64,000 nt of DNA from Vicinamibacterales bacterium. GTDB taxonomy: Bacteria > Acidobacteriota > Vicinamibacteria > Vicinamibacterales > SCN-69-37. Of the stretch, positions 1-64,000 are shown piece after piece. The DNA is taken from positions 1,186,368-1,250,367 of the forward strand of contig JAURFE010000001.1 in assembly GCA_030827135.1 (NCBI GenBank). The letters run 5' to 3'. Each line of letters opens with the position of its first letter. The stretch's first letter is position 1. Both the position numbers and the translations under genes were made by a program. The notes under the pieces were generated by a model that did not search any database, was not told where the DNA came from, and saw only the letters and a program-made list of their open reading frames with translations.

Positions 1-93
1 ATTAATTTTCTGGTACCTCCTTCGACGCTGTTTGTCTAGGTTCTGGGGGTTGTTCTGGTATGGTTCCCCAATAGCAGGCACGGGGGGGGCAGG

Positions 94-2697
94 ATGCTGA
101 AAGCAACCTCGCAGGGCGCGTCCAGGATTGGGGATAGCGTTGCTTCTAAGGTGGACGTGGTTCGCCCTGCGGGCAACTGCGACGCGACAGAATTGGCTAT
201 CCAGGCCGCAAACAGGGCATTTGATTCAGGAGACGTAGTTGATGCTGGGGCTGCGCTTCACAAGCTCTGCGGCACACTGAGCGCGTCTCCGCCTGAGATT
301 AGACTGCAGCCTGAATTTGTCCGATTCGGAATGGAGGCCCCGTTCTTGGTGCCAAGTAAGGCCCTCGGCGACTTGGCGGAGCTTCGACAACTCGCGACCT
401 CAGTGGGTAGTCCGAGATCCCTCGCTTGGCTTCACCTTGCGGTAGCGAGGATCGAGGCTCTACGCGGCGCGACAATCGACGCCCGAGGTCATCTGGAGAT
501 TTCAAGCCAGCTCGCCGCACATGCCGGTGCAGCGGATATCCTTTGCTCAAACCTGTTGGTAGAGGCGTCGTTGGAGATGTACGAAGGCAATCTGAAGAGG
601 GCCAGAACTGCTACAGCGAGAAGCCTGGAGACAGCACGCGGACTGCAGTCCGTCAGACACGAATCTGCCGCACTCGGAAACTTCGGCATGCTTGCACTCT
701 GTGCTGGTCAATCCGAACGCAGCAAGCAGTTACTAAGTCAGGGCCTTGAAAAGTGCCAACCATTCACCTTTGTCCGGCTGGCGTTGACGGATTCAATGGC
801 CAGCACGGCCCTTTTTGATGGCAATCTGGCGGCTGCTGGCCAACACATCGACGAGTGCCAGGCCCTGGTCGCCACGCACCACGTCCCTGCGCGCTCGTGG
901 TACGACCTCACGCACCAACTCACCCGGTGTCTGTATTTCGGCATGCACGAGGAGTGGCAGGCCATCGTGGATTGCGTTAATGACGCCGACCCTGAACTGG
1001 CGCGCCGACAACTGCGCACATGGCGCGCGTCACTGCTCGCCGCGCGGGCGCGCGCCGAAGCGCGTCTCGGCCGCCACGACGCCGCAGACGCGTCCCTGCT
1101 CACCGCCATGCGCGTCTGCCCCAGAGGCGCCATCGACCCGCTCATCTCAGTCGAAACCGCCACCGGCACATGCCTCGCCCTCCGCGGTGACACCGCACAG
1201 GCCCATCGCCACTTTGACCGCGCCAGACGTGCCTGCGACGCCATCGACCACCGCTTCCAGCGCTGGCTCGTCGAACGCGAGCGGACCTCGCTGCCAACGC
1301 TCACCCGCCCAGCCCAGACACCGGTGCTCACTGAACGCTGGCGGCAGGTAGACACCAACGACACGGCCCTCCTGCTCGGCGAACTCTCCGCCCTGCTGAA
1401 CTCCGGCCACTCGCTGGAACTGCTCGCCCAACGCGTCATCTCGGTCCTCGAGGCCACACCGCTCCGCTCACGCCTGACCGTCTCACGATCGCCCTCCGGC
1501 AGCGACGCCTCCATGCCGGCAGTCTCCTGGAATTTCCGCGGCAGCCATGGCTGCCGGATCGATCTCACCAGCACCGAGACGACGATCTCCATCGACATTC
1601 GGCAACTGGCCTCCCTCGAAGAAATCGCCATCGTCAAGAACCTCACTGACATCCTCGCCGCCGCGGTCGACTTTGATGACGATGCGGAGAATCATTTGTG
1701 GCCGACGACCGAAGACTCGACGGTCGCCGATGCCGTGTTCTGGTCTCCCCGCATGCAGGAACTGCTGCGCGTGGCGCAACGCCTCTCGTCGACCGAACTG
1801 CCGATTCTCATTACGGGAGAAACCGGCACCGGCAAGGAGGTGTTCGCGCGCCTCATCCATGAGCACAGCCGCGTGAAACGCGGCCCGTTCATCCCCTTCA
1901 ACGCGTCCGCCATCCCTCGAGATCTGGTGGAGAGCCAGATGTTCGGCCACCGACGCGGCGCCTTCACCGGCGCCCACGAGGCCTCGTCGGGTGTCATTCG
2001 TATTGCGGATCAAGGCACGTTGTTTCTCGATGAGATCGGCGACCTCGATCCGGCCGTCCAGCCGAAGTTGCTTCGATTCCTTGAGTCGGGTGAGGTGCAT
2101 CCGGTGGGCGACGCCAAACCGCAACTCGTGCAGGTGCGGGTCATCGCCGCCACCAACGCCCGTCTCGAGACACTCGTCGGCGAAGGCCGGTTCCGCAGCG
2201 ACCTGTTCTATCGCCTCAAAGTCGCCACGCTGTCGCTCCCCCCGCTGCGCGAACGCAAGGACGAAATCCCGGCGCTGACCGCGTTCTTCCTCAGGAAGGC
2301 CACGGCCGAAACCAATCGCTCCCGGATCACATTGGGTGACGATGTGGTCGCAGCGATGTTGCTGTATGACTGGCCGGGCAATTTGCGGCAACTTTCAAAT
2401 GAACTGCGCCGGATGGTCGCGCTCTCGGAAGACGGGGCAACCCTGCGAACCACGGACTTGTCGCCCGAGGTCTCGGGTCCGTGGTTCGCGGCAAGACCTT
2501 ACGCCGCCCGGGACGATGGACCCGGCGTGGCGGTGCGGCTGGACCAACCGCTGGAACTGGCGCTCGCCGAGGTGGAACGCGCGTTCATCGAACGGGCGAT
2601 GGCACAGTCGCAGGGGCGCGTGAGCGACGCCGCGCAGTTACTCGGCATCTCCCGCAAGGGGCTGTTCCTCAAAAGGAAGAAGCTGAGGTTGGATTAG
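94..2697 (+). CDS. Sigma-54-dependent transcriptional activator with TPR-like sensor region
   Basis: The 867-residue protein is an NtrC-class activator that would remodel sigma-54 RNA polymerase by ATP hydrolysis. The AAA+ domain covers roughly residues 545-790, with Walker A GETGTGKE near 575, the sigma-54 contact motif GAFTGA near 622 and Walker B LFLDEIGDLD near 645. A Fis-type helix-turn-helix ends the protein (RVSDAAQLLGISRKGLF). The first 400 residues are helical repeats resembling TPRs, followed by a GAF-like stretch; there is no phosphoacceptor receiver domain. The input is therefore probably a protein or ligand, not phosphorylation. The start follows a G-rich run. The gene converges on and overlaps the dipeptidase stop by 4 bp. 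Its target promoters are unknown. Confidence 0.9.
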   Translation: MLKATSQGASRIGDSVASKVDVVRPAGNCDATELAIQAANRAFDSGDVVDAGAALHKLCGTLSASPPEIRLQPEFVRFGMEAPFLVPSKALGDLAELRQLATSVGSPRSLAWLHLAVARIEALRGATIDARGHLEISSQLAAHAGAADILCSNLLVEASLEMYEGNLKRARTATARSLETARGLQSVRHESAALGNFGMLALCAGQSERSKQLLSQGLEKCQPFTFVRLALTDSMASTALFDGNLAAAGQHIDECQALVATHHVPARSWYDLTHQLTRCLYFGMHEEWQAIVDCVNDADPELARRQLRTWRASLLAARARAEARLGRHDAADASLLTAMRVCPRGAIDPLISVETATGTCLALRGDTAQAHRHFDRARRACDAIDHRFQRWLVERERTSLPTLTRPAQTPVLTERWRQVDTNDTALLLGELSALLNSGHSLELLAQRVISVLEATPLRSRLTVSRSPSGSDASMPAVSWNFRGSHGCRIDLTSTETTISIDIRQLASLEEIAIVKNLTDILAAAVDFDDDAENHLWPTTEDSTVADAVFWSPRMQELLRVAQRLSSTELPILITGETGTGKEVFARLIHEHSRVKRGPFIPFNASAIPRDLVESQMFGHRRGAFTGAHEASSGVIRIADQGTLFLDEIGDLDPAVQPKLLRFLESGEVHPVGDAKPQLVQVRVIAATNARLETLVGEGRFRSDLFYRLKVATLSLPPLRERKDEIPALTAFFLRKATAETNRSRITLGDDVVAAMLLYDWPGNLRQLSNELRRMVALSEDGATLRTTDLSPEVSGPWFAARPYAARDDGPGVAVRLDQPLELALAEVERAFIERAMAQSQGRVSDAAQLLGISRKGLFLKRKKLRLD

Positions 2698-4157
2698 CGC
2701 GTCCCCTGGAGCTGTCTGGCGACCTTCTCGACCTCGGCCCACACGCGCAGGAGATTGCCGCTCCACAGCTTGGCGATCTGCTCTTCCGTGTAACCGCGCC
2801 GCACCAGTTCGAGCGTGACGTTAAACGTCTCAGAGGCGCTGTTCCAGCCGGTGACGCCGCCGCCGCCATCAAAGTCGGACGAAATACCGACGTGGTCGAT
2901 GCCGATGAGCTTCACGGCGTAGTCGATGTGATTGACGAAATCCGCCACAGTGGCCCGTTCCGGCACCGGGTACTTCGCATTGATCTCAGACAGACGGCGG
3001 GCGTACTCGGCGCGACGATCCTCAGGCAACGCCGCGAGTGCCGCGGCGTTCGCGCCGCCACGTCCACCGCCACCGCCCGCACCACCTGCGGCCTGAGGCG
3101 CCGTGCCTGCAGGCGCGCCATCTTCCACCGGACACGCGACCGCCTGGCCTGGCCCCGGCTGCGGGTCTCCGCCCTGCCGCCCGCCAGCGCCGGCCCCACC
3201 GCCACGCGCGGCGCCGGCGCCGCCGGCACCGCGGCCACCACCGCCGGCCGCCGCAGTCAGGCCGAACTCCTGCCCCAGCGCCTGAACCGCCGCCTGACGG
3301 GCGGGACCGTGTTCATCCACTTTCACGTAGGTCGCAAACGCCACGGTCTGCATCACTCCGCCATTTTTCTTGAGCGCCAGCAGCAGCTCATCGTCCATGT
3401 TGCGCGAGTGGTTCGCGAGCGCACGCACCGACGAATGCGAGGCGATGACCGGCGCCTTCGACAGCGCGATCGCCTGCATGTTCGCCTGCTTGGACGGATG
3501 GGAGATGTCGACCATCATGCCCCACTTGTTCATCTCGGCTATGACCTGCTTGCCCAACTCGCTCAACCCGCCGTGAATGCCTCCGTTGGCGGCTTCGGTG
3601 GAGTTGGAATCAGCCAACTGCGAGTTGCCGTTATGCGCGAGCGACATGTAACGCCCGCCGCGTTCAAAAAATTCCTTCACGCGCTCGAGGTCAGTGCCAA
3701 TTGCGTAGCCGTTCTCAATCCCGATGATCGCGACCTTCTTGCCGGCCTTGTTGATCCGCACAACATCCGCCGGCGTGAGCGCCAGTTCAATCTCGTTGGG
3801 CGCAATCTCCCTGGTCAACCGGTGCACCGCGTCAAATTTTTCAACGGCCTGGCGATAGGCGTTGTCGTAGCCCTCCGGCGTCAGTGGGCCTTGCCCGACG
3901 TACACGATGAGGAACGGCGCATCGAGACCGCCTTCCTTCATCTTCGGCAAATTCACCTGCGTCGTGAGCCGCATCGTGTAGTTGCAGGTTGGCGCGAATC
4001 GCGCCGCCGAGATGTCAACGTGGGTATCCATCGTGATGACACGATCATGGATGCCCCTGGCGCGCTCGATGAGCGCCTGATCGGCCTGCGTCTGGGCAGC
4101 AAGACCAGAGGACGCGGCAACGGCGGCAACAGCCGCGGCAAGAATGCGGATTCTCAT
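2694..4157 (-). CDS. Exported membrane dipeptidase (peptidase M19)
   Basis: The 487-residue protein begins with a cleavable signal peptide (AAAVAAVAASSGLAAQTQA). It carries the M19 renal-dipeptidase metal ligands: MDTHVDIS near the N terminus, the Glu of GIENGYAIG, His in DISHPSK and IASHSSVRAL, and the SSDFDG loop. It should cleave dipeptides in the periplasm using two zinc ions. A Gly/Ala/Arg-rich insert of about 70 residues (positions about 300-370) interrupts the barrel and is not part of the family core. It is the last gene of a leftward cluster with DinB (18 bp gap) and a glycine-zipper protein. Confidence 0.9.
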   Translation of the reverse strand: MRIRILAAAVAAVAASSGLAAQTQADQALIERARGIHDRVITMDTHVDISAARFAPTCNYTMRLTTQVNLPKMKEGGLDAPFLIVYVGQGPLTPEGYDNAYRQAVEKFDAVHRLTREIAPNEIELALTPADVVRINKAGKKVAIIGIENGYAIGTDLERVKEFFERGGRYMSLAHNGNSQLADSNSTEAANGGIHGGLSELGKQVIAEMNKWGMMVDISHPSKQANMQAIALSKAPVIASHSSVRALANHSRNMDDELLLALKKNGGVMQTVAFATYVKVDEHGPARQAAVQALGQEFGLTAAAGGGGRGAGGAGAARGGGAGAGGRQGGDPQPGPGQAVACPVEDGAPAGTAPQAAGGAGGGGGRGGANAAALAALPEDRRAEYARRLSEINAKYPVPERATVADFVNHIDYAVKLIGIDHVGISSDFDGGGGVTGWNSASETFNVTLELVRRGYTEEQIAKLWSGNLLRVWAEVEKVARQLQGTR

Positions 4158-4175
4158 GCGCGGATTGTAACGCGT

Positions 4176-4685
4176 TCAGCGACCGAGGACGCGTTTGGCC
4201 TGGGCGTTGTGCCGGACCACGTGCGCCACCGCCCAGTTGCCCACCTGATACACGGTGAGCAGGCCGAGAATGGACTTCACGGTCCAGCGCGCGCGGTCTT
4301 CGGAGAGCGCGCGATACGCGTCGACGAATCGCGTGCCCGAGGTCCGGAGGCGGGCCACGGCGTCCGCCAGGCCCACCTCCGGCGGGGGCTGGAAGACGTC
4401 CGGCGCTTCCAGGCGGTCGGGGACCATCGCAATGATTTCGGTAAAGGGCGTCTCGGCAAAATCCGGCTCAGGCGCCCTCGCCAGCGGCCTGCTGCCGTCC
4501 ACCAGCGCGGCAAACCCCTCATTGGTCGCGGCAACGTGCCAGGCGATTTGTGCGAGAGACCACCCCCCATCCGCAGGACGCCTGATGCCGTCCGCTGCGG
4601 GGACCGCTTCCACGCGCGCAAGAAACCGTGCCATCGCCGCCTCAAACCCGGCGACGGTCTGTGCCACACGTTCTGAGTGAGTCAT
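4176..4685 (-). CDS. DinB family protein
   Basis: The 169-residue four-helix-bundle protein fits the DinB/YfiT superfamily. The usual metal-binding histidines are visible in IAWHVAATNEG and HVVRHNAQAKRV. Members are metal-dependent hydrolases or thiol transferases, and the substrate cannot be read from the sequence. No signal peptide is visible, so it is cytoplasmic. It sits 11 bp after the glycine-zipper gene and 18 bp before the dipeptidase on the same strand, so the three are probably co-transcribed. Confidence 0.82.
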   Translation of the reverse strand: MTHSERVAQTVAGFEAAMARFLARVEAVPAADGIRRPADGGWSLAQIAWHVAATNEGFAALVDGSRPLARAPEPDFAETPFTEIIAMVPDRLEAPDVFQPPPEVGLADAVARLRTSGTRFVDAYRALSEDRARWTVKSILGLLTVYQVGNWAVAHVVRHNAQAKRVLGR

Positions 4686-4696
4686 CGACGGGGAGC

Positions 4697-5557
4697 TTAT
4701 CGAATCTCCAGCGGCGAATCGACCCTCACCCGCAGGATGGTGCCCGGAGGCAGATCAACGTTGGTACCATCGGTTGCGGCAATCGTCCCGCCGCCACCCA
4801 CCAACACGCCGAGCAGCAGTCCTTTGCCGCCCCCCAGCAGGCCACCGAGAATGCCCCCCAGCACGGCCCCCGTCCCCACCCGGCTCACGTCATCGCTCAT
4901 TTTGCCGTCGAGTGCCTGCGTCACGGTGGCGCGCATCCTCGTGGGTCCCGATTTCAGCACGATCTCGTCGAACGCCAGCGTGAGGCTGCCACGACGACTT
5001 GTGCGGGATGCCGGGCTCACCGACCCCACGAACCCTCGGACGAGGGTACCTGCGGGCAGGACGAGCTCGCGATCGATCATCAGGTCGACGAGCGTGGTCG
5101 CCTCGAACCGCTGCTCCACCTTCGCCGTGCCTGAATTGAGGGGCGTCTGCAGGCGGACGTCGAGTTCCGTCCCCACAGCCAGTGTCCAGACTCGTGAGCC
5201 CACTATCGGATCATCCGCGACGACCGGCTGGGCGGCGACCTTCTCGCCCGAAGCGCGGACACGGAGTGTTTCGAGCTGATCGCGCACCTCGCTGTACTCG
5301 GCTCGGGTGACCCCTTCGCGGCGCAGCTTCACGCGAAGGTAGACAATCTCGTCGCGCAACACCGCGAGGCGTCTTTCGACCTCGGCCGCCTGCGTCGCAT
5401 CGGTCTTCGCCAGCATGCCGGCCGCGTGTGCGATGTCACCGGCCGTGGTCTCCAGGCGCTTGATATCCGTTTCGGTCACCTTCACCTGCGCCACAGCCGC
5501 CCCCGCACCGACCAGCAACACCGCCACGCACCAGCCGACAATCTTCACAATCTTCAT
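4697..5557 (-). CDS. Exported coiled-coil / glycine-zipper protein, unknown function
   Basis: The ATG at 5557 was chosen because it opens a clear signal peptide (MKIVKIVGWCVAVLL...AVAQ) and has GGGAG upstream; an in-frame ATG at 5641 lacks both. The 286-residue product has a charged, probably coiled-coil region (about 25-105). A beta-rich domain follows (GTELDVRLQTPLNSG, LPAGTLVRGFV), recalling TrbI/VirB10-like cell-envelope domains. A Gly-zipper stretch comes next (GAVLGGILGGLLGGGKG), which could insert in a membrane. It is the first gene of the cluster with DinB and M19. No specific function is assigned. Confidence 0.75.
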   Translation of the reverse strand: MKIVKIVGWCVAVLLVGAGAAVAQVKVTETDIKRLETTAGDIAHAAGMLAKTDATQAAEVERRLAVLRDEIVYLRVKLRREGVTRAEYSEVRDQLETLRVRASGEKVAAQPVVADDPIVGSRVWTLAVGTELDVRLQTPLNSGTAKVEQRFEATTLVDLMIDRELVLPAGTLVRGFVGSVSPASRTSRRGSLTLAFDEIVLKSGPTRMRATVTQALDGKMSDDVSRVGTGAVLGGILGGLLGGGKGLLLGVLVGGGGTIAATDGTNVDLPPGTILRVRVDSPLEIR

Positions 5558-5591
5558 TCCAGACTCCCACTTCCCATTATCGGCAGAAGGA

Positions 5592-5613
5592 CCGCCGGGC
5601 TGAAGCCCGGCGG
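5592..5613. repeat. Intergenic palindrome, perfect 9-bp arms
   Basis: Arms CCGCCGGGC and GCCCGGCGG flank a TGAA loop. The palindrome lies between the divergent glycine-zipper and ispG genes. A related hairpin with a GGGCTAAAACCC core occurs at 19085. It looks like a dispersed REP-like element and not a terminator, because no T-run follows and both genes point away from it. Confidence 0.7.
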
Positions 5614-5694
5614 CTCCGTGCCCAACAGCCCACCCGCCCATCTACTCGTATGACCGTCGCACCATCCGTTTGGCCTCCGGTATGATCAAAGGCC

Positions 5695-6924
<1,230 letters not shown>

Positions 6925-6934
6925 AATTCGCGTC

Positions 6935-9808
6935 ATGAGACGCGCCCTGACTCTTGCCCTGGCCCTCGTTGTGTCTGTGGCCGCCTTCGCGGCGGACCCA
7001 TTTGCACAGTCCAAACCCACACTCGCCCCTGCCGACTACGACCAGTTCGAGTCGGTCAGCGCCGCGGCACCACGGGGCGGCCTGTCGCCGGACGGCAAGT
7101 GGCTGGCCTACGGCATCACGCGCGTTGGCGGGAACAACGAGCTGCGGATTGCCCGCGTGGGCGAGGTCGCGCCGGTCAAGACCGTGGCGTTTGGATCGCA
7201 GGCCTCGTTCACCCCCTCCTCCGAGTGGCTGGCGTACGGCATCGGATACTCCGAGGAACAGATGGAGCGCATGCGCACCGCGCGCACGCCAATTCAGCGC
7301 AAGCTCGGGCTTTACAATCTCGCTGCCAACACCGAGACGATTATCGAGGGCATCGAAACGTTTGCATTTGATCGGACGGGCACGAACGTCGCGATGAAAC
7401 GCTATGCACCGGCTGCGCCGGCGCCGGCAGGTGGTGCAGGTGGGCCTTCGACAGGCTCAGGCCAGGCGGCGGCAACACCTCCAGCACCCATCGGCACCAC
7501 GCTGATCGTGCGCAACCTCGCCACGGGCACCGACACGACGTTTGGCAACGTGGCTGAATACGCATGGCAGGCGTCAGACACCGGCCGGTTGCTCGCCATG
7601 GTGATCAGTGCCGATGGGCAGGCCGGCAACGGCGTCCATCTCTTTGATCCTGCAACATCGCGCCTGCGCGTTCTGCACGGTGGTGCGGCGGACTATTCCG
7701 CGCTCGTGTGGCGCGACGATTCGGCCGACCTGCTGGCACTGCGATCCAGATCGGATGATAAACGCGACGGCCCGACCCAGGTGGCGATGGCCTGGTTGTC
7801 GCTCGGGCAGGCCACGGAGACTGCGCGCACGTTTGATCCCACCGCGAACGGCGCCGAAGATATGGGCGGCCGTCGCATCGTGACGTTCCGCCGCCCCTCG
7901 TGGCACCAAGGGGCTGCCACCGACGGCCCGATGGTCATTGTGGGCGTGACGGACTGGCCGGCAAAGCCGGCCACAGCCGGACCTGAAGGTGCGGCCTCCA
8001 CTGGAGGTCGCGCCAGTGGCCGAGGCGCTGCTGCCCCTGAGCGCCCCGATGTGGACGTCTGGCACTGGAACGATGCGACCGTCATGCCGGCTCAGAAGAT
8101 TCGTGCGGCGGCCGATCGGCGGCGCAACCTCCCTGCCGTCTGGCACCTCGCGCCCAACCGGCTCACAGTGATCGGCACCACGTTCGACGAAACTGTGTCG
8201 CCTATTCGGGGGACGGCCCAGGGCCTCGTCTCGGAGTTCACGCCGTATCTCATGGAACGCTCAATTGGCCGCGGCGCATCCGACCTCGCGCTCGTGGACC
8301 TCAGGACCGGCGCCCGCACACCGCTCAAGAAGGGCGCGACGGGTGCAGCCTCGGTCAGCTCCACGGGCCGGTACCTCCTCTTCAGCGAGGGTGGGCACTG
8401 GTGGACGATGGATCTGGCGACGAAGTCCGTGACCAACATCACGCGCAACGTCAAAACGTCGTTCATCGACATCGCGTCCGACACGACGGCGCCTGAGAAA
8501 CCGATGTTTGGCTCCGCCGGGTGGACAAAAGACGATGAGGCCGTCGTGCTCTATGACGAGTTTGATCTCTGGAGGGTCACGCCCGATGGTCGCAGTGCCA
8601 CACGACTGACGGCCGGCGCCTCGGCGCAGGTCCGGTATCGGTACGTTCGAGTGGACGCCGCCGGGTTCGGTGCCGCTCCGGTGCCGGTCGATCTTGAGAC
8701 GGGCTATCTGTCGCTGTTCGGCACCCGATCGAAACAATCCGGCTATGCGCGCTTTACGCCCGGTGGCAATCCCCCGATCGGCGTCACGCAGCTGGTGTGG
8801 GCCGACAAGAGCATTGCCGGCCTGACAAGGGCCGAGAAGGCGGACGTCTTCATCCACACGTCCCAGTCGGCTGACGACTCACCGGATCTGTTCATCACCG
8901 GACCCGATCTCTCGAACCCCAGGGCGGCCACCGAGACCAATCCCTTCGTGTCGAAGTTCGCGTGGACACGCGCGGAACTCGTGGACTTCACCGTGCAGCC
9001 AAGGGGCAAGTCGAAGATGACGTTGCAAGGCACGCTGCATTACCCCGCAAACTACGAACCCGGGAAGAAGTACCCAATGGTCGTGTACCTCTACGAGAAG
9101 TTGTCGGACGGCTTCCATCGTTTCCAGAATCCGTCGGAGCGCGACTACTACAACGGCACTGCACTGACCCAGAACGGCTACTTCTTCTTCCAGCCCGACA
9201 TCGTGTTCCAGCCTGGGGAACCGGGCGTCTCCGTCGTGGAATGTGTCGAAGCGGCGGTCAAGGCGGTCATCGCCAGGGGCGCCGTAGATGCGGCCAGGGT
9301 CGGCGTGATGGGTCACTCGTGGGGTGGATTTGATGCGATGTACCTCTCCACGCATTCGAAGATCTTCGCCGCAGCCGTCTCCGGTGCCGGCATCTCAAAC
9401 CTCATCAGCAACTACGGCAGCCATCACTTCTCGTCGGGCGTTGCTGAAACCGACCATATCGAGACCGGACAACAACGCATGGTCGTACCGCTCTACGAGG
9501 ACCTTCAGCGCTACATCCGCAATTCCGCGGTCTTCGGGATTTCGACGATGACGACGCCGATGTTGTTGATGACGGGTGACAACGACGGCACCGTGTACTG
9601 GCATCAATCGGTGGAGTTCTACAACATCGCGCGTCGTGCGAAGAAAAACGTCGTCATGCTCGTGTACAACGGCGAGGACCACGGCTTGCGGGTGAAAAAG
9701 AACCAGATCGACTACCACCGGCGCATCCGGCAGTGGTTCGATCACCACCTCAAAGGCGCGCCGGCTGAGAAGTGGATCACCGAGGGCGTGCCTGCCCTGG
9801 CGCGCTGA
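6935..9808 (+). CDS. Exported S9 family peptidase (prolyl oligopeptidase fold)
   Basis: The 957-residue protein has a signal peptide (ALTLALALVVSVAAFAADPFAQ). A long beta-propeller-like region follows (SPDGKWLAYG and similar blades), then a C-terminal alpha/beta hydrolase. The nucleophile is Ser in GHSWGGFDAMY (about 795), with Asp in TGDNDGTVYW (about 884) and His in GEDHGLRV (about 912). It should hydrolyse peptides in the periplasm. Two Ala/Gly/Pro-rich inserts (about 155-185 and 345-370) look like in-frame repeat expansions; one contains the CCTTCGACAGGCTCAGG element. It is larger than a typical S9 enzyme of about 700 residues. Confidence 0.9.
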   Translation: MRRALTLALALVVSVAAFAADPFAQSKPTLAPADYDQFESVSAAAPRGGLSPDGKWLAYGITRVGGNNELRIARVGEVAPVKTVAFGSQASFTPSSEWLAYGIGYSEEQMERMRTARTPIQRKLGLYNLAANTETIIEGIETFAFDRTGTNVAMKRYAPAAPAPAGGAGGPSTGSGQAAATPPAPIGTTLIVRNLATGTDTTFGNVAEYAWQASDTGRLLAMVISADGQAGNGVHLFDPATSRLRVLHGGAADYSALVWRDDSADLLALRSRSDDKRDGPTQVAMAWLSLGQATETARTFDPTANGAEDMGGRRIVTFRRPSWHQGAATDGPMVIVGVTDWPAKPATAGPEGAASTGGRASGRGAAAPERPDVDVWHWNDATVMPAQKIRAAADRRRNLPAVWHLAPNRLTVIGTTFDETVSPIRGTAQGLVSEFTPYLMERSIGRGASDLALVDLRTGARTPLKKGATGAASVSSTGRYLLFSEGGHWWTMDLATKSVTNITRNVKTSFIDIASDTTAPEKPMFGSAGWTKDDEAVVLYDEFDLWRVTPDGRSATRLTAGASAQVRYRYVRVDAAGFGAAPVPVDLETGYLSLFGTRSKQSGYARFTPGGNPPIGVTQLVWADKSIAGLTRAEKADVFIHTSQSADDSPDLFITGPDLSNPRAATETNPFVSKFAWTRAELVDFTVQPRGKSKMTLQGTLHYPANYEPGKKYPMVVYLYEKLSDGFHRFQNPSERDYYNGTALTQNGYFFFQPDIVFQPGEPGVSVVECVEAAVKAVIARGAVDAARVGVMGHSWGGFDAMYLSTHSKIFAAAVSGAGISNLISNYGSHHFSSGVAETDHIETGQQRMVVPLYEDLQRYIRNSAVFGISTMTTPMLLMTGDNDGTVYWHQSVEFYNIARRAKKNVVMLVYNGEDHGLRVKKNQIDYHRRIRQWFDHHLKGAPAEKWITEGVPALAR
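7443..7463. repeat. Dispersed CCTTCGACAGGCTCAGG element inside a coding region
   Basis: A 21-bp imperfect palindrome (outer arms GGCCT and AGGCC) reads in-frame as part of GGPSTGSGQA within the S9 peptidase. The same core is known as a highly repeated intergenic motif in many high-GC genomes. Here it sits in a low-complexity linker where its translation is tolerated. Confidence 0.6.
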
Positions 9809-9829
9809 GCGGGATCGCGATCAGCGACC

Positions 9830-10354
9830 CTACCAGCCGTTCCGTGCGCGTTGCGCGGTGATCTGCGCGACGTGGTGCCGGCCGTGCCACGCGTAGAGCC
9901 CCAGCAGGTCCGTGAGGCTCATCGGCCCCCGCTCAGGGTGGTGCACCGTGCGACTGAACGCGGACGCGTCGAGCGACCCGAGCAGCAGCGCCCACCGCTG
10001 GTGCGTCCCCGTCAGGATGGCCAAAGACGCGCTGACCGGCGCCTGGTTGTCGGCCGTCTCGGCCCACGCGGCCTCGTCATAGGGCTTGATGGTTGGCGCC
10101 GCTTCCGTGAGACCGAGCTTGAAGCGCGAGTACGCGTTCATGTGGCTGTCGGCCAGATGGTGCGTGATCTGCCTCGGGCTCCATCCGCCGTCACGATACG
10201 GTGTGGAGAGTTGCGCGTCGGTAAGGCCGGCGACGGCAGCGGACAAGGCCGCCGGCAGGTCAGCGATCGCCTGGATGCACGCCGCGCGCGCGGCGCCATC
10301 GAGCTGCGATTCACGGACCCACTTGCCGACTGGATAACGAATGTCGTCACTCAT
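9830..10354 (-). CDS. YfiT/BstA-like DinB protein (putative metal-dependent transferase)
   Basis: The ATG at 10354 overlaps the MATE stop as ATGA and begins the conserved MSDDIRYPVGKW. The 174-residue product matches the YfiT type of DinB protein. It has an opening 'RYPVGK' region, a first helix containing ITHHLADSH, and a final metal site WHGRHHVAQI. Some relatives transfer bacillithiol to electrophiles, while others are uncharacterised hydrolases. It is the last gene of a four-gene overlapping operon. Confidence 0.85.
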   Translation of the reverse strand: MSDDIRYPVGKWVRESQLDGAARAACIQAIADLPAALSAAVAGLTDAQLSTPYRDGGWSPRQITHHLADSHMNAYSRFKLGLTEAAPTIKPYDEAAWAETADNQAPVSASLAILTGTHQRWALLLGSLDASAFSRTVHHPERGPMSLTDLLGLYAWHGRHHVAQITAQRARNGW

Positions 10355-11697
10355 ATGGCTGCCATTATGTAATGCCTGCTGCGCCAGGACCAGACCCATA
10401 GCAGCACGGCGCCGATCAAAATGAGTCCCACCGACAGGCCCGTCCACAGGCCCGCCACGCCCCAGCCCCAGTGAAAACACAGTGTGTAGCCGACCGGGAG
10501 CCCGATCGCCCAATGTCCGATCAGATTGGCCATCATCGGCGTTCGCGTGTCACCGAGTCCGCGCAACGCGCCGGTCGTCACCGTCTGCAGTCCGTCGAAC
10601 AACTGGAACACCGAGCAGATGAACAGCAGTACGACGCCTGTCTCGATCACGTGCGGGTCGGACGAGTAGATCCGAATCAGGAACTCGGGCGCAGTAAAAA
10701 ACAACACAGCCGACGCACACATCACGGTCGACGCAATGCCGAGGGACGTCCACCCGGCGCGCCGCATGCCGGCGGCGTCCCGACGACCGACCGCCTGTCC
10801 CACCCGCACCGCTGCGGCAGACGCCAGGCCGAATGGAATCATGAAGATGAATCCTGCGATATTGAGCACCACCTGATTGGCGGCCGCGGCAAGCGGAGAA
10901 ATGCGCCCCGCCAGTGCCGACGCCGCGGCGAACACGCCCACCTCGAACGTGATCTGCAGCGCCGCCGGCCATCCGAGTGTGAAGATCCTCCACACGCGCA
11001 CCGGATCCCACACACACGGCACATCGTGCAGACCGGAGGGGCGGCCGCGCTCCTGGTACACGATCACCGCGAACAGGCTGGCGGCCAACACCACCCGCGA
11101 CGCCACGGTCGCCCACGCAGCGCCGACCACGCCCATCGCCGGTGCGCCGAGGTTGCCGTAGATCAGCACCCAGTTGACGAACACGTTCATCAGGTTCGCG
11201 GCGACAAGCGCAGTCATCACCGGACGCACCAGATTCATCGCCTGCAGGTAGCGACGGAACACCACATAGGCAAACAGCGGCGGCGCGGACCACACCAGCA
11301 ATCCCGCATACGCCTCAAGTTCCACGAGCAGATCCGGGTGAAAACCAAAGGCCGGCAGGCCCCACACACCCACTTGCGCCACACCCATGAGGACGACGGC
11401 GAGGATCGCGGCGAGCTGCAGCCCCGCAAACAACCAGCGATGGCAGTCGTCGATGCGACCGGCGCCGAAACTCTGTGACACAAACGTATCAAGAGCCAGC
11501 AACGTGCCGAAACCAAACACCATGAGGGTCATGAACAGGATGCTGCCGGTGCCGACGGCCCCGATGGCCGCGGGTCCCAGGGGTCCGACCATGACGGTGT
11601 CCACAATGCTCATCGCGAACCAGCCCATCTCGGCGAGCACGACGGGGATCGCGAGCGTGAGCATCGGGCGAAGTTCGCCCGGTGTCGTCCGGGTCAT
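10351..11697 (-). CDS. MATE family efflux transporter
   Basis: The protein has about 448 residues with about twelve hydrophobic segments arranged as two six-helix halves. It includes typical MATE features such as FAMSIVDTVMVGPLGPAAIGAVG in helix 1 and DGLQTVTTGALRGLGDTRTPM in the second half. It should export organic cations or drugs in exchange for Na+ or H+ at the inner membrane. ATG 11697 is preferred because it forms TGATG with the upstream DUF523 stop; GTG codons 3 and 6 bases earlier are possible. It is coupled to the YfiT-like gene downstream. Confidence 0.92.
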   Translation of the reverse strand: MTRTTPGELRPMLTLAIPVVLAEMGWFAMSIVDTVMVGPLGPAAIGAVGTGSILFMTLMVFGFGTLLALDTFVSQSFGAGRIDDCHRWLFAGLQLAAILAVVLMGVAQVGVWGLPAFGFHPDLLVELEAYAGLLVWSAPPLFAYVVFRRYLQAMNLVRPVMTALVAANLMNVFVNWVLIYGNLGAPAMGVVGAAWATVASRVVLAASLFAVIVYQERGRPSGLHDVPCVWDPVRVWRIFTLGWPAALQITFEVGVFAAASALAGRISPLAAAANQVVLNIAGFIFMIPFGLASAAAVRVGQAVGRRDAAGMRRAGWTSLGIASTVMCASAVLFFTAPEFLIRIYSSDPHVIETGVVLLFICSVFQLFDGLQTVTTGALRGLGDTRTPMMANLIGHWAIGLPVGYTLCFHWGWGVAGLWTGLSVGLILIGAVLLWVWSWRSRHYIMAAI

Positions 11698-12620
11698 CAC
11701 CACCCCGTGCCGGTCACGTAGGTCTGGCCGGCGAGGTACGCAACGCCGCAGCGACGAACGTGGTGGCGGATGAGCGTGAGGGGCACAATGCGCGGAATGC
11801 GACCCTCTCGAAAGTCATCGATCGCGGTGAGCAGTTCGTCGCGGTCACCGGCATCGATCTGACCTCGGAAGTATCCCAGCATGTGCATCATGACGTTGGC
11901 GTGTTTCTTCGGCGTCGCGAGCAACGTCATGGCCTGCATCAACCCGGCAGTGTAGGCCTCGCGGAGTTCCTGGCGATCCATGCCCTTCGCATCGGCGACG
12001 AGCCGGCCGAGACGCCGATAGCCTTCCGTCGTGTGGGCAAGCACGGCGAGTTTGTGCGCGGTGTGGAATGCCACAACGCTCCCGACTGTCCAGCGGCCGT
12101 GAAACAACTCCTGAAGCCGGTGGTACGCAGACACCCGTTCGAGAAAGTTCTCGCGCAGACTTTCGTCCTGCAGCCGCCCCTCTTCTTCCACAGGCAGATG
12201 CGGCCATCGTTCCAGCAGGGCCTCGGCATAGAGACCGCGGCCGGACTTCGAAGGAATCCCCGTCTCCTCGTACACCTTCACCCGCGTCAGTCCGCAGCTG
12301 GGCGAATCCTTCTTCAGCACATAGCCCGCGAGATCGTCATCCATGAGACGCTCCACGCGACGCTTCGCAAAACTTCGCATCGACTCCGTGTAGTCACGAC
12401 CGTCGGCCATCACCATCCGCACGTCGTCACCACGCCGAATCAATCTGAGCGTCGGGCGCGGTGTCCCGAGCCCGAGTTCGACCTCCGGGCACACGGGCAC
12501 AAAGGTGACTCGTGCACCGAGAATGTCGGCCACGAAATCGCTGCGTTTGTGTCCACCGTCGTAGCGCACCTGCTGCCCGAGCAGGCACGACGACACGCCG
12601 ACGCGGATGGCCCCGGCCAT
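11697..12620 (-). CDS. DUF523 / DUF1722 domain protein
   Basis: About 307 residues. The N-terminal half is a DUF523 domain (IRVGVSSCLLGQQVRYDGGHKRSDF; SPSCGLTRVKVYEE), with the conserved Cys motifs SSCLLG and SPSCG. The C-terminal half is DUF1722 (GSVVAFHTAHKLAVLAHT; LLATPKKHANVMMHMLGYF). The fusion is common in bacteria and its function is unsettled. ATG 12620 overlaps the RidA stop by one base (TGATG), indicating coupled translation. Confidence 0.9.
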   Translation of the reverse strand: MAGAIRVGVSSCLLGQQVRYDGGHKRSDFVADILGARVTFVPVCPEVELGLGTPRPTLRLIRRGDDVRMVMADGRDYTESMRSFAKRRVERLMDDDLAGYVLKKDSPSCGLTRVKVYEETGIPSKSGRGLYAEALLERWPHLPVEEEGRLQDESLRENFLERVSAYHRLQELFHGRWTVGSVVAFHTAHKLAVLAHTTEGYRRLGRLVADAKGMDRQELREAYTAGLMQAMTLLATPKKHANVMMHMLGYFRGQIDAGDRDELLTAIDDFREGRIPRIVPLTLIRHHVRRCGVAYLAGQTYVTGTGW

Positions 12621-13804
12621 CACTTCACCGCAGTCATCACCAGCTCGACCAGCGCGTTCCGGCTCACGAGGCCCGTCCCCACGGTCGCGCGCGCCGGCGG
12701 TGCGGACGGGAAGAACTCGCGGTAAACCTCGTTCATCGCCGCGAAATGCGACAAATCCGTCAAATAGACCGTGGTGTCGATGACGTTGTTGAACGTGAGT
12801 CCCTGGGATGCCAGCGTCCGCTGAATGCGCGTCAGCGTTTCGCGGGTCTGGGCCTTGATGTCGCCAACGTTGGCGTCAGTATTGCCGAGCACGCCGGAGA
12901 GATAGATCCGGTTGCCCGTGCGAATCGCCGGTGACAACGGCAGGCTCGGCGCCACGGTCGGCCCCAGCACTTCCCGGTCACCCGTCGTCGCCACGAGCGT
13001 GATTTCCACCAGATAGTCGGGCGTCATCAGCGGCGTTACAGCCGTGGCCCGCGCGGGCGGATCCTTCGGGAAATACGTGCGGTAGACTTCGTTCATCTCG
13101 GCGAAGGTGGACTCGCTCGTAATGAACACTCGCGACGACACCACGTTGTCGAGCGTCAGCCCAGCGGTGGCGAGCAGCGTTTTCGCGTTTTCCAGAATCG
13201 TGCGGGTCTGCTCGCCCACCGTCCCAGGCACAAACGTGTCGTCCGCCCCTCGACGTGAAATCAGCCCGGACAGGAATACGAGGCCGCCAGACCTGACGAT
13301 CGTCGAGTACGGCCGGGCCGCCTTGACCCACCCTGCCGGGTGCATCGTCTCGCGTGGGGCGCCGTTCGGCACGGCCACTGCGGCGATTTCGACGAGCGCT
13401 CCATTCAGCAGGTCCGACGCCACCGTCGTGCGAGTCGGCGCCGCATCCTGGAAGTAGGCGCGGTACGCGTCGTTCATCGCCGCAAAGTCGCCCGGGTTCT
13501 TGAGGAACACGGACACACTGACCACCTGCGACAGTGACGACCCGGCTGCCGTCAGAATCTCGCCCATCCGGTCCAGAATCTGCCGCGTCTGCGACGCGAC
13601 GTCCGGGCCGACCAGCTTGCCGTCCGCGCCCGTGCCGAGCAGGCCTGAGACGTAAATCACGCCGTCGGCGGCCACCGCCGGGCTGTACGGTCCAATTGGC
13701 GGCGCACCGGCCGTGATGACGGTCTTTGGTCCTTGTTCCATCGTCTGTGCTCCCTCACACGCAATCAGGGCCAGTGCAGCGGCCACGACAATCGCCTGGT
13801 TCAT
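12620..13804 (-). CDS. Exported protein with three tandem RidA (YjgF/YER057c) domains
   Basis: The 394-residue protein opens with a short hydrophobic leader containing Cys (VVAAALALIACEGAQ), suggesting a lipoprotein or secreted protein. Three RidA-type domains follow at about 27-147, 155-275 and 280-394. Each ends with the RidA Arg/Glu pair: PTRTTVAS..ALVEIAAVA, PARATAVT..YLVEITLVA and PARATVGT..ALVELVMTA. RidA proteins deaminate reactive enamine/imine intermediates as homotrimers, so one chain may mimic a trimer. It starts the RidA-DUF523-MATE-YfiT operon and is divergent from the gene at 13838. Confidence 0.88.
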   Translation of the reverse strand: MNQAIVVAAALALIACEGAQTMEQGPKTVITAGAPPIGPYSPAVAADGVIYVSGLLGTGADGKLVGPDVASQTRQILDRMGEILTAAGSSLSQVVSVSVFLKNPGDFAAMNDAYRAYFQDAAPTRTTVASDLLNGALVEIAAVAVPNGAPRETMHPAGWVKAARPYSTIVRSGGLVFLSGLISRRGADDTFVPGTVGEQTRTILENAKTLLATAGLTLDNVVSSRVFITSESTFAEMNEVYRTYFPKDPPARATAVTPLMTPDYLVEITLVATTGDREVLGPTVAPSLPLSPAIRTGNRIYLSGVLGNTDANVGDIKAQTRETLTRIQRTLASQGLTFNNVIDTTVYLTDLSHFAAMNEVYREFFPSAPPARATVGTGLVSRNALVELVMTAVK

Positions 13805-13837
13805 GAGACTAGAATAGCGTGCTCCAGGAGGTTATCG

Positions 13838-14803
13838 ATGACGATCACACGTTTCGCATTAGCACTCATCATCAGCGGCTTTGTGGTGGCAGCCGTCCAC
13901 GGGGACGTCAGAACCCGACAAAAGACCCAGCTCAAATTTGAGGGCATGATTGGCCGGATCGCGAATCTCGCGGGGGGATCGGCGGCCGCTGACGGCATCA
14001 TCGAAACGGTGACCGTCAGGGGATCCCGAAAATCCGAACTGAACGACCGGACGGGCCGCATTATCGACCTGGTTGAAGAACGCGTCTACGAACTCGACGT
14101 GCGCCGCAAGGAATACCGTGTCGTGACGTTTGCCCAGCTTCGCGAGCAATGGCAGAAAGCCAGGGAAGACGCCGAGCGTTCCGCCAAGGACCGCCCAGCC
14201 GACGAACGCGAGGACCCGGCCGACCAGGGGAAAGAAGTCGAGATTACTCTCGACGTGAAAGAAACAGGCGCACGCAAGTCGATCGCTGGCCACGATGCGT
14301 CCCAGGTGATCATCACGGTCACGGCGAAGGAAAAGGACAAAGCCCTTGAGGACAGTGGCGGCCTGGTCGTCACCAGCGACGTATGGGTCGCACCGAAGGT
14401 GGCGGCACTGGACGAAGTCACACAGTTCACGGTCAGGTTCATCAAGGCGGTGTATGGCGAAGAAGCCGTGACCTCGGCGCAGCAGATGGCGACTGTCGTG
14501 GCGATGTACCCGAGCCTGCAGGAAATGATGACGGAGCTCGAGGAGAAGACGCGCGCACTCGACGGTACGGTGATGTCCACCGTTACCAGGTTTGAATCCA
14601 TCAAGAGCGCCGAAGCCATGAAGCGCACGAGCGCGCCTCCGACCGGGGGTCTCGGCGGCGCGCTCGCCCGCCGGCTCGGCGCCGGTCGCGCGCCCGAACA
14701 GCGGTCGCTCCTGCTGACATCAGCGACCGAGACACAGTCGATCAACACGACGGCATCCGACGCCGACGTCGCAATCCCCGCAGGATTCAAGGAACGCAAG
14801 TAA
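13838..14803 (+). CDS. Exported protein of unknown function (DUF4412-like)
   Basis: The ATG at 13838 is fixed by a strong AGGAGG at 13826-13831; the open frame extends upstream without a ribosome site. The 321-residue product has a signal peptide (ALALIISGFVVAAVHG). A beta-rich region follows (KTQLKFEGMIGRIANLAGG, VYELDVRRKEYRVVTFAQ), similar to exported DUF4412-type proteins, then a highly charged middle. The C terminus is Pro/Arg-rich. It lies 12 bp before the amidase and is likely co-transcribed with it. The function is unknown. Confidence 0.8.
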   Translation: MTITRFALALIISGFVVAAVHGDVRTRQKTQLKFEGMIGRIANLAGGSAAADGIIETVTVRGSRKSELNDRTGRIIDLVEERVYELDVRRKEYRVVTFAQLREQWQKAREDAERSAKDRPADEREDPADQGKEVEITLDVKETGARKSIAGHDASQVIITVTAKEKDKALEDSGGLVVTSDVWVAPKVAALDEVTQFTVRFIKAVYGEEAVTSAQQMATVVAMYPSLQEMMTELEEKTRALDGTVMSTVTRFESIKSAEAMKRTSAPPTGGLGGALARRLGAGRAPEQRSLLLTSATETQSINTTASDADVAIPAGFKERK

Positions 14804-14815
14804 CAGGAGACCGCA

Positions 14816-16564
14816 ATGTCCGAACCGAAGAGCCGCCGTACCTTCCTCAAGGCCGTGCCCGCCGCCGTCGCGGGGGCCGTGGCCACCAACGCGTTTGCGC
14901 AGCAGCCGGGCACCGCCGGGCCCATCACGCGTGAGACTGTCAATTGTGCCGAAACCATCACCGGTCTCGACTTTCACTCAGCCGAGGAAGAGGCCATCGC
15001 CAGAAGCCTCAACGGCAACCTCTCCACCTACCAGCAACTGCGGCAGATCGACATTCCGCACGACACCGAAGTCGCGCTCACATTCCGGCCCTACCTGCCG
15101 GGCAAGAAGCCGGCCGGACCCGCTACGCCAGGACGCGTCGTGCGATACACGAAGCCCGCGGCGGCCACGCTGAAGCGGCCTGCCAATCTCGAAGACGTGG
15201 CGTTCTGGCCGGTGACGAAGCTCTCGGCGCTGATCGAGCGCCGGCTCGTCACCTCCACTGAACTCACGCAGATGTACCTCGCCCGGCTCGAGCGCTACCA
15301 GCCGCTCCTGAACTTCGCCGTCACGATCACGAAGGATCTCGCGCTGCAGCAGGCCGCTGAAGCCGACAAGGCCATCGCGGCCGGTCGCTACAAGGGCCCA
15401 CTCCATGGCATTCCGTGGGGTGCCAAAGATCTCTTCGCGACGAAGGGCATCGCCACCACCTGGGGCGCCGAGCCCTACATCAATCAGGTCCCAGACTACG
15501 ACGCCACCATCGTCGAGCGGCTGCGTGACGCGGGTGCCGTACTCGTCGCAAAACTCACGATGGGCGCACTGGCACAGGGCGATCAGTGGTTTGGCGGGCG
15601 CACACGCAACCCGTGGAATCCGGAAGCGGGATCAAGCGGATCGTCGGCCGGCCCGGGCTCAGCAACCGCCGCAGGTTGTGTCGGCTTTTCCATCGGCACC
15701 GAAACGCGCGGGTCGATCATTTCCCCCTCAACCGTCAACGGCGTCGTCGGCCTCCGTCCGACCTACGGCCGTGTCAGCCGCTACGGCGCGATGGAACTGT
15801 CGTGGACCATGGACAAGGTGGGACCGATGTGTCGCACGGTCGAGGATTGCGTCCTGGTGTTCAACGCGATCTACGGTCCGGACAAACGCGATGAAAGCGT
15901 CGTGGATGCCGCGTTCAACTGGAACCCTGCAGCGCCGCTGTCGGGGTATCGCATCGGCTATGTGCGCAGTGACTTCGAAGCGCAGCCGGCTGGACGAGGC
16001 GGCGGTGGCGGGGGACGAGGCGGCGCCAATGCGGCCCAGCAGCAGGCCGCGGCCGCTGAGCGCCTGAAGAACATGCAGCAGGTGCTGACCGAGATGCAGA
16101 AACTGGGCGCGAAGCTGGAACCGGTTGAGCTGCCGGACTATCCCGCAAACGCGTTGAGTTTTGTGCTCAGCGTCGAGTCGGCCGCGGCGTTCGACGACCT
16201 GCTGCGATCGCGTGGCACCGACACCATGTCCAACAGCTCCTGGCCTGCCACCTTCCGCGCCAACCGGTTTGTGCCGGCCGTGGAATACATTCGCGCGCAG
16301 CGGATTCGCACGTTGCTGATGCGCGAATGGGACACATTCATGAGCCAGTACGACGCGTTCATTTCATCGAACAACGCCGGCCTGGCCGCGACCAACCTCA
16401 CCGGCCACCCGGCGATTGCCGTCAAGTGCGGCTTCGTCAACAACCTGCCGCAGACGCTGATGGTGACCGGGCGCCTCTACGACGAGGCGGCCATCTGCCG
16501 CATCGCGATGGCCTACGAACAGGCCACGGAGTGGACGGACAGGCATCCGACGCTCAAGGCGTAA
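14816..16564 (+). CDS. Amidase (amidase-signature family), Tat-type leader
   Basis: The 582-residue protein has a twin-arginine leader (SRRTFLKAVPAAVAGAV). It has the amidase-signature Ser-cisSer-Lys triad: Lys in WGAKDLFAT (about 203), the Gly/Ser-rich GSSGSSAGPGSATAAG (about 271-286) and Ser in GTETRGSIISPS (about 300). It should hydrolyse amides after folding and Tat export. A GRGGGGGGRGGANAA insert at about 395-410 precedes a helical linker and resembles the insert in the M19 dipeptidase. AGGAG lies just upstream of the ATG. Confidence 0.93.
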   Translation: MSEPKSRRTFLKAVPAAVAGAVATNAFAQQPGTAGPITRETVNCAETITGLDFHSAEEEAIARSLNGNLSTYQQLRQIDIPHDTEVALTFRPYLPGKKPAGPATPGRVVRYTKPAAATLKRPANLEDVAFWPVTKLSALIERRLVTSTELTQMYLARLERYQPLLNFAVTITKDLALQQAAEADKAIAAGRYKGPLHGIPWGAKDLFATKGIATTWGAEPYINQVPDYDATIVERLRDAGAVLVAKLTMGALAQGDQWFGGRTRNPWNPEAGSSGSSAGPGSATAAGCVGFSIGTETRGSIISPSTVNGVVGLRPTYGRVSRYGAMELSWTMDKVGPMCRTVEDCVLVFNAIYGPDKRDESVVDAAFNWNPAAPLSGYRIGYVRSDFEAQPAGRGGGGGGRGGANAAQQQAAAAERLKNMQQVLTEMQKLGAKLEPVELPDYPANALSFVLSVESAAAFDDLLRSRGTDTMSNSSWPATFRANRFVPAVEYIRAQRIRTLLMREWDTFMSQYDAFISSNNAGLAATNLTGHPAIAVKCGFVNNLPQTLMVTGRLYDEAAICRIAMAYEQATEWTDRHPTLKA

Positions 16565-16590
16565 GGACTCTGTGGTCCAGGGTCCAAGGT

Positions 16591-16625
16591 GCGTGTGGCG
16601 CGCTGCACTTGAGCGCGCCACACGC
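16591..16625. repeat. Intergenic palindrome, perfect 14-bp arms (GCGCGCT family)
   Basis: Arms GCGTGTGGCGCGCT and AGCGCGCCACACGC flank a 7-base loop GCACTTG. It lies between the convergent amidase and the truncated gene at 16631. It belongs to the same family as the hairpins at 17444, 35344, 53321 and the two inside dnaX. It may act as a bidirectional terminator, though no T-tract is present. Confidence 0.75.
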
Positions 16626-16630
16626 GCCAA

Positions 16631-16906
16631 CTACCGCACGCGCAGATCCTGCGTCGCGCGCTGGCCCTCCATGAGCCGGAAGCTGATCGACGCAGGGAGA
16701 AGCTCGCGATGCAGATCCGGATTGAGCCACCCACCTGTGTCGATCTCGGTGACAGCCGCGATGCGATAGTCGCCTGGCGGAAGTCCCGTGATCGAAAACG
16801 TGCCGTCGGTCGCCGGGCGCGTGGAGCGCATGCGTCGCGCGTGGGGAATCCAATACCGCTGGTCGTCAGCAAACACGACCACGGAGTACTCGGACCCGCA
16901 TCTCAT
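16631..16906 (-). pseudogene. C-terminal fragment of a carboxypeptidase-regulatory-like protein
   Basis: The 91-residue frame reads like the final domain of the large carboxypeptidase-regulatory-like (CNA-B-type) proteins frequent in Acidobacteriota: VVVFADDQRYWIPHARRM, then GTFSITGLPPGDYRIAAVTE. It lacks the signal peptide and everything N-terminal. Its ATG at 16906 overlaps the cyclophilin stop as ATGA. That could permit translation, but a whole protein of this type would be several hundred residues. It is most likely a remnant left by deletion. Confidence 0.6.
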
Positions 16907-17427
16907 CCGACGCGTTCGATCGTGACCTTCTGCATCACCACGGGCGTCTTGGGCTTGTCCTGCCCGTCCACCGGAGTGCGGCCGATGATCTTGATCACGT
17001 CGAGGCCTTCGACCACCTGGCCGAACACCGAGTGGCGCTTGTCGAGGTGCGGGGTCGGGCCGAGGGTGATGAAGAACTGGCTGCCGTTGGTGTTCGGCCC
17101 GGCGTTGGCCATCGAGAGAATGCCGGCCTTGTCGTGGCGCAGGTCGGGGTGGAATTCGTCCTCGAACTGGAAGCCGGGACCGCCGTAGCCCTTGCCGAGC
17201 GGGTCACCGCCCTGAATCATGAAGCCGTCGATCACCCGGTGGAAAATGATGCCGTCGTAATACGGCTTCGTGTGCTTTTCCTTCGTGCCGGGGTGAGTCC
17301 ATTCGAGCGAGCCCTCCACCAGTCCGCTGAAGATCTTGACGGTCTTGGGGACTTTGGCTTCGAAGAGCTCAACGGTGAAATTGCCGAGGGTGGTTTCAAA
17401 CTTCGCGTACAGACCTGGAGTGAGCAT
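16903..17427 (-). CDS. Cyclophilin-type peptidyl-prolyl cis-trans isomerase
   Basis: The 174-residue single-domain cyclophilin has no signal peptide and is therefore cytoplasmic. The active-site signature is intact ([21 protein letters not shown]), followed by [19 protein letters not shown] and [18 protein letters not shown]. It catalyses proline isomerisation in folding proteins. It lies 24 bp after the TPR lipoprotein gene on the same strand, with a palindrome in the gap. Confidence 0.95.
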
Positions 17428-17443
17428 GGCCCTATTGTGTCAT

Positions 17444-17467
17444 GGCGCCCTTTAAACCCAGGGCGCC
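17444..17467. repeat. Palindrome with conserved GGGTTT loop
   Basis: Arms GGCGCCCT and AGGGCGCC are separated by 8 bases that read GGGTTTAA on the minus strand. This almost matches the loop of the two palindromes inside dnaX. It covers the last codons of the TPR gene and the gap before the cyclophilin gene. Confidence 0.65.
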
Positions 17468-19014
17468 CTACGACGACCAGCGCCCTGCGGGGCCCCGCCA
17501 ATTTGTTTGCGGAGCTCTGCGGCGATCAGGGCGTGGATGGAGCTGGGCGGAATCTTCGCGAGCCATTCGCGGGCTTTGTCGACGTCGCCGGCGCGGGCGT
17601 GGCAGTTGGCGGTGTTGAGGTAGGACGCCTCTTCCTGGTCGGTGTCCTCCTTGATGGCAGCCTCGAACCCGGCGATCTGACTGGCGCGGAATACCTCATC
17701 CACGTCGGCAGTTTTCATCGCCTCCAAATCCTTGCGTGACCGGTTCGCGGCGGCCCGGTAACACGCGGACGCGTTGGCAAACCGATCCGCAGTGTCGGCC
17801 CACCGCTCGCGTGAAAACCCCACGAGGCCGTAATACCACCGTGCGATGCACTGCTCGTTGCCGGGATCCAACTTGATGGCATCCGTCAGGTCGGTTTCGG
17901 CGAGGTCGAGGAAGCCCTGGTCATACTTGATCATTCCGCCGAGAATCAGCACCCTGACGTTGAAGGACATCGATCGCGCCAGATCGATATCCGTTCTCGC
18001 CGCCGGCAGGTCGCGACGCTGATACTGGCTCCAGGCGCGCCAATAGTAGGCGTCGGCAATGTTGTGGTATCGGCGCTCAATGATGCGCGTGGCCCCTTCG
18101 ATTGCCGGCACGAACTGCCCGATGTGGCCGAGACAGATCACCCGCTGCATGGCGGCTTCTTCGTGCAGCGGCTTGATGGCGATCGTGTCTTCGTAGTGGA
18201 TGAGGGCCGCTTTGCAGTCACCCTGAATCTGATTCAGTGCGCCAAGCCCATAGGTCACCGCCGGCGACCGGGGAAACCGCTCGAACGTGGCTGTCAGGGC
18301 GGCCCGCAGCTCCGTGGTGTACGCGCGGGTGATTCTGAGCTGCGGCACCCGTGCCCGCATGAGCTCCGCTTCGACAAACGCGGGCACCTCGGCCATCACC
18401 TGCTCGATCACCATCGGCTGCACGGCGGGACACGTGCCAATGCGGTACTTCACCAACGTGGACGCACCGGCCGGCACTGACGGCACCTCGTCAAACCGCC
18501 GGTTGGCAAACGTCTGAAGGCAATCGAGGCTGGCGATCAGATAGGCGCGAAACGGCGAGCTCCCTGCGCCAGCCGCCAGTTCAATCTTCGTTGCCACGAC
18601 CTGAGCCTCGGGCGGATTGCGCCGCGACCACTGGTCCCGTTCCGCACGCGGCGTGCCGATGAAGTCGGGCGGAATCATTCGCGCAATCGCCAGGTACCGC
18701 GCGCCCGGATAGGTCGCGAGCAGTTCCGGAATCAGCGCCTCCGCCGCCTTGAACGACTCGGCGGGGTCGAGGGCCAGTTCCCACTCGCGCAGTCCGACGA
18801 GAACCTGCACCTCGAAGAGCTTCGTGATCAGGAGCGGCCTCGCCTTGCCCACGGCCACGCGCAGGTAGGTGTCCCGCGCCTCCACGAGACACGTGTAACA
18901 CCCCTCCTGCACCCGCCCGTCGGCCGTCACCAGACTGGCCTGATCCGCTTTGCGGATCGGCGCCGACGCACACGCGACTGACAGCAGGACTACTGCAAGA
19001 CAGGCTCTCCGCAT
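17452..19014 (-). CDS. TPR-repeat lipoprotein, unknown function
   Basis: The 520-residue protein has a lipoprotein-like leader (MRRACLAVVLLSVACASAP, Cys about 15). Helical repeats follow, consistent with TPRs across about 200-470 (KAALIHYEDTIAIKPLHEEAA, DLAETDLTDAIKLDPGNEQ). It would be a periplasmic or outer-membrane scaffold. Its first 25 bases overlap the 3' end of the cystathionine gamma-synthase gene, so it may be transcribed from the SAM-controlled operon, although nothing links it to methionine metabolism. Confidence 0.72.
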   Translation of the reverse strand: MRRACLAVVLLSVACASAPIRKADQASLVTADGRVQEGCYTCLVEARDTYLRVAVGKARPLLITKLFEVQVLVGLREWELALDPAESFKAAEALIPELLATYPGARYLAIARMIPPDFIGTPRAERDQWSRRNPPEAQVVATKIELAAGAGSSPFRAYLIASLDCLQTFANRRFDEVPSVPAGASTLVKYRIGTCPAVQPMVIEQVMAEVPAFVEAELMRARVPQLRITRAYTTELRAALTATFERFPRSPAVTYGLGALNQIQGDCKAALIHYEDTIAIKPLHEEAAMQRVICLGHIGQFVPAIEGATRIIERRYHNIADAYYWRAWSQYQRRDLPAARTDIDLARSMSFNVRVLILGGMIKYDQGFLDLAETDLTDAIKLDPGNEQCIARWYYGLVGFSRERWADTADRFANASACYRAAANRSRKDLEAMKTADVDEVFRASQIAGFEAAIKEDTDQEEASYLNTANCHARAGDVDKAREWLAKIPPSSIHALIAAELRKQIGGAPQGAGRRRAPWV

Positions 19015-20252
19015 GGCGCTTTAGACACCGCCGGGGCCACACTGGTTCCTGCTCGGAGCCCAGGGGCTTCCGCCTTCGGGGCAACACAAGGGCTAAAACC
19101 CTTGTGCTCCAAACGCTCAAGACCAGCAATGATGTCCCCCACCAGATCCCTGGGGTGCTCCACCCCCGGGGACAGCCGGATCAGGGTGTCGGACAGGCCG
19201 AGTTCGGCGCGGGTCTCGGCGGGAATCGACGCGTGCGTCATCTTGCACGGCAGACAGACCAGGGACCGGACGCCACCGAGGCTCTCGCCAAGGGCGAAGT
19301 AGGTCAGCGACGAGACAAACTCGGATGCCTCCTCGAGCGTGCCGTCCAACTCAAACGACACCATGCCGCCGAAGCCGGTCATCTGCTTCTTGGCGACCTC
19401 GTAGCCAGGGTGCGAGGTCAGGCCGGGGTAGTAGACGCGCTTCACCCTCGGATGTGCCAGCAGCGCCTCGGCGATCGCGGCCGCATTCTGCGCATGACGC
19501 TCCATCCGCAATTCCAGCGTCTTGATACCGCGCAACGTGAGCCAACAATCAAACGGACTCGGCACGCCACCAAGCGCGTTCTGCAGGAATCCCACCGGCT
19601 CGAACACCTTCTCATCCTTCGCGATCACCGCCCCCTGAATCACGTCCAGATGCCCGGCCAGGTATTTCGTCACGCTTTGAATGACCAGGTCCGCGCCGAG
19701 GGCCAGGGGCTGCTGGAAGTACGGCGTCGCAAACGTGTTGTCCACCACAACAATCGCACCGGCCGCATGGGCGATGCGCGCGACGGCTTCGATGTCATAC
19801 ACGAGCAGGCGCGGATTGGTCGGCGACTCGAGCCACACCAGCTTGGGTCCCACGGCGACCGCGCGCGTCAGTGCATCCAGATCGCTGAAGTCCACGCGCT
19901 CCACAATGGCGCCGAGGGGTGCAAACACCTTGTGCAGCAGCCGGAACGTGCCGCCATACACATCCACCGGAACCACGATCGTGTCCCCCGGCTTCAGGTA
20001 GGCCTGCAGAATGGCATTTTCTGCGGCGAGACCCGACCCGAACACGGCGCACTTCGTGCCGCCCTCGAGTTCGGCCAACACGGCCTCCAGCCGTTTGCGT
20101 GTGGGATTTGATGTACGCGTGTAGTCAAACCCCTTGTGTTCGCCCGGCCCTTCCTGCTGATACGTGGTCGTCTGAAAGATCGGCGCGACCACCGCTCCGG
20201 TGTGTGGTTCCGAAGGCTGGCCCGCATGGATGGTCTTCGTTGCGAAATGCAT
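18990..20252 (-). CDS. metB: Cystathionine gamma-synthase / trans-sulfuration PLP enzyme
   Basis: The 420-residue Cys/Met-metabolism PLP enzyme has GLAAENAILQAYLKPGD for cofactor binding and the Schiff-base Lys in SVTKYLAGHLDV (about 210). FATKTIHAGQPSEPHTGAVV at the N terminus and TSNPTRKRLEAVLAELEGG are typical of MetB and relatives. Context behind a SAM riboswitch and homoserine dehydrogenase favours methionine synthesis over lyase activity, but the family is hard to split by sequence. The last 40 or so residues have no family counterpart and are translated from a repeat-rich junction. AAGGAGAGACAGAG precedes the ATG. Confidence 0.88.
   Translation of the reverse strand: MHFATKTIHAGQPSEPHTGAVVAPIFQTTTYQQEGPGEHKGFDYTRTSNPTRKRLEAVLAELEGGTKCAVFGSGLAAENAILQAYLKPGDTIVVPVDVYGGTFRLLHKVFAPLGAIVERVDFSDLDALTRAVAVGPKLVWLESPTNPRLLVYDIEAVARIAHAAGAIVVVDNTFATPYFQQPLALGADLVIQSVTKYLAGHLDVIQGAVIAKDEKVFEPVGFLQNALGGVPSPFDCWLTLRGIKTLELRMERHAQNAAAIAEALLAHPRVKRVYYPGLTSHPGYEVAKKQMTGFGGMVSFELDGTLEEASEFVSSLTYFALGESLGGVRSLVCLPCKMTHASIPAETRAELGLSDTLIRLSPGVEHPRDLVGDIIAGLERLEHKGFSPCVAPKAEAPGLRAGTSVAPAVSKAPCGEPVLQ
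19085..19106. repeat. Palindrome inside the metB 3' extension
   Basis: Arms CACAAGGG and CCCTTGTG surround CTAAAA. It belongs to the GGGCT..AGCCC type of dispersed hairpin and lies in the C-terminal extension of the cystathionine gamma-synthase gene. This suggests the original stop was lost and the frame now runs through an intergenic repeat. Confidence 0.6.
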
Positions 20253-20269
20253 CTCTGTCTCTCCTTAAA

Positions 20270-20554
20270 AATGAATTTGAACCCTCGACCTCGAAGCGCG
20301 AGCGTCAGCAGGGCGACCGATCGCAGCTCGCCGGTGGACCACAGCAGACCGAGCGCATCGCTGTCGGGATCCTCCGTCAGCGCCGCAGCATCCCCACGCA
20401 GTTGATCGGTATGCCGCTCCTGCGCGGACACGACGGCCACGATGCGGAGTTGCGTGCGAATGACTTCGTCGCGAAGGAACCGCGCGGTCGTGCGGTACGC
20501 ATCGAGCTCGGTCAACACCGATCCCTCCAGCTTGAGCACGGCGACATCAGCCAC
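20270..20554 (-). pseudogene. Aspartokinase-like N-terminal fragment
   Basis: The frame opens at ATG 20554, overlapping the homoserine dehydrogenase stop. For about 90 residues it resembles the N-terminal half of an amino-acid kinase domain: VAVLKLEGSVLTELDAYRTT, RIVAVVSAQERHTDQL and LWSTGELRSVALLTLAL, which parallel aspartokinase lysine-loop, VVSA and GE motifs. Similarity stops near 20280, where the metB ribosome site begins. The open frame continues antiparallel to nothing recognisable within metB. A full aspartokinase has about 400 residues. It could be a decayed kinase or a short fold with a regulatory role. Confidence 0.5.
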
Positions 20555-21842
20555 GGAACACCTCCGGCTCGGACGTCGCGCCAGCGAGCACGGGTAGCCA
20601 GGTCACATGCACGCCCGTGGCTGTGAGCGCGTCCACGGCATCGGTCAACACCGGCACCGGAGCGTCCGCAGTAATCACGCCGCACCGCCCCTGATGCGAT
20701 ACCACGAAGACCGCCGGCACATGCCGCGCGGCGAGGAACTCCGCGAGGTCACCCACACTTGTCGCCACGTGATCAAGCGCGAGGAACCACGCGCCGTGCG
20801 GAATCTGGCGCAGCGTCTTCGCAATCGGAGGACCAACCGGGCGTCGTGACGCCAGCCGTTGGCCAGACGCCACCTCAACCAGGTCGTCGATGATCGTGGC
20901 CGCGGTCACTTCGCGACCGGCTCCGGGCCCGGTGAACGTCACGGCGCTTCCGCCCGCGCCCACCTGAAGCACATTCGCCACATCGTCAAGCGCCGCAAAT
21001 GGATGGGCATTCGGCACAAACGCCGGTCCCACCCACGCGCCGGCGTGGACGTCCCCGAACTGCGCCAGCGCCACCGGCTTGATGACACCGGAGAGCCTCG
21101 CAGCCAACGCCGCATGCCACGGCGCGAGGTCGTCAATCGCTCGCGTCGGCAGGTCGCGAACGACGACATCGGCATGACCGGCGAGATGCAGCAGGATGGT
21201 CAACTTCTCTGCGGCATCCCGGCCACTCACATCGGCATCGCTCGACGGCTCCGCGTATCCACGCTCCACCGCCTCGACGAGCGCGGCATCGAACGTCTCC
21301 CCCCTCGCGATGCGCGAGAGGATGAAATGCGACGTCCCGTTGAGAATGCCGGCGAAGCTGCCGGCGCCACAGGCCAGAGGCCTGCGCGCCAGCGTGTTCA
21401 CACAGGGGACGCCGGCCATCACCGCCGCTTCAAAATAGAGAGACGTCTTGTGCTGGCGCGCCAAGGCCTGCAGGTCCAAGCCGTGGGCGGCCACCAGCGA
21501 CTTGTTCGAGGTGACGACGGGAATACCGAGCCGCAACGCGCGCGCGACCAGGTTGCGCGCCGGTTCTATGCCGCCGAGGACTTCGACGATGATGTCGCAG
21601 TCGGTGAAGGGGAAATCGTCGGGGTCGGTGTAGAGGGGAATGTCGGGACCGACGCGGGGTTTGCCCGGGTCACGCGCGAGCGCGCCGATACACTTGACGA
21701 GGACGCCCGCATCGCCGAGGCGGCCACTGGCGCGGGTGGCCAATCGCGCCACCGCCTGCCCCACCCCGCCGAACCCCAGCAACCCGACACGCACCACCTG
21801 CACGGGAACATCGACTGTCGTCCCTGACACAGCGTCTTCCAT
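20547..21842 (-). CDS. hom: Homoserine dehydrogenase
   Basis: About 431 residues from ATG 21842. The NAD(P)-binding Rossmann motif VGLLGFGGVGQAVARL, TSNKSLVAAHG, the substrate-site GTSHFILSRIARGE, and SDADVSGRDAAEKL with the catalytic Lys are all present. It reduces aspartate semialdehyde to homoserine for methionine and threonine. No clear ACT domain is visible at the C terminus. The start is uncertain: GGGAG lies very close to ATG 21842, and GTG codons about 45 bases later are also possible. It is the first gene behind the SAM-I riboswitch. Confidence 0.93.
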   Translation of the reverse strand: MEDAVSGTTVDVPVQVVRVGLLGFGGVGQAVARLATRASGRLGDAGVLVKCIGALARDPGKPRVGPDIPLYTDPDDFPFTDCDIIVEVLGGIEPARNLVARALRLGIPVVTSNKSLVAAHGLDLQALARQHKTSLYFEAAVMAGVPCVNTLARRPLACGAGSFAGILNGTSHFILSRIARGETFDAALVEAVERGYAEPSSDADVSGRDAAEKLTILLHLAGHADVVVRDLPTRAIDDLAPWHAALAARLSGVIKPVALAQFGDVHAGAWVGPAFVPNAHPFAALDDVANVLQVGAGGSAVTFTGPGAGREVTAATIIDDLVEVASGQRLASRRPVGPPIAKTLRQIPHGAWFLALDHVATSVGDLAEFLAARHVPAVFVVSHQGRCGVITADAPVPVLTDAVDALTATGVHVTWLPVLAGATSEPEVFRG

Positions 21843-21857
21843 CTCTCCCGGACCGTC

Positions 21858-21950
21858 CGGGCAGGAATTAGCACCATGGGCGGCTCTCCCACCCTGGTTG
21901 CTGTGGCATCGTCGGGCCTGTTCCCTCCGCCACTCGTGATAAAAGCCCGC
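21858..21950 (-). promoter_or_regulatory. SAM-I (S-box) riboswitch
   Basis: Read on the minus strand, the leader contains the S-box signature blocks in order: TTATCACGAG, GAGGGAACAGGCCC, GATGCCACAGCAACC and GGTGCTAATTCCTGCC. These are closed by a P1 helix of CGGGC with GCCCG. S-boxes bind S-adenosylmethionine and repress sulfur-amino-acid genes. The downstream platform is short, about 15 bases before the chosen start. It contains CCCGGA and TCCGGG, which can form a hairpin using the 3' strand of P1 and abutting the GGGAG ribosome site. Control is therefore probably at translation. Downstream genes are hom and metB, matching the expected regulon. Confidence 0.93.
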
Positions 21951-22056
21951 GGTTTCGCGCCGGCTGAGCAAGACTACACAAGCTAATCTATGTATGTCAA
22001 TGCGTAGATTAAGGTTTGGTTGGAGCAGCTTTTGCCCGGCGGCTCCGAACTACCGA

Positions 22057-23259
22057 CTACTTCGACACGCGCACGTACACATGCCACGAGACGGGGTTCC
22101 CGTAGCTGTCGCGGAGATTGGCGGGAGTGCGGTGGAGGGTGAGGTCCAGGCCGAGAGCGGCGGACGTGGACCCGGACCGCCAGAGTTCGCGATCAGCGCC
22201 GACGAGCCAGGCCGCGACGCGAGAGCGGAAATGGCGTTCCTCGCCTGTCGCGGCCGCGTGATCGAAGTCGACAAGAATGAAGCGGTCCACCAGTTCAGCG
22301 CGGGTGTAGACCCGGCTGCGCGAGGCAGGATGCAGCGCCACTTCGGCGAGCGCGCCCCACTCGGTGTGGTCTGCACGATCGTTGCGACCGACGGCCGCGG
22401 TCCAGGACAGTCCTCGCGAGTTGGCGGAGTGCACGCCGGAGTACTCGATTGACGCGGTAGTCCGCATCACGCTGCCGGGTTCCTCGGGTTCCGGAGATAC
22501 GAGCCAGCCATTCGACACCTGCGCCCGCCAGGGACCACGTGCCCATGACAGTCGGCCGGCCAGGCTGTCGAGCAAGCCGGCATCGATGTCGAGCCGGTTC
22601 TCGTCAGGCTCGCGCCCTTGAAACGCCGAGACCTCAAGTCCCCAACCGCGAGTGACCACGCCTGCTGAGACCACGCCATGGGTGATGTGCGACGAATCGA
22701 GCATGTGGTGCGTCAGCGGGGCCGTCGGATGAAACGCCGCAGAACTCCGGTGCATGAACGGTGTTGGGCCAAGCGCAGGACTGGCAACGATTCCACCACT
22801 CACGAACATCGTTGTGGCCGATGAGGCCATCCAGTCGAAGCGCGCATCCAGCCCCATGACGAGGTCGTGCGGGTGCTGGTAGTCGCGCAGGGGCAACCCG
22901 TCCAGCGTCTCGCCGGACTGGAACACCTGCGCCGACCCGAGGCGCCGCAGCGTAAAGGGCTCGGCGGACGCCATCAGATTGAAAGTCAGTCGTGACCGCG
23001 CAGCCACACGACGTGCGGACACCATCAACCAGTTCGTCGACTCAAGCTGCCGGAAGTCCGCGAACTTGCGTTCCTGCAGATTGAGCGTCAGGAACGCCTG
23101 TGCCTGCGCAGATGCGGACCATCCTGATGGCGCCGGCGTCGCGTGGTGTTCGTGTTGGGCAAGGGAGGGAGAGGGGAAAAAAACGAAGAGAAGAAGAAAG
23201 AGAAGGTTGAGTGGATTGGGTAGGTCGTGTAGGTTGGGTCGAGGGCGTGGGCGGGACAC
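22057..23259 (-). CDS. Exported beta-barrel-like protein, unknown function
   Basis: The 400-residue frame starts at GTG 23259 and has a strong signal sequence (LLFLLLFVFFPSPSLAQ). A His-rich HEHHATPA follows, then alternating amphipathic strands typical of an outer-membrane barrel (RGWGLEVSAFQGREPDE, SVMRTTASIEYSGV, SRVYTRAELVDRFILVDFD). No catalytic motif is seen. The first 18 residues are encoded by a repetitive TAGGTCGTGTAGGTTGG-like tract and may not be translated. It follows the small membrane protein gene by 8 bp. Confidence 0.7.
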   Translation of the reverse strand: MSRPRPRPNLHDLPNPLNLLFLLLFVFFPSPSLAQHEHHATPAPSGWSASAQAQAFLTLNLQERKFADFRQLESTNWLMVSARRVAARSRLTFNLMASAEPFTLRRLGSAQVFQSGETLDGLPLRDYQHPHDLVMGLDARFDWMASSATTMFVSGGIVASPALGPTPFMHRSSAAFHPTAPLTHHMLDSSHITHGVVSAGVVTRGWGLEVSAFQGREPDENRLDIDAGLLDSLAGRLSWARGPWRAQVSNGWLVSPEPEEPGSVMRTTASIEYSGVHSANSRGLSWTAAVGRNDRADHTEWGALAEVALHPASRSRVYTRAELVDRFILVDFDHAAATGEERHFRSRVAAWLVGADRELWRSGSTSAALGLDLTLHRTPANLRDSYGNPVSWHVYVRVSK

Positions 23260-23267
23260 GTGCTGCC

Positions 23268-23489
23268 CTATTGCGCGTTGCGGTAGATCACGTATCCGAT
23301 AACGGCTGCGGTGATGGAGAAGCAGGCAATCGCCGCCGACTTCAGCGCGGGGCGATTGGGGGCCATGTGCAGGAAGGTGAGCCCGAGGGCCATCGACAAC
23401 AGGCCGCCCGCTTCGAGATACGCGCCGGTGGTGACTCGATACCCGGCCGCGCCAAGCGCCAGGATGATGATGAGCGGTCGGGAAATCAC
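23268..23489 (-). CDS. Small two-helix membrane protein
   Basis: The 73-residue product starts at GTG 23489. It has a hydrophobic N-terminal segment (LIIILALGAAGY), a middle hydrophobic stretch (GLLSMALGLTFLHMA) and a C-terminal one (SAAIACFSITAAVIGYVIY). It is tightly packed before the barrel-like gene, which supports its being real and part of the same transcript. No family is recognised. Confidence 0.55.
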   Translation of the reverse strand: MISRPLIIILALGAAGYRVTTGAYLEAGGLLSMALGLTFLHMAPNRPALKSAAIACFSITAAVIGYVIYRNAQ

Positions 23490-23505
23490 GACCCGATCTT
23501 ACCGG

Positions 23506-23580
23506 AACCCCGCAACTCCGGGACTCCGGACCCCCGATACATCGGGACCCCGGAACCCCGGAACTTCGGAACCTCGTGAC
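23506..23580. repeat. Degenerate tandem CCGGAACCCCGGAA-type micro-repeat
   Basis: About 75 bp of imperfect 8-10 bp units (GGACTCCGGAC, GGGACCCCGG, AACCCCGGAACTTCGG) fill the gap between the fasciclin and small membrane genes. The same unit type recurs at 50838, 56829, within the S9 gene near 63340, and in related form at 63925. Confidence 0.65.
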
Positions 23581-24077
23581 TACTTCGGCAGGATGACGGT
23601 GTCGATGACGTGAATCACGCCGTTCGACGCCTTCACGTCAGTCGTCACCACATTGGCGCCGTTGACCGTGACCTTGCCGCCCATCACGCCGATCTTGACC
23701 GTCTGGCCGTTGACCGTCTTGACGTCCGCACCGTTCATCGTCACCACCTGCGCTGCGAGCACGTTGCCCGGCACGACGTGGTAGGTCAGGATGGCCGTGA
23801 GCTTGGCCTTGTTTTCCGGCTTGAGGAGGTCCTCAACCGTGCCCTTCGGCAGCTTCGCGAACGCCTCGTCGGTCGGCGCGAACACCGTGAACGGGCCCTT
23901 GCCCTTCAGGGTTTCAACCAGGCCAGCCGCCTGCAGCGCTGCCGCCAGCGTCTTGAACGAACCCGCGGCCACCGCGGTGTCCACGATGTCCTTCGGCGCC
24001 TGAGCCTTCACGCTCGAACCCGCCACCAGTGCCACGGCCGCGAGGGCGGCCACCGAGTACTTGAGAATTGCCTTCAT
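23580..24077 (-). CDS. Secreted fasciclin (FAS1) domain protein
   Basis: The 165-residue protein has a signal peptide ([20 protein letters not shown]) and a single FAS1 domain. Both conserved FAS1 motifs are present: [17 protein letters not shown] (H1) and [13 protein letters not shown] with [20 protein letters not shown] (H2 and end). FAS1 proteins mediate adhesion or matrix contact outside the cell. AGGAG lies about 10 bases upstream of the ATG. Confidence 0.93.
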
Positions 24078-24119
24078 GTGTGTCGTCTCCTGAAAAGTTG
24101 CTGTTGTTTGCCGTTATGG

Positions 24120-24250
24120 CCGCGACTTGTCAGTCGCAACCCTTTCATCGTAAGTTAAATACGTTTTATTCATAAGTAATTGTTTGCTTGAAAAGCTATT
24201 CAGTTGCACGAAATGAAAACTTTGGGCATTATCGTGCCCATCAAGAAAAC
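24120..24250. promoter_or_regulatory. AT-rich divergent promoter region
   Basis: This 130-bp stretch is markedly more AT-rich than its surroundings (for example GTTAAATACGTTTTATTCAT). It separates the divergent fasciclin and HTH-cupin genes, so it most likely holds both promoters and perhaps the regulator's own operator. No exact -35/-10 pair could be fixed. Confidence 0.4.
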
Positions 24251-24261
24251 GAGGTGAATCC

Positions 24262-24849
24262 GTGCTGTCCCCAACGCTCACTGAAGGCCTGGAACGCTAC
24301 GAAATCGGTCCAAAACTGCGCACCCTGCGGCTCAGGAAGAAGATGGGCCTGGTCCAATTGGGCAAACACACGGGCCTGTCGCCCGCGTTGCTGTCCAAAG
24401 TCGAGCGCGGCCGGCTCTTCCCCACACTTCCGACCCTGCTGCGCATCTCCCTCGTGTTTGGTGTGGGTCTGGAACACTTCTTTAACGAAGCACGCGAGAA
24501 GCCGGTGGTGGCAGTGGTGCGGAAGAGCGACCGCGTGCGCCTCCCCGAGCGTGGCGAAGGCGAGCGGAGCGCATACGCGTTTGAATGCCTCGATTACCCG
24601 GCCACCGAGCGCAAACTGAACGGCTACCTCGTCGAGTTTGAGCCCGCGGACAAAGAGCCGTTTGAGCCCCACGTGCATCCAGGCGCCGAGGTGCTGTACG
24701 TGCTCCGCGGCAAGCTGAGCGTGAACTACGAAGGCGAGGACCACCTGCTGAACGAGGGCGACTCGATGTACTTCGACTCCAGCCGTCCCCACAGCTACAC
24801 CCGTCAGGGCAACATGCCCTGCTCCGCCGTCGTCGTCACCACCGCCTAG
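24262..24849 (+). CDS. XRE-type transcriptional regulator with C-terminal cupin
   Basis: The 195-residue protein starts at GTG 24262 with GAGGTG five bases upstream. An N-terminal helix-turn-helix (LRLRKKMGLVQLGKHTGLSPALLSKVERGR, in two halves) is followed by a cupin barrel. The cupin has PHVHPGAEVLYVLRGKLSV and LNEGDSMYFDSSRPHSYTR, including the His/Glu metal-ligand pattern. Such regulators sense small molecules, often in sugar, amino-acid or polyamine metabolism. The target is unknown; the divergent fasciclin gene is a candidate. Confidence 0.93.
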   Translation: MLSPTLTEGLERYEIGPKLRTLRLRKKMGLVQLGKHTGLSPALLSKVERGRLFPTLPTLLRISLVFGVGLEHFFNEAREKPVVAVVRKSDRVRLPERGEGERSAYAFECLDYPATERKLNGYLVEFEPADKEPFEPHVHPGAEVLYVLRGKLSVNYEGEDHLLNEGDSMYFDSSRPHSYTRQGNMPCSAVVVTTA

Positions 24850-24858
24850 AAAAAGGCG

Positions 24859-24890
24859 CCTGGAAAAAGACGTCGGGAGGCTTTTTCAGG
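24859..24890. terminator. Bidirectional terminator-like hairpin
   Basis: CCTGGAAAAAG and CTTTTTCAGG form imperfect arms about 11 bases apart between convergent genes. The A-run and T-run flank an interior that includes GGGAGG, so transcripts from either side end in a U-rich arm. This is inferred from sequence only. Confidence 0.5.
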
Positions 24891-25959
24891 AGTGCTTTTC
24901 GAGGTGCAGCAGGCGGCGCTTGCGCCAGAGGCCTCCGCCGTAGCCACCGAGTTCACCGCTCTTGTTCACCACACGGTGACAGGGAATGACGATGGCGATG
25001 CGGTTGAGGCCGTTGGCGCGGCCGACGGCGCGGACGGCGGCGCGATTGCCGAGGGCAACAGCGACGTCCTCATACGACCGCGTCTCGCCATACGGAATCT
25101 TGCAGAGCTCCGCCCACACGCGCTCCTCGAAGTCGGTGCCGGGCGCCACCACAGGTACTGAAAACTCGCGCACCGTGCCGGCGAAGTATCCCTGGAGTTC
25201 CGCCTTCAGGGTCTCCAGGTGCCGATGCTCGGCGGGGACGAGCGGTTGCTTGAAACGCCGCCGCACCGTCTCGAGCTGCGCCTCGAGCATGCGGCGGTCA
25301 GTAAACTCAAGCAGGTTGATACCGGCATTTGTCGCGCCCGCGATCATCGGGCCGATGGGCGTGTCCAGCCAGCCTAGCCGGACGGCGTCCGCGCTCACCG
25401 CCTGCCCGGGGGCGGTACCGAACACGCGCGCAAACGCCTCACGGAATCCACTGTGACTCTCGTACCCCGCATCAAACACCGCATCATCGACCTCCCCGCC
25501 ATGTTTGATGACGTCGAGGGCGGCTGCGAGCCGGCGAGCGCGGCAGTAGGCCTGAAATGTCAGTCCGTAACGTGACGCGAAATAGCGGCGCACGCGAGCC
25601 GGCTCGAGGCCCATAGCGGTCAGGTCCGCGTCTTTCACCCGGTCGTTCGGCGCGGCTTCAATTCGGGCGACGACGCGGCGGACCCACTCAGGATGATTGC
25701 CCTCGCCTTCGAGCGGCCGGCACCGCAGGCACGCGCGGTATCCAGCGAACATCGCCTCCTTCACGGTGCCGAAGAACTCCACGTTCTCAGGTTTTGGCTT
25801 TCGGGCGGTGCAGGAAGGGCGGCAGAAAATGCCTGTGGTCTTCACGGCGAGATAAAACACGCCGTCGTACGAGGCGTCACCCTTCAGATAGGCGCGCTCC
25901 ATCTCGGGTCGGGCCGGCAGCGGCAGGGTGTCGAGGAGCGGGAAGTCGGGGGTCGTCAT
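24886..25959 (-). CDS. ada: Ada bifunctional regulator / methylated-DNA methyltransferase
   Basis: The 357-residue protein has the full Ada architecture. The N-terminal zinc domain has FCRPSC and ACLRCRP (four Cys, one the phosphotriester acceptor). An AraC-type HTH follows (AALDVIKHGGEVDDAVFDAG), then the C-terminal O6-alkylguanine transferase with the acceptor Cys in IVIPCHRVVNKSGELGGYGG. It repairs alkylated DNA and, once methylated, activates the adaptive response. Length matches E. coli Ada. An AlkD-like gene lies 1.7 kb away. Confidence 0.96.
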   Translation of the reverse strand: MTTPDFPLLDTLPLPARPEMERAYLKGDASYDGVFYLAVKTTGIFCRPSCTARKPKPENVEFFGTVKEAMFAGYRACLRCRPLEGEGNHPEWVRRVVARIEAAPNDRVKDADLTAMGLEPARVRRYFASRYGLTFQAYCRARRLAAALDVIKHGGEVDDAVFDAGYESHSGFREAFARVFGTAPGQAVSADAVRLGWLDTPIGPMIAGATNAGINLLEFTDRRMLEAQLETVRRRFKQPLVPAEHRHLETLKAELQGYFAGTVREFSVPVVAPGTDFEERVWAELCKIPYGETRSYEDVAVALGNRAAVRAVGRANGLNRIAIVIPCHRVVNKSGELGGYGGGLWRKRRLLHLEKHS

Positions 25960-26021
25960 GAACGGAATTGTCGGACCATCTTGCTACAACCCGCCACCGG
26001 TAAACCGACAAGTAATTCCGT

Positions 26022-26047
26022 GGTTCATCGGTTCATCGGTTCATGGT

Positions 26048-26060
<13 letters not shown>
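26022..26060. repeat. Tandem GGTTCATGG / GGTTCATCG repeat
   Basis: Five units of 7-8 bp (GGTTCATC, GGTTCATG) in tandem lie between Ada and the small frame at 26048. The repeat runs into the 3' end of that frame. Confidence 0.75.
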
Positions 26061-27638
<1,578 letters not shown>

Positions 27639-27664
27639 GGCTGGGCAGCTGATCGGCTGGGCGG

Positions 27665-28825
27665 GTGATGGCAGCTGCGTTACGGGACTTCTACGACGCC
27701 TCCGTCGTCGCCGACATTGCTGGCGATCTGAAACGCGCGTACCCGGCGTTTGATACACGCGCGTTCACCGAGGAGTGCCTCGACGGCCTGGCGCCGCTGT
27801 CGCTGACGGGGCGGGCCGCGCACATCGCGGCCGCGATGCGGCGTCACCTGCCGGCGGACTTTGATCAGGTCGCAGACATCCTCGAACGGTCTCTGGGTGA
27901 CCCCCATGCGGGCACCGAGTCGTTCGGCATGGCTCCGTTCAAGTACCTGCCGCACACGATGCTGACGGCGTCGGATGGCCTCGGGCACTTCGAAGCCTCC
28001 ATGCGGCTGCAGTACGAACTCACACAGCGTTTTACGGCCGAGTTCAGCATACGGGCGTTTCTCAACGCCCATCCCGATGCCACCTACACGCGCCTCCTCG
28101 CGTGGAGTACCGATCAAAACCCGCACGTGCGGCGTCTGGTCTCGGAAGGTTCTCGCCCTCGCCTGCCCTGGGCGCCCCGTCTGCGGCACTTCCAGAAGGA
28201 TCCGACACCAGTCCTCGCACTGCTCGAGCGGCTCAAGGACGACCCGGACCTCTACGTCCGCCGCTCTGTCGCCAACAATCTGAATGACATCGCCAAGGAC
28301 CATCCTGAGGTCGTCGTGGCCGTCTGTCGGCGATGGCTGACGGAAGTCAGGAGCGGCCGCGCTTCAGCCAGGCTGAATCGCGAGTGGATCGTGAAGCACG
28401 CCCTCCGCTCACTCGTGAAGGCCGGCCACAAGGGCGCGCTCGATCTCATGGGCGCCGGGGCCAGGCCGAAAATCCGCCTTGAGGGCGTCAGGATCACGCC
28501 ACAGCGCGTCAGGAAGGGCGGACGCGTGGAGTGCACGTGCCTGCTGGTGAGCACATCGCGCGCATCGCAGGACCTGCTCATTGATTACGCCGTGCACTAC
28601 GTCAAAGCCGATGGCCGAACCAGCCCGAAAGTCTTCAAGCTGAAGCGCGTCGCGCTTGATGGGCGCTCGTCGGCACCACTGCGAATGGTGGTAACACTCG
28701 CTGACCTGACGACACGAAAACATTATCCCGGTCCGCATCACATTGACCTGCTCGTGAACGGGCGGCGCTTGCCGCTGGGCACTTTCACGCTCCTGCGGCC
28801 GGGCGCGAACTTTTCCACAGACTGA
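27665..28825 (+). CDS. DNA alkylation repair protein (AlkD/HEAT-like)
   Basis: About 386 residues; the start is GTG 27665 or ATG 27668 immediately after. It has HEAT-like helical repeats with LKRAYPAFDTRAFTEECLDG and AAHIAAAMRRHLPADFDQV. The signature continues with HPDATYTRLLAWSTDQNPHVRRLVSEG and DPDLYVRRSVANNLNDIAKDHP. AlkD-type enzymes excise alkylated bases without base flipping. The C-terminal 90 residues form a separate beta-rich domain. It lies 27 bp after argG. Confidence 0.9.
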   Translation: MMAAALRDFYDASVVADIAGDLKRAYPAFDTRAFTEECLDGLAPLSLTGRAAHIAAAMRRHLPADFDQVADILERSLGDPHAGTESFGMAPFKYLPHTMLTASDGLGHFEASMRLQYELTQRFTAEFSIRAFLNAHPDATYTRLLAWSTDQNPHVRRLVSEGSRPRLPWAPRLRHFQKDPTPVLALLERLKDDPDLYVRRSVANNLNDIAKDHPEVVVAVCRRWLTEVRSGRASARLNREWIVKHALRSLVKAGHKGALDLMGAGARPKIRLEGVRITPQRVRKGGRVECTCLLVSTSRASQDLLIDYAVHYVKADGRTSPKVFKLKRVALDGRSSAPLRMVVTLADLTTRKHYPGPHHIDLLVNGRRLPLGTFTLLRPGANFSTD

Positions 28826-28955
28826 GCGGACAATTCAGCACTCTGACGTGTGTTCTTCCGGCCGAGCGGCTTGGCGGAGGCAGTCCGTTGCGGCGCGCAT
28901 GGCACACCCCTTGCTCCCAGGGCAGAAGAAATCGGGTGTTCGCCGGAGGTGCTGT

Positions 28956-29174
28956 ATGGATGAGGGTCGCCGGGCATTCCTGAAGGCAATTGCCGGCCGG
29001 TCTCTGGCTGTGACCGGGGTGGCGATTACCGCCGTTGCGCTTAACGAACGGCGGTCTGACTTGAAGCGGGTCTGGGATCGGACGAAGCCGCTGGTCAAGA
29101 GTTTTTCCCCACAGGCCACCGTCTACGCACAGACCACCGGCGCAGGCACCTTCACTCTGAAGGGGACAACGTAG
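28956..29174 (+). CDS. Small protein with Tat-like leader, possible peptide substrate
   Basis: The 72-residue product has GGAGGT at 28945-28950, seven bases upstream, so it is very likely translated. RRAFLKAIAGRS resembles a twin-arginine leader and is followed by a hydrophobic stretch (LAVTGVAITAVAL). The C-terminal half is short and basic (KRVWDRTKPLVKSF), ending TTGAGTFTLKGTT. No family is recognised. Its location 0.6-1.7 kb from PqqD-like and HprK-like genes makes it a candidate modified or exported peptide. That role is inference. Confidence 0.68.
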   Translation: MDEGRRAFLKAIAGRSLAVTGVAITAVALNERRSDLKRVWDRTKPLVKSFSPQATVYAQTTGAGTFTLKGTT

Positions 29175-29203
29175 CAGGGGCCACCAAATCTACAGGAGCG
29201 GTC

Positions 29204-29806
29204 ATGATTCGAATGAGTCGGTGCATAGTGGTGCTCACGGCGTTGCTGGCGAGCGCCGCCCTCCCCTCGACCACGTGGGCGCAGACGCAGTTGGCGACAG
29301 GCAAACCTACCGTCTTCAAAGTCACCGTGACGAAGGTGGAGCTCTACAACGGCACGTCGTTTGTCACGATCTTCAGCGGATCATCCCAGCTGGATCTTGT
29401 GACGGCCGCCGGGGAGGCGGCGTTTCCGGGAATCTCCACCTTGTCTCTCCCGACGGGAACCTACAGTCAGATTCGCGTCACCTTCTCGAACAGCTTTGTG
29501 ATGCGAGGCTCCCTGGCGTCCGCAGGCACGACGTACTACACGACAGCGACGACGCTCAACGGCGGCACAGCGTCTCAGGCCAGCACCAGCGCCGCCGCGA
29601 TTGCTGATGCCACGATCATCAACCCCGACTGGGGTGCGGCCGGCGCGGGAGTGGTGCAGACAATAGCCATTACGCCGGTGACCATTTCGGCCGGAGGGTC
29701 GTACGCGCCAACGCTGAAGTTCACGGTCACAAACTCGCTCGTGCTCAGCACAGCGGGCGGCATCTTCTTCTTCACACTCGCCGGCGTGACGGTCTCCATC
29801 GTCTAG
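29204..29806 (+). CDS. Secreted DUF4382-like protein
   Basis: The 200-residue protein has a signal peptide (IVVLTALLASAALPSTTWAQ). A beta-sandwich-like domain rich in Thr, Ser and Gly follows (VFKVTVTKVELYNGTSFVTI, LSLPTGTYSQIRVTF). The order 'value, P-x-G-x-Y-x-x-I-R' is typical of DUF4382 and related surface domains. It lies 29 bp after the small Tat-leader gene on the same strand, and a shared transcript is likely. It converges on the HprK-like gene. Confidence 0.72.
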   Translation: MIRMSRCIVVLTALLASAALPSTTWAQTQLATGKPTVFKVTVTKVELYNGTSFVTIFSGSSQLDLVTAAGEAAFPGISTLSLPTGTYSQIRVTFSNSFVMRGSLASAGTTYYTTATTLNGGTASQASTSAAAIADATIINPDWGAAGAGVVQTIAITPVTISAGGSYAPTLKFTVTNSLVLSTAGGIFFFTLAGVTVSIV

Positions 29807-29813
29807 AACGCTG

Positions 29814-30665
29814 TCAGGCCCTGCTCGGCACCATTTCGACGATGCGGCTGAGCAGGGCTCGCGCTGAGGCAACATCGCGCGAGTGGACCCGCCACAGCTG
29901 GCAGTGCTGAAGGACGTGAATGACGTGGTCGTAGAGTTGTTCGTCCGAACCGACGGGGGGAAAGCAGTATCGCAGGACCTCTGTCAGCACGTCGCCGGGT
30001 ACGAGGGGCTCCAGACGTGGAACACACGTGGGGTCGTACGCAGGAAACAGGAGCGTGTGGAGGCGGACCGGCGTGTGCCTGACATGGCGTGGATGGTACC
30101 GCGCCATCATCCTGTCGTGATACACCAGACGGCCGCGCCTTACCGTGTGTGCGGCCTCGAAGGTCTCGGCATAACGGCGAGACAGGGTCAACACCTGCGG
30201 AAAGGGATGCACCGAGAGCGTCTGCGGATCAACGGGAGTCACTTCTTCCGCGACGAGATCCAGGCCGAGTTCAATCAACTGAAACGTGCTGCTCGTCTTT
30301 CCTGTGTCGGACAGGCCGAGGGTGACGATCGCGTGGTTCCCGAGCGCCACGGCCCCCGCGTGGAATCCAATCCACCCCTCCAGTCTGGCGATCAGCGCGT
30401 TCTCGAGATCCTCCTCCAGCGCGAACAGCAGGTCGATGCCGGTGGCATAGGTCCCGCCGCGGCGGCCGTCGCGCAACAGCGTCCACCCGGCCTCCTCCAC
30501 CCGCACTTCGTAGCCGTGGTCTACCCTGGCAGGGATGCCTTCTGCCAGCACGTGGAAGAAGACGTCACGCGCCGCAGTCTCCAGTGTCTCAGGCACCAGA
30601 ACGGAGACCGCCAATCGCGAAAACTCAAGATGAAGCGAGGTCATCACAATCTGCACACGTGACAA
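29814..30665 (-). CDS. HPr kinase-like P-loop protein
   Basis: The 283-residue protein resembles HprK C-terminal-domain kinases found beside PqqD-like proteins in peptide-modification loci. The P-loop is GLSDTGKTSS at residues 117-126, preceded by IGFHAGAVALGNHAIVTL. A capping acidic motif follows (DLVAEEVTPVDPQTLSVHPFP). No N-terminal HPr-sensor domain of classical HprK is present. In lasso-peptide and PqqD systems such kinases phosphorylate the peptide; here the substrate is unknown. It overlaps the end of the PqqD gene by 41 bp, with internal ATG 30638 as an alternative start. Confidence 0.8.
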   Translation of the reverse strand: MSRVQIVMTSLHLEFSRLAVSVLVPETLETAARDVFFHVLAEGIPARVDHGYEVRVEEAGWTLLRDGRRGGTYATGIDLLFALEEDLENALIARLEGWIGFHAGAVALGNHAIVTLGLSDTGKTSSTFQLIELGLDLVAEEVTPVDPQTLSVHPFPQVLTLSRRYAETFEAAHTVRRGRLVYHDRMMARYHPRHVRHTPVRLHTLLFPAYDPTCVPRLEPLVPGDVLTEVLRYCFPPVGSDEQLYDHVIHVLQHCQLWRVHSRDVASARALLSRIVEMVPSRA

Positions 30666-30912
30666 CGATGCCCAGTGTTACGAACTGATCGAGCGCCGCC
30701 TGCAGGTCCGTGCGCAGCGTCTCTTGGTCTGCCTCGAAGATTTCCTGCATGACATACAGGAGTTCGTCGAAGGTCAGCGGCTCCTCGAGGCTGGTCCATA
30801 TCGCGCGTGCCGTCTCACTCAACACGTGAATGGCGCGGTGGGCCTCAACGTAGATCGCCAAGTCATTCCCCACGGTCTTTTCCGTCACCCGCGATGATCG
30901 AAGATAACGCAT
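30625..30912 (-). CDS. PqqD-like peptide chaperone (RiPP recognition element)
   Basis: The 95-residue protein has the PqqD fold pattern: a beta-hairpin start (GNDLAIYVEAHRAIHVLSETARAIW) and then helices (EEPLTFDELLYVMQEIFE, TDLQAALDQFVTLGIV). PqqD-type proteins bind leader peptides and present them to tailoring enzymes. The start is ATG 30912 or GTG 30888. It overlaps the HprK-like gene downstream and the start of the divergent nucleotidyltransferase gene upstream. Confidence 0.82.
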   Translation of the reverse strand: MRYLRSSRVTEKTVGNDLAIYVEAHRAIHVLSETARAIWTSLEEPLTFDELLYVMQEIFEADQETLRTDLQAALDQFVTLGIVVTCADCDDLASS

Positions 30913-32063
30913 CTGCCATCAAATCCTATCAGTGGCTCGTCGCCATGTGTCGGCGCTGGCTGCAGATCCGGGAAGGCGGCGGGATTGATCCTGAGGAGCT
31001 CTCAGGGGATCAACTCCCCGACTGGACGTCTGTTGAGCGACTCGCGTACGCACACGGCGTGGAACCACTGCTGTTTTCCGTGTTGACGCATGAGACGGCG
31101 TGTGGAGCCCCCGTACCCGAGGCCCTGCGTCGTCGATGGGAAGCGGCCTACTACGGAAACCGGCTGCGTAACATCGATGCGGTGGGCCTGCTCGGCCGTA
31201 TTGCCGCAACGAGTGAGGCGCGCGGGGCACCGGTCATGGGCCTGAAGGGCCCCGCGGCGATCGCCGGCGTGTATGGCGACCTTGGGCTCCGCGTGATGGC
31301 GGATCTCGATCTGTTGTGCCACCGCGAGGACTTGTTGACGGTGACTCGTTCGGCCCGCGCCGAAGGCTTCACCGGTGGCCAGGTGTACGTCCATCACGTC
31401 CTTCTGGAGTTCGGCGGGCCCGGGGGCGGCTACTGCGAGATCCACTTCACCATACAGGACGTGATCGCCCGCAGGGAGGCGTTCATCGCGGACGCCTGGC
31501 TACGCCGGACTCAGGTTCTCGCAGAAGGCGTGTCGCTACCTGTGATGCCGCTGGAACACCAGATCGTCTTCGACGTCGGCCACATGGTCAATCACGGCTA
31601 CGAGATGGACCTCAAGCACGCCATGGACCTCGCAGGACGGCTGCGGCTCTCGCGACACGAGATCCGATGGAACGTCCTGTTCGACTGGCTTGCCGCCACG
31701 GAGCTGACGCGAAGCTTCTGGTTACTGGTCCGCACGCTGGAACAGCTGTTGCGGCTGCCCCTGGTTGATTCGTGCGATGGCGAGCCGTCTCCGGAGGAGA
31801 TCTCCGCATTCGCCGACCAGTTGATGGACTGGTCGGCCTCGCTGGGCCTTGCGCGGCCGTTTGTCCTCGCACCCGGAGTGCGACGACGACAGACACTGCT
31901 ATCGCAGGGTCTGTACGCGTGGCGACGGATGTGCCCACCGCTCGTGGCGCTGCAGGCGGCCCGGGATATCCCGACGCGGGCGCGGGCCGCGGCCGACCTC
32001 CCCCGCTATTGGATCGCCGTTGTCACGGACGTGGTGCGCCGCTCCAGCCGAGGACCGCGGTGA
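30894..32063 (+). CDS. Nucleotidyltransferase-fold protein (NTP_transf_5 type)
   Basis: The protein has about 389 residues. WTSVERLAYAHGVEPLLFSV and GAPVMGLKGPAAIAGVYGDLG precede the metal-site-like RVMADLDLLCHREDL, matching the NTP_transf_5 pattern (G-x-R-x-x-x-D-x-D). GHMVNHGYEMDLKHAMDLA and HEIRWNVLFDWLAATELTRS fit the later helical part. Such proteins accompany PqqD and HprK-like kinases in several bacterial peptide-modification loci. Transfer of a nucleotide is inferred. The ATG lies inside the start region of the divergent PqqD gene. Confidence 0.8.
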   Translation: MIEDNASAIKSYQWLVAMCRRWLQIREGGGIDPEELSGDQLPDWTSVERLAYAHGVEPLLFSVLTHETACGAPVPEALRRRWEAAYYGNRLRNIDAVGLLGRIAATSEARGAPVMGLKGPAAIAGVYGDLGLRVMADLDLLCHREDLLTVTRSARAEGFTGGQVYVHHVLLEFGGPGGGYCEIHFTIQDVIARREAFIADAWLRRTQVLAEGVSLPVMPLEHQIVFDVGHMVNHGYEMDLKHAMDLAGRLRLSRHEIRWNVLFDWLAATELTRSFWLLVRTLEQLLRLPLVDSCDGEPSPEEISAFADQLMDWSASLGLARPFVLAPGVRRRQTLLSQGLYAWRRMCPPLVALQAARDIPTRARAAADLPRYWIAVVTDVVRRSSRGPR

Positions 32064-32125
32064 GACCGCGTGGGAACTCGTCCGCCGGCAGGAACCTGCC
32101 TATACTTGGGCGTAGGAGTGTGGCC

Positions 32126-34162
32126 ATGCTTCGTGTGCCCCGATTAACGTCTCCCCTGTTTTCGATCGTTCTCTCCCTCGTCTTTGCCGCCAATGCACTG
32201 GCGCAGGACACCTTCACCCCACATCACGTTGCGAAGATCCGGACCGTCGCGCAGATCGCGATCGCGCCCGACGGCACCGAGGTCGCGTACGTGCTCGCTG
32301 TACCCCGCATCCCGTTCCAGGATGACGATGGGCCGGCGTGGACCGAGCTGCATGTGGTGCGCGCGGATGGCCAGTCGCGGGCGTATGTCACCGGTGCCGT
32401 CAACGTGGCCAATGTGCGCTGGTCACCCGACGGACGAGGCCTCGGGTTCCTCGCCCGCCGCGCGGGCGATGCCACGCGCTCGCTCTACATCGTGCCGCGC
32501 GATGGCGGCGAAGCCCGCAGGGTCCTCGCCCACGCCACCGACATCGTCTCCTACGAATTCAGTCCCGACGGCACGCAGGTCGCGTTCGTCGCGCGTGATG
32601 CGGCTCCGCCCGCGCGGGCCGATCTGGTGCGACGCGGGTTCTCGCAGGAGGTCTTCGAAGAGGGGCTCCTGCTGCAGCGCGTGTGGACGGCTCCGCTCGA
32701 CGGCACGGCCGTCGGTGCGCCGCGCGTCGTCAACGCACCAGGGCACGCCACCACGATCACCTGGAACGCGGCCGGCACCCGCCTCGCCGTGCTCTATGCA
32801 CCGACGGCACTCGTCGATGACGATCTGATGGAAAAGAAGGTCCACGTCATTGATCCGACGATGGGCGAGCCGATCACGAAGTTCAACAACCCGGGAAAGA
32901 TCGGCCAGGTGGCCTGGAGCCCGGACGGCACCACGCTCGCGATGGTCTCCGCGGCCGACATCAATGACCCGTCCGAGGGCCGGCTTATGGTCGCGCCTGC
33001 CACCGGCGGCGCGCTCCGCGACGTCATGCCCGCCTACAACGCCCATGTGCGCGCCTTCGCCTGGAAAGACGCCAACACCGTCGTCTACATGGCTGAGGAG
33101 AGCGTGACCTCGGCAATTGGCGAGATTCGCAAGGACGGCACCGCGTCGCGCACGCTGATGCCGACAGGGGGCCCGGTCGTCGTCGCCATGGATCGGGCCA
33201 CGAACGGCACTGTGGCGCTGGTCGCACACACGCCGACACACCCGGCCGAGGTGTACCTGCTCGACTCAAGCAGCGCGACGCCTCGCCAGTTGACCAACAG
33301 CAATCCGTGGCTGGCGACCATGAAGCTGGCGAAGCAGGAAGTCGTGCGCTTCAAGGCGCGCGACGGGCTGGATCTTGAAGGCGTGCTTGTGCGCCCGCTT
33401 GATGAAGTGGCCGGTCGCCGGTACCCGCTCATCCTGAACGTCCATGGCGGGCCCGAAGCGCGGGACGCGCATGGCTGGGTGACGTCGTATTCGAACGCCG
33501 GCCAGATGGCCGCAGCGCAGGGATTCGCGGTGTTCTATCCGAACTATCGGGGCAGCACGGGGCGCGGCGTCGCGTTTTCCAAGCTGGGCCAGGGAGAACC
33601 CGCCGGCAAGGAGTTTGATGACCTGGTGGATGCCGTGGATCACCTCATCAACATCGGCCTTGTGGACCGCGCGAAGGTGGGCATCACCGGCGGGTCGTAT
33701 GGTGGATATGCCAGCGCCTGGGGCGCCACGTATTACTCGGAACGGTTCGCGGCGTCGGTGATGTTTGTCGGCATCAGCAACAAGGTGTCCAAGGTCGGCA
33801 CCACGGACATCGCAAACGAGGAGTTCCACGTGCACGCGCTCAAGCGGCCGTGGGATGACTGGCAGTTCATGCTGGAACGCAGTCCGGTGACACACGTCGC
33901 AAAGTCGAAGACGCCGACACTGATTCTGCACGGCACGGCCGACCCGCGCGTGAATCCTACGCAGTCGCTTGAGTTCTACCGTCACATGAAGCTGCACGGC
34001 AAGACGGTGCGTCTCGTCTGGTACCCCGGTGAGGGCCACGGCAACGCCCGGGCCGCCTCACGGCTCGATTACAGCCTGCGGTTGATGCAGTGGATGAACC
34101 ACTATCTCAAAGGGCCAGGTGGTGCCCCGCCACCGCCGGACATCGACTACCGCGAGCGGTAG
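32126..34162 (+). CDS. Exported S9 family peptidase
   Basis: ATG 32126 is preceded by AGGAG and begins a signal peptide (FSIVLSLVFAANALAQ); the frame is open upstream without support. The 678-residue product has propeller-type blades (VRWSPDGRGLGFLAR, VAWSPDGTTLAMVSA) and a C-terminal hydrolase. The catalytic Ser is in GITGGSYGGYASAW, Asp in ILHGTADPRVNPTQS and His in YPGEGHGNARA. It acts on oligopeptides, probably in the periplasm. The beta-lactamase-type gene follows 17 bp downstream. Confidence 0.93.
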   Translation: MLRVPRLTSPLFSIVLSLVFAANALAQDTFTPHHVAKIRTVAQIAIAPDGTEVAYVLAVPRIPFQDDDGPAWTELHVVRADGQSRAYVTGAVNVANVRWSPDGRGLGFLARRAGDATRSLYIVPRDGGEARRVLAHATDIVSYEFSPDGTQVAFVARDAAPPARADLVRRGFSQEVFEEGLLLQRVWTAPLDGTAVGAPRVVNAPGHATTITWNAAGTRLAVLYAPTALVDDDLMEKKVHVIDPTMGEPITKFNNPGKIGQVAWSPDGTTLAMVSAADINDPSEGRLMVAPATGGALRDVMPAYNAHVRAFAWKDANTVVYMAEESVTSAIGEIRKDGTASRTLMPTGGPVVVAMDRATNGTVALVAHTPTHPAEVYLLDSSSATPRQLTNSNPWLATMKLAKQEVVRFKARDGLDLEGVLVRPLDEVAGRRYPLILNVHGGPEARDAHGWVTSYSNAGQMAAAQGFAVFYPNYRGSTGRGVAFSKLGQGEPAGKEFDDLVDAVDHLINIGLVDRAKVGITGGSYGGYASAWGATYYSERFAASVMFVGISNKVSKVGTTDIANEEFHVHALKRPWDDWQFMLERSPVTHVAKSKTPTLILHGTADPRVNPTQSLEFYRHMKLHGKTVRLVWYPGEGHGNARAASRLDYSLRLMQWMNHYLKGPGGAPPPPDIDYRER

Positions 34163-34179
34163 GGACCGGTTCTCCCCAT

Positions 34180-35340
34180 ATGGCGACACGACTGTTGACG
34201 ACCGTGCTGGCGGCCGCGCTCGGTGCCGGGCTCCTCGCCTCGCAGCAGACCGGCGGTGCCTGGCCCGACTTTCTCACCTTTTATCGCCAGTCGCTTGCGC
34301 AGCACGGCATCGTGGGCAGTTCGATCGCGCTGATCGAACGTGGTCGGGTTGTAGAGCGCGCGCATGTCGGCCTGCGTGATCAGCAGACCGGGTCGGCCGT
34401 TGACGACAATACGATCTTCCATTGGGCGTCGATCACCAAGACCTTCACAGGCATCGCCATCATGCGGTTGCGTGACGAGGGACGTCTCACACTCGACGAT
34501 CCGATCGTGAAGTACGTGCCTGAATTCCGGAGAGTGCACAACCCGTTCGGACCGGTCGAGCAGATCACCATTCGCCATCTGCTCTCGCACTCGGCCGGCC
34601 TTCGAAGCGGCACATGGCCATGGGGCGGACAGGAGTGGCATCCATTCGAACCTCCGGGTTGGGAACAACTCGCCGGCATGATGCCGTACACGCGCATCGA
34701 GTTTGCTCCCGGCTCGAAGTATCAGTATTCCAACCCGGGCATCGTGCTGCTTGGCCGGGTCATTGAAGACCTCGCGCAGGAGCCCTACGAGACCTACGTG
34801 GACAAGCAGATCTGGCGGCCACTGGGCATGACGCGCACGTTTTTTGACCGCGCGCCGAACCATCTGCGCGGTGATCGCTCACACAGCTATTTCGTCACCG
34901 ACGCCGGCACCACTGAAGCGCCTTTTGACTTCGACACGGGTATCACCGTGTCCAATGGTGGCATGAATGCGCCGATCGACGACATGGCGAAGTACATCGC
35001 ATTTCTGACCGGCAGCCGCGACGCAGCTACCCAGGCGGGTTACGACGCCATCGTGAAGCGGTCGTCGCTCGAGGACATGTGGAGACCCGTTGTGCCGGTC
35101 TCGTCCAACGTTCAGATGGGTCTGACGTACTTCCTGGAGCGGCACGGAGGGATGGACTTCATCGCGCACAGCGGCGGCCAGAACGGCTTCATCTCGCACT
35201 TCTATCTGCACCAGGCCTCAGGCAAGGCCTACCTGGTGGCGTTCAACACGCAGACGACGTCGCAGAAGAGCGGGAACGCACGCAACACGCGCGCATTGGA
35301 CGCCGCCGTGACTGAGTGGCTGATCGGCCGCTGGTTCTGA
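34180..35340 (+). CDS. Serine hydrolase of the beta-lactamase class C / PBP4 fold
   Basis: The 386-residue protein has a short hydrophobic leader. The active-site SxxK is SITK in HWASITKTFTGIAIMR (about 85), the tyrosine motif is YSN in KYQYSNPGIVLLGR, and the third motif is HSGGQNGF near the end. Such enzymes are esterases, D-aminopeptidases or DD-peptidases; true beta-lactamase activity cannot be read from this. It follows the S9 peptidase closely, so both may act on exported peptides. Confidence 0.9.
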   Translation: MATRLLTTVLAAALGAGLLASQQTGGAWPDFLTFYRQSLAQHGIVGSSIALIERGRVVERAHVGLRDQQTGSAVDDNTIFHWASITKTFTGIAIMRLRDEGRLTLDDPIVKYVPEFRRVHNPFGPVEQITIRHLLSHSAGLRSGTWPWGGQEWHPFEPPGWEQLAGMMPYTRIEFAPGSKYQYSNPGIVLLGRVIEDLAQEPYETYVDKQIWRPLGMTRTFFDRAPNHLRGDRSHSYFVTDAGTTEAPFDFDTGITVSNGGMNAPIDDMAKYIAFLTGSRDAATQAGYDAIVKRSSLEDMWRPVVPVSSNVQMGLTYFLERHGGMDFIAHSGGQNGFISHFYLHQASGKAYLVAFNTQTTSQKSGNARNTRALDAAVTEWLIGRWF

Positions 35341-35343
35341 GCG

Positions 35344-35369
35344 AGGGCGCGCTGCCACCAGCGCGCCCT
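35344..35369. repeat. Palindrome with perfect 11-bp arms
   Basis: Arms AGGGCGCGCTG and CAGCGCGCCCT surround CCAC. It lies exactly between the stops of two convergent genes (the hydrolase and TrkA), which suits a bidirectional terminator or a mobile REP-like element. It belongs to the GGCGCGCT family found elsewhere in the window. Confidence 0.75.
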
Positions 35370-36042
35370 ACTTGATGACCAGGCGCTCGAGCGCGATGAG
35401 GGCCTTGTTCGACCCGACGAGCGCCAGCGAATCGCCCGGTTGAATAACCTCGTCGGCCGACGGACTGACGCTGGTGGTGTGCCTGCCATCCACGTGGCGC
35501 TTGATCGCGATCAGCGTGAGTCCGTATTTGGCGCGCAGGTCGATGGCGCGCAGTGACTTGCCGACGAACATCGCCGGCGCCGGAATCTCGATGATGCTGA
35601 AGTCGCTCGACAGGCTGATGTAGTCGATGACATTCGGCACCACCAGACTGTGCGCCATACGCGTGGCGGCCTCACGCTCCGGATAAATCACGCGGTCCAC
35701 CCCGAGTCGCTCAAGGATGCGCCCGTGCACTTCGGTCGTGGATTTGGCGACGATCGACTTCACGCCCATTTCCTTGACCGCCATCACGATCAGCAGCGAC
35801 GCCTCAACGTTGGCGCCGATGGAAATGACGGCCACATCTACGTCACCCACTCCGGCCTCGCGCAACGCCTTTGGGTCGCTGGCGTTGAGGACGAGCAGGT
35901 GCGGCACCACGTCGGACAGCTCCTGCACGTGGTCCGGATCGGAATCAATCCCCAGCACATCCTGCCCGAGGCTGATCAAAGTGGTGGCCATCGCCGCGCC
36001 GAAGCGCCCGAGGCCGATGACCGCAAATTTTCGCTTCACCAT
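35368..36042 (-). CDS. TrkA/KtrA-type potassium channel regulatory subunit
   Basis: About 224 residues from ATG 36042, five bases after the TrkH stop. An N-terminal RCK Rossmann domain (FAVIGLGRFGAAMATTLISLG; GIDSDPDHVQELSD) binds NAD(H) or adenine nucleotide. A C-terminal TrkA_C domain follows (SLRAIDLRAKYGLTLIAIKR; PGDSLALVGSNKALIAL). It gates the membrane partner encoded immediately upstream. Confidence 0.93.
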   Translation of the reverse strand: MVKRKFAVIGLGRFGAAMATTLISLGQDVLGIDSDPDHVQELSDVVPHLLVLNASDPKALREAGVGDVDVAVISIGANVEASLLIVMAVKEMGVKSIVAKSTTEVHGRILERLGVDRVIYPEREAATRMAHSLVVPNVIDYISLSSDFSIIEIPAPAMFVGKSLRAIDLRAKYGLTLIAIKRHVDGRHTTSVSPSADEVIQPGDSLALVGSNKALIALERLVIK

Positions 36043-36047
36043 AGGAT

Positions 36048-37391
36048 CTATCCGATCAGCACGCGCCCTTCGGGATACCGCACGCGTGGCGCCGTCGCTC
36101 GGGCGGCCAGCGCAAAAGCCAGCGTGAGGGGGCCGATGCGGCCCATGAACATCAGCAGACAAATCAGCAGTCGACCGGCGTCTGAGAATGACGCACTGAG
36201 GCTGAGCGGCGTGCCGGGCACCCCCGTGGAGAGGCCGACCGTGCCGAACGCCGAGGCGGACTCAAACAGCGTGCGCAACAAGTCGGCTCCTTCGATCACA
36301 AGCAGCGCGCCGGCGACCAGATTCAGCGACAGAAACGCGATGAGGCTGATGAAAAACGCGCGCGCCACGGCGTCCCCGGGAATGCGACGGCCCATGACAT
36401 GCGGCTCCGCCAGACCGCGAATGGTGGCCCACAAGGCCATCACGGTCACCCCGAACGTGCTGACCTTGATGCCTCCGGCGGTGCCACCGGGCGCGCCGCC
36501 GATGAACATCAGAATCATCAGAAACAGATAGGCCGGCGCGGTCAAGGCGCTCAGGTCAATGGTGTTGAAGCCGGCGGTGCGTGCCGAGACCGACTGGAAC
36601 AGCGCCGCCAGCGCGGCCTCGTCTCGAGGCAGATCGCCCAGCGTCGCCGCGTTGCCACGTTCGACCAGATACAACCCGGCCGCCCCCAGGACCAGCAATG
36701 TCGCCGACAGGACCAGCACAAACCGGGAATGCAGCGTCAACGCACGCCGCTCCCGATACCGCCACAGGTCCGTCAAAACCAGATACCCGATGCCGCCGGT
36801 CACGATCAGGATCATGATGGTGACGTTGACGACCAGATCCGCCCGCGCGTCCATCAGACTGTAGGAGAACAGGCTGAACCCCGCATTGTTGAACGCGGAG
36901 ACCGAGTGGAACAGTCCGAGCCACGCCGCATCGCCGGCGCCGAACTGCGGCCACCACCGCAACCACAACACCAGCGCCCCGACCACTTCGATGGCCAGGG
37001 TCACCTTCACCACGGTCAGCGCGAACCGCGCCACGTCGCGCCTCGAATCGAGATTGAGCGACTCCTGCAAGGACGCCTGCTCATTCATCGAAACACGTCG
37101 TCCAATCACCATGGCGACAAAGGTCGCCAGCGTCATGTATCCCAGGCCGCCGATCTGGATGAGCAGCAAAATGACGCCCTGTCCGATGCCCGAAAACGCG
37201 GTTGGGGTGTCAACCACCACCAGACCGGTCACGCACACGGCTGACGTGGCGGTAAAAAACGCAGCCGACCAGCCCAGGGAGACTCCGGACGCGCTTGCCA
37301 GGGGGGTCGCCAGCAGGAGGGTGCCCGCGAGGATGACCCCCGCGAAACCGGTCGCGAGCAACTGGGGCGGCGACAACGGACGACGACGCAT
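36048..37391 (-). CDS. TrkH/KtrB-type potassium uptake channel
   Basis: The 447-residue protein has about ten membrane segments and the repeated selectivity-filter-like turns of the Trk family (TATSAVCVTGLVVVDTP, VSAFNNAGFSLFSY, SVSARTAGFNTIDLS, SAFGTVGLSTG). A conserved GGAPGGTAGGIKVSTFG lies near residue 300. With the downstream TrkA-type protein it should import K+. The polyphosphate kinase gene starts 36 bp away on the other strand. Confidence 0.93.
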   Translation of the reverse strand: MRRRPLSPPQLLATGFAGVILAGTLLLATPLASASGVSLGWSAAFFTATSAVCVTGLVVVDTPTAFSGIGQGVILLLIQIGGLGYMTLATFVAMVIGRRVSMNEQASLQESLNLDSRRDVARFALTVVKVTLAIEVVGALVLWLRWWPQFGAGDAAWLGLFHSVSAFNNAGFSLFSYSLMDARADLVVNVTIMILIVTGGIGYLVLTDLWRYRERRALTLHSRFVLVLSATLLVLGAAGLYLVERGNAATLGDLPRDEAALAALFQSVSARTAGFNTIDLSALTAPAYLFLMILMFIGGAPGGTAGGIKVSTFGVTVMALWATIRGLAEPHVMGRRIPGDAVARAFFISLIAFLSLNLVAGALLVIEGADLLRTLFESASAFGTVGLSTGVPGTPLSLSASFSDAGRLLICLLMFMGRIGPLTLAFALAARATAPRVRYPEGRVLIG

Positions 37392-37427
37392 GACCGGCCA
37401 TGTTACATCGGGTGGATAGAATGGGGT

Positions 37428-39485
37428 GTGGGTCCAGAGTTATTCCTCAACCGTGAACTGAGCTGGCTCGAGTTCAACCGTCGCGTCCTTGCGCAGGCGC
37501 AGGACCCGACCCATCCCCTGCTCGAACGCGTCAAGTTTCTGGCGATCGTTGGGTCCAACCTTGATGAGTTCTTTATGATTCGTGTCGCGTCGCTGCTGCG
37601 GAAGCAGCGCACGAACACCGAGGACATCTCGACCGACGGCATGACCACCGAGCAGCAACTGCTGCAGGTGCGCAAGCAGGCAGCGGAGATGCTGTCGCAG
37701 CAGGCGAAGTGCTGGTCGCAGGAACTGCGTCCGCAACTGGCCGGTCAGCACGTGCAGTTCCTCGAGGCCGGAGACTACACGCCGGCGATCACGCAGTATC
37801 TCGAGGGGTACTTCACCCGCGAGGTCTGGCCGGTGCTGACGCCGCTCGCGTTTGATCCCGGGCATCCGTTTCCCTACATCTCGAACCTCAGTCTGAATCT
37901 GGCGGTGGTGGTGCGCCACGGCGGCGGCACCAAGTTCGCCCGCGTGAAACTGCCGGACGTGTTGCCGCGGTTCATTCCGCTGCCTGATCGGCTGACTGCA
38001 AGAGGCACGAGTGCGTTTGTCTTTCTCGAGGACGTCGTGCGCGCCAACCTCGCACGGCTGTTTCCCGGGACCACCGTGAAGGGGGCCTATCTCTTCCGCG
38101 TGATCCGGGACGCCGACCTCGTGATTCAGGAGGACGAGGCGGACGACCTGCTCGAATCGATCGACCAGGGGCTGCGACAGCGGCGGCACGGCGCACTGGC
38201 CCTGCTGGCGGTGGAATCCGGCGTGCCGCGTCGCGTGCTCGACATCCTGATTGAGAACTTCGAGGTCGAGGAAGAGAACGTCCTGCGGACGAAGGAGCGC
38301 CTGGGGTTCAGCGACTGGATGCAGCTCTCCAGGCTCCATCGGCCGGAACTGAAGTACCCCCCGTTCCAGCCGGCGCCGATCTGGGCGGCCGCCGACTCAG
38401 AGACGATTTTCGACGAACTCCGGCAACACGACCGCCTGGTGCATCATCCCTTCCAGTCGTTTGGCGCGGTCGAGGCGTTTCTTCGCGCCGCCGTTGACGA
38501 CCCGCTGGTCATCGGCATCAAGATGACGCTCTACCGCATCGGCGCGAACTCGCCGCTGATCGACCTGCTGCTGTCAGCTGCGGATGCGGGCAAACAGGTC
38601 GCGGTCCTGGTGGAGCTCAAAGCCCGCTTCGACGAACGCAACAACATCCAGTGGGCGCAGCGACTGGAAGCCGCCGGCATTCACGTCGTCTACGGCCTCG
38701 TGAACCTGAAGACCCACTGCAAACTGTGCCTCGTGATCCGAAAGGAAACCGCCGGCATTCGACGCTATGCGCATCTGGGCACGGGGAACTACAACGCCGT
38801 CACGGCGCGGCTCTATACGGACCTCGGACTCTTCACGTCGCGTGATGCGCTCGTCGAGGATGCATCGGATCTGTTCAACTACCTGACCGGCTACTCGAAT
38901 CAGAACCAGTATCGGGAACTCCTTGTGGCGCCGGTCAGCCTGCGGAGCGGACTGTCGCAGTTAATCGAGCGGGAGATTGCGGCGGCCGGCGAGGGCAAAC
39001 CGGCGGGCATCATCCTCAAGGTCAACGCGATCACGGACCCAGGCATGGTGCGCCTGCTCTATCGCGCCTCGCAGGCCGGTGTGCGGGTGGATCTCATCGT
39101 GCGGGGCGTGTGTGTGCTGCGCCCGGGCGTGCCAGGGGTCAGCGACCACATCAGCGTACGGTCCATTGTCGGCCGCTTTCTCGAGCACTCGCGCATCTTC
39201 TGGTTCGCCAACGGCGGTGCACCGAAGATCTACATCGGCAGTGCCGACATCATGGAGCGCAACCTGGACCGCCGGGTGGAGGTCTTGTGCCCCGTCGAGA
39301 ATCCGGAGATGGCCGGCCACCTCAGGAACGTGGTCCTCGCGGCCTACCTGCGCGACACCAGCCGCAGCCGCGTGCTGACGGCGGACGGCACCTATGTGCC
39401 GCCCGCCGACAGTGATGACCCCGGGGTCAACGCCCAAGACCTGCTGCTTGAGTGGCAGGCCGCCGAAGCGCGGCAAGAGGTCTAG
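37428..39485 (+). CDS. ppk1: Polyphosphate kinase
   Basis: The 685-residue protein starts at GTG 37428 and opens with the PPK1 N-terminal signature FLNRELSWLEFNRRVLAQA. Downstream are ATP-site and phosphohistidine regions: KARFDERNNIQWAQRLEAAG, GLVNLKTHCKLCLVIRKE, RRYAHLGTGNYNAVTARLY and RSIVGRFLEHSRIF. It polymerises phosphate from ATP. Its 3' end overlaps the end of the M14 gene by 4 bp. Confidence 0.96.
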   Translation: MGPELFLNRELSWLEFNRRVLAQAQDPTHPLLERVKFLAIVGSNLDEFFMIRVASLLRKQRTNTEDISTDGMTTEQQLLQVRKQAAEMLSQQAKCWSQELRPQLAGQHVQFLEAGDYTPAITQYLEGYFTREVWPVLTPLAFDPGHPFPYISNLSLNLAVVVRHGGGTKFARVKLPDVLPRFIPLPDRLTARGTSAFVFLEDVVRANLARLFPGTTVKGAYLFRVIRDADLVIQEDEADDLLESIDQGLRQRRHGALALLAVESGVPRRVLDILIENFEVEEENVLRTKERLGFSDWMQLSRLHRPELKYPPFQPAPIWAAADSETIFDELRQHDRLVHHPFQSFGAVEAFLRAAVDDPLVIGIKMTLYRIGANSPLIDLLLSAADAGKQVAVLVELKARFDERNNIQWAQRLEAAGIHVVYGLVNLKTHCKLCLVIRKETAGIRRYAHLGTGNYNAVTARLYTDLGLFTSRDALVEDASDLFNYLTGYSNQNQYRELLVAPVSLRSGLSQLIEREIAAAGEGKPAGIILKVNAITDPGMVRLLYRASQAGVRVDLIVRGVCVLRPGVPGVSDHISVRSIVGRFLEHSRIFWFANGGAPKIYIGSADIMERNLDRRVEVLCPVENPEMAGHLRNVVLAAYLRDTSRSRVLTADGTYVPPADSDDPGVNAQDLLLEWQAAEARQEV

Positions 39486-42115
39486 AAGCCCGCCCCCAGC
39501 AGCACCGCGTTGATGAACAACAGCGTGGTGGCCTCGGTAAACGCGCGATAGTTCGGATCTTCCGCGAAGGCAATCACGTGTCCGCGGCCCACCGGCACGT
39601 GCATCAGAAAGGACTTCTGCTGGACCAGAGCCTGCGCTTCAGGCCACATGAACCCGGCGGCCACCACCCGATCCTTCGCCGCATAAACGCCGACGTTGGT
39701 GCCCGCGTCGAGTTTGACGGGCATGAACATCCGCGAGCCTTCCATCACGACCTGAATCTCCTCGTCGAGGCCGGCCGACAGCCAGTGTTCCTTGTCGAGT
39801 TTCACCCGCAGGATCGCGCCCGCCGTGCCGTCCGGCGAGCCACGCTCGATCCTGATGGCCTGGTTGTAGTCGAATTTCTCGATGTCGATCTTGGGCGGCG
39901 TCTTCTTCTCGTCCGCCGCGCCCGCCGCCGACCCGTCGCGCTGCAGCAGGTGCGTCGGCAGCAGCGCCGCGCGCTCACTGGCCGCCCACGCCGACGCCTG
40001 ACCGATGGTGATCAGCGTGCCGCCACGTCCGAGCCAGTCGCGCAGCCGGCGCATCTGGTCGTCGTTGAAGTTGTAGGTGCCGGAGGGCAACACGAGCACG
40101 TCGTACCGCGAGAGATCGATGCGGCCCATCGACGCCGTGCGCACGGTCGTCACCGGTTGCTTCCAGCGCTGTTCCAGCGCATACCGTGCCCAGCCCGCCG
40201 ACAGGCTCGACGTCGGCGCATCCCACGCAAGCAGCACCTTCGGCGCCTTGAGCGTCGCCACCTGGTTGCTGCCGAGCGACACGCCGCTGTCCACAAATGC
40301 CGAGTCAATGGCGTGAATCTGGATGCCGTGTTTCGTCGCCGCCGCGACGAGACGTCCCGTCAGATCGCTCACGTTGTCCTGGATGCGGATAAACACCGAC
40401 CCGGCCGGGAACGTGCGTCCACCAATCGTGAACATCCTGGGTACACTCGACATTTTCACGCCGGCCTGCAGTAACTCAACGGCCGCTTCAGCCGCGCCGA
40501 GGCCCCACGGCACGATGTAGCCAACCTTGGCGCTGGCGAGGGCCGAACTGGCGTTCGCCGCTGGTTCGCGCGGCACCAGCGTCGACTGGGTTGTGACCGG
40601 CGTGGTGTTTGGCACCACGTCCAGGTCGTACAGCATCGCGAGGTTCCACGCGGTGACATCGTAGATTTGGTCGCCGAGGCCACGCTGCCGGCGGCGTTCC
40701 TGTTCCTTCAGGAAGGCCTCGTCCATCACGATCGACGCGTCGAGCAGATTGCGCACGAGGCGTCCGGCGGGCTGGGCGAGCGGCACGATCAGCGAGCCGA
40801 CAGGCAGCGTTCGGGTGCCGATCTTGATCGCCTGATCGGCGCGTCGCACTTCGATGCCCTGCGCGGCAAGCCGCCGCGCGAGATGCATGGCCCGTGCCGG
40901 ATCCGTGCCTGCGTCGATGAGGTATTCCTTCGGGCCGGTATCCGCGAGCCGAATCGCCGACTGGCGATACGCGAGGAAGTCGCGCAGCATCGCTTCGCGG
41001 TTCTTCGCGGCAGTCACGGCCGTGGTGATGGCCGACGTGAAGTGCTTAATGACGCCTTCGCGGTAGGTCAGCACCCGGCCATCCTGACGCTGGAACCGAA
41101 GCCCACGCGCGGAGGCCATCTCGTAGGTCATGCCGATGGCACCGTGGAAGACGGGCCAGGAGTCGCCATACCCTGGGTAGAACGCGTCGAAGACCTCGCG
41201 GACGAAGTACCCGTAGCCGCGACTGTCGAAGACGTCGCCGTTCGCCCGGCCCATCGTCTCAAGCCACTTGCGCTGGTCCTGCGTAATCAGCGGGTTGACG
41301 GGATCGGCAGGCGGCGCGAAGTAGTACTCGCTGTCGCCGCTCTGCTCGTGCAGGTCCACGGCGACCTGGGGGAAGAAATCGAGCATGATCCTGATGCGGC
41401 CGCGCGTCTCCGGCTGGGACATCGCGAACCAGTCGCGGTTCATGTCGAACAGATAGTGATTCGAGCGCCCGCCCGGCCACGGTTCGTCATGTTCCACGGA
41501 CGCCGGCTCCGCGTCCGGTACGCCGGCTGCGCGCCCCTGCTGATTTGCGGCCACAAAGCGCGCACGCCCATCAGGGTTCTGCGACGGGTCAATCAGCACC
41601 AGCGATTCGCGAAGCACCGTGTCCACGTCGGTGTTCCCCTGGGCCGCCAGCAGGTGATACGCCTCGGCCAGCGCGGCGTCGGCGCCGGAGATCTCGTTGC
41701 CGTGCACCGAGTGGAACAGCCAGGTGATGACCGGCAGCTCCTTCACGAGCTGATCCAGCTCCGCCTGTGTCGCCCCGCGGGGATCGGCCAGGCGTTGCAT
41801 GCCCTTCTTGATCGCATCCAGCTGCGCGATCCGCGCCGGATTGCCGACCACCAGGACGTGCAGCGGGCGGTTCTCCCACGACCGCGCGTATTCGATCAGT
41901 CGCGTCCGGTCGGGCGCGGCGGCGTTGAGGGCCTTGAGATAGGTCGCAATCGTATCCGGCGACGAGATCTCCTGCCCGTGATCCCAGCCCAGCACGGACT
42001 GGATGGTCGGAATCTTCGGGTCGTACCGGGTACCCGGCCACAACTCCTGCGCGAACGACAGGGCGGGCCACAGGCACAAAACACAGGTCAGCAGCAGTCG
42101 GGAGGGTCGGGACAT
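39482..42115 (-). CDS. Exported M14-type metallopeptidase with amidotransferase-like tail
   Basis: From ATG 42115 (a TTG two codons earlier is weaker) the protein has 877 residues and a signal peptide (LLLTCVLCLWPALSFAQ). The zinc motif HGNE occurs in FHSVHGNEISGADAALAEAY, with IDPSQNPDGRARF and VDLHEQSGDSEYYF completing an M14-like catalytic domain. The C-terminal third looks like a class-I glutamine-amidotransferase-like domain (LVLPSGTYNFNDDQ, LRDWLGRGGTLITIGQ). It probably trims peptides outside the cytoplasm. Confidence 0.9.
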   Translation of the reverse strand: MSRPSRLLLTCVLCLWPALSFAQELWPGTRYDPKIPTIQSVLGWDHGQEISSPDTIATYLKALNAAAPDRTRLIEYARSWENRPLHVLVVGNPARIAQLDAIKKGMQRLADPRGATQAELDQLVKELPVITWLFHSVHGNEISGADAALAEAYHLLAAQGNTDVDTVLRESLVLIDPSQNPDGRARFVAANQQGRAAGVPDAEPASVEHDEPWPGGRSNHYLFDMNRDWFAMSQPETRGRIRIMLDFFPQVAVDLHEQSGDSEYYFAPPADPVNPLITQDQRKWLETMGRANGDVFDSRGYGYFVREVFDAFYPGYGDSWPVFHGAIGMTYEMASARGLRFQRQDGRVLTYREGVIKHFTSAITTAVTAAKNREAMLRDFLAYRQSAIRLADTGPKEYLIDAGTDPARAMHLARRLAAQGIEVRRADQAIKIGTRTLPVGSLIVPLAQPAGRLVRNLLDASIVMDEAFLKEQERRRQRGLGDQIYDVTAWNLAMLYDLDVVPNTTPVTTQSTLVPREPAANASSALASAKVGYIVPWGLGAAEAAVELLQAGVKMSSVPRMFTIGGRTFPAGSVFIRIQDNVSDLTGRLVAAATKHGIQIHAIDSAFVDSGVSLGSNQVATLKAPKVLLAWDAPTSSLSAGWARYALEQRWKQPVTTVRTASMGRIDLSRYDVLVLPSGTYNFNDDQMRRLRDWLGRGGTLITIGQASAWAASERAALLPTHLLQRDGSAAGAADEKKTPPKIDIEKFDYNQAIRIERGSPDGTAGAILRVKLDKEHWLSAGLDEEIQVVMEGSRMFMPVKLDAGTNVGVYAAKDRVVAAGFMWPEAQALVQQKSFLMHVPVGRGHVIAFAEDPNYRAFTEATTLLFINAVLLGAGF

Positions 42116-42141
42116 GCACAAGAGTCTAACCGAGCCGCGCG

Positions 42142-43770
42142 CTACCGACGCAGCATCAGCCGCCGGATCTGGGTGAACGGCAGGTCTCCATGAGAGATCA
42201 GGTCGTCATGAAACGCCTTGAGCGAAAACGCTGGGCCCTTGCTGCTCTGCACTTCGTCGCGGAGCTTCAGAATCATCAACTCCCCGATGATCTCGCGCCC
42301 GGGGGGTGACGGCGACTGGGAATCGCGCTGGACTTCGATGAACGAGTTGCCGGGTTCCATGCCGATGCGATCGATGTAGGCCTGCACCGCCTGATCAAAC
42401 GTCATTTCACCCCTGGCCATCTTGAGTTTGGTCAGGATGCGCTGTACACGCCACATCCGCATCTGGCGGCGCGCCATCTGCGTCTTGAGGTTCTCCATGT
42501 GGGGAAGCGTCTCGAAGTAGCCTTCGTCCTCAAACAGCTTCTCCAGGTAAAACGACCATGACTGACTGAAATAACTGCTGTTGTACAGACGCCGCATCGG
42601 CCGTGTGACGTTGGCGCGCGCGGAGGCAATCTGCACCGTGTGGCCCAGCCACTCGTGGTACGAGATGACGTGCGTCCAGTACGGGTTGTAGGACTTGAGC
42701 CGGCTGAGTTTCTCCTCAGGCGTCAGACGATCTTCGAGTGGCGTCAGGATGTAGAAGCCCGACTGCATGCCGTCGATCGTCGGTCCCGATGTGGCGCCGC
42801 CGAACGACAGCGTCCGCCGCGCCATTGGCGGTGACAGGCGGGCGCCGTACCGCAGGTAGGAGGGAATCGTCACCACGTGCTGGCCAGGGCCCCGGAGCCA
42901 GTCACTGGCCAGGTCCACGTACTTCTGCGCCATCGGGATCACTTCCTCCCATGGCGGCGCCTCGTTCTTCATCACTTCCCAGACCGTCCGCAAGTCGCCG
43001 CTGGGATGAATGCGCCTGGCGAGCCCTTCCATCTCCGCCCACAACTTCCGATCTTCGGCCTCCGCCACACGGATCATCTCGTCCACGCCGTATTCGTCCA
43101 ACTGCTCGTGCACAAACTGGTAGAACTCAATCTGCGCGGGCGTCCAGGTCGGCGGCCGGGTGGACCGGGGCAGCAGCACCTTCTCCAGCCACCCTTCATG
43201 TTCCTGAATGACGGGAATCGCGTCCCTGCACGCGGCGAGAAACTCGGCCCGAAGCGCCGCATTGGGAATGTCGAGCGACGCCACTTCCCTCTCGAGCATC
43301 GTGCGGGCGTAGTACGCCTGATACTGCGCGTTCTCCGTCCACGTCCGCGCGGGGGTCGTCAGCCGGTCACGGCCGGCCTTGATCGAGGCGCCAAGTTCCC
43401 TGAGCTGGCTGATGGCCGCCCGCACGTTCACCTCGGGCAGGGCGCCATCCCGGAGAAACAAGCCGCTGACGGCGCCGACATTGATGACACCGGCCGCATT
43501 GACCTCCCACTGCCGGAGTTCGGTCTGTTCCCACTGGCGGGTCCGCGCATGCGACCGCAGCAGGTCGTAGTCCACCTGATCATCAAGGTCGAGGGTGGCG
43601 CGATTGATCCGATCGAGCCCGGCCAGAATCGGCGCCCAGTCGGCGTCGCGGACGGTCTGGGCCTGCGTGATGAGCGCGGCCAGGGCGGGATTGGTCGCTG
43701 CCGGTGCCTGCCGGGCTGCCGGCACCGCGACGAGACAGAGTGTGAGAACGAGGGGGAGACTCCGCATCAT
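42142..43770 (-). CDS. Exported DUF885 family protein
   Basis: The 542-residue protein has a signal peptide (LPLVLTLCLVAVPAARQ). The DUF885 hallmark is VISYHEWLGHTVQIASA, a zincin-like helix, followed by SFYLEKLFEDEGYFE. DUF885 proteins resemble metallopeptidases but their substrates are mostly unknown. It precedes the M14 gene by 26 bp on the same strand. Confidence 0.9.
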   Translation of the reverse strand: MMRSLPLVLTLCLVAVPAARQAPAATNPALAALITQAQTVRDADWAPILAGLDRINRATLDLDDQVDYDLLRSHARTRQWEQTELRQWEVNAAGVINVGAVSGLFLRDGALPEVNVRAAISQLRELGASIKAGRDRLTTPARTWTENAQYQAYYARTMLEREVASLDIPNAALRAEFLAACRDAIPVIQEHEGWLEKVLLPRSTRPPTWTPAQIEFYQFVHEQLDEYGVDEMIRVAEAEDRKLWAEMEGLARRIHPSGDLRTVWEVMKNEAPPWEEVIPMAQKYVDLASDWLRGPGQHVVTIPSYLRYGARLSPPMARRTLSFGGATSGPTIDGMQSGFYILTPLEDRLTPEEKLSRLKSYNPYWTHVISYHEWLGHTVQIASARANVTRPMRRLYNSSYFSQSWSFYLEKLFEDEGYFETLPHMENLKTQMARRQMRMWRVQRILTKLKMARGEMTFDQAVQAYIDRIGMEPGNSFIEVQRDSQSPSPPGREIIGELMILKLRDEVQSSKGPAFSLKAFHDDLISHGDLPFTQIRRLMLRR

Positions 43771-43779
43771 GCGGAGAGT

Positions 43780-44844
43780 CTATTCGAAGCGGGTCAGGAC
43801 GACGTCGATGCGGCGCACTTCGTTGCGTGCCGGCCGCCACTGCACCAGAATCGGCGACTGATACTGGCCCTGCACAAGTTCACCGCGTCCCTCCGACCTG
43901 GCGTCGGAGACCAGCAGGTCAATCGACCGGCGCATCCGGAGGAAACGTGACGCCGGTGCCTCAAGACTGCGCGCCACCAGCTTCTCGATGCGCGAGGTGT
44001 GCAGGCCGAGCGAGTCCAGCAGCTGATTGATCGCGCGCACGAGGTCGTACTGCGCGTACCCAATCGCCTTGGCAGGCACCGCACGCGGATCGTTCCACGC
44101 GTGACGCACCTTCTCGCGCGCAAAGCGCAGCGGATTCTGCAGGACCTCGGCGAGGTCGTGCTTCATCAGGAGCGTTTCGTATTCGTTGACCGTCAGGCTC
44201 GCGAACTGTTCGTTGGTCGCCAGTTCACACCGGACGCGGCCCTTGGTCACGCCGTGCATCCGGACCAGCTCCGACACTTCATCGAAAAATCCGACGCGCG
44301 ACTCGCGCAGGTTGACCGCATCAATGGAATGCGTGGACACCGGGACCGACAAGGTCACCCGCGCGACTTCCACTTCTTGGTCGTAGCCCACGACGCGCGC
44401 TGTGCGGCGGCGGGGCACGCCTTTGTAGACCCCGTCAAAATCGACGAAGTAGATCGGCGCCGGACGCTGGGCATCGCCCACGATGCAGGCGCGGATGCCG
44501 CCCCCCATGAACGCGAGATGCGAATCGGCGTTGGTCGGCTCAACGGCCTTCTGCTCCGGCGCGAGCTCATCCCGCAGCTCGAGCTGGTCGTGCCGGTAGC
44601 CCGCGCCTTCCGGAAACACCGTGCGGAACACGTCAAGGTAGGGGCCCACCGACCCGAAGCGCGCAATCAGGCGCGCGGCAAGACTTTGTGGGAGAAATCC
44701 GGCGGTCGAATGTTCCGACGCGCAGAACCAGTGCCGATACGCCTGCGCCGCGTCGCCATGGACCTCTGCCGTGCGGGCCCGGACGTCGACGACATCCAGT
44801 CGGGCCCGAGGGGTGATGGGCAGGGCCAGTTCTATCGGTGACAC
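43780..44844 (-). CDS. Conserved-looking protein of unknown function
   Basis: The 354-residue frame starts at GTG 44844. It is soluble and has no signal peptide. It is rich in Arg and Glu, with SLVGPYLD-like helices, DVVDVRARTAEVHGDAAQAY near the start and STHSIDAVNLRESRVGFFDE in the middle. No domain was recognised. It lies 9 bp upstream of the DUF885 gene on the same strand, so it may be first in a three-gene transcript with DUF885 and M14. Confidence 0.65.
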   Translation of the reverse strand: MSPIELALPITPRARLDVVDVRARTAEVHGDAAQAYRHWFCASEHSTAGFLPQSLAARLIARFGSVGPYLDVFRTVFPEGAGYRHDQLELRDELAPEQKAVEPTNADSHLAFMGGGIRACIVGDAQRPAPIYFVDFDGVYKGVPRRRTARVVGYDQEVEVARVTLSVPVSTHSIDAVNLRESRVGFFDEVSELVRMHGVTKGRVRCELATNEQFASLTVNEYETLLMKHDLAEVLQNPLRFAREKVRHAWNDPRAVPAKAIGYAQYDLVRAINQLLDSLGLHTSRIEKLVARSLEAPASRFLRMRRSIDLLVSDARSEGRGELVQGQYQSPILVQWRPARNEVRRIDVVLTRFE

Positions 44845-44878
44845 GCGCTAAGTCCTTCGAGCACAAAGCTTACCATGC

Positions 44879-44915
44879 GCCCACCCGCCCACCTGCCCAC
44901 CTGCCCACCTGCCCA
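44879..44915. repeat. Tandem CCCACCTGC micro-repeat
   Basis: Four units of a 9-10 bp repeat (CCCACCTGC or CCCACCCGC) lie between the GTG start of the unknown protein and the end of the SDR gene. Similar GGGCAGGTGGG-like tracts occur near 5630 and 27640. Confidence 0.75.
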
Positions 44916-45704
44916 TCAGCACAACCCCTTAATCCAGCCCCCGTCCACCGCGATGGACTGGGCCGTGATGTAACTCGCCCTGTCGGAGGCGAGGAACGCC
45001 GCCAGGGCTGCGAATTCCCGGGGTTCACCGAGCCTGCGCATGGGAATTTCGGCCTCCCAACGTCCCGCCACCGCCTCGGGCGTCGTCCCGCCGGATGCCG
45101 CCATCTGAGCGGCCAGGTCCACCACCCGATCGGTGCGGGTGTACCCGGGCATCAGGGTGTTCACGGTGATGCCGTCCGCGGCGACTTCGTTGGCCAGCGT
45201 CCGGGCAAACGCCATCACGGCGGCGCGCAGACTGTTGGACAGCATCAACCCGTCCACCGGCTGTTTCGCCGCGATGGACGTGACGTTCAGAATCCGGCCC
45301 CATCGTCGCGCCCGCATCTCGGGCACCACGGCACGCGCGAGGTTCACGGCGCTGGCCAACAGGAGGCGCGCGGCCTGGTCCCAGTCGTCAGGCGTCAGCA
45401 CACTGAACGCACCGGACCGCGGGCCGCCCGAATTCGTCACCAGGATGTCGATGGGGCCCCACGCCCGGCGGACCTCATCCACCATCCGAATGACATCGCC
45501 TGGGTTGGACACATCGGCGACCACACCCCGTGCGCGGCCACCGGCGTTCACGATCTCGGCAACCGTCGCATCAATGGCCGCCTGCCCGCGCGCACACACG
45601 GCGACGCGCGCACCCTCAGCCGCCAGTTCGAGCGCGATCGCCCGGCCCAGCCCCTTGCTGCCCGCGGTGACGAGCGCCACGCGATCACGAAGTCCCAGGT
45701 CCAT
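44916..45704 (-). CDS. SDR family oxidoreductase, catalytic Tyr/Lys not visible
   Basis: The 262-residue protein has a Rossmann motif for NAD(P): VALVTAGSKGLGRAIALELAAEG. NVTSIAAKQPVDGLMLSNSLRA lies at the active-site position. In classical SDRs a Tyr and Lys would follow the Ser of NVTS by 13 and 17 residues; here they appear to be Ser and Arg. The rest of the fold is normal (GITVNTLMPGYTRTDRV). It may be an atypical subfamily with altered chemistry. The cupin gene lies 3 bp upstream on the same strand. Confidence 0.88.
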   Translation of the reverse strand: MDLGLRDRVALVTAGSKGLGRAIALELAAEGARVAVCARGQAAIDATVAEIVNAGGRARGVVADVSNPGDVIRMVDEVRRAWGPIDILVTNSGGPRSGAFSVLTPDDWDQAARLLLASAVNLARAVVPEMRARRWGRILNVTSIAAKQPVDGLMLSNSLRAAVMAFARTLANEVAADGITVNTLMPGYTRTDRVVDLAAQMAASGGTTPEAVAGRWEAEIPMRRLGEPREFAALAAFLASDRASYITAQSIAVDGGWIKGLC

Positions 45705-45707
45705 CGC

Positions 45708-46082
45708 CTACTTCCGCAGGTAATCGTCGGTCTTGGCGAGCCAGTCGGCGCGCGGCGGACTGAACACGTCCACATCGAGGGTGTCTTCGAGCGCCACCGC
45801 CTTGTGCCACACCCACGACGGGATGTGCAGCACCTCACCGGCACGGATCACGACTTCCTTCTTCTCGTCTTCGCCGATGTAGAAATGCAGCGCGCCTTCG
45901 AGCACATAGGTCAGCTGCTCGTTTTCGTGCTGATGCCTCGGCACCACGCAGCCCTTCTTCAGGTACACGTGCGCCAGCATCATGCGGTCGCCCGTGATGA
46001 GACGACGGTCGAGCAGGTCGGTGACCTTTTCCTTTGCCATGTCGTCCCAGCGATAAAACGTCACGTTTCTTGCGTCAGCCAC
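45708..46082 (-). CDS. Single-domain cupin protein
   Basis: The 124-residue protein starts at GTG 46082. Cupin motifs are GCVVPRHQHENEQLTYVLEG and GEVLHIPSWVWHKAVAL, with the expected His, His, Glu and later His metal ligands. It could be a small dioxygenase, isomerase or storage-type cupin. It is coupled to the SDR gene downstream. Confidence 0.9.
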   Translation of the reverse strand: MADARNVTFYRWDDMAKEKVTDLLDRRLITGDRMMLAHVYLKKGCVVPRHQHENEQLTYVLEGALHFYIGEDEKKEVVIRAGEVLHIPSWVWHKAVALEDTLDVDVFSPPRADWLAKTDDYLRK

Positions 46083-46178
46083 GGTAGTGCCTCCGGCGAA
46101 AGATTACCCGAGATAAATGACGTCGGGTGTCTTTTTCAACGGCTTGACTCAGCCGGTGGAATCGCACAGTCTCTCTCC

Positions 46179-46808
46179 ATGCCGCACCGTCTTTGCTTCC
46201 CTGCCGTCGCCGTGTGCCTGCTGGCCGGTCTGACGGTCGCCGGCGCCCAGAACGCGTCGCCGGGTGATCCCGCGGGCGTCGCCAAGGAGCTCCACCAGTT
46301 GTTCCTCCACGATGCGTGCACGGGCGAATTCGCCCCGCAGCCCGACACGTGCCTGCACAAGCAACTCATCGAAAAGGCGGTCACGATCGGTGGCAAGGCC
46401 GGTGTTGTCTATGACGTCCGGCTGCGCGTGCGCGGGTTGTTTGAACCGACGACGATCCGAGAGGGAGAAACGCCGGATCCCGCGCATCCCTACTATCAGG
46501 TCGGCGGCACCATTCGGGCGCGTGACTGGTCGGCATGGCACATCGAGGTGTCGGAGCCGAAGCAGACGTACTGGCTGAATCACTACCCGCGGGTCGGCCA
46601 CACGATCTACCGCGAGGACTTTGAGGCCACGATTCCGATGGCCGCCGGCGCCACCGTGACCGCGCGTGTGGTCGATGGCAACGACCGGCAGATGGACAAT
46701 GCCGAGCCCGGCCTGCCCGACCGGATGCAGATCATCCAGGGCGTCACTGACAGGCCGCTCGACGGTCAGATGCTGCGCCTGGACGTCGTCCGTGTGACGG
46801 CGCGCTAG
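46179..46808 (+). CDS. Exported protein of unknown function
   Basis: ATG 46179 begins a signal peptide (MPHRLCFPAVAVCLLAGLTVAGAQ); the long open frame upstream has no support. The 209-residue product has four Cys near the mature N terminus (HDACTGEF, QPDTCLHKQ). A beta-rich body follows (YDVRLRVRGLFEPTTI, YYQVGGTIRARDWSAW, YWLNHYPRVGHTIYREDF). It may be a jelly-roll-like or carbohydrate-binding-like domain. No family is assigned. Confidence 0.75.
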   Translation: MPHRLCFPAVAVCLLAGLTVAGAQNASPGDPAGVAKELHQLFLHDACTGEFAPQPDTCLHKQLIEKAVTIGGKAGVVYDVRLRVRGLFEPTTIREGETPDPAHPYYQVGGTIRARDWSAWHIEVSEPKQTYWLNHYPRVGHTIYREDFEATIPMAAGATVTARVVDGNDRQMDNAEPGLPDRMQIIQGVTDRPLDGQMLRLDVVRVTAR

Positions 46809-46903
46809 TGGGACCGCATTCTGGGCTCTCGCTTCGCCGTCGTCCGCACGCACTCCTGAACCGGGGCGAGATGTGTCTCACCGGCGCGCGATAGGCTGAA
46901 GGC

Positions 46904-47344
46904 ATGCTCGACTCGCACCATGCCCAGGCCATTCGTGCCCGCATCGCACGCATCCCAATCGTCGACACGTTGCGCATGCGGGACTTCGATCTCGAACCCG
47001 GCGTGTGCCGAGCCACCGTGCCACGTCAACGCGTGTTCGACGGCGTATTCGAGTCGCTGCATGGCGGCATTCTGATGACGGTGGCCGACTCGATTGCGTG
47101 TTTCGCCATCCTCACGCTGACCTCGGCCGACCAGCTGATGACCACGACCGACATGAATATCCGGTTCCTGGCGCCCTGCCTGACAGACGTACGCGCGACC
47201 GCGCGGGTGATCAAGCGCGGCAAGTCGATGTGCCCGGTGTCCGTGGAATTGCATGACACCAACGGCACGCTGGTCGCCGTTGCACAGGTGAACTATCTGC
47301 TGCTGCATCGAATGCCGACGCGGACCGTTCCTGCCGAGACTTGA
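46904..47344 (+). CDS. PaaI-type hotdog-fold thioesterase
   Basis: The 146-residue protein has the hotdog thioesterase pattern: RVFDGVFESLHGGILMTVADS with conserved HGG, then MTTTDMNIRFLAPC and ATARVIKRGKSMCPVSVEL. It should cleave acyl-CoA thioesters. The last few codons overlap the tRNA-like sequence at 47334, so the true C terminus may originally have differed. Confidence 0.9.
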   Translation: MLDSHHAQAIRARIARIPIVDTLRMRDFDLEPGVCRATVPRQRVFDGVFESLHGGILMTVADSIACFAILTLTSADQLMTTTDMNIRFLAPCLTDVRATARVIKRGKSMCPVSVELHDTNGTLVAVAQVNYLLLHRMPTRTVPAET

Positions 47345-47404
47345 ACCAGCGCCCTTGGAAACGGGATCTGCAGCCTATGACCGCGGTCCAACACGCCGTC
47401 TCGG
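47334..47404 (-). pseudogene. tRNA-like remnant (uncertain)
   Basis: The minus strand reads CCGAGAC at the 5' end and GTCTCGG at the 3' end, a 7-bp acceptor-like stem 71 nt apart. A D-loop-like TTGG and a T-loop-like GGTTCAAGTC lie between. The anticodon and T stems do not pair well and no CCA follows. It is probably a decayed tRNA or a structured sequence next to the element's left end. Confidence 0.35.
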
Positions 47405-47407
47405 ACA

Positions 47408-47453
47408 TTGGCTCCTCGGGCTGGATTCGAACCAGCAACCCTCCGGTTAACAG
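47408..47453 (-). other. Left attachment-site copy (attL), 46-bp duplicate of tRNA-Asn 3' half
   Basis: Identical over 46 bp to 50701-50746, which covers the anticodon loop through the CCA of the intact tRNA-Asn. Exact duplication of a tRNA 3' half is the footprint of tyrosine-recombinase integration. This copy has lost the tRNA 5' half and lies beside the thioesterase gene. Confidence 0.85.
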
Positions 47454-48046
47454 TTGCGGAGGAGAATCCGACACCGAGTCACACTGAGCAACATGACGTT
47501 GTTTTTCGAGCCTGAAACAGGCTTCGCCGCTATGGGCGATCAACACCGGTGCCTACCAGATACCATCAGGAGTGGGCACACAAGTGGGCACAGTCGAAAC
47601 TGGGCAACCAACATCAAATTTGGCGACCGCTCATGCTAGGGGCGGGCGGGATACGCGGGGTTCACAGGTCGACGAAGGAGGCGCGCAACGGGGCGAAGGT
47701 TACACAGCGGTGCTCTGCCAAACACGTCCATACGGGCGCGCAGCCTCAGCCGTCGAAGAGGTTGCTGGCGAGACTGCAACATATGCGGACCACTATCAGG
47801 ATGACTACCCATTCCGGAATGACAAGGGTCATGTGGCCGCTCTTTTTCTGGACGCCTCCCAAGCATCAGTTGATGACGGGCCTGACCTCAACTTGCCAAT
47901 CAAATGCCCGGGAGGCCTGAAATATACGTCCGCAAGACTCACGTCACAACCGGTCAGATTTGCCCCAACCCATGGTGTCCGGAGGCCGGACCTGCACCGT
48001 CGACCGTTCACGAGCCCACGACGCCGCCATCTTCACAGAGTCCGGA
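47454..48046. other. Left end of element, no recognisable gene
   Basis: No frame resembles a known protein. One frame of about 194 codons (47572-48156, plus strand) has no domain and runs antisense into the end of the zincin gene. The paired GTGGGCACA repeat at 47572-47592 matches one near the right end. A decayed integrase is possible but was not identified. Confidence 0.5.
47572..47592. repeat. GTGGGCACA double repeat, left copy
   Basis: GTGGGCACA, three bases, then GTGGGCACA. It matches 50633-50653 at 19 of 21 positions, in the same orientation. One copy lies just inside each end of the element, so both may be recombinase arm sites or the 3' ends of lost genes. Confidence 0.65.
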
Positions 48047-50035
48047 TCAGCTGCCGCATCGCTTTCCACGCCACTGCTTGCTCAGTTCGCCGCACGACCA
48101 ATCTTCCCTGTCTGCGGAACCGATGGGCCACGTCCATCCGTGGCGGTAACTATTGATTTCGTTATCCGGCACGTCTTTGAATGGACGCTCGCTACAGGAG
48201 AACCATGTCGCTCGATAACCACTCATGATGTCGCTGATTTCTCCAGGCTGGCACCCAGGTCTGGCTTCTTCAACCGTGTTCGGCACCAAATCGTGGTCAA
48301 AATCTTTCGCAAACCAGACGAACAGGTTGACGCCAAAGGGTCCGGCATGCGTCCCCCACCAGTCGAGAGCATCTTTCCGATGCTGTAATTCGTGACGAAT
48401 AGTTTCACCGAAGCAGTCAATCCCCTGTGCCCGACGCCCACTTGCAACCCCCTCGGCGTCGACTTCGTGACGACAGGCATCGCGCTCGAATATTCCGGCG
48501 GATACCAAGATTTCCTGCGTGCTCTGGTCGTACTTTGCGATCGGACTTCCGGGAAGCTCGCCGACGTCCACCTTCTCTACAAAGCGGAGAATATCGCGGG
48601 CCTCGGCCGGGACCGCGGCGCTCTGTTTCCAGTAGTAGAACCAGTTCGGCGATCCATCGCCTGGATGATTACTGTCGCGTCCAGAGAAAAAGGCTCGAAA
48701 GGTGGCTGCCCCCTCGCATGCACAGCGTCCCGTCGTCCGTACCGAGATCTTCTTCGGACCGAAGTCCATATTTCGTCGCGGCAACCCGTTGTACGTAAAC
48801 ATGACCTCCGGACCACGTTTGTCCACCGGATCTACGCTTAGCCGGGTCGGCGAACCCATCTCATCGACGTCCCATTCAAGGTCGGGGGAGACATCCTGGC
48901 CGGCCCTCCAGGCTGAAGCCGACGCCCTGACCGTCAATACGCCGGCTGCGTCGAAAGCGATGTCGTCGCCATCAGCAAGCGTAATCGCGTCGAGCGCGCA
49001 GAATTCAACGGTGAAAGGCGCGCTCTCGATAATCTGGCCGTTACGTCGGTAGCGAATGCCGAGCGTGATCGTGCCAGTCGACTTGGTCCCGACGAGCTCG
49101 AGCGCGGGGCGGTCGCCGCCGCTATTGACGATCACCTCGGGAAGTGCGCCGTCGGCCGTCACGATGAATTCGCTGAACTCCCCCCCAAGAGGCGAAGCGC
49201 CTGCGACAAAAGACAGCGTGCGTTCCGTTTGTCCAGTTTCGATACATCCGCACCCGGGCCCATAAATCGTTACCGCCGGACGCGCTTGCGCCCGCGTTAA
49301 GTTCCAGTCGGCCGTGTACGTAGCCGGGATCAGGATTGGCCCACCTAGCGCCTGTGCGCCATCCGGCACAACCCGCGTCAAGCGACCAGACAAGGTGGCG
49401 GCATTGACCCCTCCCTGTGAATCCGCCTCCAAGCCGAAAACGTCGACAGACGCTGCCTCAATGCGGTTCTCGAGCACGACTGGTATGCCCATGCCCTTTG
49501 CTATTTCTGTCATGAAGGCAAAGGGCGACTCGAACGCGATAAAGCGATCCTGTGCAGAGAAGTCTTCCTGCAGCGGCACATTGCCTGTCAGCTCTGTAAA
49601 AACGTTCCACGAAGTGCCCTCGAACGTGGCACCGGCAAAGCCCACACCAGCGCCTCGACCTGATGCAGGAATCGTATAGAGGCCACCCATGTCGACCGTG
49701 CGCGAGAATTCACTCGTCCACGTCGCCGTGCCGTCGCCATTCAGCGTGATCGTGGTTCGCTGATTCGCGACAAAACCAATCCCCCTCGATTGTCCTGGAA
49801 CCTGAAATATTCCAGATGCCGCAACGGACACATTAATGGTGCCCTCCCACGCCACTTGATCAGCCACACGCTGACTCGCGAGGGTCCAGGTGTGCGCCTT
49901 ACCACCGCGCATGCCCTCAGCGATGCGAAACGACGGATTCTCGTCGGCAGTCGCGTGCACGGTGCCCAGCAAGGCACCCGCCAGCCCCAGCATCGCCACC
50001 CACGCCTGGCGCCTTCCACAAGTCGTTTCTCCCAT
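48047..50035 (-). CDS. Secreted protein with C-terminal HELQH zincin-like motif
   Basis: The 662-residue protein starts at ATG 50035 with AGGAG six bases upstream and has a signal peptide (AWVAMLGLAGALLGTVHATA). Residues about 30-480 are beta-rich, Cys-containing domains (GCGCIETGQT, GRCACEGAATF). Near the C terminus is TIRHELQHRKDALDWW, with HELQH at 548-552, and a candidate third ligand Glu at 626 (DNEINSYRHGW). DFDHDLVPNTVEE resembles a calcium-binding loop. It is the only convincing gene of the tRNA-Asn element. It could be a secreted metalloprotease, toxin or adhesin; the substrate is unknown. Confidence 0.7.
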   Translation of the reverse strand: MGETTCGRRQAWVAMLGLAGALLGTVHATADENPSFRIAEGMRGGKAHTWTLASQRVADQVAWEGTINVSVAASGIFQVPGQSRGIGFVANQRTTITLNGDGTATWTSEFSRTVDMGGLYTIPASGRGAGVGFAGATFEGTSWNVFTELTGNVPLQEDFSAQDRFIAFESPFAFMTEIAKGMGIPVVLENRIEAASVDVFGLEADSQGGVNAATLSGRLTRVVPDGAQALGGPILIPATYTADWNLTRAQARPAVTIYGPGCGCIETGQTERTLSFVAGASPLGGEFSEFIVTADGALPEVIVNSGGDRPALELVGTKSTGTITLGIRYRRNGQIIESAPFTVEFCALDAITLADGDDIAFDAAGVLTVRASASAWRAGQDVSPDLEWDVDEMGSPTRLSVDPVDKRGPEVMFTYNGLPRRNMDFGPKKISVRTTGRCACEGAATFRAFFSGRDSNHPGDGSPNWFYYWKQSAAVPAEARDILRFVEKVDVGELPGSPIAKYDQSTQEILVSAGIFERDACRHEVDAEGVASGRRAQGIDCFGETIRHELQHRKDALDWWGTHAGPFGVNLFVWFAKDFDHDLVPNTVEEARPGCQPGEISDIMSGYRATWFSCSERPFKDVPDNEINSYRHGWTWPIGSADREDWSCGELSKQWRGKRCGS

Positions 50036-50700
50036 TCTGTCTCCTTCGAGAGTGCGGCTCGTGCCGCGCTTCTCAAGCTCTCGGCGTCCTGCCGAACTGA
50101 GTAGCGCCTCGATTTAGATTCCGACCGTAGCTGATGTTGCCCAAATGTCCCGACGCCTCGCGGTTGGAATGCGGCCCTGTTCGCTAGCGCAGGTCCCCAC
50201 GCTCGATCATGCCTACCAGCTCTTCGACCGTCGCTTCAGCCTTCGCCATAGATGTAGACCAGTATCGATCATGCCGCTTCGGTGTCAACGGGCGCTAGAG
50301 CTTCATGCAGGAGAGCGTCAAGCAGTCGACGGCCTGGTGGTTCCCACCAAGCAAGCCCTTGCTGACTCGCGTTCCTGGCCGGGATTTCCTGCTTGGGCAC
50401 AAGCGGTCGAGTGCTCGGTCTTGACGGCCACGGAACTCGTGAAACGCCTGACAGCAGCAATAGACAACCCCGAGCCCGGTTTGACGATCGAGCTCAATGG
50501 ACAGGAGTGGGTCTTCGATCCGGAAAAGCGTTGGATTCCAGGGTCTGCGTAGTCAGGACAAGCCGCAGAAGCTTTTCCAGGTGACTATGAGACACCTCAT
50601 CGGGGGTTCGCCGAACCTCCTGCGCGCGTGCGGTGGGCACAAAAATGGGCACAGCCGGAGGCCTGCAAACACGGCCTAGTTTGCTAAGTTGTTGAAGAAT
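50036..50700. other. Right end of element, no confident gene
   Basis: A plus-strand frame at 50145-50552 (135 codons) ends with LTIELNGQEWVFDPEKRW and could be a real C terminus. It has no recognised family and a poor start, so it is not called. The GTGGGCACA double repeat (50633-50653) lies 47 bp before the tRNA-Asn 3' end. Integrase motifs (R...HxxR...Y) were not found. Confidence 0.5.
50633..50653. repeat. GTGGGCACA double repeat, right copy
   Basis: GTGGGCACA, then AAA, then ATGGGCACA, the partner of the copy at 47572. It is in direct orientation, 47 bp inside the attR core. Confidence 0.65.
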
Positions 50701-50746
50701 TTGGCTCCTCGGGCTGGATTCGAACCAGCAACCCTCCGGTTAACAG
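50701..50746 (-). other. Right attachment-site copy (attR) within tRNA-Asn
   Basis: Exact 46-bp match to 47408-47453. It forms the 3' part of the intact tRNA-Asn, so integration kept the tRNA functional, as is usual for elements entering tRNA 3' ends. Confidence 0.85.
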
Positions 50747-50776
50747 CCGGATGCTCTACCGTTGAGCTACCGAGGA
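50702..50776 (-). tRNA. tRNA-Asn (GUU)
   Basis: The minus strand gives a 75-nt tRNA including encoded CCA. The acceptor stem is TCCTCGG with CCGAGGA, the D-arm contains AGCTCAACGGTAGAGC, the anticodon loop is CTGTTAA (GTT), and the T-arm is GCTGG-TTCGAAT-CCAGC. All stems pair. Its 3' end borders the integrated element. Confidence 0.97.
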
Positions 50777-50837
50777 ACACGCAGAACCCCAATTCTAGAA
50801 CGTGGGTTCCGAGGGACGCAAGAACGTAATGGTGGCG

Positions 50838-50886
50838 CTCCGGGACCCCGGCACGCCGGGACCCCGGAACTTCGAAACTTCTGAAC
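50838..50886. repeat. Tandem GGGACCCCGG micro-repeat
   Basis: Units such as CGGGACCCCGGCACGCCGGG and GACCCCGGAACTTCG fill the gap before the OsmC gene end. They match the type at 23506. Confidence 0.65.
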
Positions 50887-51323
50887 TAGCGGACCGTGAC
50901 CTCGAGCGTGATCTTCATCGACCCGGCGTAGGCCTTCGAGACCGGGCAGCCGTTTTTGGCCGCTTCGGCGACTTCGGGGAACGCCGCGGCGTCGATACCA
51001 GTCAGGCCTTCGACCGTCAGCGACAACGCGGAGGTCGTGATGGTGATGCCCGCATCACCCTTGTCCGCCGTCACCTTGCAGGTGATCGTCGTCTTGGCAA
51101 TTGCGCCACCCTTTTTGCCCACCGTCGCGTTGAGCGCCATCGCGTAACACGCGGCGTGCGCAGCCGCCATCAGTTCTTCAGGGCTCGTCGAGCCTTCGGA
51201 CTCGCCGATGCGGCGGGGAAAGCTCACGGGCAGGTCGAACGCGCCGGATGCGCCCTTGACCGTGCCGGCCCCTTCCATGATCGAACCCGCCCAGTTGATG
51301 GTTGCCTGTCGTGAAAACTCCAT
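50886..51323 (-). CDS. OsmC-type peroxiredoxin
   Basis: The 145-residue protein runs from ATG 51323. OsmC features include the catalytic Cys in MAAAHAACYAMALNATVG and the second in NGCPVSKAYAG. GTVKGASGAFDLPVSFPRR near the start is typical of the OsmC/Ohr fold that detoxifies organic hydroperoxides. It lies 26 bp after the DUF4203-like gene on the same strand. Confidence 0.94.
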   Translation of the reverse strand: MEFSRQATINWAGSIMEGAGTVKGASGAFDLPVSFPRRIGESEGSTSPEELMAAAHAACYAMALNATVGKKGGAIAKTTITCKVTADKGDAGITITTSALSLTVEGLTGIDAAAFPEVAEAAKNGCPVSKAYAGSMKITLEVTVR

Positions 51324-51349
51324 TAGCTCATCTCCAATCTGAAATCGTT

Positions 51350-51964
51350 CTAACGTCTCTTTGCCTTGCCGGTCTTGCCGGTCGTCATCGTCTGGACGAT
51401 CGCGCCGCAGATGGCGAGCGCGACCCATGTACCGGTGACCCCCCAGCTGCCGGGCCACGGACCCAGCGCGTACACCACCCAGATGTTCTCGGGTGTCACC
51501 GACAACATTCCGAATCGGTCGCCGCCGAGAGCCAGCGCGCCCACAATGAGCGTCCAGGAGCCGGCCAACGCCGTGCCGATGATGACCACGTGTCGCGACA
51601 CGGAGAGCGCACCCAGCGCGCCAAGCACCGCGGAAATCACAATTACTGCGGTCGGGGGATCCCCCCCAACCACCCGCCAGACCAGATGCAGGCCCAGCGT
51701 CGCCAGGCCGGCGCCGATCAGGCCAACCCCGATGAAATACGCGGCGATCATCAATCCGGCGCCCAGCAACCCGCCAACCGCGGCGGCCAGCACCAGGGCC
51801 CACGGATTGCTCGTGCCCATGACCGAGGAGGTCACCATGGCACCAAGAATGAACCCGTACACCCCGAGCACAATCCGGAAGAGCCGGTATCCCGCAAAAC
51901 AGGACACCGCGCCACTGAGGGCAAGGACCGCAGCCACAGGCACGGCATACGAGGCGGGAAGCAT
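51350..51964 (-). CDS. DUF4203/TMEM198-like membrane protein
   Basis: The 204-residue protein has about seven hydrophobic segments, for example AVPVAAVLALSGAVSCFAGY, IVLGVYGFILGAMV and ALVLAAAVGGLLGAGLMIAA. The Gly-rich spacing fits the DUF4203 family of integral membrane proteins of unknown role. It is divergent from the flippase-like gene starting 21 bp away. Confidence 0.82.
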   Translation of the reverse strand: MLPASYAVPVAAVLALSGAVSCFAGYRLFRIVLGVYGFILGAMVTSSVMGTSNPWALVLAAAVGGLLGAGLMIAAYFIGVGLIGAGLATLGLHLVWRVVGGDPPTAVIVISAVLGALGALSVSRHVVIIGTALAGSWTLIVGALALGGDRFGMLSVTPENIWVVYALGPWPGSWGVTGTWVALAICGAIVQTMTTGKTGKAKRR

Positions 51965-51985
51965 CGCCCGATTATAGTGTGTGAC

Positions 51986-52960
51986 GTGACCAGGTCCCCG
52001 AGTCTGATTGCCGCCCTTATCGCCGTGGCAGGGCTGGCCCTGGTCGTCTGGCAGATTCGGGACGTCGGCCTCGACACTGTGTGGGCCGGTTTCCGCGCGG
52101 TCGGACCGCTGGGCTTCGCCGCGATTCTGACCCTCTCCTTTCTGCGGTATCTCGTCCGGTCACTGGCGTGGACGACCCTGATTGTGCCGCCGCCCGGACG
52201 CCCGTCCGTCCCGCTGCGCAGCGTGACCGCCGCCACCATTGGCGGTGACGCGCTTGGCAACCTGTCGTTCCTCTCCCTGCTGGTCTCCGAGCCTGCAAAG
52301 GCGCTTTATCTCACGCGCCACGTGCCGGCCGAGGAAGCCCTGGGCGCCCTGACGGCCGAGAATTTTTTCTACAGTGTCTCAGTCGCCATCGTGATCGTGG
52401 CCGGCACGGTCACACTGCTCGCGACCTTTGTGTTACCTGACGCGTGGCGCAATGCCGCATGGCTGGCGCTCGCGCTCATGGGAGCGGTCCTGCTCATCGC
52501 CACCCTGCTCGCGTGGAAGCGCCCGGGGCTGACCACCCGCGTCCACCTTCGCGAGGACCGCTGGCTGGGCCGCGCGCTGGCGCGCCTGCGCGCCCTCGAA
52601 CGCATCACCTACCGCGGACTCAGGACGTCCACCTGGCGACTGGTCACGGTCATCGGCTGCGAGGTCGCGTTCCACGCCTTGAGCATTTTCGAATCGTGGT
52701 TGACGTTGTATCTGCTCACCGGATCGTCCCAGTGGCTCAATGCCTTCCTGTTCGACACGCTGAACCGGATCATCAACGTTGTCTTCCGCCTGGTGCCGCT
52801 GCGTGTCGGCGTGGATGAAGTGAGCGCCTCTGGTCTTGCCGATCTCATCGGCCTCGGAAGCGCCACGGGCCTCACGATGGCCCTCGTCCGCAAAGCCCGG
52901 GTGCTCACGTGGGTGGCAGTCGGACTCGGGGTGACGGGTCGACGAGCGCTCGCCAAGTGA
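51986..52960 (+). CDS. Flippase-like (lysylphosphatidylglycerol synthase TM-region) membrane protein
   Basis: The 324-residue protein starts at GTG 51986. It has about eight membrane helices and the pattern of the LPG_synthase_TM / UPF0104 family (FLRYLVRSLAWTTLIVPPPG, AATIGGDALGNLSFLSLLVS, AENFFYSVSVAIVIVAG). Members move or modify lipids; no synthetase domain is fused here. The single-domain receiver gene follows 18 bp later. Confidence 0.85.
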   Translation: MTRSPSLIAALIAVAGLALVVWQIRDVGLDTVWAGFRAVGPLGFAAILTLSFLRYLVRSLAWTTLIVPPPGRPSVPLRSVTAATIGGDALGNLSFLSLLVSEPAKALYLTRHVPAEEALGALTAENFFYSVSVAIVIVAGTVTLLATFVLPDAWRNAAWLALALMGAVLLIATLLAWKRPGLTTRVHLREDRWLGRALARLRALERITYRGLRTSTWRLVTVIGCEVAFHALSIFESWLTLYLLTGSSQWLNAFLFDTLNRIINVVFRLVPLRVGVDEVSASGLADLIGLGSATGLTMALVRKARVLTWVAVGLGVTGRRALAK

Positions 52961-52978
52961 CGGTGTTATCCTCCAGCC

Positions 52979-53323
52979 ATGGCCATCATTCTGGTTGTTG
53001 ACGACGAGCAGCCGATTCGGCAGCTCATGGCCCGCCTTCTCGAACGGAAAGGCCATACGGTGATTCAGTGTGGGGACGCCAGCACGGCGCTGCAGGTAAC
53101 CGACGCCATTGACCTGCTGATTGTCGATCTTGTGCTGCCAGGCGTGAACGGTCGCGAGCTCACCATCAGGTTGCGTGAGCGACAACCCTCACTGCCGGTC
53201 ATCCTCATGTCGGGGTACCTGCCGAATCCGGAACTCGTCCCCGCGCAACCCTCCGCGTTCATACAAAAGCCCATGACGCCGTCGATGGTCGTGGAGACGG
53301 TCGAGCAGATGCTCGGCACATAG
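52979..53323 (+). CDS. Single-domain response regulator
   Basis: The 114-residue CheY-like receiver has an acidic pair (LVVDDEQPI), the phosphoacceptor Asp in LLIVDLVLPG (about 49), the Ser of ILMSGYLP and Lys in FIQKPMTP. No output domain is attached, so it must act through a partner. No histidine kinase is next to it; the nearest is at 57.7-59 kb. Confidence 0.95.
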   Translation: MAIILVVDDEQPIRQLMARLLERKGHTVIQCGDASTALQVTDAIDLLIVDLVLPGVNGRELTIRLRERQPSLPVILMSGYLPNPELVPAQPSAFIQKPMTPSMVVETVEQMLGT

Positions 53324-53349
53324 GGCCCGCTGAACTGCAGCGCGCCCTA
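53321..53349. repeat. Palindrome of the GGCGCGCT family between convergent genes
   Basis: TAGGGCCCGCTG and CAGCGCGCCCTA, one mismatch, flank AACTG. It bridges the stops of the receiver and DUF2064 genes and may serve as terminator for both. Confidence 0.7.
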
Positions 53350-54030
53350 CGACAACAACCCCATCGAGCGCAGCATGGCGGCGGTGTATGGCGCACCGGA
53401 CGGGACAAGTCGCAGGCGGTCACTCAAGGTCTGGACGTCTTCCGGGGTGTCCACGTCATGCCAGTCCGCAATGCGGGCGACTGTCAGACCCGCCGCTCGG
53501 GCGCGCGTTTCGACGTCCTCCAGCAGGTGGGGTATCCCCCACCGCACATCCGTAAACAGGTCGGGCACCCCGCGGTCCGTCACCGTCATTCCAAGCAGAT
53601 AGAAGCTGCCATCGCCCGACGGGCCTGTGACCACCACGCCGGCATTCGTGCGCACAAGGCGCACGGCCGCTTCGATCTCCGCGGCCGGCAGATCCGGCAC
53701 ATCCACGCCGAGAAGGACGACCTGCCGGAACCCGGCTGCGGCCAGATCGTCACAGACATGCCGCAGCCGATCCCCCAACGTCGTGCCGCGTTGAAGCAGC
53801 AACCGGTTCCCGGCGATCCAGGGCCGCGCGATTCGCAACCCTTCGAGGGGAGGGGTGACAGCCACCTTGACCGTCACGTCACTGACGGCACTCACTCGCG
53901 CCAGGAGGTCATCCAGAAACGCGAGCACCAGATCGCGACGGTGGTCACGGTCAGGCACCACGGGGCCAATGCGGGCTTTCAGCCTGGGGTCTGAGGGCGA
54001 CCTTGTCAGAATGGCAACAACGACGGACAT
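53347..54030 (-). CDS. DUF2064 / TIGR04282-type glycosyltransferase-like protein
   Basis: From ATG 54030 (GGAG seven bases upstream) the protein has 227 residues. It resembles the DUF2064 nucleotide-sugar transferase-like family: RDLVLAFLDDLLARV, QRGTTLGDRLRHVCDDLA, VVLLGVDVPDLPAAEIEAA and GPSGDGSFYLLGM. Members include arsenosugar biosynthesis candidates. The substrate here is unknown and no arsenic genes are nearby. Confidence 0.88.
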   Translation of the reverse strand: MSVVVAILTRSPSDPRLKARIGPVVPDRDHRRDLVLAFLDDLLARVSAVSDVTVKVAVTPPLEGLRIARPWIAGNRLLLQRGTTLGDRLRHVCDDLAAAGFRQVVLLGVDVPDLPAAEIEAAVRLVRTNAGVVVTGPSGDGSFYLLGMTVTDRGVPDLFTDVRWGIPHLLEDVETRARAAGLTVARIADWHDVDTPEDVQTLSDRLRLVPSGAPYTAAMLRSMGLLS

Positions 54031-54066
54031 CGGGGTACTCCGATGGGGGGCGGGCACCAGTCTACG

Positions 54067-54663
54067 CTACATGTCGCGGCGGCCTTCCATGGCCTTGGAC
54101 ATCGTGAACTCGTCGGTGTAATCGAGGTCGGACCCGACCGGCACGCCCATCGCGATGCGACTCACTTTCACACCGAGCGGCTTCAGCAGGCGCGCGAGAT
54201 ACAACGCCGTGGCCTCCCCCTCCACGGTGGGATTGGTGGCGACGATGATTTCCTCCACGGTGCCGGCGCCGACGCGAGCGAGCAGGCCCTTGATTTTCAG
54301 GTCGTCAGGCCCCACGCCCTGCAACGGCGCGATGGCGCCCATCAGCACGTGGTAGCGGCCCTTGAATCCGCGCGTGCGCTCCACGGCCCAGACGTTTTCG
54401 GGTTGTTCAACGACGCAGATGATGCGTCCGTCACGACTGCCGTCCGTGCAGTAGCCGCACGGGTCCACGTCGGTGATATTGCTGCAGGTCGAACAGTATG
54501 TGACGCGATCCTTCACCGACAGCATGGCGGCGCACAGGGCGTCCACATCCTCGCGCGGCGTCTTCAGCAGATGAAACGCCAGCCGCTGGGCGCTCTTGGC
54601 GCCGATGCCCGGCAGGCGTTGCAGCGCGGCGACCAGAGCCGCCAGCGGATCGGCAAATGCCAT
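54067..54663 (-). CDS. recR: Recombination mediator protein RecR
   Basis: The 198-residue RecR has a helix-hairpin-helix ([20 protein letters not shown]) and a C4 zinc finger ([16 protein letters not shown]). The Toprim domain has [35 protein letters not shown] and [17 protein letters not shown]. It loads RecA with RecFO during gap repair. It overlaps the ybaB stop by one base (TGATG) and is last in dnaX-ybaB-recR. Confidence 0.98.
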
Positions 54664-54962
54664 CAGCGGAGTCCCGGCAGGCCGAGACCGCCCATGAGCC
54701 CCTGCATCTGTCCCGCAATCGCCTCATCCACCTTGCGGTGCGCGTCGTTGATCGCGGCGACGATCAGGTCCTGCAGCATGCCGACGTCTTCCCTGGAGAC
54801 GACCTCGGGGTCCAGGCGGATCGACAGGAGCAACTTGTGGCCGTTGACCATGACGGTGACCATGCCGCCCCCGGCCGTGGCCTCCACCTTCATCTCGCCC
54901 ATCTGCTGCTGCAGGCGCTGCTGCATCTGTTGCGCCTGCTTCATCATGTTCTGGATGTTCAC
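54663..54962 (-). CDS. ybaB: YbaB/EbfC nucleoid-associated protein
   Basis: The 99-residue protein begins with [20 protein letters not shown] and contains [20 protein letters not shown], both hallmarks of the YbaB family of small dimeric DNA-binding proteins. It overlaps the dnaX stop by 4 bp and recR by 1 bp, the classical gene order. Confidence 0.97.
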
Positions 54963-56662
54963 GTGATCTCCTCCACGTCTTCAATCTCGCCGCCAAGGAT
55001 GTCGAGCACGTTCTGCACGGCAGGCTCGGCCTTGGCGCGATCACGCAGCTGGGACTGACTGGATGGCGACTGTGCGGCGGCGCCTGGCGCGGCGGCCGGC
55101 TCGGTCGACGCCGGCGCCGCAACCCCTTCGCGCACGTCCACCGTCATCTTGCGACCGGTCTGATGCTGCGCCAACTGCTCGATCCAGCCACGCTTGGCTT
55201 CGAGCTGGCCCCTGAGATTCTTGTGCGCGGGCGCAAACGTGAAGACGATGCGATCGCCCTCGATGTCCACCGTCTGCACCTGCGCGATCACCATGCCGTA
55301 GAAAATCTTGTTCCCCTCGCGGATGGCGGAAAGCAGGGTCTTCTTCAGATCACCACCGACGGAAGTGGGGGTCGCAGGAGGCGTGGGCGATGTAGGGCGC
55401 GCTGGGTTTGAGCGCGCCGGAGTCGGTGGTGTAGGAGCTGTAGGGCGCGCTGGGTTTGAGCGCGCCGTGACGGGTGGCGCGGGCGGTGCCGGCCGAGTCG
55501 GCTGGGTGGGTCTTGCGCCACCCCCAACACCCCCACCACCCGCGATAAGTTCTTCGATCGGCGTGAGCTTGCGCAGGTGGATCCACTTGAGCAGCGCCAT
55601 TTCGAATGTGTGGCGCGGTTGTGACGAATTTTTCAGGTCGCGCTCGGTGATGGACAACAGGTCGAATGAGCGCAGCAGGTCCTCGCGTGAGTACTGCTGC
55701 GTCAGCGCCAGCATACGTTCCCGCTCGTGCTCGGACGCGATGTCGGGATCGCTCACGCGTGTGGCGTCAATGCGCACCACCATCAGGTCGCGCATCAGGC
55801 GCGCGAGTTCACGGCACACGGCGCGCAGATCGAATCCGTTGTCCACGACGGTGCCGGCCTGCGTCAACGCACCGACCGCATCTTCCCGCGCGATGGTCTC
55901 GGCGATATCGAACTGCACGTCGCGACCAATCAGCCCCAGCACCTTGCTGACGTCGTCAGCCGTGACCCGATCGCCGCTAAACGCGAGCACCTGATCGAGC
56001 GCGCTGAGGCCGTCGCGCATGCTGCCTTCAGCCGCGCGCGCCAGCAGCGCGACCGCGGCCTCGTCCATCACCACACCTTCGCGGGCGGCGACATCGGCTA
56101 GCTGGTGGCGGATCGACGTGAATGGCAGGGCCTTGAGTTCAAAGACCTGCGACCGCGACTGAATCGTGGCGGGCACGGCCTCGAGCTCCGTGGTCGCCAT
56201 CATGAACTTCACGTAGGGCGGCGGTTCTTCGATCGACTTGAGCAGGGCGTCGAACGCGTTCTTCGACAGCCGGTGGACCTCGTCGATGATGAACACCTTG
56301 TAGCGATCACGCATCGGCGCGATCGACAGGGGTTCCACGATGACCTCGCGGACGGCATCGACGCCGGTGTAGGTGGCGCCGTCGATTTCCATCACATCCA
56401 CGTCGCGGCCTTCAGCAATCTCCGTGCAGGCATCACACTCGCCGCAGGGGTCACCGGTCGGTCCGTTGACGCAGTTGAGGGCGCGGGCGAGGATACGCGC
56501 GGTGGTGGTCTTGCCGACGCCGCGGGGGCCGGCGAAGATGAACGACTGGGCGAGACGGCCCGACGTAATGGCGTTGCGCAGGGTATCAACCACGCCCCGC
56601 TGGCCGATCACATCCTCAAATCGTTGAGGCCGCCATTTTCTCGCCAGTGCGACGTGAGTCAT
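54959..56662 (-). CDS. dnaX: DNA polymerase III gamma/tau subunit
   Basis: About 567 residues from ATG 56662; an earlier in-frame ATG at 56722 runs into the SRP RNA gene and is less likely. The clamp-loader ATPase has Walker A FAGPRGVGKTTTARIL, a zinc module (CVNGPTGDPCGECDAC) and Walker B FIIDEVHRLS. Domain III follows (GSMRDGLSALDQVLAFSGD). The linker near residues 400-450 is Pro/Thr-rich and contains two identical in-frame palindromic repeats giving duplicated ARSNPARPT. The C-terminal domain would bind polymerase. Confidence 0.97.
   Translation of the reverse strand: MTHVALARKWRPQRFEDVIGQRGVVDTLRNAITSGRLAQSFIFAGPRGVGKTTTARILARALNCVNGPTGDPCGECDACTEIAEGRDVDVMEIDGATYTGVDAVREVIVEPLSIAPMRDRYKVFIIDEVHRLSKNAFDALLKSIEEPPPYVKFMMATTELEAVPATIQSRSQVFELKALPFTSIRHQLADVAAREGVVMDEAAVALLARAAEGSMRDGLSALDQVLAFSGDRVTADDVSKVLGLIGRDVQFDIAETIAREDAVGALTQAGTVVDNGFDLRAVCRELARLMRDLMVVRIDATRVSDPDIASEHERERMLALTQQYSREDLLRSFDLLSITERDLKNSSQPRHTFEMALLKWIHLRKLTPIEELIAGGGGVGGGARPTQPTRPAPPAPPVTARSNPARPTAPTPPTPARSNPARPTSPTPPATPTSVGGDLKKTLLSAIREGNKIFYGMVIAQVQTVDIEGDRIVFTFAPAHKNLRGQLEAKRGWIEQLAQHQTGRKMTVDVREGVAAPASTEPAAAPGAAAQSPSSQSQLRDRAKAEPAVQNVLDILGGEIEDVEEIT
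55396..55466. repeat. Two in-frame copies of a GGCGCGCT palindrome in the dnaX linker
   Basis: Each copy has arms GGCGCGCT and AGCGCGCC around GGGTTTG, at 55396-55418 and 55444-55466. They are exactly 48 bp apart, which keeps the frame. They encode the duplicated ARSNPARPT in DnaX. Confidence 0.75.
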
Positions 56663-56708
56663 GTCTGAAACCGTGGTGTCCGGGGGCACCCGTCCGACCG
56701 CGGCCCGG

Positions 56709-56797
56709 ATGGCCTGCGGCACAACGCAGGATCGACTGAGCGCTGCTGCCTTCCGGCCCTGACGCGATTCGCCGACTACGTTTGCACAAGGTCCGGA
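56709..56797 (-). ncRNA. ffs: Signal recognition particle RNA (small bacterial type)
   Basis: The minus strand holds the invariant SRP domain IV loop CAGGGCCGGAAGGCAGCAG, flanked by complementary arms (GGACCTTGTGC with GCCGCAGGCC at the outer helix). The ends are estimated from the helix. It scaffolds Ffh for membrane targeting. It lies about 50 bp upstream of dnaX on the same strand and may share its transcript. Confidence 0.92.
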
Positions 56798-56828
56798 CCG
56801 CGGTCCGACGGGCGAAACAGTAGTTTAC

Positions 56829-56858
56829 GCGAGTTCCGGAGTTCCGGAGTTCCGAGGG
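56829..56858. repeat. Tandem GAGTTCCG micro-repeat
   Basis: Three units of GAGTTCCG lie between the SRP RNA and tRNA-Ser genes. They match the core found inside the S9 coding region near 63340. Confidence 0.75.
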
Positions 56859-56889
56859 GCCGAAGTAAGATGGGGAGCCCCACTCGTGC

Positions 56890-56979
56890 GGAGAGATGTC
56901 CGAGTGGTTGAAGGAGCACGCTTGGAAAGCGTGTGTAGGGGAAACTCTACCGAGGGTTCGAATCCCTCTCTCTCCGCCA
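56890..56979 (+). tRNA. tRNA-Ser (GGA)
   Basis: The 90-nt sequence with encoded CCA has a long variable arm typical of serine tRNAs. The acceptor is GGAGAGA with TCTCTCC, the anticodon loop is CTTGGAAAG (GGA), and the T-arm is GAGGG-TTCGAAT-CCCTC. Confidence 0.97.
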
Positions 56980-57091
56980 TCCCCTCGCTGCGCTCGTCGA
57001 CGGCGGAGCGAGACGGCCTCCCGGCCCACGCACGGCTCCCACCGTGCTCGGCTCGAACCCCTCTGGACTCCTGGCCCCCCGGACCCCTGGA

Positions 57092-57733
57092 CTACCGAAT
57101 AATCCCCTTCCGGACCGCGTAGAGGACGATCTCGGCCGTGTTGTGGAGGTTGAGCTTCTGCATCAGGTTGGCCCGGTGGGTCTCGACGGTGGACAGGCCG
57201 ACATCGAGCACGGCGGCCACTTCCTTGTTGGACCGGCCCTCGGCCAGCAGTTGCAGCACTTCCCGCTCGCGGGCCGTCAGACGGTCGTAGGTGTCGGTCA
57301 GCCCCCTGGACTGGAGATGCCGGACATAGTCGTCCACCAGCAAGGCCGACACTGCGGCACTCACAAAGGGTTTCCCGGCGTTGACCGTCCGCAGGGCCGG
57401 CAGGAGGTCCTCATCGGTGGAGTCCTTGAGCAAATACGCCTGCGCCCCGGCGGCCAGGGCCCGAAGGATGTACGACTCATCCGTGTGCATGCTCAGGATG
57501 ATCACGCGCGGTGCCGGGGTGAGCGCCCGCAGCCGGGCCGCCACCTCGATGCCGTTCATCATCGGCATCCCGATATCGAGCACGACCACATCGGGCGTGT
57601 GGGCCGTGGCCAGGCGCACGGCGTCCAGCCCGTCGGCCGCCTCGCCAACGACGATGACCCCCGGCTCGGTCTCCAGAAGACTCCGCAGCCCCCGGCGCAC
57701 AATCGCGTGGTCATCAGCCAGCAAGACGCGCAT
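57092..57733 (-). CDS. NarL/FixJ-type response regulator
   Basis: The 213-residue protein has an N-terminal receiver (RVLLADDHAIVRRGLRSLL; phosphoacceptor in VVLDIGMPMMNG; ILSMHTDE; YLLKDSTDE) and a C-terminal LuxR-type HTH (LTAREREVLQLLAEGRSNKEV, then ETHRANLMQKL). Its first 20 bases overlap the end of the histidine kinase gene, so the two are translationally coupled partners. Confidence 0.97.
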   Translation of the reverse strand: MRVLLADDHAIVRRGLRSLLETEPGVIVVGEAADGLDAVRLATAHTPDVVVLDIGMPMMNGIEVAARLRALTPAPRVIILSMHTDESYILRALAAGAQAYLLKDSTDEDLLPALRTVNAGKPFVSAAVSALLVDDYVRHLQSRGLTDTYDRLTAREREVLQLLAEGRSNKEVAAVLDVGLSTVETHRANLMQKLNLHNTAEIVLYAVRKGIIR

Positions 57734-59087
57734 GGGGCACCTCCGGGATACTGGGCAGGAAGACGGTGATGGTGGTTCCCCCCCCGGACCTGCTGCTAAT
57801 GTGCACCGACCCCGCCAGTTCCTTCACCCGTTCCTCCAGTCCGCGCAATCCCAGACCCGATCGGTCACCCGTTCCCGAATGGCCGGGCAACCCGACGCCG
57901 TCATCCCGGACCTCGATCATCACGCCGCCCGCCTCACGGCGCACGAGGACGTCGGCCCGTGTGGCTCCGGCATGCCGCACGACGTTGGTCAGGGCCTCTT
58001 GCACGACGCGATAAGCACACGTGCGGTGGACATCCGGCAGGTCGTTCACGCGCGCGTCCACCGAAACCGTCACCGGCATCCCGCAGCGGCGGGACACGTC
58101 CCGCCCCAGCCACTCCAACGCCGGCGCCAGGCCGAGGTCGTCAAGCATGCTCGGCCGCAGGCCCGAGGCCAGGTCGCGGACCATAGCCGTCAGGTCGTCC
58201 ACGATCCCGCGCGCATCGGTCAGGGCGGGGTTGAACCGATCGCCGACACCGTCGCGACGCGCGCGCTCGATCCGGCCCAGCGACATGCGCAGGCCGGTCA
58301 GCATCTGGCCCACATGGTCGTGCAATTCGCGCGACAACTTGCGCCGTTCCTCCTCCTGCGTGGCCACGATCTCCTGCGACAATTCGCGCATGCGGCGCTC
58401 GGCCTCCTGGGCAAACACGCGCTGTTCATCGGCACGGTGCTCCAGCGTCCGCAGACGATTCACCACGATCAGAGTCACGAGCGCCCCCAGAATCAGGCTC
58501 TGCCACAGCAGCGTCAACAGCCCCTGCTGGAACTCGGTCCGCCGAAGCACAATCTCCCCGCGCTCGTCTGCGTAGCTGCTATCGTTCAGGGTCTCGATTT
58601 CGCGCGCCAGCGCGAGCACTTCCTCTCGACGATGGATCACCTCGGCCCGCACGAACTCTCCACCTCGTGAGGCCTTTTCAGCCGGCGTCCAGGAGAAGAG
58701 GGGGTCCAGAATCCTCCAGTAGGCATCAAGACTGGTCTGCAGGCGCTCGGCGGCAGCCAACCGGAGGCCACCGGTGGGCAGCAGTGCGGCCAATTCCGTG
58801 AGGGTGGTCCGGGTTGAGTCACGAAACTCGGCCAGTTGCTCCCGATACTCGGGGGCCCGCGCGCGCTCGGTGTCGAGCAGGTAGTCACGGACATAGATCG
58901 CCGACTGGTAGACGTCGGTTCTGACCTGTCGCAGCTTGTTGAATACGAGTCGATGCTCGCGGTTGAGTTCCTCCAACTGGCCGGAGATGTTGACCGCACG
59001 GTCGTAGACCGTGGCAAGCGAGACCACAACCAGGGCGACCAGTCCGATCAAACCCAGTGCCGCCACGGGCCAGGTACGCAGTCGCAT
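57714..59087 (-). CDS. Membrane-bound sensor histidine kinase (HisKA_3)
   Basis: The 457-residue protein has an N-terminal helix (ALGLIGLVALVVVSLATVYD), a periplasmic domain about 35-195 rich in Arg/Glu, and a second helix (LLWQSLILGALVTLIVV). The phosphoacceptor His is in RKLSRELHDHVGQMLTGLRMS, followed by the ATPase (VVQEALTNVVRHAGATRAD; VRDDGVGLPG; GLGLRGLEERV). It phosphorylates the NarL-type regulator encoded downstream. The signal is unknown. Confidence 0.96.
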   Translation of the reverse strand: MRLRTWPVAALGLIGLVALVVVSLATVYDRAVNISGQLEELNREHRLVFNKLRQVRTDVYQSAIYVRDYLLDTERARAPEYREQLAEFRDSTRTTLTELAALLPTGGLRLAAAERLQTSLDAYWRILDPLFSWTPAEKASRGGEFVRAEVIHRREEVLALAREIETLNDSSYADERGEIVLRRTEFQQGLLTLLWQSLILGALVTLIVVNRLRTLEHRADEQRVFAQEAERRMRELSQEIVATQEEERRKLSRELHDHVGQMLTGLRMSLGRIERARRDGVGDRFNPALTDARGIVDDLTAMVRDLASGLRPSMLDDLGLAPALEWLGRDVSRRCGMPVTVSVDARVNDLPDVHRTCAYRVVQEALTNVVRHAGATRADVLVRREAGGVMIEVRDDGVGLPGHSGTGDRSGLGLRGLEERVKELAGSVHISSRSGGGTTITVFLPSIPEVPHARLAG

Positions 59088-59191
59088 TGTGAACCCCTAG
59101 ACTATCCCGACTCCATGGGCCCAACCATCCCCTGTTTACCGGATGGTCACCGCCACAAGCACATCGTAACGTCTACCCTCAGGGGACACCT

Positions 59192-59446
59192 ATGGCGACT
59201 GTCTGGCAGGAATCGTGGAGGGAGATCTGGTCGTCAGGCCACGGCCGCGACCGGTCATATTGCGGCATCGCCGAGACCGAGGACGGATTTGCCGTCGATG
59301 TCTTTGAGGGCGACACCTGTGTGGCCAGCGTGGTTTTCACATCGCACAGCGACGCCCACCAGGCGGCCGTCCGGTGCCGCAGCCGCTACGTGCGGACGGC
59401 TCCGGTTACGACGTCGCTGCGATTGGATACACCAGCAGCACTGTGA
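59192..59446 (+). CDS. Small protein of unknown function
   Basis: The 84-residue product has AGGGG eight bases upstream of its ATG. It is acidic to neutral, with CGIAETEDGFAVDVFEGDTC and VVFTSHSDAHQAAV, which look like a compact beta-sheet. No family is recognised. Its 3' end overlaps the convergent lipoprotein gene by 41 bp, which lowers confidence. Confidence 0.5.
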   Translation: MATVWQESWREIWSSGHGRDRSYCGIAETEDGFAVDVFEGDTCVASVVFTSHSDAHQAAVRCRSRYVRTAPVTTSLRLDTPAAL

Positions 59447-59852
59447 ACGACGCCGGCTGAGTCAGCTGTCCGAGGTCGTACACCTGCACGCAGTAGTTGC
59501 CCGGATCCACGCTCAGCTCGAGCTGCGCCGTGCTGCCTGCCACGGTCTCGACCGACCGGCTCAGAACGCATCCGGACCCGTCACCCAGAGGGATTCCAAC
59601 GCCCAACCCCGCGCGCAGCGTGGTGGACGCCGCGAGCGACTGCAGCGTGATGCTCACGGTCCCGGTGCGCGTGGTCTTGAACGACCGCGACGAGGCGCCT
59701 CCGGTCGCGAGGTTCGTGGACCAGGTCACGCTGGCCGTCGTGTCGGGCGTCGGCGTGGTGGGAGGCGCCTCCTCGTCACACCCGGCGGCCACCACTGCCG
59801 ACAACAGGACAACGACAAGAGCAAGTGATTTGAGGCGAAGGACTGCAGTCAT
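59406..59852 (-). CDS. Paralogous lipoprotein C of a three-gene array
   Basis: The 148-residue protein has a lipobox-type leader (VVVLLSAVVAAGCDEE). A Pro/Thr linker precedes a beta-domain with two Cys (GSGCVLSRS, PGNYCVQVYDLGQLTQPASF). The closing PGxYC..xYDxGxLTxxxxF pattern matches the two upstream neighbours. It is 11 bp after copy B. The function is unknown. Confidence 0.78.
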   Translation of the reverse strand: MTAVLRLKSLALVVVLLSAVVAAGCDEEAPPTTPTPDTTASVTWSTNLATGGASSRSFKTTRTGTVSITLQSLAASTTLRAGLGVGIPLGDGSGCVLSRSVETVAGSTAQLELSVDPGNYCVQVYDLGQLTQPASFTVLLVYPIAATS

Positions 59853-59863
59853 GGGATTGGCAA

Positions 59864-60313
59864 TCAGGGATAGGTGATGCGCATCGCGAAGTTCACGGCG
59901 CTCGACAGGTTACCGACGTCGTAAATGGCCGCGCAGTAGGTGCCGGGATTCAAGGTGACGGTCATCTGCGCCGCCAGCCCCGGCGGCGTCGTCAGCGAAT
60001 TGGCACGGGGACAGCCGGTGCCGGCGGGCACACCCACCCCGATGCCGACCGGTGTGGTCAGCGCCGCGCCGCCGGGCGTCTGCACGGCGGCCAGCATCAG
60101 GCTCACTGGCCCCTGCTGGGTCACCACGATGGAGTAGAACAACGAGCCGTTGACCGGCAGCGATCCGGCAAAGGTCTGGGTGGTGAAAGACAGCGGCGTG
60201 ATCTGGCTGTTCTTAAATTCAGGCGCGGTGGTGGTGTTGCAGGACGCAGCCGTCACAAGCACGGACGCCAACAGACCAAGACGGGCAACGACGGCAAAAC
60301 TGGAACGCATCAT
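59864..60313 (-). CDS. Paralogous lipoprotein B of a three-gene array
   Basis: The 149-residue protein has lipobox leader LLASVLVTAASCNTT. The body has GSLPVNGSLFYSIVVTQQG and ends with PGTYCAAIYDVGNLSSAVNF, parallel to copies A and C. CPRANS gives the paired Cys. It overlaps copy A by 4 bp. Confidence 0.8.
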   Translation of the reverse strand: MMRSSFAVVARLGLLASVLVTAASCNTTTAPEFKNSQITPLSFTTQTFAGSLPVNGSLFYSIVVTQQGPVSLMLAAVQTPGGAALTTPVGIGVGVPAGTGCPRANSLTTPPGLAAQMTVTLNPGTYCAAIYDVGNLSSAVNFAMRITYP

Positions 60314-60753
60314 TGGGGGTGGGCGATATTGACGAGGAAGGTGGCCTCGCTGGTCAGGTTGCCCGGATCAAAAATGACCGCGCAGTGGACGCCCTTCGCG
60401 GTCGGCCCGGTGACCTGCGGCGTACCGCCGGATTTGACAGAGAGCACGTTGCTCGCGAGGCACTGGGTGCCGCGCGGAGAGCCGAGGCCAATCGTAATCA
60501 GGGCCTCGGTCGTGACGCCCTTTTCCTTCGCATCCACCAGCGTCAGATACGTCGTGCCACCGGTCGTGACCGTGAAGGAATAGAACTGCACACCCTTCAG
60601 CGGCAGCGTGCCGCTGAACGGTTTGACGACGATCGGGTTGTTGGCCCCGGGTCCCTGCGGCGTGGTCGGACCAAGCTCGGAACAGCCGGATACCGCCAAC
60701 ACGGTCAGCAGGGTTGCAGAGAGACACACTCGTATTGACACGTCACGCACCAC
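60310..60753 (-). CDS. Paralogous lipoprotein A of a three-gene array
   Basis: GTG 60753 was chosen because AGGGG lies six bases upstream and it gives 147 residues, matching its paralogs; a TTG at 60777 is weaker. The leader LLTVLAVSGCSEL is a lipobox. GTLPLKGVQFYSFTVTTGG and VHCAVIFDPGNLTSEATF match copy B closely. It is first of the array and divergent from the kinase-REC protein. Confidence 0.78.
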   Translation of the reverse strand: MVRDVSIRVCLSATLLTVLAVSGCSELGPTTPQGPGANNPIVVKPFSGTLPLKGVQFYSFTVTTGGTTYLTLVDAKEKGVTTEALITIGLGSPRGTQCLASNVLSVKSGGTPQVTGPTAKGVHCAVIFDPGNLTSEATFLVNIAHPQ

Positions 60754-60920
60754 CGATATCCCCTGTGATGCTGTCAATGCCCTCGGGGGATGTCAAGTTT
60801 GACGCCGGAGGCCGCCAGTTTGGCGAAGAAAAATGGCGGGCCGGGTTACGATGCGGGCTGATACCCCGTGCCTGCCCCCGACCCGTGCGGGCTGGGGGTA
60901 TGCAACGGGGTCATTGCGCC

Positions 60921-61934
60921 ATGACTGATGCTTTTGACCTGCCGCAGCTCATCACGGACATGATTGCCGAAGTGCAGGCGGCGGCGGAACGCCAGGGCGT
61001 GTTTGTCGAAGCGACGCACCTGGCCTCCATGCCGCGCTGGGTCGTGGCCGACGAACCCCGGCTCCGGCGGATGCTGCTCAATGGTCTTGACCTCGCTGTC
61101 GGTGCCGCGACCTCGGGGGTCATCACCCTGCGGATCGACCGCCAGGACGCCGACCGGGATCGATGGACCTGCGCCATCGACTGGCAGGGAGACGACGCCG
61201 ACCCGGTCGACAGCCTGCGGATCACTTTCGGCGTGGAGTTGCTGCCGGGCCCGTCGACAGACGCCGATCGACCGCTGCGGGTGCTGGTGGTGGACGACTC
61301 CGCGCAACATCGGACACTCGTGGCCGCGTATCTGGCGGGCACCCCGCACGAGGTGACGGCTGTATCCGGCGGGGCCGAGGCGATCGAACGCCTGCGGGCG
61401 AACCCGGTCGATGTCATCCTCATGGACCTGCAGATGCCCGGCATGGATGGCGGCGCCGCGATTCGAGCGGTGCGCGACCTCGAGGCGGCGCAGCAGCAGG
61501 TGCCGGCGTTCATCATCGCGCTCACGGCGATAGGCGCGAGTGGCGATGCATTGGAAGCCGAGGCCGCCGGCGCCGACGACTGCCTTGCCAAGCCGCTCTC
61601 CCGCGCCGCGATCTTCAAGGCACTTTCTGCGGTGCCGGAGGCGCGCCCTGCCTCACCCACCCCAGCTGCAACGCCTGCAGATCTTCCCCCCTCGCAGGTG
61701 CTGGCGATCGCGCGGCATCAGGTGACGACGATCCTGATGGCTGGTGGAGGGACGCAGGTCGAACGTCTCAGGATCCTCGGGAACACATTAAGGACCACCG
61801 CCGGTGATGCAGGCCTGCATGACATCACACACCTCGCGGGCGTGCTGGAACAGGCGGCGGAACGCGGCGACCTCAGAGAGACACAGATCGCGGCGCGGAT
61901 TCTGCAGGCATGGATGGCGAAGGTGCAGGCGTAA
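60921..61934 (+). CDS. Response regulator flanked by degenerate kinase and Hpt-like parts
   Basis: ATG 60921 begins a 337-residue protein. Residues 1-105 resemble the start of a histidine-kinase ATPase (N-box-like ADEPRLRRMLLNGLDLAV) but lack clear G boxes. A full receiver follows (VLVVDDSAQHRTLVAAYLAG; phosphoacceptor Asp 169 in ILMDLQMPGMDG; DDCLAKPLS). The C-terminal helical region resembles an Hpt (LGNTLRTTAGDAGL, AGVLEQAAERGD), but Asn 288 occupies the phosphohistidine position. The last 62 bases overlap the convergent S9 gene. It could be a phosphate sink or an evolved adaptor. Confidence 0.82.
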   Translation: MTDAFDLPQLITDMIAEVQAAAERQGVFVEATHLASMPRWVVADEPRLRRMLLNGLDLAVGAATSGVITLRIDRQDADRDRWTCAIDWQGDDADPVDSLRITFGVELLPGPSTDADRPLRVLVVDDSAQHRTLVAAYLAGTPHEVTAVSGGAEAIERLRANPVDVILMDLQMPGMDGGAAIRAVRDLEAAQQQVPAFIIALTAIGASGDALEAEAAGADDCLAKPLSRAAIFKALSAVPEARPASPTPAATPADLPPSQVLAIARHQVTTILMAGGGTQVERLRILGNTLRTTAGDAGLHDITHLAGVLEQAAERGDLRETQIAARILQAWMAKVQA

Positions 61935-63963
61935 GGACGCGTTCGAGGAACGCCCAGACGTCGGCCTTTTCTTCAATCAGTTTGGTCGTGGGTTTTCCGG
62001 CGCCGTGTCCGGCCCTGACGTCCACGCGCGTGAGGATTGGAGCATCGCCGGCCTGAGCCAACTGCAGCGTCGCCGTGAACTTGTGACTGTGGGCCGGCGC
62101 GACGCGGTCGTCGTGATCGGCCGTGATCACCAACGTTGCCGGATACGCCGTCCCGGGCCTGATGTTGTGCAGCGGCGAATACCTGAGCAACACCTCGCGG
62201 TCGGCTGGATCGTCGGGGTTGCCGTAGTCGGACACCCAGGCCCAGCCAATCGTGAACAGGTGGAAGCGGAGCATGTCGAGGACGCCGACGGCCGGCACCG
62301 CCGCGCCGAAGAGATCGGGGCGCTGCGTCATGCAGGCTCCGACCAGCAGCCCCCCGTTGCTGCCGCCGCCGATCGCCAGAAACGGCGTCGACGTATAACG
62401 TTCGCGCACCAGGTACTCGGCGGCGGCAATGAAGTCGTCGAAGACGTTCTGTTTGTTCCGCAGGCGGCCGGCATCGTGCCACGCCTGCCCGTATTCGCCG
62501 CCGCCGCGCAGGTTGGCCTGCACGAAGATGCCGCCGCGCTCCATCCACGCGATGAGCGCCGGCGAGAATGCCGGCGTCAGCGAGATATCGAAGCCGCCGT
62601 AGCCATACAGGTAGGTGCGGTTGCGGCCGTCCTTCACCAGGCCGCGGCGGTGCACCACAAACGCGGGGATGCGCGTGCCGTCCTTCGACGGGTAGAACAC
62701 CTGGGTGGTCTCGAAGCTGTCGGGCGAAAACGCCACCCGGGGCTGACGCCAGACGGACGTCTCACCGGTTGCGACCTGATGCCGCAGGATCGTCGTGGGA
62801 TACGTGAACGAGGAAAACTGAAGAAACACGTCGTCACTGTCCCGGCGCGCGGACCACGACACAATCGCACCCAGCGTCGGCAGCGGCACGTCGCTTTGTC
62901 GTGTGCCGTCGAGTGTGTGTATGCGAACGCGTTCGTGGGCGTCGGTGCGCCAGATCGCGATCCAGCGATCACCCACGCGCGCGACGGAGGCCAGGACCTC
63001 GGCGCCGGGATCCTGCGGAATGATCTCCGTCCACTCCGCCGGCTCGGGTGCGTCCAGGCGAATGGCGACGAGCCGGCTGCGTGGCGCCGCCTGGTCGGTC
63101 AGGACGTAGAACACGTCCCCGTCATTGGCGATCACGGAGTAGGCCGCGTCACCGGTGGTGAGCCACGGCTGCACTGCAGCCGACGGCTCGTGCAGATCCT
63201 GGACAAAGACCCGGTTCTCGCGGTGGGTGCCCTGGCTCTGCGTGATCAGCAGATACCGGCCGTCGTCAGTGACGTCGGCGGAGAACAACCAGTCGGGGTT
63301 CGCGGCAGAGTCGAACACCACGCGATCTTGAAGTTCCGAGGTTCCGGAGTGCCGGAGTTCGTGGAACATGACTCGGTGGTGGTGGTTGGTGGCGGTGAAG
63401 TGCCGGCCGTCTGTCGGCGGGGCGTAGCCGCTGTAGTAGAAGCCGCTGTTGTCGTGGGCCCAGGCGGCGCCGGAGAACTTGGACCACGGCACCTCGTCGG
63501 GGAGGTCCGCGCCGGTCGCCACCTCGCGGACGCGCCAGGTCATCCAGTCCGAACCACTCTCGGACATGGCGTACGCGAGGTAGCGTCCGTCTTCCGACAC
63601 ACACATGCCGGCGAGCGCGACCGTGCCGTCGGCAGACCACAGGTTCGGATCGAGCAGGACCTCGGGGTCGGCCTCCAGATCGCGTGTCTTGACGATGACG
63701 GGCTGGTTCTGCAACCCGTCGTTGCGCGAGAACACCCACCATTCGCCGTGTCGTGACGGAGGGCCGACCCGTTCGTAATTCCAGAGCTCGGTCAGCCGCT
63801 GCTTGATCTCGTCGCGGTGTGGAATCGCCGACAGAAAGGCGTGTGCGCGTTCGTTTTGCGCCGCCACCCACGCCTGCGTCTCAGGACTGTCGGGATCTTC
63901 CAACCACCGAAACGGATCCTCATCAGGGAACCCTGGACCCTGGACCCTGGACCCCTGGACCAT
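61873..63963 (-). CDS. S9A prolyl oligopeptidase, possibly continuing past the window
   Basis: The 696 residues seen from ATG 63963 begin with PDEDPFRWLEDPDSPETQAW, the N-terminal motif of prolyl oligopeptidases. A propeller and a hydrolase follow, with the nucleophile in AIGGGSNGGLLVG, Asp in ITADHDDRVAPAHS and His in DVRAGHGAGKPT. The frame stays open to the right edge. The first 10 residues are encoded by a GGTCCAGG tandem repeat, so the true start may lie outside. A GAGTTCCGG repeat near 63340 adds an in-frame HSGTSELQ. Confidence 0.93.
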   Translation of the reverse strand: MVQGSRVQGPGFPDEDPFRWLEDPDSPETQAWVAAQNERAHAFLSAIPHRDEIKQRLTELWNYERVGPPSRHGEWWVFSRNDGLQNQPVIVKTRDLEADPEVLLDPNLWSADGTVALAGMCVSEDGRYLAYAMSESGSDWMTWRVREVATGADLPDEVPWSKFSGAAWAHDNSGFYYSGYAPPTDGRHFTATNHHHRVMFHELRHSGTSELQDRVVFDSAANPDWLFSADVTDDGRYLLITQSQGTHRENRVFVQDLHEPSAAVQPWLTTGDAAYSVIANDGDVFYVLTDQAAPRSRLVAIRLDAPEPAEWTEIIPQDPGAEVLASVARVGDRWIAIWRTDAHERVRIHTLDGTRQSDVPLPTLGAIVSWSARRDSDDVFLQFSSFTYPTTILRHQVATGETSVWRQPRVAFSPDSFETTQVFYPSKDGTRIPAFVVHRRGLVKDGRNRTYLYGYGGFDISLTPAFSPALIAWMERGGIFVQANLRGGGEYGQAWHDAGRLRNKQNVFDDFIAAAEYLVRERYTSTPFLAIGGGSNGGLLVGACMTQRPDLFGAAVPAVGVLDMLRFHLFTIGWAWVSDYGNPDDPADREVLLRYSPLHNIRPGTAYPATLVITADHDDRVAPAHSHKFTATLQLAQAGDAPILTRVDVRAGHGAGKPTTKLIEEKADVWAFLERVLTPAPSPSMPAESAPRSVSL
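63925..63961. repeat. Tandem GGACCCTGG micro-repeat at the S9 N terminus
   Basis: Four units of about 8 bp (GACCCTGG, with a final GACCCCTGG) lie over the presumed first codons of the S9 gene. A similar GGTCCAGGGTCC tract occurs at 16573-16587. Confidence 0.75.
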
Positions 63964-64000
63964 TACGGAGTCTTGCGTTTCAGGATGACGGCCGCAAGCG

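Follow-up and report, generated by a model that had tools for sequence, protein, structure and literature searches.

Genes and features at the triple-Rid locus

The feature studied was an open reading frame on the minus strand of the window, i.e., the whole 64,000-nt stretch of DNA that was analysed. The features of this frame and its surroundings are given below, part of the gene calls coming from a crude GC-based caller.

12620..13804, minus strand: triple-Rid protein with a predicted export leader, 394 codons from the ATG, stop codon at 12620-12622
13742..13804, minus strand: leader, codons 1-21, with a hydrophobic core and a lipobox-like LIAC
13739..13741, minus strand: alternative internal in-frame start M22 (ATG), with a GAGGGAG Shine-Dalgarno sequence at 13750-13756
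13364..13726, minus strand: Rid domain 1, residues 27-147, catalytic Arg R125
12977..13345, minus strand: Rid domain 2, residues 154-276, catalytic Arg R252
12623..12976, minus strand: Rid domain 3, residues 277-394, catalytic Arg R372, Leu at the Tyr17 position
13810..13818, minus strand: GCTATTCTA, a possible -10 region just 5' of M1 (one occurrence in 64 kb against 0.06 expected)
11697..12623, minus strand: fusion of a 2-thiouracil desulfurase (DUF523) with DUF1722, its start overlapping the Rid stop codon; local neighbour
10351..11703, minus strand: MATE transporter; local neighbour
13838..14803, plus strand: divergent gene whose product begins like a signal peptide and matches no Pfam family
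14816..16564, plus strand: amidase-signature enzyme with a twin-arginine-type leader

PF01042 was the sole Pfam family in the product of the frame and covered three stretches (E = 1.1e-86). The domains excised singly scored 106.1, 95.4 and 96.4 bits, each above the gathering cut-off of 27.3, which bears out the three tandem RidA domains proposed in the initial annotation. Sequence comparison also upheld its claim of an active-site Arg and Glu in each domain, as Arg, Thr and Glu of the Rid site were all kept in the three of them. Imine/enamine hydrolysis is the activity predicted from PF01042 membership. In the TIGR00004 model (curated cut-off 106.25), the whole protein reached 249 bits summed over three domains and the single domains 98.5, 80.8 and 80.2 bits. 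Rid proteins are encoded at two other places in the same genome: the one at C22:115385 is a canonical, leaderless RidA, and the one at C11:954195 has diverged.

The arrangement of three tandem RidA domains in one chain matches the "3x-RidA" described by Niehaus 2015 (PMC4433059) as "presumably covalently linked trimer units" and exemplified there by EF_0115 of Enterococcus faecalis. The fusion is therefore already known, and export is the aspect that the searched text of that paper omits: the words 'periplasm' and 'signal peptide' were absent from the main text as far as it was accessible. Searches of the open-licence literature brought no exported Rid protein to notice among the papers listed.

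For comparison, 61 ORFs with three Rid domains were collected, comprising the window protein and 60 loci from 100 relatives. Four frames cut at a contig end or incomplete (G002, G076:C6, G060:C85 and G036:C46) and one with two domains only (G049) were left out. The main family consisted of 51 loci including the window, and the remaining ten (L166-L175) formed clade C.

A survey of a RidA-DUF523-MATE operon had been suggested initially. In this set, DUF523/DUF1722 was found near the triple in five and MATE in six of the 61 loci, so these genes are local neighbours and a functional unit of the three was rejected. Homologues of the divergent gene lay beside the triple in 10/61 loci belonging to three families (f1, f3 and f15). 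The amidase-signature enzyme adjoined it in 15/61, six times divergently in the window's own family and nine times on the same strand in f14. Amidase homologues (E <= 1e-140) occurred in 44 of the 100 relatives, including G003, in which the amidase and MATE genes lie next to each other and no match to the triple, the divergent gene or DUF523 was obtained in between. The amidase as an obligate partner was not supported, as it is present in G003 without a found triple and its adjacency is confined to two families.

A predicted export leader across the family

The window leader, MNQAIVVAAALALIAC followed by EGAQT, fits a lipobox (LIAC before E), but its n-region lacks Lys and Arg. By motif, a lipobox Cys stands behind a hydrophobic leader, as in bacterial lipoproteins, and the protein may be lipidated. 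The lipobox, twin-arginine and Shine-Dalgarno motifs were applied in the forms that we take to be the consensus.

Export was evaluated with a custom hydropathy rule, distinct from SignalP, in which an ATG had to be followed, before domain 1, by an uncharged 11-residue stretch with a mean Kyte-Doolittle value of at least 1.9. This rule was passed by 45 of the 61 triples and by 2 of 87 single-domain ORFs, the latter being mostly the best matches to the window protein from other phyla rather than a random sample. When Lys or Arg was additionally required, the counts were 40/61 and 2/87, the window protein failing. Inspection by eye identified three triples without a leader (L128, L162 and L165). 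In two main-family members (L155 and L158), the three Rid domains are preceded by a Haem_bd domain (PF14376, CxxCH), which has a hydrophobic N terminus of its own; c-type haem is attached in the periplasm. These fusions (L155:7332-9095, plus strand; L158:1052-2671, minus strand) belong to family f5 and have lost the catalytic Arg of domain 3 (RRG).

The lipobox Cys was present in 2 of the 51 main-family members, namely the window protein and a 94%-identical relative (L116), so lipoprotein status as a family rule was rejected. By eye, such a Cys was also seen in L166, L169 and L172 of clade C. The earlier description of an exported protein with a Cys-containing leader consequently holds for the leader, which most members have, and fails for a conserved Cys or lipid anchor. 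The two counter-cases considered at that time, an unprocessed leader and unfused single-domain relatives, do not apply across the family, whose members are fused too.

In a sample of 247 genomes of the phylum (Acidobacteriota), 21 had a match at E <= 1e-32, eight of them outside the order, taken here to be Vicinamibacterales, and all eight showed three domains and, by eye, a leader-like N terminus. The window genome encodes Omp85 and TatC, so a periplasm exists. A 94%-identical copy of the triple is carried by a public record labelled Acidimicrobiia (L036), a label that is doubtful given Omp85 in the window genome. A Thioalkalivibrio record contains a single-domain Rid protein with a signal-peptide-like leader (L094:4910-5444, plus strand).

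The start of the window protein was also considered. The Shine-Dalgarno sequence is better before M22 than before M1, where none is clear, and the internal start could also yield a cytoplasmic form. A motif, GNTATTCTA, was found near M1 in all five same-genus loci and in the window ends five bases 5' of M1. It may be a -10 element, which would give a leaderless transcript. In a standard sigma-70 scan, no promoter came up 5' of M1, and the putative -10 at 13810..13818 was not reported.

The 21 leader codons were open, hydrophobic and without indels in the five same-genus loci. Relative to L117, the leader differed at 6, 4 and 12 sites in codon positions 1, 2 and 3, whereas the 30 bases upstream differed at 9, 7 and 8; relative to the closest relative, L116, the leader counts were 4, 3 and 4, and the third-position excess came mostly from the more distant same-genus pairs. 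The intact hydrophobic frame and this third-position bias across the genus suggest that the leader is conserved beyond chance.

These observations bear on the explanation that the working protein, alone or as a second form, starts at M22 and is a cytoplasmic 3x-RidA acting on 2-aminoacrylate released by a threonine/serine ammonia-lyase. Besides the ribosome-binding sites, it agrees with an internal Met ahead of domain 1 in several main-family members, with the leaderless L128 and with a threonine ammonia-lyase gene, a classic source of RidA substrate with no evident leader, which lies near the triple in 3/61 loci and directly downstream of it in two (L120:1252-2217 and L126:7033-8001, both minus strand). 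It is nevertheless unlikely, as the leader codons are constrained across the genus, most members have a leader and many of these no internal Met, two members carry a periplasmic-type haem domain, and the genome already possesses a canonical leaderless RidA. Exported covalent Rid deaminases, with predicted localisation and activity, are the best reading of the triple-Rid family.

Fold, active site and trimer interface

Alignment A1 contained 56 of the 61 triples, four sequences with X and one near-duplicate (L150) having been omitted. The AlphaFold2 model built from these 56 sequences had a pLDDT of 92.3 and a pTM of 0.90, with pLDDT below 50 in the leader only, and it gives the chain as a compact covalent pseudo-trimer, in agreement with the structure anticipated initially. 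Foldseek against the PDB returned chorismatases as the best matches over the whole chain, and VIA-align scored 5a3k_C at Z 27.0 (rmsd 3.0, 282 residues), FBXO22 at Z 15.2 and single RidA chains at Z 13.7. No family beyond these three stood out in this second structural look, in which absence is uninformative.

The single chains of the chorismatases (5a3k, 5ag3 and 4bps) superpose on nearly the whole model with Z of about 27 over 281-283 residues; they differ in chemistry and share 15-17% identity, and the comparison concerns the fold only. As chorismatases are three-part pseudo-trimers with another chemistry, the protein might be an exported Rid-fold enzyme shifted away from imine hydrolysis. 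In line with this, they are the best whole-chain structural matches, the single domains lie under the TIGR00004 cut-off, and domain 3 has mostly lost Tyr17 and, in 10 of the 51 main-family members, Arg. The retention of the Rid-site Arg, Thr and Glu in all three window domains, the low identity to chorismatases and a PDB sequence search listing RidA-type chains make such a shift improbable, and hydrolysis of imines remains the preferred activity.

According to the accessible text of PMC4960622, the ligand is bound between subunits via R165 and T167 with E180 of the neighbour close by, and K136-E182 holds the trimer. The spacing R+2, R+15, R+17 and R-29 mapped these residues exactly onto the canonical RidA of the window's own genome. 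The salt bridge was detected in 84 of the 87 single domains, in contrast to 0/153 domains of the main family and 0/30 of clade C. The catalytic Arg (Arg105 of TdcF) was kept in all three domains of 41 of the 51 main-family members; the loss concerned domain 3 in the other ten and never domains 1 or 2. Most main-family members, among them the window protein, have Leu in place of Tyr17 in domain 3.

The protein therefore resembles archetypal RidA/TdcF in fold and in its Arg, Thr and Glu active-site residues, and differs from it in being fused, predicted to be exported, devoid of the salt bridge and built of three non-equivalent domains. The difference from 3x-RidA was judged by a Bacillota triple (L202) rather than by EF_0115: L202 has no leader and keeps the trimer pair (Lys/Arg-Glu/Asp) in 3/3 domains, whereas the window family has lost it in 153/153. 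L202 came from the single Bacillota genome out of 299 with a triple at E <= 1e-28. At the same threshold none was found in 299 Pseudomonadota or 188 Myxococcota genomes, both searches lacking a positive control.

The age of the fusion was addressed with a domain tree sampling 36 of the 61 triples and 21 of the 87 single-domain ORFs. Over 30 sampled triples, domain 2 formed one clade (SH-aLRT 98) and domain 3 another (99), which indicates that the fusion is old. The domain 1 clade (89) had one single-domain row inside, and two small groups (L166, L168 and L169; L171, L173 and L175) fell outside the main clades. The deep forks, which bear on a single origin of all triples, were weak.

E. coli RidA is reported to act as a holdase activated by N-chlorination under HOCl (PMC4284807, accessible part), and HOCl would reach a periplasmic protein before others, so a chaperone of this kind was considered as well. 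Median Lys content speaks against it, being 2.0% in the main-family triples compared with 4.5% in the 87 singles and 3.6% in 20 singles from the phylum/order, weak evidence because the canonical RidA of the window species is also Lys-poor (1.8%). With the active-site residues conserved in addition, a holdase is very improbable.

Candidate imine sources and the proposed role

A DgaE-like gene was located near the triple in 7/61 loci, all of clade C. In six of the ten clade C loci it lies directly downstream, at a distance of 35-248 bp. The N terminus of this lyase, MLTRRTFFERL, is a twin-arginine-type leader; the protein scored 196.6 bits for the DgaE family, below the cut-off of 385.3. An amidohydrolase was found near the triple in 5/61 loci by the neighbour search, and L170 has one too, overlapping the frame; the clade C enzyme scored 438.9 bits for PRK09237 (cut-off 371). 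In L168, L170 and L174, the Tat-leader DgaE-like lyase, an exported-looking amidohydrolase, the triple Rid and a Tat-leader single-domain Rid are clustered, together with an RraA-like aldolase in the latter two, and this cluster is a possible exported catabolic pathway.

The enamine source in clade C is probably the neighbouring Tat-leader DgaE-type ammonia-lyase. The initial remark that an exported Rid trimer has no obvious job, since reactive enamines are usually cytoplasmic, is weakened insofar as a paralogous exported triple adjoins such a PLP enzyme. Of the 100 relatives, 29 had DgaE-like genes; none was found in the window's genus or beside any of the 51 main-family triples, and such a partner was rejected for the window species. 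One candidate imine source in this species is a DAO-family, amine-oxidase-like flavoprotein with a twin-arginine-type leader (L207, C11:890446), which scored 240.7 for N-methyl-tryptophan oxidase (cut-off 257).

A precedent comes from PMC9537276, in whose accessible part the cytoplasmic deacylase OngB, the PLP deaminase OngC and the RidA protein OngD were all required for GlcNAc1A use. The clade C neighbours offer the same combination of deacylase, PLP ammonia-lyase and Rid protein. The Ong enzymes differ in being cytoplasmic, with a single-domain Rid and a fold-type III PLP enzyme, whereas clade C has a DgaE-like lyase and export-type leaders.

Taken together, the window protein is read as an extracytoplasmic one-chain Rid imine/enamine deaminase, with export and chemistry predicted and a probability of roughly 60%. 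By sequence and model, the three Rid domains, each of its own lineage, build a barrel resembling the RidA homotrimer, with the catalytic Arg, Thr and Glu kept in three inter-domain clefts. The leader would carry the chain across the inner membrane, and lipid anchoring is possible in L116 and the window species. Its substrates would be imino/enamino acids arising outside the cytoplasm, which the protein would hold by the carboxylate and, judging from family chemistry, hydrolyse to keto acids and ammonia. Speculatively, being covalently joined may spare the exported trimer a search for partners on refolding and may prevent mixing with cytoplasmic RidA.

This extracytoplasmic reading draws on the three intact domains, the leader counts, the haem-domain relatives, the constrained leader codons, Omp85 and TatC, the structural model and the salt-bridge loss, as well as on the canonical leaderless RidA of the same genome, the DgaE-like neighbours in clade C and the OngB-OngC-OngD precedent. 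Against it stand the uncharged n-region of the window leader, the better ribosome site at M22, the three leaderless triples, the threonine ammonia-lyase with no evident leader 3' of the L120 and L126 triples, the lack of a DgaE-like gene in the window's genus and of an adjacent one in the main family, the amidase in the triple-less G003 and the single-domain scores below the TIGR00004 cut-off.

A broader scheme, judged less likely than not, is that these bacteria break down amino compounds by way of reactive enamines outside the inner membrane. An exported deacylase and a PLP ammonia-lyase, which would acquire its fold and cofactor before leaving by the Tat route, would be followed by an exported covalent Rid trimer that completes the deamination; the main family might then hydrolyse imines in the periplasm for a range of other exported enzymes.

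With the salt bridge gone from all its domains, the family is a clear case in nature of what becomes of a homo-oligomer interface once the subunits are joined in one chain. Rid proteins are known to protect PLP enzymes in the cytoplasm. An exported branch that is conserved implies imine/enamine chemistry in the periplasm, for which the Tat-leader PLP ammonia-lyase is a testable partner.

Follow-up and report, generated by a model that had tools for sequence, protein, structure and literature searches.

In a 64,000-nucleotide stretch of DNA from a Vicinamibacterales bacterium (the window), genes for a PqqD-like protein, an HprK-like kinase, and an NTP_transf_5-type transferase (NTP5) lie beside the gene for a 72-residue protein with a twin-arginine (Tat) leader. 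Our main explanation, in which we have moderate confidence, is that the window holds, in split form, a peptide-modification system that is common in Acidobacteriota, with the 72-residue protein as its precursor. The closest known system is that of the linear polyphosphorylated peptides (LPP) of Bacillota, and in our reading the window has a split and divergent version of an LPP-like system with Tat export. Support for the association of PqqD, HprK, and NTP5 with Tat-type proteins is good across the family and moderate in the window.

Genes and layout of the window locus

All five genes that a sequence-only reading had grouped together are present in the window, with one borderline call for the DUF4382-like protein. 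The 72-residue protein, which is the proposed substrate (28956..29174, + strand), carries the twin-arginine motif RRAFLK (28968..28985, +; read from the sequence). Its residues 44-61 (KPLVKSFSPQATVYAQ-TT; 29085..29138, +) include the proline motif (P-motif), a putative signal-peptidase site, and a pair of threonines. Next is the secreted DUF4382-like protein (29204..29806, +; PF14321, 25.8 bits vs. a cut-off of 25), a possible partner or passenger. The minus strand encodes the 276-residue HprK/PEPCK-fold kinase (29814..30644), whose Walker A motif is GLSDTGKT (30294..30317, -), and the 95-residue PqqD-like RRE protein (30625..30912; alternative GTG start at 30888). Back on the plus strand is the 389-residue NTP5 (30894..32063; its start could be near 30945). 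The PqqD and NTP5 genes point away from each other and overlap at their 5' ends, while the genes for the small protein and the DUF4382-like protein run toward HprK, which is transcribed in the opposite direction; the locus is therefore not a single operon. The beginnings of PqqD (-) and NTP5 (+) share 30888-30912, and separate promoters would fit only if later starts are used. An S9 peptidase of the Dpp5 type (32126-34162, +) starts 63 bp after NTP5. We rejected it as a member of the cassette: in a second genome with this locus (G067, described below), a different gene is downstream of the NTP5 homologue.

The PqqD-like protein matches PF05402 (36.9 bits vs. a cut-off of 23.4) and NTP5 matches PF14907 (123.7 bits vs. 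a cut-off of 31.2). We set aside a role in PQQ biosynthesis because the PQQ equivalog gave no match to the window's PqqD, even with E values up to 1 allowed. The kinase has no Pfam match. Its predicted kinase fold is supported by the HprK family profile, which matches HprK/P structures (1ko7, 5e-7), and by an AlphaFold2 model (pLDDT 90.1), whose Foldseek matches are PEPCK and HprK/P. G115 and K116 of the Walker A motif are invariant in A6. Scores of the window's proteins against our own HMMs were set aside as evidence because the window's sequences were in the training sets; we kept the absences of lasso genes that are described below.

The best NCBIfam names for the kinase and for PqqD (TIGR04352 and TIGR04353) are both from the HPr-rel-A system, and the window might be a member of that system. 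We think that this is very unlikely, and we rejected membership on score: 34.7 bits for the kinase and 26 bits for PqqD are far below the curated cut-offs of 200 and 35. Also, the order's true members, which score above the cut-offs, are at separate loci.

The sequence-only reading had also remarked on the absence of a radical-SAM enzyme, a lasso cyclase, or a protease, and indeed, we found no radical SAM gene or lasso cyclase in the window. Using profiles from local lasso loci, we found no B2 protease or AsnB across its 64 kb, nor is there a CxxxCxxC protein; the only qualification is the nearby S9 peptidase. Neither a signal peptidase nor an ABC exporter is encoded among the Pfam-scanned neighbours (22 to 42 kb). 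PADLOC gave 0 matches, and Rfam and promoter scans gave nothing informative. TatC is encoded in the window's genome (180.9 bits).

The 72-residue reading frame is real, since a 68% identical copy is found in the same place, beside DUF4382 and HprK, in a second genus (WY5.bin136, or G067). In G067, the DUF4382-like protein (63% identical) and HprK (59% identical) have the same order and orientation as in the window. Contig G067:C22 opens with a homologue of NTP5 (45% identical). We did not recover the PqqD of G067, which may fall in a gap of the assembly. The two copies of the small gene differ at 20/11/38 first, second, and third codon positions, which fits purifying selection. WY5.bin136 was the sole match when we scanned genome contigs for the small protein, and a scan of genome contigs with the window's HprK found nothing. 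(In other members of the order, weak single-sequence matches of the small protein were mostly noise, and we left them out.) The kinase is missing from six genomes of the same genus, so the cassette is patchy.

PqqD-Tat fusions and split forms in Acidobacteriota

PqqD, HprK, and NTP5 often co-occur in the order, and this three-gene kit recurs in Acidobacteriota from soil. We fetched 40 neighbourhoods from the order and called genes with our own script. At eight of these loci (L145, L147-L151, L157, and L165), PqqD runs into a segment of the form RRxxLrxlg..aPVVxSixxP..AxAQ, followed by a tail. When we compared a profile of the eight fusions to 396 Acidobacteriota genomes, we found 56 full-length copies in 41 genomes. 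Full-length means at least 74 bits; the next match, at 63 bits, ended at PqqD.

A second set of 40 neighbourhoods was chosen by the presence of the fusion alone, blind to the kinase and the transferase. Within 3 kb of the fusion, we found HprK in 31/40 cases, NTP5 in 33/40, either in 38/40, and both in 26/40, but about half of these loci are from one family, so they are not 40 independent events, and P values overstate their independence. At two loci (L223 and L240), neither HprK nor NTP5 is in reach. In the family of L231, the cassette is downstream of glycosyltransferases, an epimerase, and a PF00953 transferase. The cassette is also found in a Gemmatimonadota: plasmid 1 of Gemmatirosa kalamazoonensis KBS708 (L273; NZ_CP007129.1, 7222-10656) encodes HprK, a PqqD-Tat fusion, MauE, and NTP5. 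At L145 (7924-9897, +), NTP5 and HprK are apparently fused into one 657-residue protein.

Lasso-type loci in the order have the same three types of enzymes, along with B2 and/or AsnB, and the window's own genome has a second PqqD/HprK/NTP5 set with AsnB (L154; G000:C22 332001-352000). The window could be a remnant or satellite of a lasso cluster, with enzymes that serve a lasso precursor elsewhere and with the Tat protein as a bystander. We consider this rather unlikely. Just as in the window, B2 or AsnB was found in 0/40 of the fusion neighbourhoods; furthermore, the Tat protein stays beside HprK in another genus, and PqqD-Tat fusions are found in many genomes.

As in the fusion cassettes, HprK and NTP5 adjoin PqqD in the window. 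There, PqqD stops at 95 residues, the RR...P...AxA segment is on a separate gene, and the tail (TTGAGTFTLKGTT) has 0 Cys instead of being Cys-rich. Such split arrangements are found elsewhere: separate Tat proteins are one or two genes away from a free-standing PqqD at L140, L141, L162, and L170, and at L160, a separate Tat protein is near a second, PqqD-like gene. Beyond the order, the small-protein profile matched at two loci (L263 and L264), where the small protein is about 4-5 kb from HprK-PqqD-NTP5 and a multi-domain glycosyltransferase lies in between. The distant small-protein matches in L162, L263, and L264 are all at loci with free-standing PqqD, HprK, and NTP5. At two other loci (L267 4595-6413, -, and L268 223-2639, +), PqqD, a radical-SAM-like protein, and HprK are beside a small precursor of the YxxPxIxxxPLRPEE type.

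These split forms bear on another alternative, which is that the Tat protein and the DUF4382-like protein are an exported pair of their own and the neighbouring enzymes have other targets. In its favour, the pair is conserved together in G067, and its genes are on the opposite strand from PqqD and HprK. We still consider this unlikely, as Tat proteins with the same pattern recur near free-standing PqqD (L140, L141, L162, L170, L263, and L264) and are fused to it elsewhere.

The sequence-only reading had tied PqqD, HprK, and NTP5 to an exported small protein, and had proposed comparing neighbourhoods across Acidobacteriota, with two contrary outcomes: conservation of the trio without any small partner, or a small protein found only where the trio is absent. 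We saw neither outcome, and a small partner is supported by the fusions, by their neighbourhoods, and by the separate Tat proteins. For the exact 72-residue protein, the support is thinner (two genomes).

Precursor anatomy and a proposed mechanism

Across the alignment of fusions, the RR is present in 36/36 proteins and the subsequent Pro is nearly invariant. In the AlphaFold2 model of the fusion at L239 (pLDDT 89.9), the P-motif (residues 123-127) is predicted to be a strand, and the best matches for the PqqD part are leader-bound lasso RREs (TbiB1, Z 9.4; FusB1, Z 9.1). Judging from secondary-structure strings, the P-motif strand probably pairs with strands of the RRE, which supplies all of the other strands that are as long. 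In the window, KPLVKSFSPQATVYAQ-TT shares P-x-[VIL]...P...A with the fusions and fits their pattern of P-x-[VI]-x-S...P...A and then S/T. It is identical to the G067 copy except at residues 46, 47, and 54.

A Ser or Thr is found within three residues after AxA in 29/35 fusions, as compared to 52/145 control signal peptides (p about 8e-7, which overstates the independence of these related proteins). The fusions' tails are mostly 20-80 residues long and are 15.5% Cys, versus 2% for the PqqD part. Exactly six Cys are present in 20/36 tails, and four tails have none. The tails at L147, L148, and L145 have no Cys and contain simple repeats (TTADPG or collagen-like GPTG). At L239 (6901-7383, -), the tail (CLPSGSACTASAQCCSGICNAGTC) has knottin-like Cys spacing and weak Pfam matches to cystine-knot peptides; Foldseek matches to cystine-knot peptides cover 25 residues with E above 1, which is at the level of a hint. 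One fusion has a weak fulvocin C-related match, which was not traced to a member.

In LPP, discrete RREs bind leaders via a [Y/W]xxP motif (PMC13381572). Three residues before the proline, 7/9 of the separate Tat partners (L140, L141, L162, L170, L263, L264, and G067) have Y, W, or F, versus 0/35 of the fusions. This fits binding by discrete RREs and suggests that the aromatic residue may be required in trans and dispensable in cis. The two exceptions are L160 (V) and the window (R): the P-motif is RTKPLV in the window, which lacks the aromatic anchor, and YAKPAL in G067. The window's kinase is also unusual, as the motif after Walker A is SDE[YF]A in most of the family and AEEVT in the window and in G067, with Glu in place of the family's Asp in both. 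Because the peptide lacks the aromatic anchor and the kinase has this Glu, the case for the window is less certain than the case for the family. The same two changes could indicate a decayed or repurposed cassette that modifies nothing. We give this idea very little credence, as the reading frames are intact in two genera and the small gene's codon-position pattern fits purifying selection.

Returning to our main explanation, we infer a scheme of RRE-peptide binding, phosphorylation, glycosylation, and export. The window's PqqD (the RRE) would bind the Pro-containing segment that follows the precursor's twin-arginine motif and would present the precursor to the HprK-like kinase. The kinase would place a phosphate on a Ser or Thr just after the signal-peptidase site, and NTP5 would add a sugar or a nucleotide-derived group to that phosphate. 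Tat would export the modified precursor, and cleavage would occur at AxA; with RRAFLK in the protein and TatC in the genome, the 72-residue protein is a predicted Tat substrate. Most relatives have the RRE and the precursor joined in a single protein whose tail is rich in Cys, while in the window they would be encoded by separate genes, and the 72-residue precursor probably acts with the DUF4382-like protein.

By analogy to LPP and to paeninodin, phosphorylation of a peptide by the cassette is likely. Nucleotidylation, which the sequence-only reading had offered as the other possibility, has no specific support: PsmN, which is of the NTP5 type and is the only relative to have been tested, is linked to the addition of a hexose to phosphoserine, although a host glycosyltransferase is not excluded (PMC9266682). 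In LPP, the RRE and HprK (LppK) phosphorylate Ser3 of the core, and the S3T variant is not phosphorylated by LppK (PMC13381572). The putative modification site in the window is Thr-Thr, not Ser. We count this against our main explanation, along with RTKPLV, the kinase's E for D, the presence of the small protein in just two genomes, the lack of Cys in the tail, the lack of a single operon, the PqqD that was not recovered from G067, and the two fusion loci without the enzymes (L223 and L240).

A broader and more tentative idea, which we slightly doubt, is a phylum-wide class of RiPPs whose precursors have a built-in recognition element, with HprK and NTP5 phosphorylating and sugar-tagging a Tat-exported, disulfide-rich mini-protein, possibly on surface polysaccharide. 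The window would be a split, Cys-free branch of this class. Either way, the proposal links RRE-guided phosphorylation, Tat export, and Cys-rich peptides, which were not joined in the literature that we searched, and would give a defined substrate to many PqqD-family proteins that are so far named in databases by their domain alone. If it is correct, then the LPP idea reaches beyond Bacillota, and export of a modified peptide does not always require an ABC exporter dedicated to it. G. kalamazoonensis KBS708 is a cultured host that carries the cassette.

Comparison with known systems

The closest known system is the LPP of Bacillota, in which an RRE, HprK, and an NTP transferase act on linear precursors (PMC13381572). 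The Acidobacteriota cassette has the same combination of an RRE, an HprK-like kinase, and an NTP transferase, with no cyclase. LPP precursors are linear, are 35-200 residues long, have the [Y/W]xxP motif and a modified Ser close to where the leader is cut, and are often encoded in polysaccharide loci (PMC13381572); we also count these features as likenesses. LPP clusters further include an SpI-like leader peptidase together with an MsbA-like exporter, and the system is described as limited to Bacillota (PMC13381572). In contrast, the cassette has Tat-like precursors, RREs that are mostly fused to the precursor, and Cys-rich tails, and is found in Acidobacteriota and on one Gemmatimonadota plasmid. 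As in LPP, the window encodes a discrete PqqD-type RRE, an HprK-like kinase (with D to E in the SDE motif), and an NTP transferase. It has no SpI-like leader peptidase or MsbA-like exporter in the cluster, and in place of the LPP precursor motif (YxxPxVLxHQxIxFETxxS), it has RTKPLVKSFSPQATVYAQTT (in G067, YAKPALKSFSPQ), so it lies outside LPP as defined.

Phosphorylated lasso peptides of the paeninodin/pseudomycoidin type also involve a PqqD-type B1, an HprK-like kinase, and an NTP transferase; the kinase works on the precursor, and PsmN is linked to the hexose on phosphoserine (PMC9266682). Unlike those systems, the window has no B2 protease or macrolactam synthetase, and its precursor is of the Tat type. 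RREs associated with DUF2063, which have DUF2282 precursors with Sec signals, similarly combine an RRE with a precursor that has an export signal, but they involve Sec instead of Tat and another group of RREs, and HprK or NTP5 are not mentioned (PMC12710340). In the open-licence literature, we found no description of PqqD with twin-arginine, of an HprK-related kinase with PqqD or exosortase, or of a RiPP with twin-arginine. The HPr-rel-A system (TIGR04352 and TIGR04353) likewise has an HprK-related kinase and a PqqD-family protein, but the window's proteins score far under its cut-offs. Overall, the window is a variant of the RRE-HprK-NTP5 kind that lies outside LPP as defined, outside the lasso systems, and outside HPr-rel-A.
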